IMG/VR virus record: IMGVR_UViG_3300020580_000022
Span: 1-48,211 of that record
Strand: one strand, 5' to 3'
Length of the DNA stretch: 48,211 nucleotides
DNA from: a virus
The notes beneath the pieces were generated by a model that ran no database searches, was not told where the DNA came from, and saw nothing but the letters and a program-made list of their open reading frames with translations. Position 1 is the stretch's first letter; each line of letters opens with the position of its first letter. The position numbers were made by a program, and so were the translations under genes. Below are positions 1 to 48,211 of this stretch, in pieces.

Positions 1-650
1 CTGATACTGGTCCTTCATTTGCAACGAGACGACAAGAGGCGTTTTCTGCTCTTACTCAGATTGCAGCGCAGAATAAAGAATTTATGGGAATTGCTGGTGA
101 CTTGCTTTGGAAGGTTGCGGATTTCCCCGAGGCTCAATTATTAGCAGATCGCTGGCGCAAAATTATTCCTCCAAATATTACAGGCGATGCTCCAAATCCG
201 GCTATTACTGAAGCGATGCATAAAGCTTCTGATCAAATTCAACAACAGCTTGCGGTTATTGCTAAGCAGACTAAAGAATTAGCAGATAAGGATAAAGAAT
301 TAGCAATTAAAGCACAACAACTTGATTTGGAATTAAAGAAAGAAACTGCACAGCAAGCTAGATTGGATTACGAAGCCGAAACTAAACGGCTTGTTGCATT
401 GGGTAATAGTGGTCCTGCGATTAGTCCTGAAACTATAAAACCCATCGTCGAGCAGCTATTGAAGGGTATGACGCGGGCTGGTGAACCGGATGAAACGTTT
501 ACAATGCCTCGCCAAGAGCCTAGAGATAATCAGGATTCGCTCCCCGATGTGCCGGGCAGTAGGCTAGCACCAGACGGACGGCATTACGTACAGCATCCTA
601 ATGGGCAATTTATGCGAGTAGAGGCAAATGCCCCAGCAGGACAGCAATAA
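1..650 (+). CDS. Portal protein, C-terminal part (5' end outside window)
   Basis: The frame is open from base 3 and ends with TAA at 648-650; the first ATG at 84 is internal. The visible ~215 residues hold a helical stretch with RWRKIIPP, then a long Gln/Lys/Glu-rich coiled coil (about window residues 75-150) and a polar tail. This resembles the C-terminal helix-rich end of P22-type portals, which form the dodecameric ring through which DNA is packaged. Downstream scaffold-like, coat, gp4-like and gp10-like genes support a portal. The C-terminus alone is not diagnostic, so the call rests partly on gene order. The stop overlaps the next gene by 23 bp. Confidence 0.7.
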   Translation, partial: DTGPSFATRRQEAFSALTQIAAQNKEFMGIAGDLLWKVADFPEAQLLADRWRKIIPPNITGDAPNPAITEAMHKASDQIQQQLAVIAKQTKELADKDKELAIKAQQLDLELKKETAQQARLDYEAETKRLVALGNSGPAISPETIKPIVEQLLKGMTRAGEPDETFTMPRQEPRDNQDSLPDVPGSRLAPDGRHYVQHPNGQFMRVEANAPAGQQ

Positions 651-3600
651 ATTATATGACTTTCCTCCTGATGATAATCAAGATCAGGATCAAAGGTTGC
701 CGGTAGAACCGCGTCAACCTCTTAAATTTACTGTTTATCCTAAGCAATCAACTTTCACCCCTGCACCATCTTCTGATGATACAAGTCAAAATGTATCACC
801 TTATCCAGGTACCGCAAATCAACCTACAGTTGAACAATCTAAATATAATCTAGTTCCGGTTGATTATGATCCGTTTAAGTCGGATCAACAAAGTATGACA
901 CATCAACCGAGCACGATTAAATCATTATCGCAAGTCTATGATGAAAGTTCACCATTAGGAAAAGCAGCTATCTTTGGTGCTGCTGCACCATTCCTATTGG
1001 GAAAGAATTTAATTTATGAACCTATTAAAGCAGCAAAGGATTTGACAGAACAAGCATTGGCTGGTAAAGATGTGACACAAGACCCTGCTAATATTCCTAA
1101 AGCATTGTTGGCTGCGGGATTAGGTGGGACAGGCGGATTTGTGGGCACGAGTGAAGATGCACTTGCGAGTGGTGTAGGAATGGGTTTTAAAGATTTGTTA
1201 TCTAAGCAGCGTGAATTAGAAGGTATGCGTCCTGCAATACGTGATCCTGATACACGTAAGATTTATGCAGGTAAGATAGATGAAAATTTAGATCATTCGG
1301 ATATTATAAATAACATTGCCGATCCTGAGGTTAAGCAAAAGTTTATGGATGACTTGAATAGTGAAAATCCTGATTTTAAAAAGTTTGGATTTCTTGATAA
1401 TAAAGGTAAATTCGTATCAAGAGATACATTAGATCAACAATATGGCGTAAGTGATAGTGGACAGTTAAAGAGTAAGTTAGCGATGTTTAGGAGTGATACT
1501 GCTGAAGCATCGCAAGCAGAGCAATCATTAGCTAAAATTACTAATCCTTATACGACAGATGCTTATCATGGAACGGTAGGGTTTAGAGGAGATAAAATAA
1601 AAAAAGATATCAGTTATGGTTCTAACAGGGCTGAATTTTATACAACTCCTGATATTGATTTAGCACATGGTTTTACAGGACAACAATTAAAGGGTACTTA
1701 TACACCCGGATCACAAATATTACCATTAAAGTTAGATACGAGCAATTATCATGTTTATGATGCTAAAGGTCAATATTGGGATAATGTTAATCATAAGGCA
1801 ATTCAAGAGGCATTAGAAGCAGGTAAGAAAGGTGTAACAATTAAAAATGTAACTGAGGAATATGGAGATAATCAAATTAGGAAAGGTGCGACAGTTCATA
1901 TCTCGTTTGATCCTGGCACTGTACGATCAAGATTTGCTCAATTTGATCCTAATAAGTTTGGTCAATCTGGTTTATTGAAATCGGATACAAGTGAAGCAAG
2001 TCAAGCGGAGCAAGCTTTGAGTAAGGTTACACCTACATTTTATTCAGCAGTTGAGAATGCAGTTAATAATATTAAACAGGCTAAAGCGCCAGCCGAGCAA
2101 TGGTTATCGACTATTCAGAATAGCAAAGGTGTTAAACCTGAAGAAATGGATTGGACTGGATTAAAAGATTATTTAAATGAGAATAAAGGTAATATGCTTA
2201 CTAAGCAAGAGATACAAGATTATGTGAAGGCAAATAAAGTTGAATTGAAAGAGGTTAATAAAGGTTTTACATCATTTGATAAACAAAGATTAACTGAATT
2301 AGATAACAAATTAATGCAAAATGGTAAATTAGAAGGTGATGAAATAGCAGAATATGAACATTTAAGTAATGCTGAAAATTTACCTAGAACTAGTGGATTA
2401 GAAACTAAATTTTCTCAATATCAATTACCAGGTGGTGAAAATTATCGAGAGAAGCTATTAACGTTGCCGCCGAAAGATGCAAACACGAGATTAAAGCGAT
2501 ATGGTGAAATCCAAAAGCGAATGGATGAAATAGATAGCAGATTAGAAATTATATATAATGAAAATACAATTGAAGCTGGTAAGGAAAGAATTGGTCTTGA
2601 AAATGAAAGAAGCTTATTAAAGCGAGAATATAATTTATTGCCGCATCAAGGCGAAGAATTCAAATCATCTCATTTCGATGAACCTAATATCCTCGCTCAT
2701 GTTCGAATGAACGATCGTAATATTGAAGGAAAGAAATCATTACATTTAGAAGAGATACAATCGGATTGGTTACAGAAGGGAAGGAAGGAAGGATTTAAGC
2801 AAGATTTAGAAAAAACTCCCGAAGGTAAAGAAATAAGAAATCTTGGAATAAATAAACCTTTAAATAGAGTTTCTGTTGCAGATATTGCATTTAATAAAGG
2901 TTCTGTTGATCTTCAAAATCGTTGGGCAAAAAGTATACAAAATTCATCTAATATTCCCGATGCACCATTCAAGAAAACTTGGCATGAATTAGTATTAAAA
3001 CGAATGATTAGGGAAGCAGCAGAAAAAGGATATGATAGATTAAGTTGGACACCAGGAGAAGCACAAGCAGAACGATATGATTTGAGTAAGCAAGTTGATA
3101 GCATAGCTTCATCAAAGTTAGATAATAATTATCATCTTGAATTATATCCTAAAGGTCAAGAAGGAATGTCACATGCAATAGATGTTCCTGAAAATAAATT
3201 AGCTAATAATGTAGGAAAAGAATTAGCTGATAAAATAATTGCACATCATGATGAAAGTAAAACTGATTATTTTGGTCGTAAAGTTTGGAGTGGTCTTGAT
3301 CTTAAAGTCGGTGGCGAAGGTATGAAAGGTTTTTATGATCAAATAATACCTAAAGCGTTGGAGAAGATAGGTAAGGAATATGGAGTTAAGGTGAATCAAG
3401 GTGAAATAAATAAATATACTGTTAATAAGTCTACTACTCAACCTGGAAAATGGGTATTACGAGATAAAGATAATAAAATTGTAAATAGTTTTAGTTCAAA
3501 GGAAAAAGCTGAATTAGCATCGAAAGATAAAGTACCTTACATCGATATTCCCCAAGGTTTAAAAGATCAAGCTATGCAAAAAGGATTTCCATTATTTAGT

Positions 3601-3723
3601 AGTGGATACAATTTTATCCCTGTTAATCATAATCCATATGATGTGAGTAATACACCAATTGAACCTATCAAAGGTTCACCAAATCCTAATTTATCTCGCA
3701 GTGAAGCGGCTAAGACGAAATGA
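628..3723 (+). CDS. Large polyvalent protein with ADP-ribosyltransferase-like module
   Basis: 1031 residues. After a disordered Pro/Gln/Asp-rich N-terminus (1-95) and a short hydrophobic helix (~110-125) comes a module at ~306-440 that begins with YHGT and ends with SRFAQFDP, as in the ART-like domains of phage polyvalent proteins. It is flanked by two near-identical segments, SDTAEASQAEQSLAKIT (289-305) and SDTSEASQAEQALSKVT (452-468). A module beginning FYSAVENAV follows, then one with EIQSDWLQ, WTPGEAQAERYDL and FYDQIIPKALEKIG, and a closing segment ending KGFPLFSSG. All are recurrent parts of large phage polyvalent proteins. It starts inside the portal gene and stops in an ATGA overlap with the next ORF. 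Probably virion-borne and injected to modify host targets; catalytic activity is inferred. Confidence 0.7.
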   Translation: MPQQDSNKLYDFPPDDNQDQDQRLPVEPRQPLKFTVYPKQSTFTPAPSSDDTSQNVSPYPGTANQPTVEQSKYNLVPVDYDPFKSDQQSMTHQPSTIKSLSQVYDESSPLGKAAIFGAAAPFLLGKNLIYEPIKAAKDLTEQALAGKDVTQDPANIPKALLAAGLGGTGGFVGTSEDALASGVGMGFKDLLSKQRELEGMRPAIRDPDTRKIYAGKIDENLDHSDIINNIADPEVKQKFMDDLNSENPDFKKFGFLDNKGKFVSRDTLDQQYGVSDSGQLKSKLAMFRSDTAEASQAEQSLAKITNPYTTDAYHGTVGFRGDKIKKDISYGSNRAEFYTTPDIDLAHGFTGQQLKGTYTPGSQILPLKLDTSNYHVYDAKGQYWDNVNHKAIQEALEAGKKGVTIKNVTEEYGDNQIRKGATVHISFDPGTVRSRFAQFDPNKFGQSGLLKSDTSEASQAEQALSKVTPTFYSAVENAVNNIKQAKAPAEQWLSTIQNSKGVKPEEMDWTGLKDYLNENKGNMLTKQEIQDYVKANKVELKEVNKGFTSFDKQRLTELDNKLMQNGKLEGDEIAEYEHLSNAENLPRTSGLETKFSQYQLPGGENYREKLLTLPPKDANTRLKRYGEIQKRMDEIDSRLEIIYNENTIEAGKERIGLENERSLLKREYNLLPHQGEEFKSSHFDEPNILAHVRMNDRNIEGKKSLHLEEIQSDWLQKGRKEGFKQDLEKTPEGKEIRNLGINKPLNRVSVADIAFNKGSVDLQNRWAKSIQNSSNIPDAPFKKTWHELVLKRMIREAAEKGYDRLSWTPGEAQAERYDLSKQVDSIASSKLDNNYHLELYPKGQEGMSHAIDVPENKLANNVGKELADKIIAHHDESKTDYFGRKVWSGLDLKVGGEGMKGFYDQIIPKALEKIGKEYGVKVNQGEINKYTVNKSTTQPGKWVLRDKDNKIVNSFSSKEKAELASKDKVPYIDIPQGLKDQAMQKGFPLFSSGYNFIPVNHNPYDVSNTPIEPIKGSPNPNLSRSEAAKTK

Positions 3724-4280
3724 TCGATCCATTAATAAATGCTATTCTTGATAATCCGATGATGAAAAAAGTCATCGATAATCCTATTATTGATGACACT
3801 CATACCATACCTAATTCTTGGGGAGGTTCCATACCTCTTGACAATCCTGTCACTTATCGAGATAAAGATTTTCCAAAAACTATGACTGTTAATGGTGTAA
3901 CATTCGATACTGGCGAACCTGCCGTGGTTCATGAGAATATTGAACAATTTGCCATGACTGCTATGATGAAAGGCGGCATGAATAGAGAAACAGCTTTGAA
4001 AGTCGGGTTCTGGCATTTTGGCGAGCCTGCGGAAGATGCGTGGTATAAGTCACATGGAATTAATCCTGATCAAGTTGAACCTAAATATAATCCTATTCTT
4101 AATAGAATAGCTAAACGTAAAGCTGATAATATTCCAAAAGACTTATTTAAAGATACTTATCCCGATGGTGATCCGTCAAAAGCTATTCCTGGTCCTATAG
4201 GTAAACCGACTGCTAAAGAAATTGAAATGGGACGTACTTTAGTCGAAAGATATTTAAATGGACTTAACGGAAAAACATAG
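3720..4280 (+). CDS. Conserved phage protein with HExxE motif, portal-proximal
   Basis: 186 residues, starting in an ATGA overlap with the polyvalent gene. The centre has a Gly/Pro-rich strand segment (NSWGGSIPLDNP), then VVHENIEQF and a helix with several Ala/Glu residues. HENIE resembles a divergent HExxE metal site, but I cannot show a complete protease active site. Proteins of this layout occur beside portals in podovirus-like genomes and I know no function for them. Coupling by overlap on both sides suggests co-translation with the virion genes. Confidence 0.6.
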   Translation: MIDPLINAILDNPMMKKVIDNPIIDDTHTIPNSWGGSIPLDNPVTYRDKDFPKTMTVNGVTFDTGEPAVVHENIEQFAMTAMMKGGMNRETALKVGFWHFGEPAEDAWYKSHGINPDQVEPKYNPILNRIAKRKADNIPKDLFKDTYPDGDPSKAIPGPIGKPTAKEIEMGRTLVERYLNGLNGKT

Positions 4281-4665
4281 AAAATACTTACTGCATCAAC
4301 CTAAATATCATTTATTCGAGAAGGTGGCTGGTGAACTTGCTGGCGTATTCTACGATGCAGCACGTTCATCGGGTATGCAAAGTGAATATAAAAGTGCTAA
4401 AGCTTTTGCACGAGCTAAGTTTACTACATTCTTACCAAAAGCTATTGAATTATGTTTGTCGATGCTGCAACGTCCTGATATTAATCAAGCAATGAAAGAT
4501 GAAATATATAATGCTTACCTTGAACGTGCTAATGATCCATATTTAAAAGAAATTGATCCGCACGATATGAATATGAAAGCTATTGAGAAATTATTACCAA
4601 AAGGTAAGAAAGAAGATGATATTGCAATTAAATTAGGTTCATTTTATCATAGAAAGATAAACTGA
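4258..4665 (+). CDS. Hypothetical helical protein in the head operon
   Basis: 135 residues, soluble and mostly alpha-helical by composition, rich in Lys, Glu and Ala. The ATG lies inside the end of the preceding gene (23-bp overlap), typical of this cluster. No catalytic or binding motif is visible and I do not recognise the family. Position between the portal and scaffold genes points to a head-assembly or ejection accessory role, by inference only. Confidence 0.6.
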   Translation: MDLTEKHRKYLLHQPKYHLFEKVAGELAGVFYDAARSSGMQSEYKSAKAFARAKFTTFLPKAIELCLSMLQRPDINQAMKDEIYNAYLERANDPYLKEIDPHDMNMKAIEKLLPKGKKEDDIAIKLGSFYHRKIN

Positions 4666-4677
4666 TGGGTATTCGAA

Positions 4678-4848
4678 ATGTCACAGTCTATGCGTGATAT
4701 AGATCAAGCTCTTAAAGAAGCATTGGAATTAATTAAATTTGAACAAAAAATTAAACAAATGGCTAGTGAAACTATCGGAAAGGGTTCGGTAACATTAATT
4801 GAACGAAATGATGATCCTTACTGTAATTACGGTACTGCTGGAAGATAA
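4678..4848 (+). CDS. Small hypothetical protein (56 aa)
   Basis: Starts 12 bp after the previous stop with the ATG at 4678 and ends TAA at 4848. An amphipathic helix (about residues 1-35, rich in Leu, Ile, Glu, Lys) is followed by a short polar tail with one Cys. Without it there would be a gap in a tightly packed operon. No family recognised. Confidence 0.5.
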   Translation: MSQSMRDIDQALKEALELIKFEQKIKQMASETIGKGSVTLIERNDDPYCNYGTAGR

Positions 4849-4913
4849 GTTATGTGTGGGCATTTGAAAAACATATTTTATTGTGTACTTTAAAAGTGCA
4901 ATGGGAAATTAAA

Positions 4914-5255
4914 ATGGCCGGTGAGGTAAGTTCCATGATGGATAAATGGCGAAAGGCTCGACAGAAGCTTGTTGATAATATTGCTGCAGAAGTTGATAAA
5001 CAAATAGCTTTGATGCCCACAATAGAAGCTGATGCCAAGGCGGCGCTCGCATTGCCTGCCGCGGAATTAAATAAAACACGCGATGAGATTAATGCTATTC
5101 ACGATGAATTTGCCAGCTTGACGAATGGTGGTCCTATCCGCCCTTTGCCCGATACATTATCTGGAGGCGCACCATCGCCACCCGTGCAAGTGCCACAGCG
5201 ACCATCTAGCCCTACTCCTGATGCAGTTAAGAATGTGGTGAATGAATTACAATGA
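4914..5255 (+). CDS. Hypothetical head-region protein with Pro-rich tail
   Basis: 113 residues from ATG 4914 (MAGEV...), preferred over the in-frame ATG at 4854 because the extra 20 residues look non-coding. The N-terminal two thirds is a long Ala/Lys/Glu helix, probably a coiled coil, with Trp-Arg-Lys near the start. The last ~35 residues are Pro/Ser-rich and disordered. Local G+C is higher than its neighbours. The stop overlaps the next gene's ATG (ATGA). Function unknown. Confidence 0.55.
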   Translation: MAGEVSSMMDKWRKARQKLVDNIAAEVDKQIALMPTIEADAKAALALPAAELNKTRDEINAIHDEFASLTNGGPIRPLPDTLSGGAPSPPVQVPQRPSSPTPDAVKNVVNELQ

Positions 5256-5503
5256 TTAACGTTTCAGAAATGAAGGATGATGAATTATTAGCATTCGGTC
5301 AAAAGATGGTCGATATGCATAATAATCGAAAGAATGCTTTAAGTAATGATATTCATATCGAACGATTAAAGACAAGGAAAGTTATAAGTCAAGATCATGA
5401 ACAATGTGATAAGTTAGCATCATTGAAAGATCATATTAATCCTGAATATAAACTATTAATGGAAGCCATCGATCAAGAAATTGTTAAAAGGAATTTAAGA
5501 TGA
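5252..5503 (+). CDS. Small hypothetical protein upstream of scaffold
   Basis: 83 residues, charged and helical, overlapping its neighbours by 4 bp on both sides, so probably translated by re-initiation between 4914-5255 and the scaffold gene. No motif recognised. Confidence 0.55.
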   Translation: MINVSEMKDDELLAFGQKMVDMHNNRKNALSNDIHIERLKTRKVISQDHEQCDKLASLKDHINPEYKLLMEAIDQEIVKRNLR

Positions 5504-6408
5504 GTAAAACACCTGAAGAAATTGCTGCTTTGGAAGCAGCACGTAAAATGGTTAATATGACTGGTGTAGCAACAAAGGATGATAATGGTAACGTTATTGA
5601 AACAAAAGAAGATGACAAAGAAACAGGAAGTGAAGAAAATAATACAAATAATAAAGAGAATATTGAAAATACAAATGAAATTACAGAAACTGAAGGAAAT
5701 AAGCAAGAAACTGAAATTGAAAAGATAGAAAAGACTGAAGAAGAACTAGAGACTGAAAAACAAGAAGTTAAAACTACTGCTGAAAAGGCACGCGTTCAAC
5801 GAAAGATTGATAAAGAGGTTGCCAAGCGAAAGACGCTTGAAGAAGAACTTGCAGAAACAAAACGTCAACTTGCTGCTGCTAAAGAAGGCAAAGAAGGCAA
5901 ATTTGATGAAGATGAAGTTGATAAGCGAGCTAACGCTAAAGCAGAACAAAAGGTTGCAGAACGTGAATTTTTAAATGCAAGCAATCGACTTGCTGATGCT
6001 GCGGAAAAGCTTGATAAAGATTTTATAAAGAAGATCAAAGTTATTGCTGAAGAAACCGCACCTATTCCAGGTCATATGATCGGAATTTTAGATGATCTTG
6101 ATAATGGTGGTGCAGTGCTAGTTTCATTAGCTGATGATGTTGATGAATACGAACGTATTATAACTTTATCTCCTGCAAAGGCGGCTGTTGAATTGACCAA
6201 ATTATCAGTTAAACTTGCAGCAAAGCCTGCATCTAAAGCAGTTTCTAAAGTTCCTAAGCCTATCGAACCTATCGGTGGTAAAACATCAGGTACAAATAAC
6301 GATATGGTTATTACTGATAAAGATACTCAAAATATGAATGAATTTATTCGAAAGCGAAATATTCAAATTGCTGAAAGACAGAAGATGAAAGCAGCAGGAT
6401 ATCGATAA
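5500..6408 (+). CDS. Scaffold-like protein
   Basis: 302 residues, extremely rich in Glu, Lys, Asn and Thr. Residues ~40-90 are low-complexity acidic, ~75-165 are a strong coiled-coil prediction by eye, and the C-terminus is a basic helical segment (FIRKRNIQIAERQKMK). Acidic, coiled-coil proteins with a basic C-terminal helix placed just before the coat gene are typical of P22 gp8-type scaffolds, whose C-terminal helix binds coat protein. A GIY-YIG endonuclease now separates it from the coat gene. Identification is by layout and composition. Confidence 0.65.
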   Translation: MSKTPEEIAALEAARKMVNMTGVATKDDNGNVIETKEDDKETGSEENNTNNKENIENTNEITETEGNKQETEIEKIEKTEEELETEKQEVKTTAEKARVQRKIDKEVAKRKTLEEELAETKRQLAAAKEGKEGKFDEDEVDKRANAKAEQKVAEREFLNASNRLADAAEKLDKDFIKKIKVIAEETAPIPGHMIGILDDLDNGGAVLVSLADDVDEYERIITLSPAKAAVELTKLSVKLAAKPASKAVSKVPKPIEPIGGKTSGTNNDMVITDKDTQNMNEFIRKRNIQIAERQKMKAAGYR

Positions 6409-6581
6409 TGACAGATGAAGAAATTAAAATGCATGGCGAGTCAATGTTGCATAAGATATTTAGTGCACGAAAAGATATAAAACAACGAATATTAATAGTT
6501 TTAAATGAAGAAGAAAGATGGTTATTAGTAGAATTGTTAGCAAAAGCAACGGAACGGGAACAAGTTATAGTCGGACCGTAA
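6408..6581 (+). CDS. Small hypothetical protein (57 aa)
   Basis: ATG at 6408 overlaps the scaffold stop by one base and TAA at 6579-6581 directly abuts the next ATG. Charged, helical, rich in Glu and Leu, one Trp. No motif. The tight junctions on both sides are the main support. Confidence 0.55.
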   Translation: MTDEEIKMHGESMLHKIFSARKDIKQRILIVLNEEERWLLVELLAKATEREQVIVGP

Positions 6582-7181
6582 ATGAACAATTCTGGTATTT
6601 ATCTAATCGTCAACGTTATCAATAATAAACTATATGTTGGTAGCGCTGTCGATTTTCAAGATCGATGGCGATTGCATAAGCTTGAACTAAATAGAAACAA
6701 TCATTGCAATCGTCATCTACAAGCTGCTTGGAATGCATATGGCGAAAGCTGCTTTCAGTTTCATGCTATAGAATATACAAGTGACCTGTTAGCACGCGAA
6801 CAATATTGGATTGAACGTCTCAACTCAACCAATATTGATATCGGATATAATATATGTGCCGTAGCTCGCAATCGTAAAGGTGTAAAAGCGAGTGATGAAA
6901 CAAGAGAAAAGTTGCGACAATCACATTTAGGTCATAAGCAGTCAGAAGAAACTAAAGCTAAGCGTCGAGTAAAGATGACAGGAAATAAATTCAATAATGG
7001 ACGAAAGCAAACTGACGAACATAAGGCTGCAATTTCTAAAGGTTTAACAGCTAGAAAGCATTCAAAAGAAACTTTAACTAAAATCGCAGCTTCTAATACA
7101 GGAAAGAAACGTTCTGCTGAAACGCGAGAACGAATGTCGATTTCTGCGCATAAGCGTTGGAATAAGGTTGACATTATCTAA
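6582..7181 (+). CDS. GIY-YIG homing endonuclease with NUMOD3-like repeats
   Basis: 199 residues. The N-terminal nuclease domain shows GIY (residues 5-7), YVG (19-21), the Arg of the DRWRLH segment and the catalytic-type Glu in EQYWIERL near residue 78. After residue ~105 there are several short repeats of the kind SDETREKLRQSHLG, SEETKAKR and KTDEHKAAIS, which match NUMOD3 DNA-binding modules. Free-standing enzymes of this kind cut DNA near their own insertion site and spread by repair. It lies between scaffold and capsid genes, and its stop is followed at once by a long untranslated leader. Probably a selfish insertion. Confidence 0.9.
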   Translation: MNNSGIYLIVNVINNKLYVGSAVDFQDRWRLHKLELNRNNHCNRHLQAAWNAYGESCFQFHAIEYTSDLLAREQYWIERLNSTNIDIGYNICAVARNRKGVKASDETREKLRQSHLGHKQSEETKAKRRVKMTGNKFNNGRKQTDEHKAAISKGLTARKHSKETLTKIAASNTGKKRSAETRERMSISAHKRWNKVDII

Positions 7182-7395
7182 TAATTGTGGGCAAAAGTAT
7201 TCAGCCGCAGCGACGGCTTTAAAAACGCTGGTTACTAAAGCGTCTTGATCCGCTTAATGGTCATGGAAAGCTCGCCTAATTTTTTTATTTGGCTAGAGCA
7301 AGCTAACTTTTCAAATTTTTGTTGTTTTTGGCTGCTTTGCAAAGTTGCTTTAATTTATAGTTTTAATCAGAATTTAGGAAAGATGGATTATAATT
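7182..7395 (+). promoter_or_regulatory. Structured leader upstream of the capsid gene
   Basis: A 214-bp gap without a convincing ORF, in a region where genes otherwise touch. It holds a TGTGGGCA copy (7186-7193), two small hairpins (AGCCG/CGGCT at 7203-7218, ACGCT/AGCGT at 7225-7243), T-rich runs around 7278-7290 and 7310-7330, and the palindrome CTTTGCAAAG near 7340. A late promoter or an mRNA-stabilising leader for the most expressed gene is plausible. No clear -35/-10 pair is seen. Confidence 0.35.
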
Positions 7396-8643
7396 ATGGC
7401 CGGCAACTCACTTTTGACCATCGACATGATCACTGCAGAAGCAGTGCGATTGTTTAAAAACTCTAATCTTTTTATTATGAATATGGATACGCAATATGAC
7501 GGTTCTTTTGCCGTTGATGGTGCAAAGATCGGTTCAACTTTGCGTATCAGATTACCTAACGATTATGTTGTTAGGCAAGGTCCTGCATTGCAATTGCAGG
7601 CTACTAATGAACAGTTTACTACTTTAACTGTTTCTGATCAACGTGGTGTTGACGTTCCATTTACTACCGCAGAACGTACTATGGCAATTGACGATTATTC
7701 GGAAATTGTTATGGCACCTATGATTAATAATCTTGCTGGTAAAGTTGCAGCAGCGGTTATGTTAGGTTCGGAAGGTGGTGTTTGCAATTTAGTTAGTAAC
7801 GTTGACGGCGGCGGTAATATTATCGATCCGACAATGGATACTTTTCTTGCTGGTAATGCAGTATTGGATACTTTTAGTGCCGATACTATGGATAGGCGTA
7901 TTGTCCTCGATCCGTTTGCCGATGCTCGTGCCGTTTCGGCTCTTGCTGGATTGCTTAATCCGTCGCAGGAAATTTCAGCTCAGTTTCGTAGTGGTTCGAT
8001 GAAATCTGGTTTGGGATATGGTCGATGGTTTAGGGATCAAACTGCTATTAAGCATACTACTGGTACATTTAGTGCTGGTGGTACTGTAAATGGTGGTGGT
8101 CAAACTACTCCATTTACTGGTGGTAATATTACTGTTAATCCTACTACTGGTACATTAAATCAAGGTGATATTGTTACTTTTGCGAATGTTAACTCAGTCA
8201 ATAGGGTTACTAAGCAAAGTAACGGGTCACTTGCACAGTTTGTTATCACTGCTCCTGTTATTTCTGGTGCGACTACTATTCCGATTTATCCTGGTTTGAT
8301 CCCTAGTGCGACTGGTTTAGTCGGTGGCCCTGATGTTCAATACCAGACTGTTGACGCTTCGCCTATTAATGGCGCAGCGATGACATTGGTGACGCCTGCA
8401 AGTTCTGTTTACCGCAAGTCTATTGCTTATGTGCAAAAGGCTGTTACACTTGCTACTGCTGATTTGGTCATGCCAAAGAAGGCAGTTGAAGAAGCAGCGC
8501 GAGCAAATTATGATGGAATTAGTATTCGTATTTTAACTGATTATTTAACTAATTCCGATCAATTGGCAACACGCATTGATGTTTTATTTGGGTTTAAGTA
8601 TATTAAGCCCGAATGGTTGTGCGTTGTCGCTGGTAAGATTTAA
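7396..8643 (+). CDS. Major capsid protein, P22 coat (gp5) family
   Basis: 415 residues. The N-terminus (MAGNSLLTIDMITAEAVRLF), the segment with RLPNDYVVRQGPAL, and GVDVPFTTAERTMAIDDYSE followed by a Met/Ala-rich helix are characteristic of P22-type coat proteins with the HK97 fold. Length is close to the P22 coat protein (430). A Gly/Thr-rich stretch at ~215-260 would correspond to the variable inserted domain. It self-assembles into the icosahedral shell on the scaffold. A strong terminator follows directly, isolating this highly expressed gene. Confidence 0.9.
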   Translation: MAGNSLLTIDMITAEAVRLFKNSNLFIMNMDTQYDGSFAVDGAKIGSTLRIRLPNDYVVRQGPALQLQATNEQFTTLTVSDQRGVDVPFTTAERTMAIDDYSEIVMAPMINNLAGKVAAAVMLGSEGGVCNLVSNVDGGGNIIDPTMDTFLAGNAVLDTFSADTMDRRIVLDPFADARAVSALAGLLNPSQEISAQFRSGSMKSGLGYGRWFRDQTAIKHTTGTFSAGGTVNGGGQTTPFTGGNITVNPTTGTLNQGDIVTFANVNSVNRVTKQSNGSLAQFVITAPVISGATTIPIYPGLIPSATGLVGGPDVQYQTVDASPINGAAMTLVTPASSVYRKSIAYVQKAVTLATADLVMPKKAVEEAARANYDGISIRILTDYLTNSDQLATRIDVLFGFKYIKPEWLCVVAGKI

Positions 8644-8659
8644 CGAGCCTCCCCAAACT

Positions 8660-8687
8660 TAGCCGGTTAAGGCACCGGCTATTTTTT
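8660..8687 (+). terminator. Rho-independent terminator after capsid gene
   Basis: Perfect 8-bp stem TAGCCGGT/ACCGGCTA with loop TAAGGC, then a run of six T. It sits 17 bp after the capsid stop. Confidence 0.9.
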
Positions 8688-8710
8688 CATTATTTTAATA
8701 GGTGAATATT

Positions 8711-9148
8711 ATGGCTGATTTTGATAGCAGTATCGGACAACACGATGCCCACAAATATAGTGCGAGTAATCCTCATCCTATGCATGGTAAAGACCCTAAT
8801 ATCATGAATGAATTAGGACATACTTATTATCCTAAATACGTTCATGAGTATGATGATAAGGGTGCCATTGTTTATGATAAAGTGGTTCTTCAGTTAACCC
8901 ATCCAACTAAGGGAAGCACTTACGATAGCCTTCAGCATCCTTCATTAAGTCAACATTCCAGAATTGTTAATAATGAAGATGAAGAAAAAGAAGCTAACGG
9001 AGATGGTTATTTTTTTACGCATGTAGAAGCTAAAGCAGCTAACAAGACGTCAAAGAAAACTGTTGAAAAAGATAAGTTAGAAAGAGATCAAGCTCAAACT
9101 AAGTTAGATAAAGATACTAAAGTATGGCCTGAAGCTAGAGGTAAATAA
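8711..9148 (+). CDS. Hypothetical virion-region protein
   Basis: 145 residues from ATG 8711, which has an AGGTG Shine-Dalgarno about 7 bases upstream; earlier in-frame codons lack one. The N-terminal half is His/Asp/Pro-rich, the C-terminal ~50 residues are Lys/Glu-rich and probably helical. It is flanked by terminators at 8660 and 9163, so it may form its own transcription unit or receive read-through. A head-decoration or minor capsid role is possible but unsupported by motifs. Confidence 0.55.
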   Translation: MADFDSSIGQHDAHKYSASNPHPMHGKDPNIMNELGHTYYPKYVHEYDDKGAIVYDKVVLQLTHPTKGSTYDSLQHPSLSQHSRIVNNEDEEKEANGDGYFFTHVEAKAANKTSKKTVEKDKLERDQAQTKLDKDTKVWPEARGK

Positions 9149-9162
9149 TTAGCGGGTGGGAG

Positions 9163-9212
9163 CAGGGTTCAATAGTTTAAAGCCTGCCCCGGTACTATTG
9201 AACCCTGTTTTT
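9163..9212 (+). terminator. Rho-independent terminator
   Basis: Long hairpin with a perfect 14-bp stem (CAGGGTTCAATAGT/ACTATTGAACCCTG), a 17-base loop and five T directly after. Lies between 8711-9148 and 9238-9645. Confidence 0.88.
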
Positions 9213-9237
9213 CAATTTTAGAAGGAAAATATTTATT

Positions 9238-9645
9238 ATGGAAACACTTAGATATTATACTGAAGCTGATTTTCCGATGACTGTTAAATTTACTGATCAT
9301 AGTAATGAATTAAAAGTATTTGAAACAATCAAAGATTATCAAGACAATAAAAGACCTTTTGTTGTGGTAAAGGCTCACTGGAAATCAGGTTTAGCTGAAT
9401 ATCGTTGTCATCAAATAATTAAAGCTGGCAAGTTGAAACAAGCTATTGTTGCTGGAAAACCGATTGTTGCAATTGTTGAAGATTGTAACGATAATGATTT
9501 TCAAGTCGAAATGCCAGATGATGCTTTTAAATGTGGTGGCATTCCCGTTATAGGTGATTACATAGTTATTTATGAAGATGGTTATAAGTCTTGGTGGCCG
9601 GCTAAAGTATTTGAAGAGGGATATAATAGAATAGAACGTAGTTAA
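9238..9645 (+). CDS. Hypothetical virion-region protein
   Basis: 135 residues, preceded by AGAAGGAAAA about 10 bases upstream. Mixed alpha/beta composition; the last part contains GDYIVIYEDGYKSWWPAKVFEEGY, partly reminiscent of short phage structural proteins with a KSW/xPA segment. No function known. It precedes the gp4-like adaptor by 2 bp and is likely co-translated with it. Confidence 0.55.
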   Translation: METLRYYTEADFPMTVKFTDHSNELKVFETIKDYQDNKRPFVVVKAHWKSGLAEYRCHQIIKAGKLKQAIVAGKPIVAIVEDCNDNDFQVEMPDDAFKCGGIPVIGDYIVIYEDGYKSWWPAKVFEEGYNRIERS

Positions 9646-9647
9646 TT

Positions 9648-10385
9648 ATGCCTGCACTTAATGCTAAAACAGCACGAGATTTTATCACACTTGCTTTGAA
9701 AGAAGCAGGTGTGTTAGGTGTTGGTCAGACGGCACTTGCGGAAGATATGAATGATTGTTTAGTGTATCTTCAGCGAATGACTAATCAATGGCAACGTCGG
9801 CGATGGATGGTGCCGAGTTTAACCGATATATCTGCTATAGGTAACGGAGCTAAATCTAATACTGTCGGCCCTGGTGGTTTTTTTAATGTAACTCCAAGAC
9901 CGCGACAAATTAAAGCTGGTTATTTTATTTTAAATGCTTCGGCTGGTCTTGGTGCAACTGTCAGTTTACCGCTTAGTCAAATTTTTAGCTATGAAGATTA
10001 TGCTAGAATTACAGTTAAGGATTTAGCTACATTTCCTGAAAATTTCTTTTATGATAATGCATTTCCTTTAAGTAATTTATTTGTTTGGCCTATTCCAGAT
10101 AGTTCTTATACAATTCATATAATTGTTGAAAGTGATTTAGGTTGGCCAAATACGCTTGATAGTGTATTTACGATGCCGGAAGAATATGCTGAAGCAGTGC
10201 ATTATAATTTGGCAATGCGTATTTTTTCTGCATATGATATTGATCCTAAACCTTCAACAGCAGGATTAGCTAAAGTTGCATTGAATACAATTAAGGTTGC
10301 TAATACTCAAATTCCTGAAATGCAAATGCCTCCTGGATTAAGAAAAGGTAAAGCATTTTCATTGTGGAACCCAGATGGATATTGA
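9648..10385 (+). CDS. Head-to-tail adaptor, P22 gp4-like
   Basis: 245 residues. The N-terminus (LALKEAGVLGVGQT, then LVYLQRMTNQWQRRRW) and a later FYDNAFPLSNLFVWPIP segment are typical of the P22 gp4 family (tail accessory factor), which binds the portal after packaging and builds the neck. P22 gp4 is shorter (166 residues), but longer versions occur in distant podovirus-like phages. Position before a gp10-like gene agrees with P22 order (gp4, gp10). Confidence 0.85.
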   Translation: MPALNAKTARDFITLALKEAGVLGVGQTALAEDMNDCLVYLQRMTNQWQRRRWMVPSLTDISAIGNGAKSNTVGPGGFFNVTPRPRQIKAGYFILNASAGLGATVSLPLSQIFSYEDYARITVKDLATFPENFFYDNAFPLSNLFVWPIPDSSYTIHIIVESDLGWPNTLDSVFTMPEEYAEAVHYNLAMRIFSAYDIDPKPSTAGLAKVALNTIKVANTQIPEMQMPPGLRKGKAFSLWNPDGY

Positions 10386-10387
10386 AC

Positions 10388-10558
10388 ATGATTATTAATG
10401 AACCAATTAACGTTCCTAAGATGACTTTTGAAGAAGAAATGATATTACACCAAAGAGTATTTTGTTCAGCTACTATTCAAAATGATCCTAGAAAGAAAAA
10501 ATTAGCTGAAGAATATTATAAAGAACGTAACAGATTATTTGATGAAATGTACAAATGA
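10388..10558 (+). CDS. Small hypothetical protein between gp4- and gp10-like genes
   Basis: 56 residues from ATG 10388; the frame stays open upstream to 10364 but that part lies within the gp4-like gene. Acidic/basic helical protein ending in a Lys/Glu-rich segment. Its stop overlaps the gp10-like start by 4 bp. No known family. Confidence 0.5.
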   Translation: MIINEPINVPKMTFEEEMILHQRVFCSATIQNDPRKKKLAEEYYKERNRLFDEMYK

Positions 10559-12021
10559 AATTACCATTATTAGGTAATCCATATCAAGGTAGGAGTTCCA
10601 TAGCATCGGCGCAACGTGCGATTAATGTGTATGCAGAAGATAATGCAGAAGCACAATTAAGCCCTTTTCCATTTACTGAATATTTAACACCGGGTACTTT
10701 ATTATTTACATCGGCTGTTGTTGCTCCTGGTGCAAATGGTACGGTACGTTGTACATATCGTGCGAGTACAGGTGCAGGATATATTGTAGTTGGCCCTTCT
10801 GTTTATTTTATGGCTATTAATGGCGCACTTGTACTTGTGGGCACAATTCTTGATCAGCCTACACAAGTTTATATGGCCGATAATGGTTTGGCGGTTGTTT
10901 TAGTTGATGGTACTACTACTGGTTATGCTATTAACTTAAGTAATAATGCTTTTGGAACTATTATTGATCCTAGTTTTCTCGGTGCTAATTTTGTTTTGTT
11001 TCTTGATACGTTTTTTGTATTTAATCGGCCTAAAACTAATCAATTTTATACGTCATTAGCTCTTGTTACTTACGCTCTATTAACTGGCGGTACGTCATTT
11101 GATCCATTAGACATAGCTGCTAAATCTGGTTCTGCTGATATTATTGTTACTATTCTTACCGTTCATCAAAATTTATGGTTAATCGGTGCTTTAACAACTG
11201 AAATTTGGATTGGTACAGGTTCGGCGGATTTCTTCTTTCAACAGGTTCAAGGTGCATATATAGATCATGGTTGCGGTGCTGCATTTTCAGCGGCAACACA
11301 AGATGTTTTGACATTTTGGTTAATGCAAGATAGAGAAGGACACAATATTATTGTAAAGGGTGAAGGATACGACGTTGAAGAAATATCTACACCTTATATA
11401 GTTGATCAAATTAATAATTACGGTACATTTTCTGATGCAATAGGTTTTTGTTTTCAAACTGATGATCACGCCTTTTATGCAATAGTATTTCCGACAGCTA
11501 ATAAAGGGTGGTTATACAATTTAAAAACAAAACGTTGGTGCGAGTGGTTATCAAGTGATATAAATGGAAATTATAATAGACCGCTTGCTAATTGTTGTAT
11601 GTTTTGGCAAGATCGAATTATTGTAGGTGATTTTACTAACGGTAATATTTATATATTAGATTTCAATACTTTTACTGATAATGGAATGCCCATTATTCGT
11701 GAAAGAAGATTAGCACATATGATACAAGATGGTGATAGAGTACGATATAAGCAAATTATAGCTTCTATAAAAGTAGGTACAGCAAACCCGCAAGACCCTA
11801 ATGTTGATTTTCCAATTTCATTAAGTTGGTCTGATGACGGCGGAATTACATTTGGTCAAGAGGTTGAACAAAGTTTAGGTAAGGGTGGTCAATATTTGAC
11901 ACAACCGTCTTGGTGGCGATTAGGCGAGGCAAGAGATAGAGTTTTTAGATTTCAATGGTCAGCACCATTTCAAACTGCATTTCAAGGTGCATTTATTGAA
12001 TTTACAAAATCACGACATTAA
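10555..12021 (+). CDS. Packaged DNA stabilization protein, P22 gp10-like
   Basis: 488 residues, close to P22 gp10 (472). The N-terminal LLGNPYQGRSSIASAQRAIN and the middle with IWIGTGSADFFFQQVQGAYI followed by GCGAAFS, and later a YNLKTKRWCEW segment, are hallmarks of this family. The protein closes the packaged head by binding the gp4 ring and carries the tail needle or spike. It follows a gp4-like gene as in P22. Confidence 0.88.
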   Translation: MKLPLLGNPYQGRSSIASAQRAINVYAEDNAEAQLSPFPFTEYLTPGTLLFTSAVVAPGANGTVRCTYRASTGAGYIVVGPSVYFMAINGALVLVGTILDQPTQVYMADNGLAVVLVDGTTTGYAINLSNNAFGTIIDPSFLGANFVLFLDTFFVFNRPKTNQFYTSLALVTYALLTGGTSFDPLDIAAKSGSADIIVTILTVHQNLWLIGALTTEIWIGTGSADFFFQQVQGAYIDHGCGAAFSAATQDVLTFWLMQDREGHNIIVKGEGYDVEEISTPYIVDQINNYGTFSDAIGFCFQTDDHAFYAIVFPTANKGWLYNLKTKRWCEWLSSDINGNYNRPLANCCMFWQDRIIVGDFTNGNIYILDFNTFTDNGMPIIRERRLAHMIQDGDRVRYKQIIASIKVGTANPQDPNVDFPISLSWSDDGGITFGQEVEQSLGKGGQYLTQPSWWRLGEARDRVFRFQWSAPFQTAFQGAFIEFTKSRH

Positions 12022-12348
12022 ATGGCTTTAATATTACCACGACTTGATGCTAGACTTGTAGATCAATATGGTTTAGCGTTGCCGCCGTGGACAACGTTTT
12101 TTCAGCAGTTTGTGCAAGCGCCGAGTGCTGGAATAGCTTTGATTGTAGGCAGTTCTCCATTTATTTATATTGTTAAAGAACCTGGATTAATAGCAGTTGT
12201 TGGTGGAACTGTTTCGGCGATTGCTTTTATTCGTGGAACTATTAATATAGATGTGACAGGACAAAAATTAATTCCAGTCTATATTAAAGATATAATTAAG
12301 GTTACATATACTGGATTACCAGTTATAAACTTTTTATCGGCATTATGA
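12022..12348 (+). CDS. Hypothetical virion protein
   Basis: 108 residues, starting directly after the gp10-like stop and ending in an ATGA overlap. It is mostly beta-strand by composition (Val/Ile/Gly alternation) with PWTTFFQQF near residue 30. Small proteins at this place can be head-completion or needle-associated; nothing diagnostic is visible. Confidence 0.55.
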   Translation: MALILPRLDARLVDQYGLALPPWTTFFQQFVQAPSAGIALIVGSSPFIYIVKEPGLIAVVGGTVSAIAFIRGTINIDVTGQKLIPVYIKDIIKVTYTGLPVINFLSAL

Positions 12349-12788
12349 CAGATATTACATATTACGATAAGCTTACTCAATTAACCACAAGAGAAAAGAT
12401 TAATGCTCTTGAAGATTTAATGCGTCAACAAGAGCAAGTTGAATTAGAGGTTAAACATCATTTTGCTTATGGTACTTATACACGAGAATTGTTTATACCG
12501 AAAGGTATAATGCTTACAGGTAAGATACATAAATATAGTCAATTTAATATATTGATTAAAGGTGAAATGTCAGTTTTGATTGATGATCATGTAATGAGAA
12601 TTAAAGCACCTTTTTACGTTGTTTCTAAAGCTGGTACTAAACGAATTGCGATAGCTCATGAAGATTGTATTTGGTTAACTATTCATGGAACGCATGAAAC
12701 AGATTTAGAAAAGATTGAAGAATATTTTATTGCTCAAACAGAGCATGAATATTTAGAATTTTGTGGGCAGATGAAATGGCTTGGGTAG
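12345..12788 (+). CDS. Cupin-fold phage protein
   Basis: 147 residues. The central part runs TRELFIPKGIMLTGKIHKYSQFNILIKGEMSVL and continues to a pair of short strands ending TKRIAIAHEDCIWLTIH, which matches the two-strand-motif pattern of cupins (PKG, H, KGE, then AHED and H). His and Glu positions could bind a metal, though the set is incomplete compared with enzymatic cupins. Such proteins occur among podovirus tail genes with unknown function. The stop overlaps the ejection gene. Confidence 0.6.
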   Translation: MTDITYYDKLTQLTTREKINALEDLMRQQEQVELEVKHHFAYGTYTRELFIPKGIMLTGKIHKYSQFNILIKGEMSVLIDDHVMRIKAPFYVVSKAGTKRIAIAHEDCIWLTIHGTHETDLEKIEEYFIAQTEHEYLEFCGQMKWLG

Positions 12789-13495
12789 CGACAGCTATTA
12801 TAGGTGGTTCGGTTGTAAGTGCCGCATCTACTGCTTATGGAGCAAGCAAAGCAGCTAGTGCGCAAGAGCAAGCTGCTCAATTAGCTGCTCAAACTCAAAT
12901 GAATATGTATAATACGACAAGGGGGGATTTAGCACCCTTTCGTCAAATAGGTCAAACTGCTGCTACAGATTTAACTAATCGTCTTGGTGATTTAACTGCT
13001 CCGATCACGATGGATCAAGCGACATTAGAAAAGACACCTGGATATCAGTTTAATCTTTATCAAGGTGAAAAAGCTGTTGATAATTCTGCTGCTGCAAGAG
13101 GTTTGGGCGAAAGTGGTGCAGCATTAAAAGGTGCAGCTACTTTTGCGACTGGATTAGCTGATAATACTTATCAACAACAATTTCAAAATGCTGTTGTCAA
13201 TCAAACTAATGCTTATAATCGATTAAAAGGATTAGTCGATACTGGTGAAAATGCTTCTGCTCAAACTGGTGTATTAGGACAGCAAGCTGCTACTCAAATA
13301 TCAGGAGCACAGATAGGTGCAGGTAATGCACAAGCTGCTGCTGATAATGCAATTGGTGGTGCAGTTGGAAATGTAGGTAATAATATTGCAGGTTATGCGA
13401 TGTATAAAGGTTTATATGGTAATTCTAACTATGGAACTGCAAATTCAACTTATGCTAGAATGGGTGGTGCAGGACCATTTCAACCTACAGGATAA
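12776..13495 (+). CDS. DNA transfer (ejection) protein
   Basis: 240 residues from ATG 12776. A hydrophobic Gly/Ser/Ala N-terminus (MAWVATAIIGGSVVSAAS) with possible membrane-inserting character precedes a Gln/Ala-rich helix, then TRGDLAPFRQIG, EKTPGYQFNLYQGEKAV and SAAARGLGESGAALKGA. These segments are typical of phage DNA transfer proteins that leave the head with the genome and help cross the envelope. Its length fits P22 gp7 (229 residues). It overlaps the cupin-like gene by 13 bp. Confidence 0.8.
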   Translation: MAWVATAIIGGSVVSAASTAYGASKAASAQEQAAQLAAQTQMNMYNTTRGDLAPFRQIGQTAATDLTNRLGDLTAPITMDQATLEKTPGYQFNLYQGEKAVDNSAAARGLGESGAALKGAATFATGLADNTYQQQFQNAVVNQTNAYNRLKGLVDTGENASAQTGVLGQQAATQISGAQIGAGNAQAAADNAIGGAVGNVGNNIAGYAMYKGLYGNSNYGTANSTYARMGGAGPFQPTG

Positions 13496-13648
13496 ATGAA
13501 AATGATAAAAGAACAAGAAAATAATAAAGCAATTAAATTTAATCGTACAAGTCTGACTGAAGAACAATTTGAATATGGAAAAGATGTAATTAGACGAGCA
13601 ATTAAAGAATTTAATCCAAAGGAAAATGAAAATGATAGCAAATCATGA
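13496..13648 (+). CDS. Small hypothetical protein (50 aa)
   Basis: ATG directly after the ejection gene stop, TGA at 13646-13648. Lys/Asn/Glu-rich helical peptide. Overlaps the start of the next gene, which uses another frame. No motif. Confidence 0.5.
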   Translation: MKMIKEQENNKAIKFNRTSLTEEQFEYGKDVIRRAIKEFNPKENENDSKS

Positions 13649-13934
13649 AATGGCTTTACTTATCGATAAAAAAGGTAAGAAAGCTGATGATATATATGTA
13701 ATTCCTGCTTTTGAAAACCTTCCTTTGGATCATGACGTTTATCATGCAGATTATGTTTTACTTGAAGGTGAAATAATCAGCATTGAAACTATAGAAAGAT
13801 TAAAAGTTTTAGTTAATATAAATGCTCCTAAAACAATAAAACCGCCATTTACTGAGCATAAAATAAAAATACCTTGTCCATATGATCAAAGTCGAGAAAT
13901 GTTTATTTATGGTCTTAGTGGTAAAAGAAAGTAA
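13632..13934 (+). CDS. Hypothetical protein
   Basis: 100 residues. ATG 13632 is chosen over 13626 because AAAGGA lies at the usual 8-base spacing from it. Small alpha/beta protein with a hydrophobic N-terminal strand; no recognised domain. It sits between ejection-protein genes. Confidence 0.5.
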   Translation: MIANHEMALLIDKKGKKADDIYVIPAFENLPLDHDVYHADYVLLEGEIISIETIERLKVLVNINAPKTIKPPFTEHKIKIPCPYDQSREMFIYGLSGKRK

Positions 13935-13940
13935 ATTAAA

Positions 13941-14057
13941 ATGCCTTTTACACCTTTTATTAAATGGTTGAATAATCACGGATTATCTAATCATTATTGT
14001 GCAAAATTGTATAGTATTTTAGGTTGGCTTTATTGGTATAAAGCGAGATACTTTTAA
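13941..14057 (+). CDS. Very small protein (38 aa), Trp/Tyr-rich
   Basis: ATG 13941 to TAA 14055-14057, with the stop overlapping the next ATG by one base. Rich in Trp, Tyr and Phe (ILGWLYWYKARYF at the end), perhaps membrane-interfacial. Support is the tight fit between genes; function unknown. Confidence 0.45.
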   Translation: MPFTPFIKWLNNHGLSNHYCAKLYSILGWLYWYKARYF

Positions 14058-15472
14058 TGCCTGATATCGATACATCCTCATATCCTCATCCGCAACAAGG
14101 GCAAAATCCTCTTGATATTGCTGGCAAGCTTCAAGGACTTGAAAGCAATCGTATCGGTATTGACCAACAGAAATTACAATTAGCTAATCAGCATTTTCAA
14201 ATTGTTAATCAATCATTAGGTTCTTTATTATATAAGCCCGATCTTACTGCTGATGATATTGTAGGCGAAAGTCAAAAATTAGTTAATCTTGGTTTAATGA
14301 CACCTGATCATTTTTCACAATTTGTTAGTGCTATTCCTGGTAAAGCTCAATTACAGAAAGACCCTCAAGCTTTACAAAAATATTTAACTGTTACTCGTAA
14401 TCAAGCTTTATCTAATATGGAGGCTTTAAATTGGTATGGAGGTAGCGGTACAGGTTTTACAGATACAGGTAATGCAATTCAACCGTATAGTGTTAGACAA
14501 GGTGCTGCAGTTGCTACTAGTCCGCCAATTGCAAAAAATTTACCTGTAACACAACCAGAATTTAAACCTAATTCAGGTAAAACGGGAGTTGTCGGATCGC
14601 CAAATTTATCGCCTAGTTCATTACCTTCTGCTGGTTTTTCAGGAGAAGCGCCACAACAACAGCAAGCACCTATGACAGGTGGTGCTATTCCTGGTGCTAC
14701 CTCTGTTCCGACTACTACGGTACGCAAGCCTACAGCTTCGGCGCAAGCGCCTGCACGATTACCTATTCAACAATCACAAGCACAACCTGATCAACCGGCA
14801 AGTGTAACTGATCGTATTAATGCTGCTACAGGTGAACGTGGGCTTGGCCCACCACCTATGTTTGATGAAGGCAAAGCACAATATTTAGCTGATCAAAATA
14901 ATGCAAAATCAAAATTGGAAGGATTAAGACCAGCTATTCTTGCATTATCTAAATTAGATGATTTACGTACTGGTCCTGGTACACCATTATATAATCAAAC
15001 TGTAGCATTTTTTAAAACATGGGGTATTATTCCTACTCAAACACCTAACGATCCCACAGCAGTTTATCAAGAATTAAATAAATATTTTCATCAATATATG
15101 AAAGGGCGCGGGGGACGTTCCGATGCTGATTTAAATGCAGCAGAGCAATCTAGTCCTAATTTAGGATTACAAATTAATCCTGCATTACGGGATTTAACTA
15201 TGAATGCTGTTGCACAAGATCGTGTTGATGCAGGAATGCCCGGTGCATTTAAAGGTACTCAATTTCAAAATTATGGAGCACATCGAACTAATTATGCATC
15301 AACACAAGACCTTCGCGCAGCACAATTAGATTTAATGAAACCTGCTGAAAGAAAAGCAATTATGGATGAAATGAGAACTAAACAAAATACCCCCGAAGGT
15401 CAAAAATTTATAAACACATTAAAGAATTTACGATCACAACAAATTGTTAATCCGCCAACACAATCGCAATAA
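14057..15472 (+). CDS. Putative ejection (internal virion) protein
   Basis: 471 residues. N-terminal Gln/Leu-rich helix (20-60), a long disordered Pro/Gln/Ala linker (~155-260), and a C-terminal helical domain with RGGRSDADLNAAEQ. Length equals P22 gp20 (471) and the place, second in a trio of ejection genes, fits. No enzymatic motif is seen; identification is by position, size and composition. Confidence 0.6.
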   Translation: MPDIDTSSYPHPQQGQNPLDIAGKLQGLESNRIGIDQQKLQLANQHFQIVNQSLGSLLYKPDLTADDIVGESQKLVNLGLMTPDHFSQFVSAIPGKAQLQKDPQALQKYLTVTRNQALSNMEALNWYGGSGTGFTDTGNAIQPYSVRQGAAVATSPPIAKNLPVTQPEFKPNSGKTGVVGSPNLSPSSLPSAGFSGEAPQQQQAPMTGGAIPGATSVPTTTVRKPTASAQAPARLPIQQSQAQPDQPASVTDRINAATGERGLGPPPMFDEGKAQYLADQNNAKSKLEGLRPAILALSKLDDLRTGPGTPLYNQTVAFFKTWGIIPTQTPNDPTAVYQELNKYFHQYMKGRGGRSDADLNAAEQSSPNLGLQINPALRDLTMNAVAQDRVDAGMPGAFKGTQFQNYGAHRTNYASTQDLRAAQLDLMKPAERKAIMDEMRTKQNTPEGQKFINTLKNLRSQQIVNPPTQSQ

Positions 15473-15477
15473 ATATT

Positions 15478-17319
15478 ATGCCTAACGATTTTGATAATTT
15501 ATATAATGAATTTGTAGGACCACAACAGCAAACAAAACCTGCTGTTGCTAATCCTGATTTTGATAATTTATATAATGAATTTGTAGATAAAGGACAAGCT
15601 GCAACACAAGCGGAAGCACCTACAAAATGGTGGCAAGGATTAGCTAATGATCCGACATGGGCTGGATTAGCTAAACGTGTTGGCATAAGCGGTATACGTG
15701 GTATGGCAGATATTTCTGATACTGCTCTACATGGTGTACAAAATGTAATTAGTACTATTGCAAATAAAACATTACCGGAAAATTTATCTACTTCAATTCG
15801 TCAAGGTTTTGAAGAAAGTCAAGCACAAGATAAAGCATTAAGAAATTTATATAATAAAGAATTTCCTTCATCTGATAGTATTATACCTAACACAACAGAT
15901 GTTGGTCGAATGGCTGGACAAGCTATTGCAACTGCACCTGTTATGCCAATTAAAGCCATTCAAGTTGGTAGAGCACTCGTTGGTGCTTTGCCCACAATAT
16001 CTGCAACAGGTGCTAAAATAGCAGCACCTCTCATTAATCGTTTAGCTGGTGCATCTGTAGCGGGCGGTATTGGGGGAGCAACATTAGGTGCAACAACAGC
16101 TTCAACCAGCGATGATGACACATTAAGTAATGTGGGCAAATCGACATTAAGCGGTATGATTGCCGGTCCTGCTTTGGGTGCTCTTGGAAGCACTGCAAAA
16201 GCAGTTGGTGGAAAATTATTTGGTAATATTGGTTATTCAACAGCAGAGTTAGCTAAACGTGCTGAAGAATTAGGAATTAATCTTAAAGCAACACAAGTTT
16301 CGAGTAGTCCTTTATTAAAGAAATATGATCAAGTTAGTGGAATGCTTCCATTTTCTGGAGCGCAAGGAACTAGTGATACACAAATACAACAATTTACTCG
16401 TGCTGTTTCTAGAACATTTGGACAAGACACAAGTGAAATAACTCCGCAAGTTATTGCTGATGCGCGAAAGCAAATTGGTGGTAATATGGAGAATATTTAT
16501 AAAGGTGCTACTGTTAAAGTAGATAAACCTTTTGCACAAGATTTACAACAAGTAATTGATGATGCACAAGGTACACATGCTGATAGCGAATTAAAACCAG
16601 TAATGAATCAAGTTAAAAATGTAATTTCTAAAATAGATCAAAATGGTGAAATTAGCGGCGATGCTTATCATGGATTAACTAAATATAATGCTGTTCTTTC
16701 TAAAGCACAGCAATCGGCAAATCCTAATATTGCTAATTCTGCTAATCAAGTACGAAATGCGTTAGAAGATGTATTATTTCGTAATTTGCCTGCTGATCAG
16801 CAACAAGCTTTATCGCAAGCTAGATCACAATATAAAGCTGCTATGACTGTGAAGCCTTTAGTTGATCAATCTGCTGAAGGTTATGTTAGCCCATTAAAAT
16901 TAATGCAAAAAGTTATTAACTCTCCTGGTGGCAAGTTACGTTCTGGTGAATTAGGAGAATTAGCAGATATAGGACGTAAGTTCTTTCCGACACCTTCGGA
17001 TAGTGGTACGCCACTCGGAACTATGTTATTACAGGCTATACATGATCCGAAATCAGCTATAGGTGCGGCTGGTGGTGCTTTGTATAGCGGTGCTGCTTTT
17101 ACAGATGTTGGATTAGGTGGAATGGGTTTGGCTGCTAATCGTTTAATTCGTTCTGCCGTAAACAGTAAAATGACTAGAAATGCTATTATTCGTGGTGGTA
17201 TGGGCGAAACTTATGGAAATATTAATAAACTTACTGATACCATTGCACCTTATTCGGCACAGTTATTGAATAAACCAAATGATAAACAACAGAAATTACC
17301 TATTGCATTAAGTCAATAG
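15478..17319 (+). CDS. Putative ejection protein with tandem N-terminal repeat
   Basis: 613 residues, similar in size to P22 gp16 (609). It begins with two copies of DFDNLYNEFV (residues 4-13 and 27-36), a kind of motif repeated at the N-terminus of many phage ejection proteins. Ala/Gly-rich hydrophobic stretches at ~140-205 and ~535-565 could insert in membranes; the middle is helical. Third in the ejection trio, right before the tail genes. Likely forms part of the DNA conduit through the envelope. Confidence 0.65.
   Translation: MPNDFDNLYNEFVGPQQQTKPAVANPDFDNLYNEFVDKGQAATQAEAPTKWWQGLANDPTWAGLAKRVGISGIRGMADISDTALHGVQNVISTIANKTLPENLSTSIRQGFEESQAQDKALRNLYNKEFPSSDSIIPNTTDVGRMAGQAIATAPVMPIKAIQVGRALVGALPTISATGAKIAAPLINRLAGASVAGGIGGATLGATTASTSDDDTLSNVGKSTLSGMIAGPALGALGSTAKAVGGKLFGNIGYSTAELAKRAEELGINLKATQVSSSPLLKKYDQVSGMLPFSGAQGTSDTQIQQFTRAVSRTFGQDTSEITPQVIADARKQIGGNMENIYKGATVKVDKPFAQDLQQVIDDAQGTHADSELKPVMNQVKNVISKIDQNGEISGDAYHGLTKYNAVLSKAQQSANPNIANSANQVRNALEDVLFRNLPADQQQALSQARSQYKAAMTVKPLVDQSAEGYVSPLKLMQKVINSPGGKLRSGELGELADIGRKFFPTPSDSGTPLGTMLLQAIHDPKSAIGAAGGALYSGAAFTDVGLGGMGLAANRLIRSAVNSKMTRNAIIRGGMGETYGNINKLTDTIAPYSAQLLNKPNDKQQKLPIALSQ
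15487..15586 (+). repeat. Two perfect 31-bp direct repeats
   Basis: Bases 15487-15517 and 15556-15586 are identical and encode the repeated DFDNLYNEFV segment. Complete identity, including third codon positions, indicates a recent duplication. Confidence 0.9.
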
Positions 17320-17507
17320 TCATCACGATTATTATAGTAATCAATACTTATAATACCAAATAATGTTAATATAAATATGATAAATTCATAAGCAATTACA
17401 CACATGCATGCAAATATTATTCCATGCCAATTAATGTAATCGAAAAAATACCATGCTGTTAAACACCATACGGACCAGAAAATGAAAAGTTTTACTCGAT
17501 TATTCAT
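17313..17507 (-). CDS. Small two-helix membrane protein on the opposite strand
   Basis: 64 residues from an ATG at 17507, preceded on its strand by AAGGAAAG about 6 bases upstream. It has two strongly hydrophobic segments (about residues 6-26 and 29-52) and a charged C-terminus. It fills the otherwise empty 17320-17481 gap and overlaps the tail gene's first 26 bp head to head. It may be an envelope-acting protein such as a holin-like or exclusion protein. The alternative is chance hydrophobic antisense of AT-rich DNA. Confidence 0.45.
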   Translation of the reverse strand: MNNRVKLFIFWSVWCLTAWYFFDYINWHGIIFACMCVIAYEFIIFILTLFGIISIDYYNNRDDY

Positions 17508-19758
17508 TATTACTTTCCTTATTTGCATTCCTATTTATTATATTTATGCTCAAACTGCGAGTATTTTGCCGCCTGCCGAAACTCAGTTCTTTGATGCAAA
17601 TGGAAATCCTTTAAGTGGCGGTACGGTTGATTTCTATATTCCAAATACATTTACACGAAAGACGACTTGGCAAGATGCAGCGGAAACTATTCCTAACGCT
17701 AATCCTGTTATCCTAGATGCAGCGGGAAAAGCATTAATACTTGGTAGTGGTTCGTATCGTCAAATCATTAAAGACAGTCTTGGAAATTTAATTTGGGATC
17801 AAGTAACGACTGCCCCATTACCTAGTTCTGGTGCCACACTTACAGGTGACGGTAATGCTGTAGGTACAATTAAACCTTATATTGGACTTGTAGCGCCAGC
17901 ACAATATTTATTTGCTAATGGTCAAAATATTTCGCGTACTACATATAGTGCTTTAATTGGTGTTATGACACAAGTTAGTAATGTAGTTTGTCAAAGTGGT
18001 AATCCTACTATTACTGGTTTATCTGATACAACTCAAATTCCTAATGGTGCTGCTGTAGAGTTAGCTTGTGTACCTAGCGGAACAACTGTTCTTTCAACTA
18101 CATCTACTACAGTTACCTTAAGTATGAATAGTACAATTAATGGAAACGCTACAGCAACGTTTTTTCCATTTGGTAATGGTGATGGAGTTACTACATTTAC
18201 ATTACCTGATATGCGAGGTGTTTATCTTGCTGGTCGTAATAATATGGGTGGTAGCGCTGGAACTAAATTAAGTACTACTTTTTTTAGTTCTGCTAATCCG
18301 AATGCTTTAGGTGCAATAGGTGGTGCTCAGTCTCATACTATGACTGTTGCTGAATTAGTTGCTCACAATCATACTGTAAGCATTACTGATCCTGGTCATA
18401 CACATACAGTCGGTATTGGTACAAATAATATATTTCAAAATGGTGGTGCAACTCCTGCTGAAATTGCAACTGGTACAACTACATCAAGTACAAATACGAC
18501 GGGTATAACTGCGACAACTGCAAATAATGGTACTGGTAATGCATTTACTATAGTTCCTCCTACTATGACGGTTAATTATGTTATTAAAGTTTTACCCGAC
18601 ACAAGCATTTCAACATCAAATGTTGTTACATCATTAGGTGGTTTAACTGGCCCTATTGCTTGTGGTACTAATATAACTTGTAGCGGTACTACTATTTTTG
18701 TTAATACTACAGGTGGTGGAACTGTAGCGAATGCTTCCACAGGACAATTAGGTTATTATGCTAGTAATGGTACTACAATTTCTGGTAATACGAATGCTAA
18801 TATTACAAATGGTGCTTTAACGTTAGGTACTGCTAATACTACATTAGGTTCACTTATTTTAGAAGGTTCTACAAGCGGTGCAGTTACTCTTACACCACAA
18901 GCTGTTGCCGGCACTCCTACAGTTACATATGGAACTAATAGCGGTACTCCTGCTGTAACTGCTTCTGCTCCTATTGTACTTAATAGCGGTACAGGTAATT
19001 TAACATTAAATGCTATAGCTAATGCAAATTTAGCTAATATGAATGCTAATACTATTAAGGCAAATAATACAGGTGGTGCTACTACTCCAAGTGATTTGAC
19101 TGCTGGTCAATTAGGTGCAATGCTTTGTGTACCAAATACGCAAATATTTATTAGTGGTGCTGCTCAAACTTATACAACACCTACTTGTAATGGTATTACT
19201 GCAACTTGGCTTGAATTACATTTACAAGGTGGGGGTGGTGGTGGCGGCGGATCAGGAACTACTGCAACAAGTGCTAGTAATGGTAATACATCTTCGTTCG
19301 GTGCTTTAACTGCAAATGGTGGCGGTGGTGGTACTAATTCAGGTGTTAATGGCGAATCTGGTGCAGGAGGAACTTGCAGTGGTAGTTTAGGTACTCAACA
19401 AAATTTTGTTGGTGGTATGGGAGAAGTCATAAATAATGCTGCAAGTACGTCGGGTGGATATGGTGCAGCGAGTTATTACGGTGGTGCTGGCGCCAATGGA
19501 ATAACAAATGCTGTTGGTCAAGCGGCTGCTGCTAATACAGGTGCAGGAGGCGGTGGGGCGGGCATGGGCGCTGCTGGTGCCGGTCCTGGTGCTGGGGGCG
19601 GTTCGGGTTGTCACATTTGGTCAATAGTCACTGCTCCCGCTGCCACTGCTCTTTATACCGTTGGTGCAGCAGCAGCAGGTGGTACTGCTGGAACAAGTGG
19701 TCAAAATGGTGGTCAAGGTGCAGCAGGATTAATTATTGCAACAGCACATTGGCAATAA
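17482..19758 (+). CDS. Tail collar/fibre protein with signal-peptide-like N-terminus
   Basis: 758 residues. Residues 1-24 look like a Sec signal (basic start, ~16 hydrophobic residues, YAQ). Then comes a head/tail-binding-like segment (AETQFFDANGNPLSGGTV), a phage tail collar domain (YIGLVAPAQYLFANGQNISR to FTLPDMRGVYLAGR) with an inserted ~50-residue Thr/Ser section, and a His-containing loop (HNHTVSITDPGHTHT). After Thr-rich repeats, the C-terminus (~570-758) is Gly-rich, often the receptor-binding tip. Probably the distal tail adhesin. Confidence 0.8.
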   Translation: MKSFTRLFIITFLICIPIYYIYAQTASILPPAETQFFDANGNPLSGGTVDFYIPNTFTRKTTWQDAAETIPNANPVILDAAGKALILGSGSYRQIIKDSLGNLIWDQVTTAPLPSSGATLTGDGNAVGTIKPYIGLVAPAQYLFANGQNISRTTYSALIGVMTQVSNVVCQSGNPTITGLSDTTQIPNGAAVELACVPSGTTVLSTTSTTVTLSMNSTINGNATATFFPFGNGDGVTTFTLPDMRGVYLAGRNNMGGSAGTKLSTTFFSSANPNALGAIGGAQSHTMTVAELVAHNHTVSITDPGHTHTVGIGTNNIFQNGGATPAEIATGTTTSSTNTTGITATTANNGTGNAFTIVPPTMTVNYVIKVLPDTSISTSNVVTSLGGLTGPIACGTNITCSGTTIFVNTTGGGTVANASTGQLGYYASNGTTISGNTNANITNGALTLGTANTTLGSLILEGSTSGAVTLTPQAVAGTPTVTYGTNSGTPAVTASAPIVLNSGTGNLTLNAIANANLANMNANTIKANNTGGATTPSDLTAGQLGAMLCVPNTQIFISGAAQTYTTPTCNGITATWLELHLQGGGGGGGGSGTTATSASNGNTSSFGALTANGGGGGTNSGVNGESGAGGTCSGSLGTQQNFVGGMGEVINNAASTSGGYGAASYYGGAGANGITNAVGQAAAANTGAGGGGAGMGAAGAGPGAGGGSGCHIWSIVTAPAATALYTVGAAAAGGTAGTSGQNGGQGAAGLIIATAHWQ

Positions 19759-19769
19759 GGGAATTATAA

Positions 19770-20405
19770 ATGTTAACAATTGAAATACTAAAACGACGTT
19801 GGCCACAAGGAAATCAACACGTACCTAATTTAATCGAAGGTATTATTGATAGTGCTCCAAGTGTGTTTGATCGATATGGGATTAAATCAGCACTTGTATT
19901 AGCTCATGCTATGGGACAATTTTCTGAAGAATGTGGTTGCGGTTTGGAAATGATAGAAAGTCTAAATTATAGTGCTGAAAGATTACGTCAAATATTTCCT
20001 ACTCATTTTACATTAAGTATGGCGCAAAGATGGGAACATAATGAAAAAATGATAGGTCAAATAGCTTACGGTGGTCGAATGGGAAATGCGCCACCACCAA
20101 GTACAGATGGATTTGACTTTCGTGGTGCTGGCTTGTCACAAGTTACAGGTCGTGAAGGATTTGCAAAATTACAAGCTAAATTAGATCAGATGAATGCAGG
20201 ATTTAACATTTTGAATAATCCTCAATTGATCATTAGCCCGCAGCATACATTTGAATGTGGAATTGCTGATTATATCGTTTGCGGCTGCTTGCCTTTTGCG
20301 GAAAAAGACGACACTATCCATGAAACACGAGCGTTAAATGGTGGTACTAATGGCTTGCTAGAACGCAAACGACAAATTTCATTTTGGAAAAAGGAATTAC
20401 TATGA
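19770..20405 (+). CDS. Endolysin, glycoside hydrolase family 19
   Basis: 211 residues. ALVLAHAMGQFSEECG carries the catalytic-type Glu (53/54), AYGGRMGN and FRGAGLSQVTGR are family-19 (chitinase-like lysozyme) signatures. No signal peptide or transmembrane segment, so export would need the holin candidate directly downstream, which overlaps it by 4 bp. It cleaves the peptidoglycan glycan strand at lysis. Confidence 0.9.
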   Translation: MLTIEILKRRWPQGNQHVPNLIEGIIDSAPSVFDRYGIKSALVLAHAMGQFSEECGCGLEMIESLNYSAERLRQIFPTHFTLSMAQRWEHNEKMIGQIAYGGRMGNAPPPSTDGFDFRGAGLSQVTGREGFAKLQAKLDQMNAGFNILNNPQLIISPQHTFECGIADYIVCGCLPFAEKDDTIHETRALNGGTNGLLERKRQISFWKKELL

Positions 20406-20743
20406 ATTTAATAAATAAAGATCAATTATTAGGGATATTGCGTGCAGTTATCCCTGCTTTAATGGCTTATTTTGTTGGTCGTGGTTGGATTAGTGAAAGT
20501 TCTGCTGGGGAAGTAGGTGCAGCAATTATTACATTAGCTGCTGCTGGTTGGTCAGTTGGTGTTCATACAGATAGCGCTAAAATTGCTTCTGTCGAAGAAA
20601 TGCCAGCTATTAAAAAGATTGTAGTAGATGCATCGGCACCTATAGGCGAAGCTGCGTCACAAGCAGCAATTGATAGAGATAGACCAAAAGTTGCTACTGA
20701 AACATTCGCTCCTACATCGTCAATTGGTAGATTTGCGAAATGA
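20402..20743 (+). CDS. Holin candidate
   Basis: 113 residues from ATG 20402 (AAGGA 7 bases upstream). Two hydrophobic segments, about residues 8-25 and 36-58, then a soluble Ala/Ile tail. Coupled by overlap to the endolysin, which supports a membrane-pore role in lysis. Topology and the long soluble tail resemble other phage holins, but no family-specific motif is certain. Confidence 0.6.
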   Translation: MNLINKDQLLGILRAVIPALMAYFVGRGWISESSAGEVGAAIITLAAAGWSVGVHTDSAKIASVEEMPAIKKIVVDASAPIGEAASQAAIDRDRPKVATETFAPTSSIGRFAK

Positions 20744-20752
20744 GTAAATCAT

Positions 20753-21229
20753 ATGTGGACCGAGCATGAATTTCAAGTTCTAAATGGTAAGTTGGACGCC
20801 ATTCTTTCAAATGTTCAACATATTCAGCAAAAAGAAAGATACATTATGGCACTAGCAGATGATCTTAATAATGCGGTAACCGCTCTTGCTACTGCATCGG
20901 CGGCAGAAGACGCTGCTGTTCAAGTAGAACTTACTACACTTGCTAAAGCTATTGCGACAGCGGACCCGGCTACTCAAGCGGCGGTGAATCAGGCTATCTC
21001 GAACATTGGAACTATCACAAGTAAGGTCGCCGCGGATACGGCCGCGCTTACGGCTTCTATTCCCGCAGCGACTACGGTACCTCCGCCGCCTCCTCCTCCG
21101 CCGCCGCCGGTTCCTCCGACAGTAACGCCTCCGGTTGTGGCAACGCCTCCGGTGACTGCTCCGAATGCATCTCCCCCGAGTGCACCTCCAGCGAGTGCTG
21201 TTACACCGCTTGGTGGCCGACGACGATAA
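20753..21229 (+). CDS. Helical protein with polyproline tail
   Basis: 158 residues from ATG 20753, or 127 from ATG 20846, which has AAAGAAAG upstream. An Ala/Thr-rich helix (~32-105) is followed by ten consecutive prolines and a Pro/Ala/Val tail ending Arg-Arg-Arg. The DNA of the Pro-rich part is locally very GC-rich (CCG/CCT repeats). It is placed between lysis genes and a terminator; Pro-rich tails are seen in spanins, but no lipobox or signal is visible. Confidence 0.5.
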   Translation: MWTEHEFQVLNGKLDAILSNVQHIQQKERYIMALADDLNNAVTALATASAAEDAAVQVELTTLAKAIATADPATQAAVNQAISNIGTITSKVAADTAALTASIPAATTVPPPPPPPPPPVPPTVTPPVVATPPVTAPNASPPSAPPASAVTPLGGRRR

Positions 21230-21243
21230 GTTTATATAAAAAG

Positions 21244-21267
21244 TGAGCGGGATTATTATCCCGCTCA
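21244..21267 (+). terminator. Hairpin terminator, possibly bidirectional
   Basis: Perfect 10-bp stem TGAGCGGGAT/ATCCCGCTCA with loop TATT. It is flanked by AT-rich DNA with an A-run upstream, so it could act on both strands. It ends the lysis unit. Confidence 0.75.
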
Positions 21268-21287
21268 TATAATTTCGAGGATAAGTG

Positions 21288-22034
21288 ATGTTTAAGTTAG
21301 GTAAAAAACCAGCACGAGCAGGTTCTATAAAGTTTGGATTTGCTCAATTTTTTAATGCTTCCGATTTACCTAAACCCCCGTTGGTATTTGGACGAGTAGG
21401 TCTTATTCATAATTGGGGGATGTTGGCGAATGATAAAGTAAGTAATTGTGTATTTGCTGGTGCTGCACATGAGACGATGTTGTGGCGAGCATGGGCTGAT
21501 ACTCCAGTCCCGACGTTCACCGATCAGAATGTGATTTCTGATTATGCCAAGGTTGCGGGGTATGATGGCACTGAAGCCAGCGATCAGGGTACCGATTTGG
21601 CGGCTGCTGCTGCATATCGAAAGCAGGTTGGCATAATAGATAATAGTGGTACTCGTCATCAGATCGATGCTTACGTTTCGCTGCGTCCAGGCAATTTAGA
21701 TGAACTGGCACTTGCTGTTTATTTATTTGGTGCTGTAGGAATTGGGCTGGAAATGCCTTCCAGTACACAGGACCAATTTGACAACGCGGAACCATGGGTT
21801 TTAGTAAAAAGTTCACCTACTGAAGGTGGTCATTATGTACCGTGTATCGGTCGCAACTCAGTTGGTAATTTTCTTGTAGTAACCTGGGGCCGACTACAAG
21901 CGGTTACTCCCGACTTCATTTTAGATAAGATGGACGAAGGTGCCGCTTATCTATCGTTTGAACAGATGCGAGGAAATGTTAATCCGCGCGGCTTTGATGT
22001 AGTAGGATTACGCAAAGCATTGGCAGAATTATAA
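21288..22034 (+). CDS. Papain-like fold phage protein
   Basis: 248 residues from ATG 21288 (GAGGA 6 bases upstream). Signatures in order: WGMLANDKVSNCVFAGAAHE (candidate nucleophile Cys54), a middle domain with a YAKVAGYDG segment, EGGHYVPCIGRN (His182) and VVTWG (~198-201). This Cys...GGHxV...TWG pattern is that of a widespread phage protein with a papain-like cysteine peptidase fold. Whether it is an active protease is unknown. No secretion signal; first gene after the terminator. Confidence 0.65.
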   Translation: MFKLGKKPARAGSIKFGFAQFFNASDLPKPPLVFGRVGLIHNWGMLANDKVSNCVFAGAAHETMLWRAWADTPVPTFTDQNVISDYAKVAGYDGTEASDQGTDLAAAAAYRKQVGIIDNSGTRHQIDAYVSLRPGNLDELALAVYLFGAVGIGLEMPSSTQDQFDNAEPWVLVKSSPTEGGHYVPCIGRNSVGNFLVVTWGRLQAVTPDFILDKMDEGAAYLSFEQMRGNVNPRGFDVVGLRKALAEL

Positions 22035-22045
22035 AGGAAAATGTC

Positions 22046-22237
22046 ATGATAAAAAAAGACAAGTTATTAGACCCTGATGAAATACAAGTAGCGATTATAG
22101 CAGCTAAAGAAGCTGCATCAAATATCACCTATATGGGAGTTAACGTAGGATCACGTATTTCTGATGATGAGTATCGTAACATTGTAACGGCAATTGTTAC
22201 AGCAATAGAAAATTATCGTTCTGGACGGATCATTTAA
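22046..22237 (+). CDS. Small hypothetical protein
   Basis: 63 residues, acidic and helical. AAAGGAAAA precedes the ATG. No motif recognised; in the same direction and spacing as the papain-like gene. Confidence 0.5.
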   Translation: MIKKDKLLDPDEIQVAIIAAKEAASNITYMGVNVGSRISDDEYRNIVTAIVTAIENYRSGRII

Positions 22238-22248
22238 GGATAAGTTTA

Positions 22249-22533
22249 ATGAGAAACGTTAAGATATTAACAATCATTGTGGGCGTATTTGTATGCGCTG
22301 CTTGTATTTCTGCATCATCTAATCATAGCGATGATATACATATCAATACTAATTCTTGCTTAAGTTGGTTGCCAGATCGCGGTTATGTTGATGTTTGTCA
22401 ACCGGCATCTTTTGGAGAAAGGTGGGGAATATCTTCATCTCAGCCAGTGCAAGCGATGCAAGTAAGCCATTTAAAATGTTGGCGGTTAAATTCAAAATCT
22501 ATAATTCATAAATACAAAAGGAAAAGTATATGA
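22249..22533 (+). CDS. Small secreted protein, possibly lipidated
   Basis: 94 residues with an N-terminal hydrophobic helix (residues 6-22) ending CAAC, so either Cys near 16-19 could be a lipobox-like site. Three further Cys lie in the exported part, perhaps a disulfide. The stop overlaps the following lipoprotein gene (ATGA). Phage envelope protein of unknown role. Confidence 0.5.
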   Translation: MRNVKILTIIVGVFVCAACISASSNHSDDIHINTNSCLSWLPDRGYVDVCQPASFGERWGISSSQPVQAMQVSHLKCWRLNSKSIIHKYKRKSI

Positions 22534-22859
22534 AGAAGATTGCTATGTTTACTCTTGCAGCGACCCTAAGTTTAGGTAGTTGTGCTACTACAGGAAGTAT
22601 TACTCCTGTTAATGTACAATCGGCTATTACTGCTGTACAATCGGCGGCTGTTCAAGCTTGCGGATTTTTGCCAACTGCAAGTACAGTATCCGCAATACTA
22701 GCTTCTTTTGTACCTGGAGCTAGCGCAATTGAAACATGGGTTGTTAATATAGCTGATCAGATTTGTGCAGCAGTTGCACCTCTTAAAGGGCAAAAACTAA
22801 GAGCGGCGTTAGCTCCTACTGTTAATGGTGTTGTAATTCATGGGCGATTTGTTCAATAA
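22530..22859 (+). CDS. Putative lipoprotein
   Basis: 109 residues. Signal peptide MKKIAMFTLAATLSLGSC with lipobox LGSC, Cys18 as lipidation site. The mature part is Ala/Val-rich and helical with two Cys that could pair. Known phage lipoproteins act in outer-membrane fusion at lysis or in superinfection exclusion; which applies here cannot be told. Confidence 0.6.
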   Translation: MKKIAMFTLAATLSLGSCATTGSITPVNVQSAITAVQSAAVQACGFLPTASTVSAILASFVPGASAIETWVVNIADQICAAVAPLKGQKLRAALAPTVNGVVIHGRFVQ

Positions 22860-22875
22860 ACAAAGGAATAATAAA

Positions 22876-23067
22876 ATGCCAATAGGTCTATTATTTTGGA
22901 TGTTAATGATTTTATGGTTAATTTTTGGTGGTATATGGTGGCGTAATGGTAGTAATTGGTCTTATGGATGGGGCGGTAACATGTTGTTGTTATTCGTCCT
23001 TCTTTTCCTTTTAGGATGGCATGACTTTGGCTTTATTCTGCAAGGTGGTGGCATTGGAGGAAGATAA
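22876..23067 (+). CDS. Small membrane protein, Trp/Gly-rich
   Basis: 63 residues from ATG 22876 (AAAGGA upstream). Two hydrophobic helices (3-20 and ~36-48) separated by a Trp/Asn/Ser/Gly loop, with a Gly-rich end. Part of a run of tiny envelope-directed genes. Confidence 0.5.
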   Translation: MPIGLLFWMLMILWLIFGGIWWRNGSNWSYGWGGNMLLLFVLLFLLGWHDFGFILQGGGIGGR

Positions 23068-23069
23068 TC

Positions 23070-23438
23070 ATGATTAAGAAATTAGCACTTGCTCTTGCTC
23101 TTTCTGTTTTAGCTTTACCTGCATTTGGTGCTACTGTTACTTTGACATGGACTAATCCGACTACACATACAGATGGATCACTTATTACTGGTGCATTAAC
23201 AACTAGTATTTTTGATGTTGTTACACCAGTAACGGGACCTGCTCTTGCGTCTGTATTGGTTGGAACTGGTGTATCACCATTTACGACACCTGTACTTGCA
23301 AGTGGTGGTCATTCATTTACGGTTATTAATTGTGAAGCTGGTGGCGGATGTTCCGCTCCTAGTAATGCTGTAGTTGAGATAGTTGCTCCTGCTGTACCAA
23401 ATGCGGTGACCGATCTTAGCGGAGCGTTAAATCCGTGA
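23070..23438 (+). CDS. Secreted protein with fibronectin-III/Ig-like domain
   Basis: 122 residues: signal peptide (residues 1-20, cleavage after AFGA) and a beta-rich Thr/Val/Ser domain containing TLTWTNPTTHTDG and a late NCEAGGGCSAPSNAVVE with two Cys. The pattern resembles a single FnIII/Ig-like sandwich. The end (LSGALNP) resembles the end of the next small gene (LRGILNP). Secreted to the periplasm or cell surface. Confidence 0.55.
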   Translation: MIKKLALALALSVLALPAFGATVTLTWTNPTTHTDGSLITGALTTSIFDVVTPVTGPALASVLVGTGVSPFTTPVLASGGHSFTVINCEAGGGCSAPSNAVVEIVAPAVPNAVTDLSGALNP

Positions 23439-23614
23439 AATTGATTATTGTTTTGCTAATATTGTGTATAATGATGCCGGCATATGCGGCTGATCTTGAA
23501 ATTCCTACAATATATGAGCGTTCGCATTATCGGCATCATCATCACCATCGACATCATCGTGAAATATTTCCTCCTAATAAAGTAAAAAATTTACGTGGTA
23601 TTCTAAATCCATAA
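23435..23614 (+). CDS. Small secreted His-rich protein (59 aa)
   Basis: GTG start at 23435 overlapping the preceding stop. A signal peptide (residues 1-19, ending AYAA) precedes a short mature peptide with HYRHHHHHRHHR (residues 31-42), then a C-terminus like that of the gene upstream. A His cluster of this kind suggests metal binding or surface charge at low pH. No known family. Confidence 0.5.
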   Translation: MKLIIVLLILCIMMPAYAADLEIPTIYERSHYRHHHHHRHHREIFPPNKVKNLRGILNP

Positions 23615-23627
23615 AAGGAATATTTTC

Positions 23628-23789
23628 ATGGGTTTAATTCTTCTAATTCTTTTAATCTTGATCCTATTTGGGGGCATAGGTGGTATAGGTCCGGGTGGTT
23701 ATGGTTATGGATATGGGCATGGTGGTGTAGGTATCATTGGAATAATTTTAATTGTCGTTGTGGTATTGGTATTGCTTGGTAGATTTTAA
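23628..23789 (+). CDS. DUF3309-like small membrane protein (53 aa)
   Basis: ATG 23628 after AAAGGAA. Two hydrophobic helices (2-20 and 35-51) joined by a Gly/Tyr-rich loop (GPGGYGYGYGHGG) with a final Leu-Gly-Arg. The layout matches small bacterial DUF3309 membrane proteins, common in alpha- and betaproteobacteria, of unknown function. Perhaps host-derived. Confidence 0.55.
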   Translation: MGLILLILLILILFGGIGGIGPGGYGYGYGHGGVGIIGIILIVVVVLVLLGRF

Positions 23790-23791
23790 TT

Positions 23792-23869
23792 ATGAGTGAA
23801 CGATTTCTTTTAGGTATAGCTATTGGAGTATGTTTATTAGGTGTTTTGATATTAAGTTTTATTATTTAA
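23792..23869 (+). CDS. 25-residue single-helix membrane peptide
   Basis: ATG 23792 two bases after the previous stop, TAA 23867-23869. Residues 5-25 are a continuous hydrophobic helix. Too short for homology; the close spacing and the surrounding set of membrane genes are the only support. Confidence 0.35.
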   Translation: MSERFLLGIAIGVCLLGVLILSFII

Positions 23870-23907
23870 TTTTGTGGCTTGCGTAGTTCAAGCGCAAGGA
23901 TTTTGCT

Positions 23908-24594
23908 ATGGTTGAAAATTCTAAACGAATGAGTACGCAGGAAATTACGACACCAAATCCTGATCCTACCGTTTTGACAACAACTGCTTTGTTACGCGAA
24001 ATTACGGGTTCACGTGAGTTAGCAGAAATTCTCGTTAACTTTACGCGCGAAATCGTTGAACGGCAGATAAAAGGCGATCGCGAATATATGAATGTTCGGA
24101 TTAATCATATTGAAAAAACAATGGATGCGTTTCCTGCAAATATTTTAGGAGCCGTTAAACAGCAATCGCTAAATGTAGATGAAAAATTTAAGGTCTATGA
24201 TCAGCGATTTGACAACATTAGAATTCAGTTTACCGAACGAGATACTAGATCGGAAACATCGCGAGGTGATGCGACTAAAGCTATTGATGCAGCATTCGCC
24301 TCGGCAGATAAAGCGATTAACAAGACCGAAACGGGATTTAAAGATCAAATCACAGAACAAGGCAAGCGCATTGATACTGTAAGCAAGAGTGCAGATGAAA
24401 AAAATTCTGCATTGAAAGAATTAGTTAATGATCAAAAAGATCGAATTACGGCTTTGGAATCCAGGCTGCAGGGTGCAACAATACATAGAACGGAAACTTT
24501 ATCCTCTAGTTCGTTGCTTATTGCTATTGTTGTAGCGGCAGTGACAGTCATTGGAGCTATTGGTACCGTTGCCTTTATGTTACACAATCATTAA
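23908..24594 (+). CDS. Membrane-anchored coiled-coil protein
   Basis: 228 residues: a soluble N-terminal region, a long charged helical part (~45-195) with FDNIRIQFTERDTR followed by Ala/Lys/Asp helix (AIDAAFASADKAINK), and one C-terminal transmembrane helix (~202-222). This arrangement is frequent in phages near lysis genes. It may tether something to the inner membrane. G+C is above the phage average. Last larger gene of the rightward late block. Confidence 0.6.
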   Translation: MVENSKRMSTQEITTPNPDPTVLTTTALLREITGSRELAEILVNFTREIVERQIKGDREYMNVRINHIEKTMDAFPANILGAVKQQSLNVDEKFKVYDQRFDNIRIQFTERDTRSETSRGDATKAIDAAFASADKAINKTETGFKDQITEQGKRIDTVSKSADEKNSALKELVNDQKDRITALESRLQGATIHRTETLSSSSLLIAIVVAAVTVIGAIGTVAFMLHNH

Positions 24595-24605
24595 GAAAAT
24601 GAAAT

Positions 24606-24794
24606 ATGTCTGCCGTTCTTCGATGTATGGTCACTTTGAGCGTGAGCAATACACATTTGCAGCAAATTCATCTTATTTCCGATGATAGCAGGGATCGGAT
24701 TGATATTTTCATCAATGCACCAATAGGGACGTTTGAACTCAAAAAGGATCGGGAATATCTCGTGCAATTTATACCAGTTCTGCAAGTGGACTAA
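24606..24794 (+). CDS. Small hypothetical protein
   Basis: 62 residues, beta-rich by composition, in step with the upstream gene. It ends 4 bp into the convergent leftward gene. No motif. Confidence 0.45.
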   Translation: MSAVLRCMVTLSVSNTHLQQIHLISDDSRDRIDIFINAPIGTFELKKDREYLVQFIPVLQVD

Positions 24795-24985
24795 TGTTTA
24801 GATGCTACCCAATGTATTTCATCTGAATATCGAGGCATTTTTATATCAGATAATTTTATATTCATTCTTTCATCAGGATGATTTGATTGATTAATATCAC
24901 AAATTTTCATAGCATCAGCACATTTAGCACGTCTACGACATTCATTTTCATTTCGACATTCACTATAATAACAAGATAAAGGCAT
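24791..24985 (-). CDS. Small Cys-rich protein, end of leftward operon
   Basis: 64 residues. AGGAG lies about 8 bases before the ATG on its strand. Four Cys in CYYSECRNENECRRRAKC plus later Cys suggest a small metal-binding fold. It is the last gene of the leftward operon, 11 bp after the polymerase, and converges on the rightward block. Confidence 0.55.
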   Translation of the reverse strand: MPLSCYYSECRNENECRRRAKCADAMKICDINQSNHPDERMNIKLSDIKMPRYSDEIHWVASKH

Positions 24986-24996
24986 TTATTTATCTC

Positions 24997-26949
24997 CTAA
25001 AAGAATGAAATTTGTTTAGGTCGTTGAATATAATCTATTTCTTCTAACATCTCTATCGTTCGTTTAATATACCATTCATAATTTATATTTTGCGGAAATT
25101 CTTTTGGAAGGTCCATGCATGGAATTGAACCTTCACTATCTGGAACTTTATTATCATTCTTAATATAATTAATTGTACCATGCTCATTTTGTCCATAATA
25201 CCATCTCACTACTTTGCCTAAGTAATACCCATCTTTGTGGGCACCACCTGTTACATTTTTTACGACTACAAATTTAGTAATATCTTTGCATTCTTTTATC
25301 GTTTGTTCAAGTGAAATATTTTGCCCTATTAAGTTCTCAATAGCTTCAATACAAATTTGGGTTGTTGGATTTTTCTGAAATTTCCAATATTGATCTTTGC
25401 CGGTTTTGCCTCGCCATGGATCATAATAATCATTTTTTCCTTTAAAACTTTTCTTATTCTTAACCGCAAGATATGCATTGACATCTCGGCTATAAATGGC
25501 TTCATATTTAGTTTCTTCTGTTATGAAACCTGTTTGTTCTTCCCATTGTTGAATAATATTTAAATATTCACTCTGTTGTTTCTTCGCACACCAAATCAAT
25601 ATTCCATCTGTATTTGCGCTTACAACTTGTATCTTCAATAATTCCAGATTTTCTATCAACATTAGCAGGGCCAACTGTCCCGTCAGAGTTATTTGAATAG
25701 TAATATTTGGTGCATATAGAACAGAATAAGGTGACCCTGTTTTTCCAAAGGTACCATTTATTGCTATTTTCAGACATTCTGATATGCTCCCTTGTTTAGC
25801 TTTTTTAGCTGCTAATCTTCGATCAACTAAAGTTTGATAAACAGTTAAGAAATCTTGTCCTAAATGTTCGGGATAAAGCCCTTGGTTGAGGATTACAGCC
25901 GGATAATAGCTCGCAACGTCACGATCTAATAATCCGTATTCCTCATTAGATTTATATGAGACGTTTTTTTCGCTGCTGTGTAGTCCGCCAAGGCCAAGGC
26001 GATATACTCCATTCCCTATTTGAATTTTGAGCCCTTTTAATTCTGCTGGCAGAACAAGCCGACCGCTGTCATCTGTTGAAAATTTTGCTGCTGCGACAAT
26101 TTGTAGCACTTTTTTAAGTTCTGGTGTTTGAAACTGTATATAATTAGGAACGTAATAACTATAAGTTTTACTTTCAATTTTAGGTTTACTTGGCCATTTA
26201 TCTGATATCTGCTTTATTTCACTTGATATAATAGCTTCAGCAATTTGAGCATCTGATTTACTCATTAAATCTTGTCGATATTGAATAGATAATTGTTCTC
26301 TTAATTGTATCTGTTCTGAAAGATTGTTATATAAAAGTTCAGTAGTGTTAAGATCATTAATACAGTAATCACGAACCACATCAATCTCGGATTGTGATAA
26401 GATTTTGTCATGTACAAATGGCAAATCTTGAATACGTGGTGCATGCAATCGCGCTCCATATAATTTAAGTGAACCCTTAAGAGGACAAACTTCGATCAAG
26501 TCGATATGATTAGTTTTATAAATTTGAAAATTATATTTCTTAGTTGCTTCAACGGGAAATAGTGAATTGAAAATGAGATCATTTGAAAGTTTTTTAATTG
26601 TAAAAACACAACAGTATCGATAAGCATACCAAATTATAGGTAAATCATATTTTATACTATTAAAGCCAATAGTTTGATAATTATGCATTATCCAAGAAAG
26701 TTTTAATGGATTTTCTCCATTTTCAAATAGTATTATTTTTCCAGTTTCTAAATGCTTAAATGCAATTAGAAAATAATTTTCATAACTTTCAGTATCAACC
26801 ACTAATATATTATTAAAGCCTTTATGCATTAATATTTCATTATCAGTCATTAACTCGTATTGAATAAAATCTCTTGCAAGATATGGTTTTAACTTAACGC
26901 AACTATCATTAAGTGTAAGTCTACCAATATCGTCAAAATTAGTTTTCAT
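24997..26949 (-). CDS. Family B DNA polymerase with proofreading domain
   Basis: 650 residues from ATG 26949, which overlaps the preceding stop; the longer frame upstream is only a shadow of that gene. Exonuclease motifs: VDTES (D52, E54), NSIKYD (N97, D102) and YCIND (Y195, D199). Polymerase motifs: DVASYYP (D344), KIAINGTFG (K394, N398, G402) and SANTDG (D448), where the usual DTD is NTD. The segment TLTGQLALLMLIE is typical of short phage B-family enzymes. It should replicate the phage genome, with a clamp-like protein and helicase encoded in the same operon. Confidence 0.92.
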   Translation of the reverse strand: MKTNFDDIGRLTLNDSCVKLKPYLARDFIQYELMTDNEILMHKGFNNILVVDTESYENYFLIAFKHLETGKIILFENGENPLKLSWIMHNYQTIGFNSIKYDLPIIWYAYRYCCVFTIKKLSNDLIFNSLFPVEATKKYNFQIYKTNHIDLIEVCPLKGSLKLYGARLHAPRIQDLPFVHDKILSQSEIDVVRDYCINDLNTTELLYNNLSEQIQLREQLSIQYRQDLMSKSDAQIAEAIISSEIKQISDKWPSKPKIESKTYSYYVPNYIQFQTPELKKVLQIVAAAKFSTDDSGRLVLPAELKGLKIQIGNGVYRLGLGGLHSSEKNVSYKSNEEYGLLDRDVASYYPAVILNQGLYPEHLGQDFLTVYQTLVDRRLAAKKAKQGSISECLKIAINGTFGKTGSPYSVLYAPNITIQITLTGQLALLMLIENLELLKIQVVSANTDGILIWCAKKQQSEYLNIIQQWEEQTGFITEETKYEAIYSRDVNAYLAVKNKKSFKGKNDYYDPWRGKTGKDQYWKFQKNPTTQICIEAIENLIGQNISLEQTIKECKDITKFVVVKNVTGGAHKDGYYLGKVVRWYYGQNEHGTINYIKNDNKVPDSEGSIPCMDLPKEFPQNINYEWYIKRTIEMLEEIDYIQRPKQISFF

Positions 26950-27311
26950 GACTTGACGAGAGCACGAATGCGGGCGGCTACTCTGTGATCGCCAACTATT
27001 GCCGCGCACCGCTCGATCGTCGCGGCTTCGATGGCGTCTCCTCGATCTTGTTCGCAGCAAATAACAGTTTGCAGTCGATCTATTTCATCCTTCAGTTCCC
27101 TCACGCGGGCTTCGGCGGCCTCGGCGCGCTGCTCTAATCGCTCGCCGTTGCGGTTTGCAACAAGCGCATATTCTTTCAGCCGCTCGATCTCCTGCGCCTG
27201 CGCGGCGAGGGCGGTGACGAGTTCATTGAACATGTTGGCGGCAATAAGATCGCTATCATATTCGGTGATCATCGCAGTTCCCCGCGCGATCAGTTCTGCG
27301 GTGTCGGTCAT
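26946..27311 (-). CDS. GC-rich coiled-coil protein, probably acquired
   Basis: 121 residues from ATG 27311 (AGGAAGGA upstream); an in-frame ATG at 27353 lies within the clamp gene. Residues ~35-90 are a continuous Ala/Glu/Arg coiled coil, then two Cys and a basic end. DNA here is far richer in G+C than the genes either side, and codon choice shifts to G/C-ending. It resembles accessory Ead-like phage proteins. Overlaps with both neighbours were preserved, so it is an in-register insertion or replacement. Confidence 0.6.
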   Translation of the reverse strand: MTDTAELIARGTAMITEYDSDLIAANMFNELVTALAAQAQEIERLKEYALVANRNGERLEQRAEAAEARVRELKDEIDRLQTVICCEQDRGDAIEAATIERCAAIVGDHRVAARIRALVKS

Positions 27312-27312
27312 T

Positions 27313-28317
27313 TCACATCCTTCCTGCAATTGCCCCTCTACATCTATTACCATGCCACATTAGCATATAACTATTATTATGTATTCCAGGTGCCATAAAG
27401 TCTATTTGTTTAGCATAAGGTCGAATAAGTTTCAACTGTTTAATTGAATAAATTGGACCTTTAGGAATACCGTAACATTCATATGTTGCACCTTCATTAT
27501 TATCAGCATGTGTTTTAATTAATCCTTGATCAAAATAAACACATTCATCGGCAAAAGGTTCAATAGCATCAATTGCTTTCCAGAAATCGTTTGGTACAGG
27601 CCAGAGATTACATTTATTATCTAATATATTTAGAATGTCTGGCCAAGGTTCCGCGTAGAATTGAGTACGCAGCCAACTTTCATCATCAAAATAGAAAGTT
27701 GCACTCGATTGACTAAATCCAAATTTAGTAAGTTTCTTTTGTATTTTACTTAATGTTGTCGCGAATGTTTTAGGTATTGCTATACCGTAAGGCAAATCAA
27801 TTCCGTGCCAAAACTCCATCATGACATATCGATTTGTAGCCAATACAGAAGCGCCAGCGATCAATATGGATGCGGTTATAACGCTTTGGGCTGTCTCACT
27901 AGCCAAGGGTGCAACAGCCTCTACAGCCTCTTTAAAACGATCATCTATTATAGCTTGTGGAGGATCGGGAATTGCAACTCCAAGTAGCGATGATTCGATA
28001 CAGGGAACAGTACATTTAAATTTACCAGATTTGATAGATAATCTATTATTATCAAGTTGAGTAATTGATAAATTATCCCCACACTTAGACAATGCTTGTA
28101 CTATCAATTCGGCATTAGGGGCACAGTTTATATCTTCACTAATCTTGCAGCCAATTGCCAAAATACCATTGAATACAACAATGCTATTATTATGTAAAAG
28201 AACGTGAGTTTCATTTGGTGAACCTTCAGATTTGCATATTAAATTAGCAAACTTTAAGGCTTCAAGAAAGCTGGAATGATTAGTTTCTACTTTTGCACGA
28301 GATTTTGGACGCGGCAT
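27313..28317 (-). CDS. Sliding-clamp-like (DNA pol III beta-like) protein
   Basis: 334 residues. The N-terminal part (FLEALKFANLIC, then beta strands, then AELIVQALSKCGDNLSITQ) follows the fold pattern of beta-clamp domains, and a later Ala-rich helix followed by VLATNRYVMMEFWHG resembles the second clamp domain (V-T-D-G/R-like strand). Length is near the bacterial clamp (~366). It sits between helicase and polymerase genes, as expected for a processivity factor. The match is structural by eye, not by a strict motif. Confidence 0.6.
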   Translation of the reverse strand: MPRPKSRAKVETNHSSFLEALKFANLICKSEGSPNETHVLLHNNSIVVFNGILAIGCKISEDINCAPNAELIVQALSKCGDNLSITQLDNNRLSIKSGKFKCTVPCIESSLLGVAIPDPPQAIIDDRFKEAVEAVAPLASETAQSVITASILIAGASVLATNRYVMMEFWHGIDLPYGIAIPKTFATTLSKIQKKLTKFGFSQSSATFYFDDESWLRTQFYAEPWPDILNILDNKCNLWPVPNDFWKAIDAIEPFADECVYFDQGLIKTHADNNEGATYECYGIPKGPIYSIKQLKLIRPYAKQIDFMAPGIHNNSYMLMWHGNRCRGAIAGRM

Positions 28318-28545
28318 TTAGAAAGGTGTTTCCATTATATCAATCCATTGTGGGCATCCGTACGCGATAACTCTAGCAGGTGGTCGTTGATTATATAAAT
28401 TACATATTTCTTTATTTTCATTAAAATTCAAACAATTTAGACAATTAGCAAAAGGATCGGTAGCAGTTTCTATAGCGTTATACGATGCTTCAATAATAGC
28501 GTGATGAAATTCAACGCTCGCTTCTTTTCGTACTTTACGTTTCAT
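28318..28545 (-). CDS. Small four-Cys protein
   Basis: 75 residues. The second half has C-x2-C-x9-C-x15-C (CLNC, C, GCPQ). This spacing matches the C-terminal end of the nuclease at 30360-31226, suggesting a shared small metal or Fe-S module. It abuts the helicase gene and the clamp gene without gaps. Function unknown. Confidence 0.55.
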   Translation of the reverse strand: MKRKVRKEASVEFHHAIIEASYNAIETATDPFANCLNCLNFNENKEICNLYNQRPPARVIAYGCPQWIDIMETPF

Positions 28546-30126
28546 TTACCATTCGTGTCCAACGATTTCCGGCCACTTTTTATTGCACCATACTTTAATT
28601 CGTTTCGGTATTCGAAGCTGTGACATATATTGCAAAGCTTCTTGTGTTGTTTTAGGTGGTTCGCTTTTGTGCCGCTGTCGCCACCAATCTCGTGCCATTT
28701 TACCAGTTACCCCAGGATGCTCTAAACATATCCATTCTCGAAAGGATTGTAAACCACAAAAATATGTTACTTTCATTGATTGTGGTGAACCTATTTTATC
28801 ATGCTGACTATATATAACCCTATCCACATTGAACTGCTCAATAATAGGTAAGTCAGAACGTAAGATAGCATCAGTTCCAGCTTTTGGAACAAGTTTAGTT
28901 TGAAAGATAAATTCTTCTCCGCATTGGCAGCATATGCGAGCGCTAATATGATTGTAAGCGCCACAGTTATCGCATAGCTTAACTGGTATGTCACCTTGCT
29001 TTTCTCCCTTACGTCTTGGTATTACGGGGTCATTAATAGGACCAAGCCTAGGAACATTGCGACCAAAATCCAACACAAGACAATTATTTTTATTATTCGC
29101 AGGTCTAGTACCGCGTCCGAGCTTTTGTATATGCAAAGGGATAGACATAGTTGGACGAAAATCCCCAATAAGATCGATATCGGGATGATTAAACCCGGTG
29201 GTAAGTTTGCTAAAGTTGACAATTGATTTTAACCTCCCTGCTTTAAAAGCTTTGATAGCAGCGTCGTTATATTCTGGCTTTTGTTTCGAATGGATCGCGG
29301 CACAGTCAATGCCAAAACTACTTAACATTGATGCTATATGCTCGGCGTGCTTGATACCACTTGAAAATAACAGCCATGATTTTCGATTCTGCCCCGCAGC
29401 AACCATTTCTCGTAAGCCTTCATAAGTAATTTTTTCTTTATCTGCAGCATCTTCTAATTGACTTAAAATAAATTCACCTTTTGTCATGCCCACACTACTT
29501 GTATCAATTTCAGTCTTGGTTCGCAATGGAATTAATGGGCAAAGATATCCTTCAGCAATCAAACGATTAAATCCGTCTATTCCGGTTAGATCATGAATAA
29601 TATCGGTAAATAATCCTCCGTCGGTCAGAAGCCCTTGTCCCATTCTGAAAGGTGTTGCAGTCATTCCAATAATTTTAAGATTTGGATTGATGATTTTCAA
29701 TCCATTGATGAAAGTTAGATACATACTACTTTCATCTTGATTTACTAAATGTCCTTCATCAATAAAAATAATGTCTCTATGTCCAAATTGTAATGGGTTT
29801 TTGATTGCGCTCTGGATGCCAGCATAAATTACAGGTAGTGCTATATCCTTCGATTTTAAGCCAGCGGAATAAATCCCCAATGGAGCATGTGGCCAAATAT
29901 ATTGCAAGACAGTCGCATTTTGCTTAATAAGTTCAGAAACACTTGTTAAAAGCATAAAGCGTTGTGTTGGCCATACTTTCATTATTCTTTCTATGAATGC
30001 CGCTGGCAAAACCGATTTGCCTGTACCTGTGGGCCAGCTAATTAACGGATTACCTTTATTTCCGTTTGCAAAATAGGTCCATATACTATCAAGTGCATCT
30101 TCTTGATATGCACGAAGCTTAATCAT
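28546..30126 (-). CDS. SF2 DEAD/DEAH-type helicase with zinc ribbon
   Basis: 526 residues. Walker A PTGTGKS (32-38), motif II DEGH (123-126), TATPFR as motif III, and QKLGRGTRP as motif VI. After the helicase core a zinc ribbon CDNC...CCQC (about 377-397) and a C-terminal domain follow. Such enzymes act as phage replication or repair helicases. DEGH instead of DEAH is a known variation. It lies in the leftward operon upstream of clamp and polymerase. Confidence 0.9.
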   Translation of the reverse strand: MIKLRAYQEDALDSIWTYFANGNKGNPLISWPTGTGKSVLPAAFIERIMKVWPTQRFMLLTSVSELIKQNATVLQYIWPHAPLGIYSAGLKSKDIALPVIYAGIQSAIKNPLQFGHRDIIFIDEGHLVNQDESSMYLTFINGLKIINPNLKIIGMTATPFRMGQGLLTDGGLFTDIIHDLTGIDGFNRLIAEGYLCPLIPLRTKTEIDTSSVGMTKGEFILSQLEDAADKEKITYEGLREMVAAGQNRKSWLLFSSGIKHAEHIASMLSSFGIDCAAIHSKQKPEYNDAAIKAFKAGRLKSIVNFSKLTTGFNHPDIDLIGDFRPTMSIPLHIQKLGRGTRPANNKNNCLVLDFGRNVPRLGPINDPVIPRRKGEKQGDIPVKLCDNCGAYNHISARICCQCGEEFIFQTKLVPKAGTDAILRSDLPIIEQFNVDRVIYSQHDKIGSPQSMKVTYFCGLQSFREWICLEHPGVTGKMARDWWRQRHKSEPPKTTQEALQYMSQLRIPKRIKVWCNKKWPEIVGHEW

Positions 30127-30356
30127 TTCTTTATAATCAAATCATTTTGTAATTCTGCATATTTTAGTATAGTTTGTTCGTATTCATGAAGTTGCATCAA
30201 TAATCTATATTGATGCTCTAAATATCGACTTATTTCATAAATTTCATAATTTGAATACGTTAAGTCAATTAATTTAGGTTTATTATGATGTTCGCGTATT
30301 TTATTATTAAATGCATTTATTGCATCTTTTAATACATGCATTTCTTCATCTGTCAT
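30123..30356 (-). CDS. Hypothetical helical protein
   Basis: 77 residues, charged and helical, rich in Tyr, Leu and Glu. It overlaps the helicase start by 4 bp and starts 3 bp after the nuclease stop. No motif. Confidence 0.55.
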   Translation of the reverse strand: MTDEEMHVLKDAINAFNNKIREHHNKPKLIDLTYSNYEIYEISRYLEHQYRLLMQLHEYEQTILKYAELQNDLIIKK

Positions 30357-30359
30357 TTT

Positions 30360-31226
30360 TCATTGTCCATTTATTGAGATATGTTGTGGGCATCCTACTT
30401 TGATAAAATCATTTGGGATACGTCCATATAATTTACAATACCACTCTCCAAGAGTTACAGGTTCGGCATTACGACAGCTACGACAATTCATTTCAACAGG
30501 TTCATTATTATGACAGATATCGGCGAAATGACAATACTTACATTCAAAGAAGCTTGGATTTTCCGCAATTCTTGGCGGTGGTATTTGAGATGATATAATA
30601 TCTTGTGCTTTCTTTTCTAATTCCTTTCCCAGGTTCCAATCAAGCGGAACTATTTCAATTGTAATATCGCTATCATTCTTATTTTCAATTAGATAAAGTC
30701 CATATTTTAATTGATAATATAATCCATACTGGCACATTTGAGCGTAGTGTTTGGGCTTAGCTTTAATAACACTTTTTTCTGCCACATCATTATATGCGCT
30801 ACCAGTTCCATTTGTTTTAAACTCATTTAACCACATCAAATCTTCAGTAAGATTGTATCGTGTTGGTGCACGACATATTCCATCAAGTGATCCTCCGTAA
30901 TGACCATTGCAAGCTGATATGTGCCATTGTTCATTAGTTTTACTAAATTTTATAAATTCAAATCCTATAGCTTGTAAATATTCAATAAATCTTGGTTCGG
31001 CATTATGTCCAACTTGAAATAAGCGTTGCATTCGACCATCAAAATTTTCTTTTTTAACCCATCTAAATATATACCATAACTTACGCGAACATTTTTCACC
31101 CATTACAGATGCACCTAAATGTTCTCTATGTCCTGTATTATATTTAATAGCACAATATTCATTAATATCTTGCTTGATTTGTGCAGCAAGTTGCCAGCGA
31201 TCACCTTGATTTTCAAGATTAATCAT
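30360..31226 (-). CDS. PD-(D/E)XK (RecB/Cas4-like) nuclease
   Basis: 288 residues. GHYGGSLDGI provides the D and NEFKT the E-x-K of the PD-(D/E)XK core (~residues 109-142). A QMCQYGLY helix follows, as in RecB-type nucleases. A first Cys cluster (CKYCHFADIC) recalls the Fe-S cap of Cas4/AddB nucleases, and the C-terminus adds C-x2-C-x12-C-x14-C like the stand-alone protein at 28318-28545. Probably supplies 3' ends for the Sak4-like recombinase. AAAAGGAAA precedes the ATG. Confidence 0.85.
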   Translation of the reverse strand: MINLENQGDRWQLAAQIKQDINEYCAIKYNTGHREHLGASVMGEKCSRKLWYIFRWVKKENFDGRMQRLFQVGHNAEPRFIEYLQAIGFEFIKFSKTNEQWHISACNGHYGGSLDGICRAPTRYNLTEDLMWLNEFKTNGTGSAYNDVAEKSVIKAKPKHYAQMCQYGLYYQLKYGLYLIENKNDSDITIEIVPLDWNLGKELEKKAQDIISSQIPPPRIAENPSFFECKYCHFADICHNNEPVEMNCRSCRNAEPVTLGEWYCKLYGRIPNDFIKVGCPQHISINGQ

Positions 31227-31448
31227 TTATATTTCCTTTTTAAAAGTAAATAACCGTGTTGTGGGTGCTACGGTTCAGAGCAGATTTCGCAACCGCTAAG
31301 ATCGATGCATCACAAGGCAGCTACGCCACATAATTAATTGCATGAGTTGATATTCTTGACCGCGCCTATGTGGTAATCGATAACCAAACGGAGAATATCT
31401 TTCTGATAGCCGATCCTCATGCTAACCGACCCGAAAGGCGGTTATCGA
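31227..31448 (-). other. Untranslated structured gap inside the early operon
   Basis: 222 bp between nuclease and SSB genes with no convincing ORF. Inverted repeats: TAATCGATAACC (31374-31385) with GGTTATCGATTA (31439-31450), and CCACATA (31326-31332) with TATGTGG (31367-31373). G+C is higher than in flanking genes. As RNA of the leftward operon it could fold into long stems and tune expression of the nuclease. A frame open for ~40 codons on the + strand (31347-31479) has no start and may be a gene remnant. Confidence 0.4.
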
Positions 31449-32111
31449 TTATCTCGCTCCCCAAGGAGGGGTTTTAGATGCTTGTCCCTGCGACCATCCC
31501 GGTGCAGCTTGTTCGGCTTGCTGTGCAGGCGCGGTATTATTCCATGCCGGTGCAGAATGCTGGCCACCTTGATTGATGGGGGCTTGTCCGGTAGCGGTAG
31601 TTTGCCCCCATCCTCCATTTGGTGCTGCTTGCTGTGGTTGCGGTGCCGTTGCCGGTGCTTTCCCCGGTTCATTACCGTGAATGTCAAACACTCGCTTCAA
31701 TTCGACATAACCCCCTTGCGGTTTTGCCTCTGTTGGTTCCTCGCCTTTCTGATATCCAACTCGCATCTTGCCGCGGGCTTGCAGTAATTCTCTTCCTTGG
31801 TTTTGCCAATTAATCTTATAAACTCCTGTCGCATGACAAAGTGCACTTAATTGTCCATGTGCAATTTCAACAGTTTTTGCTGATTTTGTATGGTCATTTG
31901 GATCATTATACCAAATATTATAACGATGTATAATCGATCCGCGAGGCGAGGTAAATTCAACTTGAAAATAGCCACCACTATTATCCTTAGTTGACTTAAT
32001 TTCACAGCCTGTAATGGTGAAATCAAAATCACCTACAGGATGTGCTTCGCCAGCTTGGCGAGGCTGAAATTGCGATGCGTCGAAAACACCTGTAACTTGT
32101 CCATTGCTCAT
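31449..32111 (-). CDS. Single-stranded DNA-binding protein (DUF669-like)
   Basis: 220 residues from ATG 32111 (AAAGGAAAAG upstream). The N-terminal ~130 residues are a beta-rich OB-like domain (GDFDFTITGCEIKSTKDN, then YFQVEF), as in phage DUF669 SSB-like proteins. The remainder is a disordered Pro/Gln/Gly/Ala tail with repeated Gly-Trp and a final PPWGAR, typical of SSB tails that recruit partners. Neighbouring Sak4-like and nuclease genes make a recombination set. The tail-coding DNA is relatively GC-rich. Confidence 0.8.
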   Translation of the reverse strand: MSNGQVTGVFDASQFQPRQAGEAHPVGDFDFTITGCEIKSTKDNSGGYFQVEFTSPRGSIIHRYNIWYNDPNDHTKSAKTVEIAHGQLSALCHATGVYKINWQNQGRELLQARGKMRVGYQKGEEPTEAKPQGGYVELKRVFDIHGNEPGKAPATAPQPQQAAPNGGWGQTTATGQAPINQGGQHSAPAWNNTAPAQQAEQAAPGWSQGQASKTPPWGAR

Positions 32112-32245
32112 TATTCTTTTCCTTTCAAAAATTCCCAAAACTTTTTAGCAACATCTAGTGCTGCATCTTCGCTATTAAGTTCAAAGTGTTTTGATGCTAA
32201 TTCTAAACACTTAAATTTCATTTCTATTGTTTGCACGTCATCCAT
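32111..32245 (-). CDS. Very small helical protein (44 aa)
   Basis: ATG 32245 directly adjoining the Acb2-like stop; TAA overlaps the SSB ATG by one base. Charged helix with one Cys and one Trp. Perfect packing between genes supports translation, perhaps for coupling. Confidence 0.5.
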   Translation of the reverse strand: MDDVQTIEMKFKCLELASKHFELNSEDAALDVAKKFWEFLKGKE

Positions 32246-32644
32246 TTAAAACGTCTCCGGTTTAGCGATTGCTCTTATAACAGCCATCAAACCCTGTTGC
32301 AAGTTAGTTTTACCGATTGCAAGCCACCGTTTATCGATGTCATGCATTTGATCTACTCTATCACACATTTTACCAATTTCAATACCCATATATTTAATAA
32401 AATTGATTGCTTCAATTTCATGAATAGATAATGCACGATAGCCTTTAATATATTCTTTTGGGGCATCTTGCAAAGCTTTCGGCAGCGGCATTTGTTCCTC
32501 TTGTTCTTTACTATCGTGCATTTTTCGATCCTTTCCTACTTTCTCATATATAAGTTGTGATCCGCTGGTAGTATGAATAGTTTTCATATCTATTTCAAAA
32601 CTTTCTCCAATTTTTAATGATCCATATATTAACGATTTATTCAT
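32246..32644 (-). CDS. Acb2/Tad1-hairpin protein, putative anti-CBASS cyclic-nucleotide sponge
   Basis: 132 residues. The C-terminal 65 residues carry the typical pattern: KGYRALSIHEIEAINFIK, a Gly-containing helix, then DKRWLAIGKTNLQQGLM and AVIRAIAKP to the end. This two-helix hairpin is that of Acb2-type proteins, which bind cyclic di-/trinucleotides and so starve CBASS effectors. The N-terminal ~60 residues are an additional domain. An internal ATG at 32521 (91 residues left) has AGGAAAGGA at good spacing, so two products are possible. It lies among recombination genes, a common place for Acb2. Family assignment is by motif; ligand binding is inferred. Confidence 0.7.
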   Translation of the reverse strand: MNKSLIYGSLKIGESFEIDMKTIHTTSGSQLIYEKVGKDRKMHDSKEQEEQMPLPKALQDAPKEYIKGYRALSIHEIEAINFIKYMGIEIGKMCDRVDQMHDIDKRWLAIGKTNLQQGLMAVIRAIAKPETF

Positions 32645-33307
32645 TTATTTCATTGCCTTCTGAATTAATTTTCCAAAATGGGGTTCTTCATAGTCAGCTA
32701 ACATTCCAGTTCGATCACGACTTAATACATCTATCGATCCATTACATTGAAACGATCTTACTTGTCCTTGTCCTGGCACATTATGAATACCCAAGTGTAG
32801 AATAAGATCATATAAATGAGGAATGTCAACATTTAATTGTTGTCCTGCCCAATAAGGTCGTTTTGTTCCATCAACGGTAGTTTCTTTAGCTACAAGATAA
32901 CAATGCTTCTCGCGAGTATAATATAATGTGCGAAGGTGTGCCATAGTTTGAGTGGCCATTTCGCCATAAGCTTTAAGACCATGTTTATTATCTTTTAGGG
33001 CTTGCAATAAATAAGTATCTGCCATTTGCGATGTGCTGTCAATAGCAAGAGTATCAAAGTTTTTTGTTTCAGATGAATTGAAAAACCATTTAAAGAATTG
33101 ATCAATAGCATCAATTGTGAAGGCTTGATATGTGGGGATATTACTGCCACGCAATGAAAGTAATCCAGGTTCGCAAGCTAATAGAACAGGTCGAGGACAA
33201 GTGTTGATTAAAGGTGTTTTTGCTGATCCGGGCGGACCATATATAATCGATTTAACTCCAAATTGATTAGCAAAGTCTTTTGCCGGTTTAAGATCGCGCA
33301 TATCCAT
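32645..33307 (-). CDS. Sak4-like RecA-fold ATPase (annealase/recombinase)
   Basis: 220 residues. Walker A GPPGSAKT (24-31) and Walker B TLAIDST (D90) in a RecA-like core, then QTMAHLRTLYYTREKH. Size and layout match phage Sak4-type AAA ATPases that promote single-strand annealing with an SSB partner. SSB and nuclease lie downstream in the same operon. It abuts the Acb2-like gene directly. Confidence 0.85.
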   Translation of the reverse strand: MDMRDLKPAKDFANQFGVKSIIYGPPGSAKTPLINTCPRPVLLACEPGLLSLRGSNIPTYQAFTIDAIDQFFKWFFNSSETKNFDTLAIDSTSQMADTYLLQALKDNKHGLKAYGEMATQTMAHLRTLYYTREKHCYLVAKETTVDGTKRPYWAGQQLNVDIPHLYDLILHLGIHNVPGQGQVRSFQCNGSIDVLSRDRTGMLADYEEPHFGKLIQKAMK

Positions 33308-33319
33308 GTTAAACCTCCA

Positions 33320-33829
33320 TTATAATAGGAGGTTGAGACTCTTTGGTGCTTTTATTTCTAATGTCGGCGCAGCTTCAGTTATAGTTAAGATTTCTTCAAT
33401 CTTTTTGCGAATTTTCTTTTGAATATCTGTAGCGTCACTTTCACATAATTTTCGATATTCGGTTAAATTAAATGTAGCATGCCAACTTACTAAACGTTCA
33501 GCTAAAAATGAACCTTCATTTCCCATTTTTTCAATTTGATCTAAACATGTTTCAACCATCGAATTATCATTATCGAGTTTATAATTATACTTTATTTGTG
33601 CTTTAAGATTAAAATTATCACCTAATGCAAGTGTATTAGTACCTTCCTGCTTATTTGGAAAGCATCTATCAACAATATATTTACGTAATTCCATTTCACG
33701 TTCTTTAAGCTTATCAATATCATCTTTAAGTTTTTGATGCTCCATAAGCAATGCATCTCTATCCATCTTATCGTATGGACTTTGTCGAGAGTTAAAAGGA
33801 TTTGAACTTACACCAAATTGAATAGACAT
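33320..33829 (-). CDS. Conserved phage early protein
   Basis: 169 residues from ATG 33829 (AAAGGA upstream); two earlier in-frame ATGs are less well placed. Helical charged N-terminus (KLKDDIDKLKEREMELRKYI), then TNTLALGDNFNLKA and a YNYKLDND segment, a set I associate with a conserved phage protein found next to SSAP/SSB genes. Function unknown. Confidence 0.65.
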   Translation of the reverse strand: MSIQFGVSSNPFNSRQSPYDKMDRDALLMEHQKLKDDIDKLKEREMELRKYIVDRCFPNKQEGTNTLALGDNFNLKAQIKYNYKLDNDNSMVETCLDQIEKMGNEGSFLAERLVSWHATFNLTEYRKLCESDATDIQKKIRKKIEEILTITEAAPTLEIKAPKSLNLLL

Positions 33830-33830
33830 T

Positions 33831-34088
33831 TTAATTTTTCCTTTCATTATTATTCGTAACTTGTCTTTCCTCAATCATAGGTGAACTTTCAATTATTTGA
33901 ACTTGCTGACATTGCAAGCCGTATTGTCCTGTTCCATCTTCGTTTACAATAGGTTCACCATTATCGTGAAGCAACTGTAATGCACCCATAACAATAGTAC
34001 GAAATTTAATAGTTGTGCCATCAGCAATCTTAACAATCATCCATGGTTCATCAGCAGAAATAACTTTAATAGATCGAGTTTTAGGCAT
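33831..34088 (-). CDS. First gene of leftward early operon, unknown function
   Basis: 85 residues. AGGAG lies 6 bases before the ATG. Small beta-rich core (PWMIVKIADGTTIKFRTIV) with an acidic, Asn/Glu-rich end. It lies directly after a structured leader and a promoter candidate, so it should be the first protein made from the operon. Confidence 0.6.
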   Translation of the reverse strand: MPKTRSIKVISADEPWMIVKIADGTTIKFRTIVMGALQLLHDNGEPIVNEDGTGQYGLQCQQVQIIESSPMIEERQVTNNNERKN

Positions 34089-34205
34089 TTGTGCTCCTAA
34101 TTGTTACCCGGTGACTTCGCATGCAGCCGAAGCCTTAAGGCTGCCGGTACAACCTTGCTTAATGACCGGGAGAGTCTTGGGGGACGTTCAATCATTAAGC
34201 ATCCT
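34089..34205 (-). promoter_or_regulatory. Structured 5' leader of the leftward operon
   Basis: On the minus strand the leader starts with the 10-bp inverted repeat TGCTTAATGA/TCATTAAGCA, then a GC-rich nested hairpin with GCAGCC/GGCTGC enclosed by TACCGG/CCGGGTA, and ends with the AGGAG of 34088. It is GC-richer than its surroundings. The fold close to the start codon suggests cis-regulation of translation or antitermination. Confidence 0.45.
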
Positions 34206-34209
34206 CACT

Positions 34210-34235
34210 TTTATACGGAACAATTTTGCAGTCAA
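34210..34235 (-). promoter_or_regulatory. Promoter candidate for the leftward operon
   Basis: Minus strand TTGACT (34235-34230) and TATAAA (34215-34210). The spacer is only 14 bp, shorter than ideal, so the -10 could instead be a few bases further on. Transcription would begin close to the first leader hairpin. Confidence 0.4.
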
Positions 34236-34322
34236 GAAAAATCTTGTTGCGTTCTAAAAAATTTCTGTCAATGTGAATAAATCAAGAGTTGGAGAATAAA
34301 CCTATGATAGGAATAAATTCAT

Positions 34323-34562
34323 ATGAATAAGAAATTAAACCCAAAAACAAAGACTGAATGGCGTGATTGTGTGCTTGAATTACTTAATGAACGATCACGT
34401 CGTATTGAATATGATGATATTGAGAAAGCTACAGGATTAAAGAAAGCATGGTTAACGTTATTTGCAACAGGAAAAATAGATGGTCCATCAGTTAATGCAA
34501 TGAATACTTTACACGATTACCTTGTTGAACAAATGAACGGTAAAAATGACAAATCAATATGA
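34323..34562 (+). CDS. Cro/CI-like helix-turn-helix protein
   Basis: 79 residues. The middle (YDDIEKATGLKKAWLTLFATGKI) fits a lambda-repressor-like HTH, followed by NAMNTLHDYL. Divergent from the leftward operon, so it may control that promoter region. It overlaps the primase-helicase start by 17 bp. Confidence 0.65.
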   Translation: MNKKLNPKTKTEWRDCVLELLNERSRRIEYDDIEKATGLKKAWLTLFATGKIDGPSVNAMNTLHDYLVEQMNGKNDKSI

Positions 34563-36843
34563 ATGTATTCCAAATGAACTTAAACAACTTAAATCTTGGA
34601 TAGTATGGAAATATGAAGATGGACAATCACGAAAACCTACCAAGGTTCCTTATATTCCTGGGACAGATATTCATGCTAATGTTTCCGATGCTACTACTTG
34701 GGTTGATTTTAATACTGTTATTAATACTGTAGGAAATTATGATGGTATTGGTTTTGTATTTAGTACTAGTGATCCTTATAGTTTTATTGATCTTGATGAT
34801 TGTGAAGGTAATCAAGCTGACTTAGATAGACAAATAAAAATATTTAGAGAATTTAATAGTTATGCTGAAATAAGTCCTTCAGGTAAAGGATTACATATAA
34901 TTGTTAAAGGTGTTGTGCCATCTGGGCGCAGGCGTTCCCACATTGAAATATACTCATCGCAACGATATGCAACATTTACAGGTCACACCTATCCAGAAAA
35001 CGAACCTGTTAAACCTATTAAAGATTGTCAATCATTACTTACTCAATTATGGGAACAAATGGGTGCAGGTGCTCCTGCAATACATCTTTTTAAAGGTGAT
35101 GATCAAGAAAAATATACTGATCTTGAAATTATAAATCAGGCGACTGAAGCAGTCAATGGGGATAAGTTTAAGCAATTATATTATGAAAAAGATGCTTGGA
35201 AAGATATTTATCCTTCACAGTCTGAAGCCGATTTTGCATTAATAGATATTATAGCTTTTTATACACAAAATCGAAAACAAATTGAACGCTTATGGAAATT
35301 ATCCGTACTTGCAGATAGGTCTAAAGCGCATCGTAAAGATTATTTAACATGGATGATTAATAAATCCTTCGATCGAATGCTGCCGCCACTTGACTTAGAT
35401 GGATTTAAAATAGCTTTAGAAGATAAAATAGCAGCTTCGTCTAATGGGAAGACAACGGTTTTTGATACCGTGAATATAGGTTCGACTCCTATAGCTGCTG
35501 CCACTACCCTTCCACAAGGCTTATTAGGTGAAATCGCACAATTTATCTATGCGGCTGCACCGCGCCCTGTTCCTGAAATAGCCTTGGCGGCTGCTATTGG
35601 CTTGATGGCTGGCATATGTGGCAGAGCATATAATGTACTTGGAACCGGACTTAATCAATATGTATTGGCATTAGCAAAGACAGGTCGCGGCAAAGAAAGT
35701 ATTGCGTCCGGTATAGATAAGTTAATGAATGCAGTTAAATTTACTGTGCCCACATCTACACGCTTTCGTGGGCCTGGAATTATTAATTCAGGTCAAGCGT
35801 TAATTAAACATCTTTCCACAACATCAAATTGCTTTGTATCTGTGCTTGGTGAATTTGGATTAACTATAGATAGGATAAGTGATAAATATGCTAATTCGGC
35901 GGATAAAATGCTTTATCAAATGTTGCTAGATTTATATAATAAATCAGGAAAGGATCAAACATTACAAGCTTCTATTTATTCAAAGAAAGAAGATAATATA
36001 GGCGTAACGGAAAGTCCGGCATTAACAATTCTTGGTGAAAGTACTCAAAAGATATTTTATAATGTGCTTAATGAAGATATGATTGCCGCAGGTCTTTTAC
36101 CACGATTTTTGATTATTGAATATAATGGTGATAGAGTAGATTTAAATGAAAATCATTATCAAGTTCAACCTCATTGGCAACTTAAAGAACGTTTTGAGGC
36201 TTTGATAGCTAATGTTGAAATGGTAATGCATAAGAAAAGTGTTATTGATGTTCAATGTGATGAGCAGTCAGCAAAGCTATTACGTTTATTTGATAAATCA
36301 GCTACAAAACAAATTAATTCATCAAAAGATGATGTAATTGAAGAATTGTGGAATCGTGCCCACATGAAAGTGTTGCGCCTTTCTGCTTTGATTGCAGTAG
36401 GTGTTAATATGAGTAATCCTAAGATTATTCCTGAATATGTAGAATGGGCAACTAATCTTGTTGAGCGTGATATAAAAATGTTATCGGCTAAATTTCAAGC
36501 AGGGGAAATTGGTAAAGATAGTAATGAAATAAGACAATATAACGATATGATCAGGACTATTAAAGAATATTGTACTTTGCCATGGGAACATGCTAAAAAA
36601 TATTGTAGGTTATCATGTCAAAAATTTCATAATGATAAGTTGATACCAAATGAGTATTTTAATGGCAGAGCAGGCAAATTAACATCATTTTTAAAGGAAA
36701 AGGGAAGTGTTGAAAGGATACAAAAAATGTTAATTGATGAAGGTTTACTTATACAAATAAGCACGCGAGATAAAATATTCATCGATAAATATGGAACTTT
36801 TCAAGGTAAGATATTTAGTACAACACCAAGACTTTTTGAGTGA
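34546..36843 (+). CDS. Primase-polymerase/helicase (NrS-1-like primase, DUF3987-like ATPase)
   Basis: 765 residues. N-terminal primase: FIDLDD (D82, D84) as the metal motif, SPSGKGLH (S110, H117) and IEIYS (E134) as the later motifs, in the manner of phage/plasmid PrimPols. Residues ~335-600 are an ATPase-like domain with AKTGRGKES (377-385) as P-loop. The C-terminal ~100 residues end in a winged-helix-like segment. It should prime and unwind DNA; AT-rich iterons follow directly. The linker around residues 295-319 is encoded by a complete tRNA-Gln gene, and the frame runs through without a stop or a new start. Confidence 0.82.
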   Translation: MTNQYECIPNELKQLKSWIVWKYEDGQSRKPTKVPYIPGTDIHANVSDATTWVDFNTVINTVGNYDGIGFVFSTSDPYSFIDLDDCEGNQADLDRQIKIFREFNSYAEISPSGKGLHIIVKGVVPSGRRRSHIEIYSSQRYATFTGHTYPENEPVKPIKDCQSLLTQLWEQMGAGAPAIHLFKGDDQEKYTDLEIINQATEAVNGDKFKQLYYEKDAWKDIYPSQSEADFALIDIIAFYTQNRKQIERLWKLSVLADRSKAHRKDYLTWMINKSFDRMLPPLDLDGFKIALEDKIAASSNGKTTVFDTVNIGSTPIAAATTLPQGLLGEIAQFIYAAAPRPVPEIALAAAIGLMAGICGRAYNVLGTGLNQYVLALAKTGRGKESIASGIDKLMNAVKFTVPTSTRFRGPGIINSGQALIKHLSTTSNCFVSVLGEFGLTIDRISDKYANSADKMLYQMLLDLYNKSGKDQTLQASIYSKKEDNIGVTESPALTILGESTQKIFYNVLNEDMIAAGLLPRFLIIEYNGDRVDLNENHYQVQPHWQLKERFEALIANVEMVMHKKSVIDVQCDEQSAKLLRLFDKSATKQINSSKDDVIEELWNRAHMKVLRLSALIAVGVNMSNPKIIPEYVEWATNLVERDIKMLSAKFQAGEIGKDSNEIRQYNDMIRTIKEYCTLPWEHAKKYCRLSCQKFHNDKLIPNEYFNGRAGKLTSFLKEKGSVERIQKMLIDEGLLIQISTRDKIFIDKYGTFQGKIFSTTPRLFE
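35430..35503 (+). tRNA. tRNA-Gln (anticodon UUG), nested in the primase-helicase gene
   Basis: 74 bases with a full cloverleaf. Acceptor AGCAGCT/AGCTGCT (7 bp), U8, D-stem GTC/GAC with GGG in the loop, anticodon stem ACGGT/ACCGT with loop TTTTGAT (anticodon TTG at 34-36), 4-base variable loop, T-arm ATAGG-TTCGACT-CCTAT, G73 and encoded CCA. G73 and the UUG loop fit Gln; the loop and its flanks are close to known tRNA-Gln genes. It lies in the sense direction wholly inside a protein gene. Confidence 0.92.
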
Positions 36844-37165
36844 CAAAAATGTCACATTCTACATAATCTACATAATCTACCTAAACCCGTTTTTCTTTAG
36901 GTAACCTTAGGGTAAGGCTAAGTCATTGAAATCACAAAACTAAGTAGAAAAGTGTTAGGTAAGTCCCCTCTCTTCCTTTCACCCTAACTTTAACTTAAAT
37001 TACGGTCGTTAAATAACTAACTTAAATAACCTATCTATATGTTAATACTCTTAACATCCCTCTCGCATTACATATTCTACATAATATACATAATAGAGAG
37101 AAATCAAGAGGTTAGAGACACCTAGAAAATACACAGGTCCACATACTAAATGAACGGAGAATAAG
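36844..37165 (+). repeat. Iteron-like AT-rich region, replication origin candidate
   Basis: 322 bp without a gene after the primase-helicase. Three tandem 9-mers TCTAC(A/C)TAA lie at 36858, 36867 and 36876, and TCTACATAA plus TATACATAA recur in tandem at 37076 and 37085. Between them are repeats of AACTTAAAT/TTAAC type and several CCTAA/TTAGG copies on both strands. Tandem iterons beside a primase-helicase gene are what a phage origin would look like. No start codon with a reading frame of size was seen. Confidence 0.5.
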
Positions 37166-37372
37166 ATGATTATTGAACATAAATTACCAGACTATCACGA
37201 TACAATGAGGGTTATAGATCAAAGCGAAGATATGGGTTTTCCTTGGTTAACAATAGAATTACGTAATGAACATTATGAAGAGAAAACTATAGAAAATTGT
37301 ACAATATATTTAGAAACTGACGAAATTCAACAACTGTTGCAAATGTGCATCAAAGCGTTAAACAGTGCTTAG
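37166..37372 (+). CDS. Small hypothetical early protein
   Basis: 68 residues, preceded by GGAG about 9 bases upstream. Alpha/beta, with ENCTIYLETDEIQQLL in the middle, reminiscent of small phage proteins with a strand and a long helix. Function unknown. Confidence 0.55.
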   Translation: MIIEHKLPDYHDTMRVIDQSEDMGFPWLTIELRNEHYEEKTIENCTIYLETDEIQQLLQMCIKALNSA

Positions 37373-37406
37373 TGTGGGCATGTAACAATTCGTGATCACA
37401 AAAGAG

Positions 37407-37434
37407 TTGACTTATTTAATGAACCTGCTAAGAT
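37407..37434 (+). promoter_or_regulatory. Sigma70-type early promoter
   Basis: TTGACT at 37407 and TAAGAT at 37429 with a 16-bp spacer. It belongs to a group of similar promoters at 40333, 41517 and 42568. Upstream is GTGATCACAAAAGAG, shared in part with the 40333 promoter. Confidence 0.6.
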
Positions 37435-37462
37435 AGCAATATCAGATGAAGGATTAAACAAC

Positions 37463-37669
37463 ATGACAATTCTTGAAGCCCTTCGCAAAGCAGCGGAATT
37501 TAAAGATGAAGAATGGTCTGATGTTTATCTTGATAATGCTAAACCAAAGGAAATGTCACATAGTCAATTTCGTGCTTACTTAGCTTCTTGGTGCTGTCCT
37601 AATTCCGGGGCAAGTGTCCTAATTTCAGGGGGCAAGTGTCCTAATTTGTCGGAACGGAGCGCGCCGTGA
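37463..37669 (+). CDS. Small early protein, C-terminus probably replaced by an insertion
   Basis: 68 residues. The first ~43 residues (ILEALRKAAEF to FRAYLASW) look like a normal small phage protein. From about residue 45 the frame runs into GC-rich repeat DNA (TGTCCTAATT copies) and reads Cys/Pro/Gly/Ser-rich filler. So the natural 3' end was probably displaced at ~37595. Confidence 0.45.
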   Translation: MTILEALRKAAEFKDEEWSDVYLDNAKPKEMSHSQFRAYLASWCCPNSGASVLISGGKCPNLSERSAP

Positions 37670-38118
37670 TTGCGCGCGCACCTTGGGCCGCCATCATCGT
37701 TGCGGCATCCTTAGTCTGCATCGCACCACGCCATCATCCGCTCGTTACTTTGGTGTTGGTCTTCTTGGCTTTTATTGGTGCCGGCGTATCTATGGTAATG
37801 GCGTTTAAGAGCGCGGAATACGCGGATGACTATGGGCTTACGTGGTGGTGGGCACCTCTTTGCGGACTCGTGGCGTTGTCCCTGTTCTGCGCCTACCACG
37901 GAATTTCACTCCTGATCTGTAGCTAGATATCCTCCAGTGTGACGGCCATCGGAATTGCCATTGACGTGCTATCGTGCCATGATTGAAGCGGCTTTGAATG
38001 ACATTTCCGATCCTGAGCAGAATTAATACCAAGCCCGAAGGATTAATGCTTGTGCGAGTAATTGGCTTGGAGTCATCCGGATGCCTCTTACTGTTGAGGG
38101 GCCTTAAATTAAAGGACA
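37595..38118 (+). mobile_element. GC-rich foreign insertion with repeated ends
   Basis: A ~0.5-kb block of much higher G+C in AT-rich DNA. It opens with three copies of TGTCCTAATT (37595, 37615, 37637) separated by GGGGCAAG-type spacers, a pattern like transposon ends with multiple transposase sites. The right side has AAATTAAAGGACA (38106-38118), an imperfect inverse of the same repeat that also serves as a ribosome binding site. No transposase is present; a remnant or a passenger segment is the best guess. Confidence 0.4.
37666..37926 (+). CDS. GC-rich small membrane protein in the insertion
   Basis: 86 residues from GTG 37666, overlapping the previous stop. Three to four hydrophobic segments (about residues 4-20, 24-44, 55-80) with Trp-Trp-Trp near 60. 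Codons end mostly in G or C, unlike the phage genes around. Possibly a host-derived passenger; no family recognised. Confidence 0.4.
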   Translation: MIARAPWAAIIVAASLVCIAPRHHPLVTLVLVFLAFIGAGVSMVMAFKSAEYADDYGLTWWWAPLCGLVALSLFCAYHGISLLICS

Positions 38119-38122
38119 AAAA

Positions 38123-38533
38123 GTGAACATGATTACAGTATCAATTGTGACGCCTGAGCGTCTCGCCAAGTCAGGTACTGAGGCCGGCTATCAAGCCGCT
38201 ATCTTTTGCTACTTTCAACAGAACATTGATAAATATCCATTAGCACAATTATTGTTTGCAATTCCAAATGGTGGATTGCGCGACAAGATTATTGCTGCTA
38301 AGCTTAAGGCAACTGGTGTTAAAGCTGGTATACCAGATATATTTTTGCCAGTTGCAAGGGGCGACTTTCATGGTTTATTTATTGAACTTAAAAAAGATCA
38401 AAAGCAAATACTTAGTAATGAACAAAAAAATTGGTTTCGCAAGTTACAAGAACAAGGCTATGAATGTGTAGTTTCTTTTGGATGGCAACATGCAGTAAAT
38501 AATATAATTACATATCTTGAACATAAGGAATGA
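38123..38533 (+). CDS. VRR-NUC domain nuclease
   Basis: 136 residues. GTG 38123 is preferred because AAAGGA ends 6 bases before it; ATG 38129 would be 12 bases away. AIPNGGLRDKIIAAKLKATG, then GIPDIFLPVARG and GLFIELKK form the VRR-NUC/PD-(D/E)XK core (D of PD, E-x-K). Phage members resemble Holliday-junction or flap nucleases and may process replication intermediates. Confidence 0.85.
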   Translation: MNMITVSIVTPERLAKSGTEAGYQAAIFCYFQQNIDKYPLAQLLFAIPNGGLRDKIIAAKLKATGVKAGIPDIFLPVARGDFHGLFIELKKDQKQILSNEQKNWFRKLQEQGYECVVSFGWQHAVNNIITYLEHKE

Positions 38534-38537
38534 AAAA

Positions 38538-38711
38538 ATGAAAATAGATCGTTTGACGCAACTTAAACAATTGCTTGCTGATGAACTTAAATCTGATAAG
38601 CCCGGATTACTTTATGTTGAAGATTTGAAACTTAGTATTGATCGTATTGAAAGTACGATAGCTAGAGTTAAATTTCATGTTGGGGATGATTATGAAATGG
38701 TGAACAAATGA
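38538..38711 (+). CDS. Small hypothetical protein
   Basis: 57 residues from ATG 38538 with AAGGA 8 bases upstream. Amphipathic helical (Leu/Lys/Asp-rich), likely a coiled coil. ATGA overlap with the next gene. Confidence 0.5.
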   Translation: MKIDRLTQLKQLLADELKSDKPGLLYVEDLKLSIDRIESTIARVKFHVGDDYEMVNK

Positions 38712-38899
38712 TTATTTATTTAGTTATCATGATGACGATTAACGGTCAAGATTTTGTAAAAAGAATGTCGATGGATAGTGAAGAATTGTGTTGGCAAAAT
38801 GCAGCTAGTGTTTTTAAACAATTGCGCGAGGAACATGGAGAAGAATTAACAGGTTTAGGTGTAGGTTGTGTATTTAAGAAAGATGGTGATCCAGCATGA
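38708..38899 (+). CDS. Small hypothetical protein
   Basis: 63 residues. A hydrophobic first ten residues, then a helix with CWQNAASVFKQLREEHG and a strand ending GVGCVFKK. ATGA overlaps on both sides. No family recognised. Confidence 0.5.
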   Translation: MIIYLVIMMTINGQDFVKRMSMDSEELCWQNAASVFKQLREEHGEELTGLGVGCVFKKDGDPA

Positions 38900-39063
38900 T
38901 TAAATATCGCGTTCAATATTTTAATGATCAGCATGAATTATGTTGGTCTGGTTGGCGTGATATTAACGAGTCTATTAAAGAGAAAGAAATAACATTTTTA
39001 GAATTTGATCAAGAAATTAGTTGGGAAAGGTCTAATGAAATTATGCGTGAGATTATGCGATGA
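38896..39063 (+). CDS. Small hypothetical protein (55 aa)
   Basis: ATG 38896 inside the previous stop, TGA 39061-39063. Acidic/basic, three Trp, ending in Met/Arg/Glu helix. Position in a chain of overlapped small genes is the main evidence. Confidence 0.5.
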   Translation: MIKYRVQYFNDQHELCWSGWRDINESIKEKEITFLEFDQEISWERSNEIMREIMR

Positions 39064-39239
39064 AGATGGTTACAAAGAAAGAGGCTCAATATGTTGAGCA
39101 ATCGAAACTTCAAAAGTGTAAAGATTGTAGTATGTTTCGTAAGCCGGATAAGTGTACATTAGTTATGGGTGAAATTTATTCAAATGGTCATTGTAAGTAT
39201 TGGAGTAAGTTACCTATTGAAAATAATGATTGGGATTAG
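39060..39239 (+). CDS. Small four-Cys (HiPIP/zinc-like) protein (59 aa)
   Basis: ATG 39060 in an ATGA overlap. C-x2-C-x8-C-x12-C (CKDC, KCTLVMGEI, GHCKYW) forms a compact metal site like that of small phage proteins related in spacing to high-potential iron-sulfur proteins. Comparable spacing occurs at 28318-28545 and in the nuclease C-terminus. Confidence 0.55.
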   Translation: MKMVTKKEAQYVEQSKLQKCKDCSMFRKPDKCTLVMGEIYSNGHCKYWSKLPIENNDWD

Positions 39240-39244
39240 GGGAT

Positions 39245-39463
39245 ATGAAATATTGGTCAATAAAAAATCAGGATGAAATAATTAATCGATTTTTAAGGGG
39301 TGATAGTTTTACAGTTATAGCTAAAGATTTTAACGCAAGTCGTAATCAAATTGCTGGTATAGTACGGCGTAATGGTGCTAAACGTTCACTAATTTATACT
39401 AAAATGTATTTGTCAAAATATGGTGAAATAAAGGAAATGAATCATGGCACAACGATTAATTAG
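39245..39463 (+). CDS. GcrA-like small HTH protein
   Basis: 72 residues from ATG 39245, just after the previous stop. INRFLRGDSFTVIAKDFNAS followed by a RNQIAGIVRRNG recognition helix is similar to the HTH of GcrA, a cell-cycle regulator of alphaproteobacteria. It may tune phage or host promoters. The short spacing to the GGGGA suggests coupled translation. Confidence 0.5.
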   Translation: MKYWSIKNQDEIINRFLRGDSFTVIAKDFNASRNQIAGIVRRNGAKRSLIYTKMYLSKYGEIKEMNHGTTIN

Positions 39464-39632
39464 TTTTTCATATACTTATGCTGATGATAAGGGTAATATC
39501 AACACTATTAATAATGTTGATGGTGCTCAAATTCATGAAGTAGCAGCATCGTTTAAAGCACCTATTGTAGTCAGCGGTTCAACATATAATAAGCAACAGA
39601 ATCCTAGGACTAGGAATATGAGTGCGTCATAA
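39444..39632 (+). CDS. Small hypothetical protein
   Basis: 62 residues overlapping the HTH gene by 20 bp; AAGGAA precedes the ATG. Beta-rich first half, basic disordered end. A strong hairpin follows the stop. No motif. Confidence 0.5.
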   Translation: MAQRLISFSYTYADDKGNINTINNVDGAQIHEVAASFKAPIVVSGSTYNKQQNPRTRNMSAS

Positions 39633-39637
39633 GGTTC

Positions 39638-39661
39638 AACCCTCCCCTTTAGGGGAGGGTT
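39638..39661 (+). terminator. Hairpin between convergent genes
   Basis: Perfect 10-bp stem AACCCTCCCC/GGGGAGGGTT with loop TTTA, GC-rich, at the meeting point of rightward and leftward genes. There is no U-run on either side, so it may stabilise 3' ends or need a factor. Confidence 0.6.
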
Positions 39662-39677
39662 GCGATTGCCTCCTTTC

Positions 39678-40166
39678 TTAGTTTTTGCTGTGACAATCAA
39701 TATAGAGTGCTGCACCAATTCGTGTCATAGCGTAGATCAGTGCAGGAATTGCCAAGCCAAGTAAGATAGCCGGTGCAAGTTTCCATCCTGTAGTCTGCGA
39801 AGCGAAGGCAAAGGCGTTCATCAGAGCCGATCCAACAAGCGTACCGATGATCGCAGGCTTGGTGTACTGCGAAATGTGCTTGCGTAGCTTGTCAGTTGCT
39901 GCCATAAGTGTCGCTGCTTCCAGGCTAACAAATCCAAGATCGATACCGACTGCCATTGCCCAGCTTTCCCAAGTAGCCGCGCTAGTGACGATTTCAATGC
40001 CCTGGGCCAGATGGCAAAGTGATAGACCAGTAAGCGTAACAGCAACGATACCGACCGCAGTTGAAGCAAGCTTTTGACGACGCATAGCCTTAGCAAAGTG
40101 GTTGCGCTTAGGCTTGTTGATCGGGCGAACATCGGGCTTACCAATCTTGAGAACTTGTGCAGTCAT
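39678..40166 (-). CDS. Conserved four-helix membrane protein
   Basis: 162 residues from ATG 40166 with AGGGGG about 7 bases upstream. A basic N-terminus (KPKRNHFAKAMRRQKL) precedes four hydrophobic helices (~36-54, 62-82, 104-124, 128-150) and an end with TRIGAALYIDCH. I recognise this layout from phages and prophages of alphaproteobacteria, function unknown. G+C is higher than in neighbours. It has its own near-consensus promoter. Confidence 0.65.
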   Translation of the reverse strand: MTAQVLKIGKPDVRPINKPKRNHFAKAMRRQKLASTAVGIVAVTLTGLSLCHLAQGIEIVTSAATWESWAMAVGIDLGFVSLEAATLMAATDKLRKHISQYTKPAIIGTLVGSALMNAFAFASQTTGWKLAPAILLGLAIPALIYAMTRIGAALYIDCHSKN

Positions 40167-40258
40167 GTTGCATCCCCCTGTTAAGAGTTGAAGATGATAT
40201 TTCGAATGATCCACTTGATGAATTCCCACATTGTTTTGCCCTTCGTTTTGATGATCGT

Positions 40259-40286
40259 AATATAGCCGTTTAAGATGGATTGTCAA
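40259..40286 (-). promoter_or_regulatory. Promoter for the membrane protein
   Basis: Minus strand TTGACA (40286-40281), 16-bp spacer, TATATT (40264-40259). Near-consensus sigma70 type, back to back with the 40333 promoter. Confidence 0.65.
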
Positions 40287-40306
40287 GTGTTCGATTGAAT
40301 TATTTA

Positions 40307-40322
40307 ATCACAAACTTGTGAT
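40307..40322. promoter_or_regulatory. Operator-like palindrome between divergent promoters
   Basis: ATCACAA-AC-TTGTGAT, seven-base arms around two bases, 11 bases before the -35 of the rightward promoter. A partly similar GTGATCACAAAAG lies before the 37407 promoter. A common repressor or activator is plausible. Confidence 0.5.
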
Positions 40323-40332
40323 CGAAAAATAG

Positions 40333-40361
40333 TTGACTTAAATAGTTTAACCGTTTAAGTT
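40333..40361 (+). promoter_or_regulatory. Sigma70-type early promoter
   Basis: TTGACT, 17-bp spacer, TAAGTT, preceded by the palindrome above. The spacer ends in CCGTT, as at 41517; 42568 has TCGTT. Confidence 0.7.
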
Positions 40362-40392
40362 AGGTTATCGAATGAGAACGGAGGAACTGAAG

Positions 40393-40569
40393 ATGTTTCA
40401 GATAATCTGGCCAGAACGTCGATGGGTTTCTGAAGATCAAATAAAGATGTGGTATACTGATGCAGTCGCTAATGGTGAAGCTGAAGAAACTCAATTGAAT
40501 GATGTTGAAGAAATGGCGCGGGAACTTTCTTCAATAGGCCATATAACACTTGGTAGGGGACGCAAATGA
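40393..40569 (+). CDS. Small hypothetical protein
   Basis: 58 residues from ATG 40393, chosen because GGAGGA lies 7 bases upstream; ATG 40372 is before it. Acidic helical protein with ERRWVSEDQIKMWY near the start. It overlaps the next gene by 4 bp. Confidence 0.5.
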   Translation: MFQIIWPERRWVSEDQIKMWYTDAVANGEAEETQLNDVEEMARELSSIGHITLGRGRK

Positions 40570-40919
40570 ACATTATCACCTATTATTCGAGCAATGCAAA
40601 GCCTCACGAAGCTTGGCTAGCCTATGTTGAGCTAGCAAATGGCGAACAATGGCTTGTGCGATGCACCGGCCATACCGAACTAGAAGCTAAGACAAAGTGT
40701 CAAGTGCTCTGGGATAGGGAACAGAAAAAGTATGCATTGTCGAATGCAGCTAAAGATGTAGAACCTATTAAAATAGGTCGTGGTGCTCATTTGCATGGCT
40801 TAGCTGGTAAAGTGTGGGTAATCAATCGCAGCACGCATCATTTGTGCAGGATTGATCCAAATGAACTTGCTAGCTATGAAGTAAAAGGATATGTTCGTGG
40901 GGGGCCGAGGAGTAAGTGA
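40566..40919 (+). CDS. Conserved phage protein with GYVRGGPR tail
   Basis: 117 residues. An alpha/beta N-terminus with NGEQWLVRC, and a C-terminal part with GKVWVINRSTHHLCRI and a final KGYVRGGPRSK. The last ~14 residues are repeated as a gene fragment at 41256-41315. Function unknown; part of the 40333 transcription unit. Confidence 0.55.
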   Translation: MNIITYYSSNAKPHEAWLAYVELANGEQWLVRCTGHTELEAKTKCQVLWDREQKKYALSNAAKDVEPIKIGRGAHLHGLAGKVWVINRSTHHLCRIDPNELASYEVKGYVRGGPRSK

Positions 40920-40921
40920 AA

Positions 40922-41095
40922 ATGAATGAACCTAAAACTTGGTCTAGAAATGAAGTTTTACAGCTTATGATTAAAGAAATGCATGCTTATAAAGAGGATT
41001 GTCGAATTAGAAGACGTGATTTTTCTTATAAAGAAATGGCCGATAACGTTTATAGTGTACTTTGTGATAATGGATTAATTGAATTGCAACCATAG
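40922..41095 (+). CDS. Small hypothetical protein (57 aa)
   Basis: ATG 40922 two bases after the previous stop, TAG 41093-41095. Charged, helical, with one or two Cys. No motif. Confidence 0.45.
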   Translation: MNEPKTWSRNEVLQLMIKEMHAYKEDCRIRRRDFSYKEMADNVYSVLCDNGLIELQP

Positions 41096-41108
41096 AGGGT
41101 TAAATAAA

Positions 41109-41255
41109 ATGAAGATGAAACGATCTATCAGTGGTAGAATTTGTATTATGTTTTCAAATGAATGTGAAGCTTATAAATGGTATTGGTTGTTCGGTCGTAT
41201 TTTGCGTATGAGAATTTGTTGTTTTGGTCAATATGATAATGCTTACGAATGGTAA
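41109..41255 (+). CDS. Small hypothetical protein (48 aa), uncertain
   Basis: ATG 41109 to TAA 41253-41255. Basic, Cys/Trp/Arg-rich. It is in the same frame as the fragment that follows (41256-41315), separated only by this stop, so it may be the front of a decayed gene. Confidence 0.35.
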   Translation: MKMKRSISGRICIMFSNECEAYKWYWLFGRILRMRICCFGQYDNAYEW

Positions 41256-41315
41256 TTTAATTATCTCAGCTATGAGGCGAAGGGTTATGTTCGCGGCGGA
41301 CCAAGGAGTAAGTGA
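41256..41315 (+). pseudogene. Fragment duplicating the 3' end of 40566-40919
   Basis: In one frame it reads LSYEAKGYVRGGPRSK then TGA, against LASYEVKGYVRGGPRSK at the end of 40566-40919. No start or upstream domain of that gene is present. The DNA is diverged at third positions, so the duplication or recombination is not recent. The next gene's AAGGAG lies inside it. Confidence 0.7.
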
Positions 41316-41316
41316 A

Positions 41317-41508
41317 ATGAATGAGAATGAGAAATGGGCATTTGGCGATTGGTGGGAATTGCTTAATAAGGAACTTGATGCTTTAAATCAAGAACAAGCA
41401 GCATATGGCGAAGCACGTTATTATTATAATGCTAATTATTCACCTATGACTGCTGCAAAATTGATATCTGAGGAATATGTTCGTTCACAACGCAATTTTA
41501 TAACCTAA
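41317..41508 (+). CDS. Small hypothetical protein
   Basis: 63 residues from ATG 41317 with AAGGAG 8 bases upstream. Trp/Tyr/Asn-rich, helical (FGDWWELLNKELDAL). No family recognised. Confidence 0.5.
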   Translation: MNENEKWAFGDWWELLNKELDALNQEQAAYGEARYYYNANYSPMTAAKLISEEYVRSQRNFIT

Positions 41509-41516
41509 TTATTTAA

Positions 41517-41545
41517 TTGACTTATTTAGTTAAGCCGTTTAAGTT
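41517..41545 (+). promoter_or_regulatory. Sigma70-type early promoter
   Basis: TTGACT, 17-bp spacer ending CCGTT, TAAGTT; 31 bp before the ParB-like start, with AGGAGG in between. Confidence 0.7.
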
Positions 41546-41576
41546 GTAGCTATCGAATAGAAATAGGAGGGGATAA

Positions 41577-42404
41577 ATGGCAAAGGATAAAACAGGTCTT
41601 GCAAGCCTATCGGAAGGACGTACCGATATTCATTGGATCGATCCGCATAAGATTAATGTTCGGGTTGATTGGAATAGTCGAGATTTTAATGATCCGACTA
41701 ATCAAGCTCATATTGATCAATTGGCGCTTTCAATTGGTGAAATGGGTGTTAAGGAACCGTTAACAGTTATTTGGCAAGATAATGCTGCTTGGTTGATTGA
41801 TGGCGAATGCCGTTTGCGAGCGGTTTTGAAAGCTATCGCTGCTGGTGCACCGATTAAGACCATTCCAGTTAAATCGGAAATGCGTTATGCGAACGATGCT
41901 GATCAATTGTTTAGTCAGTTTGTTCGTAATAGTGGCAAGCCGTTTAGTCAAATGGAGAATGCAAAGTTGTTTAGGAGGTTGCTTGATTTGGGTTGGCAAC
42001 AGAATGATATTGCTAAGAAAGCCGGTGTGACGCCCGCGAGGGTTAGTCAGATTTTGGATTTGTTGGCAATGCCTGAGCCTATCAAGCAGATGGTGACAAA
42101 TGGTCAAGTGTCAGCTAGTATGGCAGTCGCGACGTTGAAGGAACACAATCCTGGCAAGGCTGTTGAGGTTTTGAAGGATGCTGTTGCGGTTGCGAACAGT
42201 GAAGGCTCACAGCGAGCTATGCCGAAGCATGTGGAAGCGCCGGTAGCTAAGCCGCCGGCTGGTAAGCGTAGCTTAGCAATTGAAGCGACTGTAAAAGAAG
42301 CCTTTGAATACAGTGACGTGGATGATTCCCAAAATGACGATTTCGTTGTGATCAAGATGCCAACGGAACAATGGGAAGCTATCAGAAAGGCGTTGAAGCT
42401 ATGA
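41577..42404 (+). CDS. ParB/Spo0J-like protein
   Basis: 275 residues. The ParB N-terminal (nuclease-like) domain is at ~15-110, with WLIDGECRLRAVLKA in the place of the GERRxRA box. Then comes a HTH (LGWQQNDIAKKAGVTPARVSQILDLL), as in KorB/Spo0J. The C-terminal third is Ala/Lys/Pro-rich and ends in a short helix. No ParA is nearby, so a role in gene regulation or DNA metabolism is as likely as plasmid-style partition. Own promoter and strong Shine-Dalgarno. Confidence 0.85.
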   Translation: MAKDKTGLASLSEGRTDIHWIDPHKINVRVDWNSRDFNDPTNQAHIDQLALSIGEMGVKEPLTVIWQDNAAWLIDGECRLRAVLKAIAAGAPIKTIPVKSEMRYANDADQLFSQFVRNSGKPFSQMENAKLFRRLLDLGWQQNDIAKKAGVTPARVSQILDLLAMPEPIKQMVTNGQVSASMAVATLKEHNPGKAVEVLKDAVAVANSEGSQRAMPKHVEAPVAKPPAGKRSLAIEATVKEAFEYSDVDDSQNDDFVVIKMPTEQWEAIRKALKL

Positions 42405-42571
42405 ATAAATATCGAATAGTTAATCGTCACATGACAGTAATTTGGGAAGGTGAACATCATAGTTATTATGATGCTTGGAGAAAGATGTTTGAGGATTGCG
42501 GGTGTCCTGCTGAAGCTAAAGTGATCAGTCAAGCAATTGATATGGGTATGTGGATTGAAAAAATAAGTTGA
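42401..42571 (+). CDS. Small hypothetical protein
   Basis: 56 residues from ATG 42401 in an ATGA overlap with the ParB-like gene. Begins YRIVNRHMTVIWEGEHHSYYDAW, with two Cys in DCGCPAEA. Unknown function, presumably co-translated. Confidence 0.5.
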   Translation: MNKYRIVNRHMTVIWEGEHHSYYDAWRKMFEDCGCPAEAKVISQAIDMGMWIEKIS

Positions 42572-42608
42572 CAAAGCTAATAAAGTCGTTTAAGTTAGCT
42601 TTGTCAAC
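42567..42608 (+). promoter_or_regulatory. Promoter embedded in a perfect inverted repeat
   Basis: TTGACA (42568) - 17 bp - TAAGTT (42591). Arms GTTGACAAAGCTAA (42567-42580) and TTAGCTTTGTCAAC (42595-42608) are perfectly inverted, 14 bp each, spanning the promoter. It can act as a palindromic operator. If read through from upstream, it can form a hairpin that hides the promoter sequence in RNA. Confidence 0.7.
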
Positions 42609-42622
42609 TAGGAGGAATGAAA

Positions 42623-42898
42623 ATGGCTTATACAGTAATTAACTTTAAGACAAAGAAGGCTCTTAAAGAAGCTGTAAAAAATTGGAATGAATTCGAAAAT
42701 CATAGAATTAATTTAGGCGATGGTTTTGAAGCAAGTTCAACAGATAAAAAGCCAATTCGTGCTTATCAATCTGGTTTCGGACCTGATCTTTCCAATTATA
42801 CAGGTCGCGTTTACCTTGAAGGTCCGCATTATCCTGCTGCTCACACTTGGTATGCTGCTTGCGAAATGAAAGATGGTGTGGTAATAAAGGTAAAATAA
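42623..42898 (+). CDS. Conserved small phage protein
   Basis: 91 residues. ATG 42623 is chosen because AGGAGGA ends 6 bases before it, whereas ATG 42617 touches it. FKTKKALKEAV near the start and VYLEGPHYPAAHTWYA near the end fit a small protein family common in phages of alphaproteobacteria. Function unknown. Confidence 0.6.
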   Translation: MAYTVINFKTKKALKEAVKNWNEFENHRINLGDGFEASSTDKKPIRAYQSGFGPDLSNYTGRVYLEGPHYPAAHTWYAACEMKDGVVIKVK

Positions 42899-42899
42899 A

Positions 42900-42992
42900 A
42901 TGCGTGATATTGTAGAAGCCGCGGTTATCACAATCTTGCTTGCTATCACCATATTATTTTTTGTAGCGATCTTGTTACAGATTATCTTTTAA
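42900..42992 (+). CDS. 30-residue single-helix membrane peptide
   Basis: ATG 42900 one base after the previous stop, TAA 42990-42992. Residues 7-30 form one continuous hydrophobic helix. Small size keeps confidence low. Confidence 0.4.
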   Translation: MRDIVEAAVITILLAITILFFVAILLQIIF

Positions 42993-43034
42993 AGATAAAA
43001 TCTTCACAGCTTAAAGCAAAGGTTATAACTTACA

Positions 43035-43463
43035 ATGATTAAATCATTAATGGTAGTTTCGTTGCTTTTACCTATTGCTAATTGGAATGTGGATAAATTT
43101 GATGAGCGAGAGCAAGCAATTCGAAAGAAATTTTTTAAAGCTGGTAATTTACCATATATTAAAGCTGATGGGACAAGAGATTCGATTCGAATCCCTTGTT
43201 GTGGGGAAGGTGATGCTTACGAAGCTGATGATTTAAGAATTGATCAAGATGGAAATATAATTGCTATTTTAACTTGCACTGATCCTCGCAATTGTGTAGC
43301 TATTCCTAATAAAATTGAACGTGCTGCCGGAACTGAAATTACGATACCCGAGTTGAAAATTCTCGTTCCTGGTAAGCCTATCAATAATACAGGGCATGGA
43401 TGGGTTTTCTTAGGAATAGCTGATGGTCATGTGATTTGTTATTCGCGACCTGGGGGAACTTAA
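43035..43463 (+). CDS. Secreted Cys-containing phage protein
   Basis: 142 residues with a signal-like N-terminus (MIKSLMVVSLLLPIA). CCGEGDAYEADD, a later Cys pair (TCTDPRNC), TGHGWVFLG and a VICYSRPGGT end form the layout of a periplasmic phage protein known to me from alphaproteobacterial phages. Disulfides are likely. Function unknown. Confidence 0.55.
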   Translation: MIKSLMVVSLLLPIANWNVDKFDEREQAIRKKFFKAGNLPYIKADGTRDSIRIPCCGEGDAYEADDLRIDQDGNIIAILTCTDPRNCVAIPNKIERAAGTEITIPELKILVPGKPINNTGHGWVFLGIADGHVICYSRPGGT

Positions 43464-43675
43464 TGAGCGAATCATTAGAAACTGCATTAGAGCCATGGAT
43501 TAATCGTCCACATAAAAAGAAATCTTTAGATGTTACTATTTTAGTTTTTGATAAGGATGATAATTGCATTCGTGAACATAAAAAGAATTTTAAAGATAAA
43601 GATCATCGAAGGTGGTTAAATACAATGTTGTATTGGGCTATATCTAATGAATATTCAATTGAAATAAATTCATAA
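43463..43675 (+). CDS. Small protein, paralogue of 45170-45388
   Basis: 70 residues from ATG 43463, overlapping the previous stop by one base. From residue ~25 it aligns with the gene at 45170: VTILVFDKDDNCIREHK against VTIFDAKDNVIRKE, then HRRWLNTMLYW against HRKWLGKVTFW. A duplicated family of unknown function. Confidence 0.55.
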   Translation: MSESLETALEPWINRPHKKKSLDVTILVFDKDDNCIREHKKNFKDKDHRRWLNTMLYWAISNEYSIEINS

Positions 43676-43676
43676 G

Positions 43677-43931
43677 ATGAATAGTCGAGAGTATAGAACT
43701 ATAATAGCTCGTATTAGCCGTGTATTAATTAAAAAACATTTTCCAGAATTTAGACGTAATGAGAATGAATTAATGTTATTTTCAAGTGAATTGGCTAGAA
43801 CTGTACATGCGCGTATGTATGGTGCTAATGTTGATGGTGTAGATAGTCCGATATGGCAGAATGTTGACAGAATTAATGACGGTCGTGCTAAGCCTTGTAT
43901 TGAAGCTTCTGAATTGTTGAAAGGTGAATGA
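43677..43931 (+). CDS. Hypothetical early protein
   Basis: 84 residues, starting one base after the previous stop. Basic helical first half, then SSELARTVHARMYGAN. No motif recognised. Confidence 0.5.
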   Translation: MNSREYRTIIARISRVLIKKHFPEFRRNENELMLFSSELARTVHARMYGANVDGVDSPIWQNVDRINDGRAKPCIEASELLKGE

Positions 43932-43932
43932 A

Positions 43933-44166
43933 ATGCCCACACATAGCACATCTGCATATAAAGATGGTCAAAAGTGGATTGTGTTTTGTAAAAAGTGTGG
44001 CATCGAAGAACCGTTTGAAAGTCAAGAGTGTTCGGAACGATATGTACGATTACAAGAATTGTCTGAAGCTAAACAACTGAGACAGATTGATAGAGATTGG
44101 GGCAAAAAATTGCCGTTTAAAAGTGGATTACCGCTTGACGAAGAAGAACGAAAGAAATATAAATAA
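43933..44166 (+). CDS. Small protein with a Cys pair
   Basis: 77 residues from ATG 43933 (AAGGTG upstream); a GTG at 43924 is an alternative. CKKC at ~20-23 plus a further Cys in SQECSERY suggest a zinc site; the C-terminal half is a charged helix. The start codon lies within a TGTGGGCA copy read on the other strand. Confidence 0.5.
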   Translation: MPTHSTSAYKDGQKWIVFCKKCGIEEPFESQECSERYVRLQELSEAKQLRQIDRDWGKKLPFKSGLPLDEEERKKYK

Positions 44167-44208
44167 TTTTATTGCAATGATGCAATTTTGAAACAAAGGT
44201 ACAGGAAA

Positions 44209-44880
44209 ATGGCTAAAAAGAGTACAGTTCTTAAGGCTGTTGAGTCGAGTGTTGATGTTGAGTTGCTGAAGCAGATTGCTAGCGGTCAAGTGCAGCAGAT
44301 TGATCGTGATAACGCAATGCCATTGCTACAGCATCAGCCTCCATTGATTGAATGTGGTTCTGTTGATATGCAAAGTGGAATGGCACCTTGTCGATTAAGT
44401 GAAGCAGGTCAACATTATTTAAATGGTGGCATGAGTACAGCTAAGCATGTTGAAGCAGTTAAGACTGAGTATGGTATTATTACCAATGCAACGTTGCCGC
44501 CTTCGCGTCGTGGTCAAAATCTTGGTGGCGGTGGTGCTCCAGTTAAGTATCCGTTCGATGCTTTAGAGGTTGGCGGTTCCTTTTTTGTCCCGGCTACTGA
44601 GAAGCGTCCCGATCCGCTGAAGGTCTTGGGTGCAACAGTCAGTAGTGCGAACATGCGTTATGCGGAAGAGACTGGCGAAATGCGTACAGTAACGCGAGCT
44701 AAGCGTGGTGAAAAGAATCGCGCAGTACGTGATGAACATGGCGAGAAGATCATGGAGACTAAGCAAGTTCCTGTTTATAATTTTTCGCGTAAGTTTGAAA
44801 TTCGTGGTGTTGAAGCAGGAAAGAGTTATGGTGCTTGGGTTGCTCCTGCCGATGGTGTGTTGATTGGTAGAGTTAAGTAA
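44209..44880 (+). CDS. Conserved phage protein of unknown function
   Basis: 223 residues from ATG 44209 with ACAGGAAA upstream. A Gly-rich turn (LGGGGAPVKYPFDALEVGGSFFVP) is followed by two basic helical segments and a final beta part (GKSYGAWVAPADG). The Ala/Val-rich section with YPFD...GxSFFV appears in small DNA-binding phage proteins, but I cannot assign a function. A clear terminator follows. Confidence 0.55.
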   Translation: MAKKSTVLKAVESSVDVELLKQIASGQVQQIDRDNAMPLLQHQPPLIECGSVDMQSGMAPCRLSEAGQHYLNGGMSTAKHVEAVKTEYGIITNATLPPSRRGQNLGGGGAPVKYPFDALEVGGSFFVPATEKRPDPLKVLGATVSSANMRYAEETGEMRTVTRAKRGEKNRAVRDEHGEKIMETKQVPVYNFSRKFEIRGVEAGKSYGAWVAPADGVLIGRVK

Positions 44881-44905
44881 TTTGTGAAGCACCTGTAAAT
44901 TTAGA

Positions 44906-44944
44906 AAGCCCGCGCTAGTTCCAAGACAGCTAGTGCGGGCTTTT
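44906..44944 (+). terminator. Rho-independent terminator
   Basis: GCCCGCGCTAG pairs with CTAGTGCGGGC (one G-U pair), ten-base loop, followed by TTTTG. It ends the 44209-44880 unit. Confidence 0.85.
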
Positions 44945-44964
44945 GTTTAAAAGGATAGATAAAG

Positions 44965-45183
44965 ATGGGAAATAGTAGACGTGATCATAAATCATTAAAG
45001 CCTGGATTGGGAATGGGAATTGGTATAAATGGTCCTAATGATGTAAATGAACCGCTTACTTGGGAAGGTTCGGTTCATATTCCATCGATAAATGAACGTG
45101 CTCAGATATCGACAACAATGCGTAAAGTTAAAATTACATTACCTAAATTAAAATTTATGGAAGATGATTATGAAAAAACCTAA
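44965..45183 (+). CDS. Small hypothetical protein
   Basis: 72 residues, preceded by AAAGGA. Gly/Pro-rich first half, then a basic strand. Its end overlaps the next gene by 14 bp. No motif. Confidence 0.45.
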   Translation: MGNSRRDHKSLKPGLGMGIGINGPNDVNEPLTWEGSVHIPSINERAQISTTMRKVKITLPKLKFMEDDYEKT

Positions 45184-45388
45184 TTTAAATGGACCTGAAA
45201 GTGTACCTTTGAGAGAATATTTTAAAGATTTCCCATTGACAGTTACCATATTTGATGCTAAAGATAATGTTATAAGAAAGGAAACAATTAATTATGGAGA
45301 TGCATCGCATAGGAAATGGTTAGGAAAAGTAACTTTTTGGTCATGTAACAACGGATATATTGTTGAGACGTGCAAAGCAGAGGAATAA
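45170..45388 (+). CDS. Small protein, paralogue of 43463-43675
   Basis: 72 residues from ATG 45170 (ATG 45164 is also possible). Shared with 43463: a strand VTIFDAKDN, the basic turn and HRKWLGKVTFW. The N-terminal halves differ. Unknown function. Confidence 0.5.
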   Translation: MKKPNLNGPESVPLREYFKDFPLTVTIFDAKDNVIRKETINYGDASHRKWLGKVTFWSCNNGYIVETCKAEE

Positions 45389-45391
45389 ACA

Positions 45392-45593
45392 AATGAGTGA
45401 ACATATAGGATTAAGCGAACATGATAATTTGACATATTTTCCAATTGAAATTCGATATGAAGGATCAACAGAAAAGGTGATTGTTAATCATCCTATTGAC
45501 TTATTAAATAAGACGTTTAAGGTATTGAGAACAAGAGTGAGCGGGCATAGTCCAAAGGCAGGAGACAAGACACTTAAAATGTCTACAGTGTGA
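45392..45593 (+). CDS. Small protein whose end lies in tRNA-Leu
   Basis: 66 residues from ATG 45392. The first ~48 residues look like a compact alpha/beta protein. The last 17 codons (45541-45590) and the stop are read from the tRNA-Leu gene, so the original C-terminus was likely lost when the tRNA arrived, or the tRNA sequence was adopted as an end. Confidence 0.45.
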
Positions 45594-45617
45594 GTTCGAA
45601 TCTCACTGCCCGCACCA
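45541..45617 (+). tRNA. tRNA-Leu (anticodon UAA) with short variable loop
   Basis: 77 bases. Acceptor GCGGGCA/TGCCCGC, D-stem GTC/GAC with GG in the loop, anticodon stem AGACA/TGTCT with loop CTTAAAA (anticodon TAA), T-arm GTGAG-TTCGAAT-CTCAC, A73, encoded CCA. The D-arm is like tRNA-Leu, but the variable region is only 5 bases (ACAGT) instead of a long arm. It would read UUA, a very common codon here. Confidence 0.9.
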
Positions 45618-45633
45618 AATAAAGGAAATATAA

Positions 45634-45909
45634 ATGAAAGTTAAATGTATTGGCGGACCTAATGATGGTGAATGGCATTATATTGAAGATTATAATAGAT
45701 TAAATGATATGGTTCAGATAAGAGGTAAAATTGAATTATCAGTAGGAAATTATTTACCACATCCTGATGAAATTCCTAAAATAGTTTCTCAAAATATTAA
45801 TTTATATATATTAAAGCAATTACATTATACGAATAAAGAAGTATTTAAATATCTTATTCCAGTTGGTGAAGATGAATGGGAATGTCTAATTAAGCAATTG
45901 GAGAAATGA
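45634..45909 (+). CDS. Small hypothetical protein
   Basis: 91 residues, AAAGGAA upstream. It begins KVKCIGGPNDGEWHYI, a start shared by many small phage proteins of unknown function that carry a Cys-Gly-Gly-Pro-x-Asp-Gly motif. First gene after tRNA-Leu. Confidence 0.5.
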   Translation: MKVKCIGGPNDGEWHYIEDYNRLNDMVQIRGKIELSVGNYLPHPDEIPKIVSQNINLYILKQLHYTNKEVFKYLIPVGEDEWECLIKQLEK

Positions 45910-45912
45910 CAA

Positions 45913-46128
45913 ATGGGAACTAATTTTCATAAGATTGACTCATCATCAATTGAACATGTCGATTATCATGATGATAAAGGTATATTAGAAATTAAGTTTG
46001 TATCTGGTGCTATTTATCATTATCCTGAATGTGATAAAGAGCATTATGAAGCTTTAAAAACTGCTTCTAGTGCAGGTCAATATTTTCATAGAATGTTGCG
46101 TGGTGCGGCATGCAAGAGGATTAATTAA
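45913..46128 (+). CDS. KTSC domain protein
   Basis: 71 residues. IDSSSIEHVDYHDDKGILEIKF, then SGAIYHYP and ASSAGQYFHRML fit the KTSC domain, a short alpha/beta domain often fused to or near lysyl-tRNA synthetase or nucleases and common in phages. Exact role unknown. Confidence 0.8.
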   Translation: MGTNFHKIDSSSIEHVDYHDDKGILEIKFVSGAIYHYPECDKEHYEALKTASSAGQYFHRMLRGAACKRIN

Positions 46129-46365
46129 GTGAAATTTAGCGAAGCGGAGTGTTGTGTTTGTGGTCAAGGTAAGTGTGCTATATGTAAAGCGCCTTGCAAC
46201 TCGTGTGCTAATTGTGTTATTTGTTACAAGTCATGGGATTTCAGCCCCCTACAGATTATTTTCAAGTGCAGCCTATTCCGGCTGCTTGGGGGAATGCGAC
46301 ACCTATTTCTGAAACAAAGCCTTCATTTTGGAATGATGAAGGGAAGAAAAAAGCTTTCGGCATAG
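46129..46365 (+). CDS. Cys-rich small protein overlapping terS
   Basis: 78 residues from GTG 46129, directly after the KTSC stop. Nine Cys in about the first 35 residues (ECCVCGQGKC, CKAPCNSCANC, CYK) suggest a zinc-binding knuckle. Beyond codon ~36 it reads the terS gene in another frame for 133 bp, so the last half may be accidental. Translation of the first half could couple to terS. Confidence 0.4.
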   Translation: MKFSEAECCVCGQGKCAICKAPCNSCANCVICYKSWDFSPLQIIFKCSLFRLLGGMRHLFLKQSLHFGMMKGRKKLSA

Positions 46366-46841
46366 CTTTAGCTAAGCAAAATGATCAAAGTCGGGATAGT
46401 GTATTTAGTGCAGCATTAGAAGTTTTCGAGCAAGTCGGACCCTCATTGTGGGTAACAAATAACTGGTTAAGTGATCCAGTCGTTATTGCATCGCGGGATA
46501 TCTATCGGCAAAGCATGAAGGCGGTGGAAAAGCCGCTTGACAAAGAAGCCCTTGCCGCTAGATTGTTGGCACTCGCAGAAGAAAAAGTTGAGCGAGATGG
46601 CAGACGACATTACATTTATGAAGCTAAAGATCGCATTGCAGCTTATAAAGCATATGGTGAAATACTAGGTTATATCGGTAAAGTTAATATTGATAATTCG
46701 ACAAATACATTTAATAATAATCAAATGGAAATTGTGCTTGTGAAGGCTGATGTTAAAGAAGAAAAAGTGATTGAGAATAAAGAAGAAGATGTTGTTGAAA
46801 TGTTAGATGTTGTTCCTTTAGAGATCAAACTGGTGAGTTGA
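46233..46841 (+). CDS. Terminase small subunit
   Basis: 202 residues from ATG 46233; the frame is open to 46212 with no better start. The central helices (KEALAARLLALAEEKVERDG, then KDRIAAYKAYGEILGYIGK) follow the pattern of phage small terminases with an oligomerisation core; the N-terminus is a short acidic/Pro-rich segment, the C-terminus a Lys/Glu-rich tail. It selects phage DNA for packaging. The large subunit is expected beyond the right end. Confidence 0.75.
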   Translation: MGFQPPTDYFQVQPIPAAWGNATPISETKPSFWNDEGKKKAFGIALAKQNDQSRDSVFSAALEVFEQVGPSLWVTNNWLSDPVVIASRDIYRQSMKAVEKPLDKEALAARLLALAEEKVERDGRRHYIYEAKDRIAAYKAYGEILGYIGKVNIDNSTNTFNNNQMEIVLVKADVKEEKVIENKEEDVVEMLDVVPLEIKLVS

Positions 46842-46938
46842 TATAGAAGAAAGCTCTAACGGTGCCTGATCCGTGTAAAAGAGCGACCGTGTTAGCACGA
46901 GTGGTAAGCAGGTTAGAGTCCTGCATCTATATCAACTC
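46835..46938 (+). ncRNA. Cloverleaf-like structured RNA after terS
   Basis: A perfect 13-bp closing stem (GAGTTGATATAGA 46835-46847, TCTATATCAACTC 46926-46938) encloses three arms: GCTC/GAGC with an inner ACGG/CCGT, CGTG-TTAG-CACG, and a T-arm-like GCAGG-TTAGAGT-CCTGC. It is not a normal tRNA: the acceptor is too long, no seven-base anticodon loop exists and there is no CCA. It overlaps the last seven bases of terS. A degenerate tRNA or a novel structured RNA are both possible. Confidence 0.5.
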
Positions 46939-47010
46939 TCCTGTTTGATTTCGTGCGTAAAAATTCTTTGGCCAAAGAATTTATCCTCTTATTTTTAAGG
47001 AAAATTTATT

Positions 47011-48211
47011 ATGTTAAAAAAGATAGCTATGGGTTTTGCTGCCGTTATTGTTAGCGGTGGCATCATTGCTCTTGCTCAAACTTTTGCTCCTAATTTTCCG
47101 ATTATTAATGGTCCTAGCTATTGCGCTAGCACTACTAATAATGTTTGTACTAGCACTATTCCTGCCGGTCCTACGTTTACCGGGCAGGAAACTATTCCAG
47201 CGGATACTAATGCTACTCCGATTGGTGCTTTGCAGGCTGGTAAAATTGCAATTCCTTCGTTAATTAATAATTATAATGCGCTTGTTGGTTCTGATTTCGG
47301 TCAAAATCTTTGGCAACGCGGTACTACTCCAATTAGTGCGTTAGGTATTGGTGGTCAAGTATTTATGAGTGCCGATGGCTGGTTTTTTATTAATCAGGCT
47401 ACTACCGGTGTTCAAACCACAACTGTTTCGAAACAGACTGGTGCTACTGATCAACCGCCCGGTTCTTCTGCATCAATGCGTATTCAACGTGTTAATGCGC
47501 AAACTGGTGTTGGACAAGTTTGTACTGGTCAATTAACGCCTGATGATACTACACCGCCGTTTGTTAGCACACAAAATACTCTTAATTCAAACATCGCTGC
47601 TAATCAGCGTACTGCTGTATTTAGTGTTGATATGCTTGCAGGAGCAAACTTTTCTCCTGCTGGTGTTAATATGATAATTGCATATCATACTGCTGCCGAT
47701 GCTGCGGCAAGTGCAAATGGTCAAGGTACTAATACTAATACTTTTGCTACATCGGTTCCTGGTACTCAGAATATTACTAACTACATCGAAGCGGTTAACA
47801 CTCTTACACCGGTTACTACTACTTGGACACGATATAGTGTTGCTGCTACTATTCCATTAAATGTTCCAGGTACTACTACAAATATTCTTGGTGTTGGCGT
47901 TAAACTTTGTGTAACTCCTGTTGGCACTGCTGGTGCTAACGATTGGTTTGAAATTGGTAATGCTCAATTAGAATATCGTTCTGGTACATCTTTTGCAGCT
48001 TCACCTTATGATAGACATTTGTTAAGTGATGAATGGCAGCTTGAAACCGCTCGTTATTATCAGATTAGCGAAAATGGTTCGGGAACTGTTATTTATTGTC
48101 CCGGTCAAGCTACTACTACTAATGCTTTTAATGTGGTATGTCAGTTTCCAAATCGTATGAGAATTACACCTACTACTACTCCTATTACTATTGGTGGATT
48201 TAAAGTTAATG
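47011..48211 (+). CDS. Virion/tail protein, 3' end outside window
   Basis: At least 400 residues with no stop up to the last base; AAGG lies about 10 bases before ATG 47011. Residues 1-24 look like a signal peptide (MLKKIAMGFAAVIVSGGIIA, then LAQ). The rest is a Thr/Ala/Gly-rich beta protein. The segment WFEIGNAQLEYRSGT followed by SPYDRHLLSDEWQLETARYYQ is a common motif of phage tail and baseplate-associated proteins with a galactose-binding-like domain. It lies between terS and the expected large terminase. Confidence 0.65.
   Translation, partial: MLKKIAMGFAAVIVSGGIIALAQTFAPNFPIINGPSYCASTTNNVCTSTIPAGPTFTGQETIPADTNATPIGALQAGKIAIPSLINNYNALVGSDFGQNLWQRGTTPISALGIGGQVFMSADGWFFINQATTGVQTTTVSKQTGATDQPPGSSASMRIQRVNAQTGVGQVCTGQLTPDDTTPPFVSTQNTLNSNIAANQRTAVFSVDMLAGANFSPAGVNMIIAYHTAADAAASANGQGTNTNTFATSVPGTQNITNYIEAVNTLTPVTTTWTRYSVAATIPLNVPGTTTNILGVGVKLCVTPVGTAGANDWFEIGNAQLEYRSGTSFAASPYDRHLLSDEWQLETARYYQISENGSGTVIYCPGQATTTNAFNVVCQFPNRMRITPTTTPITIGGFKVN

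What the first reader, a model, noticed from the sequence alone, without database searches (positions are those of the whole stretch)
35430..35503. Complete tRNA-Gln gene nested in sense inside the primase-helicase reading frame
All cloverleaf stems, TTC in the T-loop, UUG anticodon, G73 and encoded CCA are present, yet the frame of the 765-residue protein runs straight through. It uses the tRNA as the codons for residues 295-319, between the primase and helicase parts. Processing by RNase P and RNase Z would cut this mRNA, so each transcript can give either a tRNA or the protein. Inference: this could limit primase-helicase output, or separate the two enzyme halves, while supplying a tRNA for CAA codons.
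Basis: partly seen in the sequence, partly recalled or inferred. Interest (0 to 1): 0.88.

Follow-up and report, generated by a model that had tools for sequence, protein, structure and literature searches.

The report
tRNA genes inside a primase-helicase gene
In this phage and at least 17 uncultured relatives, one or two complete tRNA genes lie on the coding strand inside the gene for the DNA-replication primase-helicase and double, in frame, as the codons for the protein's flexible hinge, so the same RNA must serve either as tRNA or as protein message.

Summary
Confirmed, and more than a curiosity. ARAGORN and Rfam (61 bits) call a complete tRNA-Gln(UUG) at 35430-35503, in sense, inside the 765-codon primase-helicase ORF. 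In 128 distinct homologues that span the linker, 18 (window included) carry one or two tRNA genes there: Gln(UUG), CAU (Met or Ile2), Leu(UAA), Tyr(GUA). All 29 tRNAs lie in the interdomain linker, all in sense, and no frame is broken. In 13 Gln and 13 CAU copies 98-99% of stem cells pair, and 18 of 21 pairs show compensatory changes (0/500 shuffles). So selection keeps the cloverleaf, while the linker amino acids are free. AlphaFold2 gives pLDDT below 50 at residues 299-318, almost exactly the tRNA-coded stretch. Presence, isotype and order change often on the protein tree. Best reading: a dual-coding locus in which functional, codon-compensating tRNAs are parked in a tolerant hinge of an expressed gene; each transcript can yield tRNA or protein. 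Output limitation by RNase P is plausible but untested. Making two separate enzyme halves is not supported: no stop and no Shine-Dalgarno-led restart. No precedent was found in the held literature, which lacks most subscription journals.

The parts
34546..36843 (+). ORF of the primase-helicase (765 aa): N-terminal NrS-1-like primase-polymerase, helix-bundle domain, hinge, C-terminal DUF3987/AAA+ helicase
   Evidence: ORF list; Pfam DUF3987 and NrS-1 HBD, the latter just under its cut-off; phrog_3022 DNA primase E 8e-212; PDB profile hits to NrS-1 primase; Foldseek NrS-1 and MCM helicases
35430..35503 (+). nested tRNA-Gln(UUG) with encoded CCA, also codons 295-320 of the primase-helicase
   Evidence: ARAGORN, Rfam tRNA 61.4 bits, covariation across 13 nested Gln copies
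35377..35514 (+). variable interdomain linker of the protein (window residues 278-323); disordered core residues 299-318
   Evidence: alignments; AlphaFold2 pLDDT under 50 at 299-318
34546..35370 (+). primase-polymerase plus helix-bundle part (residues 1-275)
   Evidence: NrS-1 HBD at residues 225-274; NrS-1 primase PDB match at residues 8-253
35512..36843 (+). helicase part (from residue 323); no Shine-Dalgarno-led start between tRNA and this part
   Evidence: (DUF3987)
45541..45617 (+). second tRNA of the phage, tRNA-Leu(UAA), not nested (its 5' part overlaps only a 77-codon ORF)

Best explanation
A dual-coding locus. The phage (and a clade of relatives) keeps functional tRNA genes inside the flexible hinge of its primase-helicase gene. 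The primary transcript of the replication gene has two exclusive fates: a ribosome runs through the tRNA sequence and makes the full primase-helicase (the tRNA bases become hinge codons), or the cloverleaf folds, host RNase P and 3' processing enzymes cut it out as tRNA, and the message is destroyed. The tRNAs serve the phage's own codon use (CAA; AUG or AUA; UUA) and complement the phage's other tRNAs. The hinge is the one place in the protein that tolerates an arbitrary, stop-free 25- to 50-codon insert, so tRNA cassettes gained there survive, reshuffle and are lost again. Shown: gene structure, selection on the cloverleaf, preserved frame, recurrence, disorder of the coded segment. Inferred: processing, charging, read-through translation and any quantitative trade-off.
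For: tRNA call. 18 of 128 distinct homologues carry 29 tRNAs, all in the linker and all in sense. No tRNA between the two domains breaks the frame, against 32% stop-free frames in control tRNAs. Tandem spacers keep one residue mod 3 per order (11 of 11). Compensatory changes at 18/21 pairs in both Gln and CAU sets, 0/500 shuffles. Anticodon invariant: UUG 13/13, CAU 13/13 in the aligned sets, and CCA encoded in all 26. Gln copies keep a weak 1:72 pair in 13/13 (54), as in known tRNA-Gln. Hinge disorder 299-318. Phage codon use: CAA 40.7/1000, TTA 40.2/1000. Other tRNAs of these phages (Leu UAA, Thr UGU, Pro UGG, Arg UCU) lie outside the primase gene and never repeat Gln or CAU in the 12 regions read. 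Many gains/losses on the tree, at least 10 changes. RNase P acting on phage mRNA has a precedent (T4 gene 32; PMC11143913).
Against: No expression data; all nested members are metagenomic contigs, and none of 13 isolate-phage regions scanned has it. The discriminator of nested Gln copies is G in only 4 of 13, whereas G73 is an E. coli GlnRS identity element (own knowledge), so charging is not assured in all. The CAU copies could not be assigned to Met or Ile2. The window's mRNA segment is not unusually stable against shuffles (z -1.5). L026 carries a Tyr-like call with lower score and no CCA (23, 47).
Confidence: 0.77

Rival explanations
1. The cloverleaf is mainly a cleavage element: a tRNA mimic that recruits RNase P to cut and down-regulate the primase-helicase message, without a decoding role.
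For: It sits in a replication mRNA; G73 is missing in 9 of 13 Gln copies; RNase P is known to cut some mRNAs.
Against: Anticodons UUG and CAU are invariant, CCA is encoded throughout, the weak 1:72 pair typical of tRNA-Gln is kept, isotypes complement the phage's other tRNAs, and close relatives do without any.
Confidence: 0.12
2. Neutral hitch-hiker: tRNA DNA once inserted in the hinge and now merely codes linker residues.
For: The linker tolerates almost any sequence; frequent losses.
Against: Strong compensatory evolution of all four stems over very divergent copies; no decayed remnants in the non-nested relatives tested.
Confidence: 0.06
3. Two genes, not one: primase and helicase are separately translated with an ordinary intergenic tRNA between them.
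For: The tRNA sits exactly between two domains.
Against: Frame open through every one of 29 tRNAs; no Shine-Dalgarno-led start after the tRNA; relatives without tRNA have the same single ORF.
Confidence: 0.03
4. The tRNA is spliced out and the message halves are re-joined (tRNA as an intron).
For: Only the general existence of RNA ligases.
Against: 74 nt is not a multiple of 3, so removal would shift the frame, and the unspliced frame is the open one.
Confidence: 0.01

Closest known systems
Mixed tRNA-mRNA transcripts (E. coli tufB and metY-nusA operons; own knowledge)
   Same: tRNA and protein message share one transcript and RNase P processing competes with message integrity.
   Different: There the tRNAs lie outside the reading frame; here the tRNA is itself codons.
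Phage-encoded codon-compensating or tRNase-evading tRNAs (T4 tRNA cluster; PMC10264068; PMC11555353)
   Same: Isotypes overlap the T4 set (Gln, Ile, Leu, Thr, Pro, Arg); AT-rich phage codons.
   Different: T4 tRNAs lie in an intergenic cluster, not inside a replication gene.
RNase P cleavage of mRNA (T4 gene 32, his operon; PMC11143913)
   Same: A structured mRNA segment can be an RNase P substrate.
   Different: Those are mimics or processing intermediates; here a full tRNA gene with anticodon and CCA is inside the ORF.
tmRNA
   Same: One RNA with tRNA and mRNA character.
   Different: tmRNA is a dedicated rescue RNA; it does not code part of a normal enzyme through its tRNA domain.
NrS-1-type primase-polymerase / Septimatrevirus primase-helicase (phage 73 gp036)
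   Same: Same protein family and neighbourhood; 47% identity.
   Different: Phage 73 and the other isolates scanned have no tRNA in the linker.

Membership tests
canonical tRNA gene (RF00005) | four-stem cloverleaf above the family's gathering score | tested here: met
   61.4 bits against 29; nested relatives 48.7-71.7
canonical tRNA gene (RF00005) | stems kept by compensatory changes | tested here: met
   18/21 pairs in Gln and in CAU sets, 0/500 shuffles
canonical tRNA gene (RF00005) | mature, processed tRNA in vivo | not testable with these tools
   no RNA data
tRNA-Gln (UUG) | anticodon UUG and weak or open 1:72 pair | tested here: met
   13/13 UUG; 1:72 AU, UA or GU in 13/13
tRNA-Gln (UUG) | discriminator G73 | tested here: inconclusive
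   met in the window; 4/13 over all copies
CAU tRNA as elongator Met or Ile2 | nearer to one E. coli reference | tested here: inconclusive
   identity to ileX, metT/U and T4 Ile splits between copies; E. coli best hits of one copy annotated tRNA-Ile
NrS-1-like primase-polymerase with AAA+ helicase | sequence/fold match of both parts | tested here: met
sense dual-coding (tRNA inside ORF) | ORF open through the tRNA and conserved on both sides in one frame | tested here: met
sense dual-coding (tRNA inside ORF) | protein actually translated through the tRNA | not testable with these tools
   no proteomics or ribosome profiling

The most novel reading that the evidence does not exclude
The nested tRNA is a built-in switch: ribosome traffic on the primase-helicase message decides between protein (early, heavy translation keeps the cloverleaf unfolded) and tRNA (later, or when translation slows), so that tRNA supply and replication-enzyme output are coupled in a feedback loop by RNase P.
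Probability: 0.25. Interest if true: 0.92.

Novelty: new variant of a known kind. Interest (0 to 1): 0.83.

Why it matters
It shows that complete tRNA genes can live, in sense and recurrently, inside the reading frame of a conserved replication enzyme. That challenges the usual assumption that a tRNA inside an ORF is an annotation error, and gives a clean, genetically tractable conflict between translation and RNase P on one RNA. It also shows how an inter-domain hinge can serve as a landing site for foreign RNA genes.

Tried and rejected
Ribosome-rescue link: phage 73 has an RF-1-like gene after its primase, but PF00472 is absent from the window's record and the 26 relatives' records searched, so dropped. 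Splicing with re-ligation: rejected by length mod 3. Internal promoter before the tRNA: only a 9/12 match on the + strand (35089-35118), not convincing. Internal restart for the helicase: none with Shine-Dalgarno between tRNA and domain. Decayed tRNAs in tRNA-free relatives: none found with Rfam or models R1/R2. Isolate phages with nested tRNA: none in 13 regions scanned, none annotated among the rows listed. Insertion scars: only a 9-base repeat near the tRNA, probably chance. Assignment of CAU copies to Met or Ile2: unresolved. Literature: nine searches found no precedent (the last was about the protein).

Full report
WHAT IS THERE. ARAGORN finds tRNA-Gln(ttg) at 35430-35503 on the + strand, and a second tRNA-Leu(taa) at 45541-45617. 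Rfam agrees: 61.4 bits against a gathering score of 29. The sequence AGCAGCT-TC-GTCT-AATGGGA-AGAC-A-ACGGT-TTTTGAT-ACCGT-GAAT-ATAGG-TTCGACT-CCTAT-AGCTGCT-GCCA shows a complete cloverleaf with encoded CCA. The ORF 34546-36843 + (765 aa) runs through it. The protein is an NrS-1-type primase-polymerase with helix-bundle domain followed by a DUF3987/AAA+ helicase. The phage has a Septimatrevirus-like replication set (DNA polymerase, processivity factor, helicase, Cas4-type exonuclease, Sak4) and 35-41% G+C. The window is one 48,211-base virus record.

RELATIVES. Protein and alignment searches of IMG/VR, one of bacterial genomes and isolate phages gave 128 distinct homologues usable across the linker. 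Eighteen carry tRNAs inside the ORF: window Q; L007 Q; L003, L012, L016, L028 Q+M; L006, L010, L021, L023, L060, L067, L239 M+Q; L011, L022, L310 M; L026 Tyr-like; L047 Leu (Q = Gln UUG, M = CAU). All 29 tRNAs fall inside the linker and are in sense; the linker is about 9% of these ORFs. Thirteen isolate-phage regions have none. The primase-helicase of phage 73 (47% identical) is a single ORF with an ordinary linker.

IT IS SELECTED AS A tRNA. On 13 nested Gln copies the named cloverleaf gives 98.5% paired cells, 18 of 21 pairs with changes on both sides, covariation score 0.856 against 0.22 in shuffles (0/500). Sliding the partner by 1-3 columns gives 33-44% paired. On 13 CAU copies: 99.3%, 18 of 21. 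L028 even carries a swapped D-stem (GAAC/GTTC). Anticodons are invariant and CCA is always encoded. Closest tRNA-free relatives show no remnant.

THE FRAME IS ALSO SELECTED. Every Gln copy is read in the same phase and 12 of 13 CAU copies of the aligned set share another. L239 has lost one D-loop base, is read in a different phase, and is still open, while the usual phase would be closed. Tandem spacers are always 2 mod 3 (Gln then CAU) or 1 mod 3 (CAU then Gln), 11 of 11. No tRNA lying between the two domains breaks the frame, although only 32% of frames of 80 other tRNAs are open. The copies are not phylogenetically independent, so no p-value is claimed. No Shine-Dalgarno-led start separates tRNA and helicase domain.

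PROTEIN VIEW. AlphaFold2 on a 31-member alignment gives mean pLDDT 86.6. The only stretches below 50 are 174-180 and 299-318; the tRNA codes 295-320. So the tRNA bases supply a disordered hinge, which explains why the protein tolerates them. Linker length: nested median 78 residues, others 57.

EVOLUTION. On a tree without the linker columns, 17 of 28 members of one clade are nested and L047 (Leu) stands apart. At least 10 gains or losses are needed, 8 forced by well-supported branches. Isotype and order differ between close kin (L022 M, L023 M+Q, L026 Tyr-like, L024 and L027 none). The window's sister L002 has none. The tRNAs that these phages carry elsewhere are Leu(UAA), Thr(UGU), Pro(UGG), Arg(UCU). 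In the 12 regions read, most lie outside any ORF and the rest overlap only short or opposite-strand ORFs, apart from one Thr tRNA inside a same-strand 280-codon ORF in L388, which was not followed up.

FUNCTION. The window uses CAA for 83% of Gln codons (40.7 per 1000) and TTA 40.2 per 1000, matching its two tRNAs. The set resembles the T4 cluster. Gln copies keep a weak first pair (A-U, U-A or G-U) in 13 of 13, as GlnRS needs (own knowledge), but G73 in only 4 of 13, so some may be poorly charged or used by hosts with other rules. Protection against tRNA-cutting defences (PMC10264068, PMC11555353) is an alternative use of the same tRNAs. Processing by RNase P would cut the message; an mRNA as RNase P substrate has precedent in T4 gene 32 (PMC11143913). 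The cloverleaf is present in the minimum-energy fold of the mRNA segment.

LIMITS. No RNA or protein data; only metagenomic members; the host is unknown; Met versus Ile2 unresolved; the literature search covers open-licence papers only.

Noticed in passing
L015:5096-6130: In-frame insert of about 345 codons in the primase-helicase at the Walker A motif (after residue 380) that matches Hom_end_hint and LAGLIDADG: an intein with homing endonuclease.
   Followed up: partly
L003:4945-5093: The two nested tRNAs overlap by one base: the last A of the CCA of tRNA-Gln is the first base of the CAU tRNA, so one transcript cannot yield both with encoded ends.
   Followed up: no
L026:4214-4291: Nested call tRNA-Tyr(GUA) has a low score (48.7 bits), no CCA and a short variable arm; its peptide resembles that of the CAU copies. 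Perhaps a tRNA in decay or changing identity.
   Followed up: partly
window 45541-45617; also L387, L392-L396, L398: tRNA-Leu(UAA) of 76-78 nt, without the long variable arm usual for bacterial tRNA-Leu, in several phages of this group; others have 84-86 nt versions.
   Followed up: no
L388:962-1037 within ORF 249-1091 (-): A tRNA-Thr(UGU) lies inside the end of a same-strand 280-codon ORF in a nested-clade phage: possibly another tRNA overlapping a coding sequence, or an ORF called too long.
   Followed up: no
L022:8743-8882: Weak Rfam tRNA match (36.1 bits) stretched over 140 nt, as if a tRNA with an insert.
   Followed up: no
L017, L018 (Pseudomonas phage PSV3 records): The primase-helicase is broken into 3-5 pieces in different frames with overlapping query ranges: assembly errors or real disruption.
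   Followed up: no
L019 (phage 73, record 36162-36656): RF-1-like gene downstream of the primase in phage 73, absent from the window and the relatives searched.
   Followed up: yes
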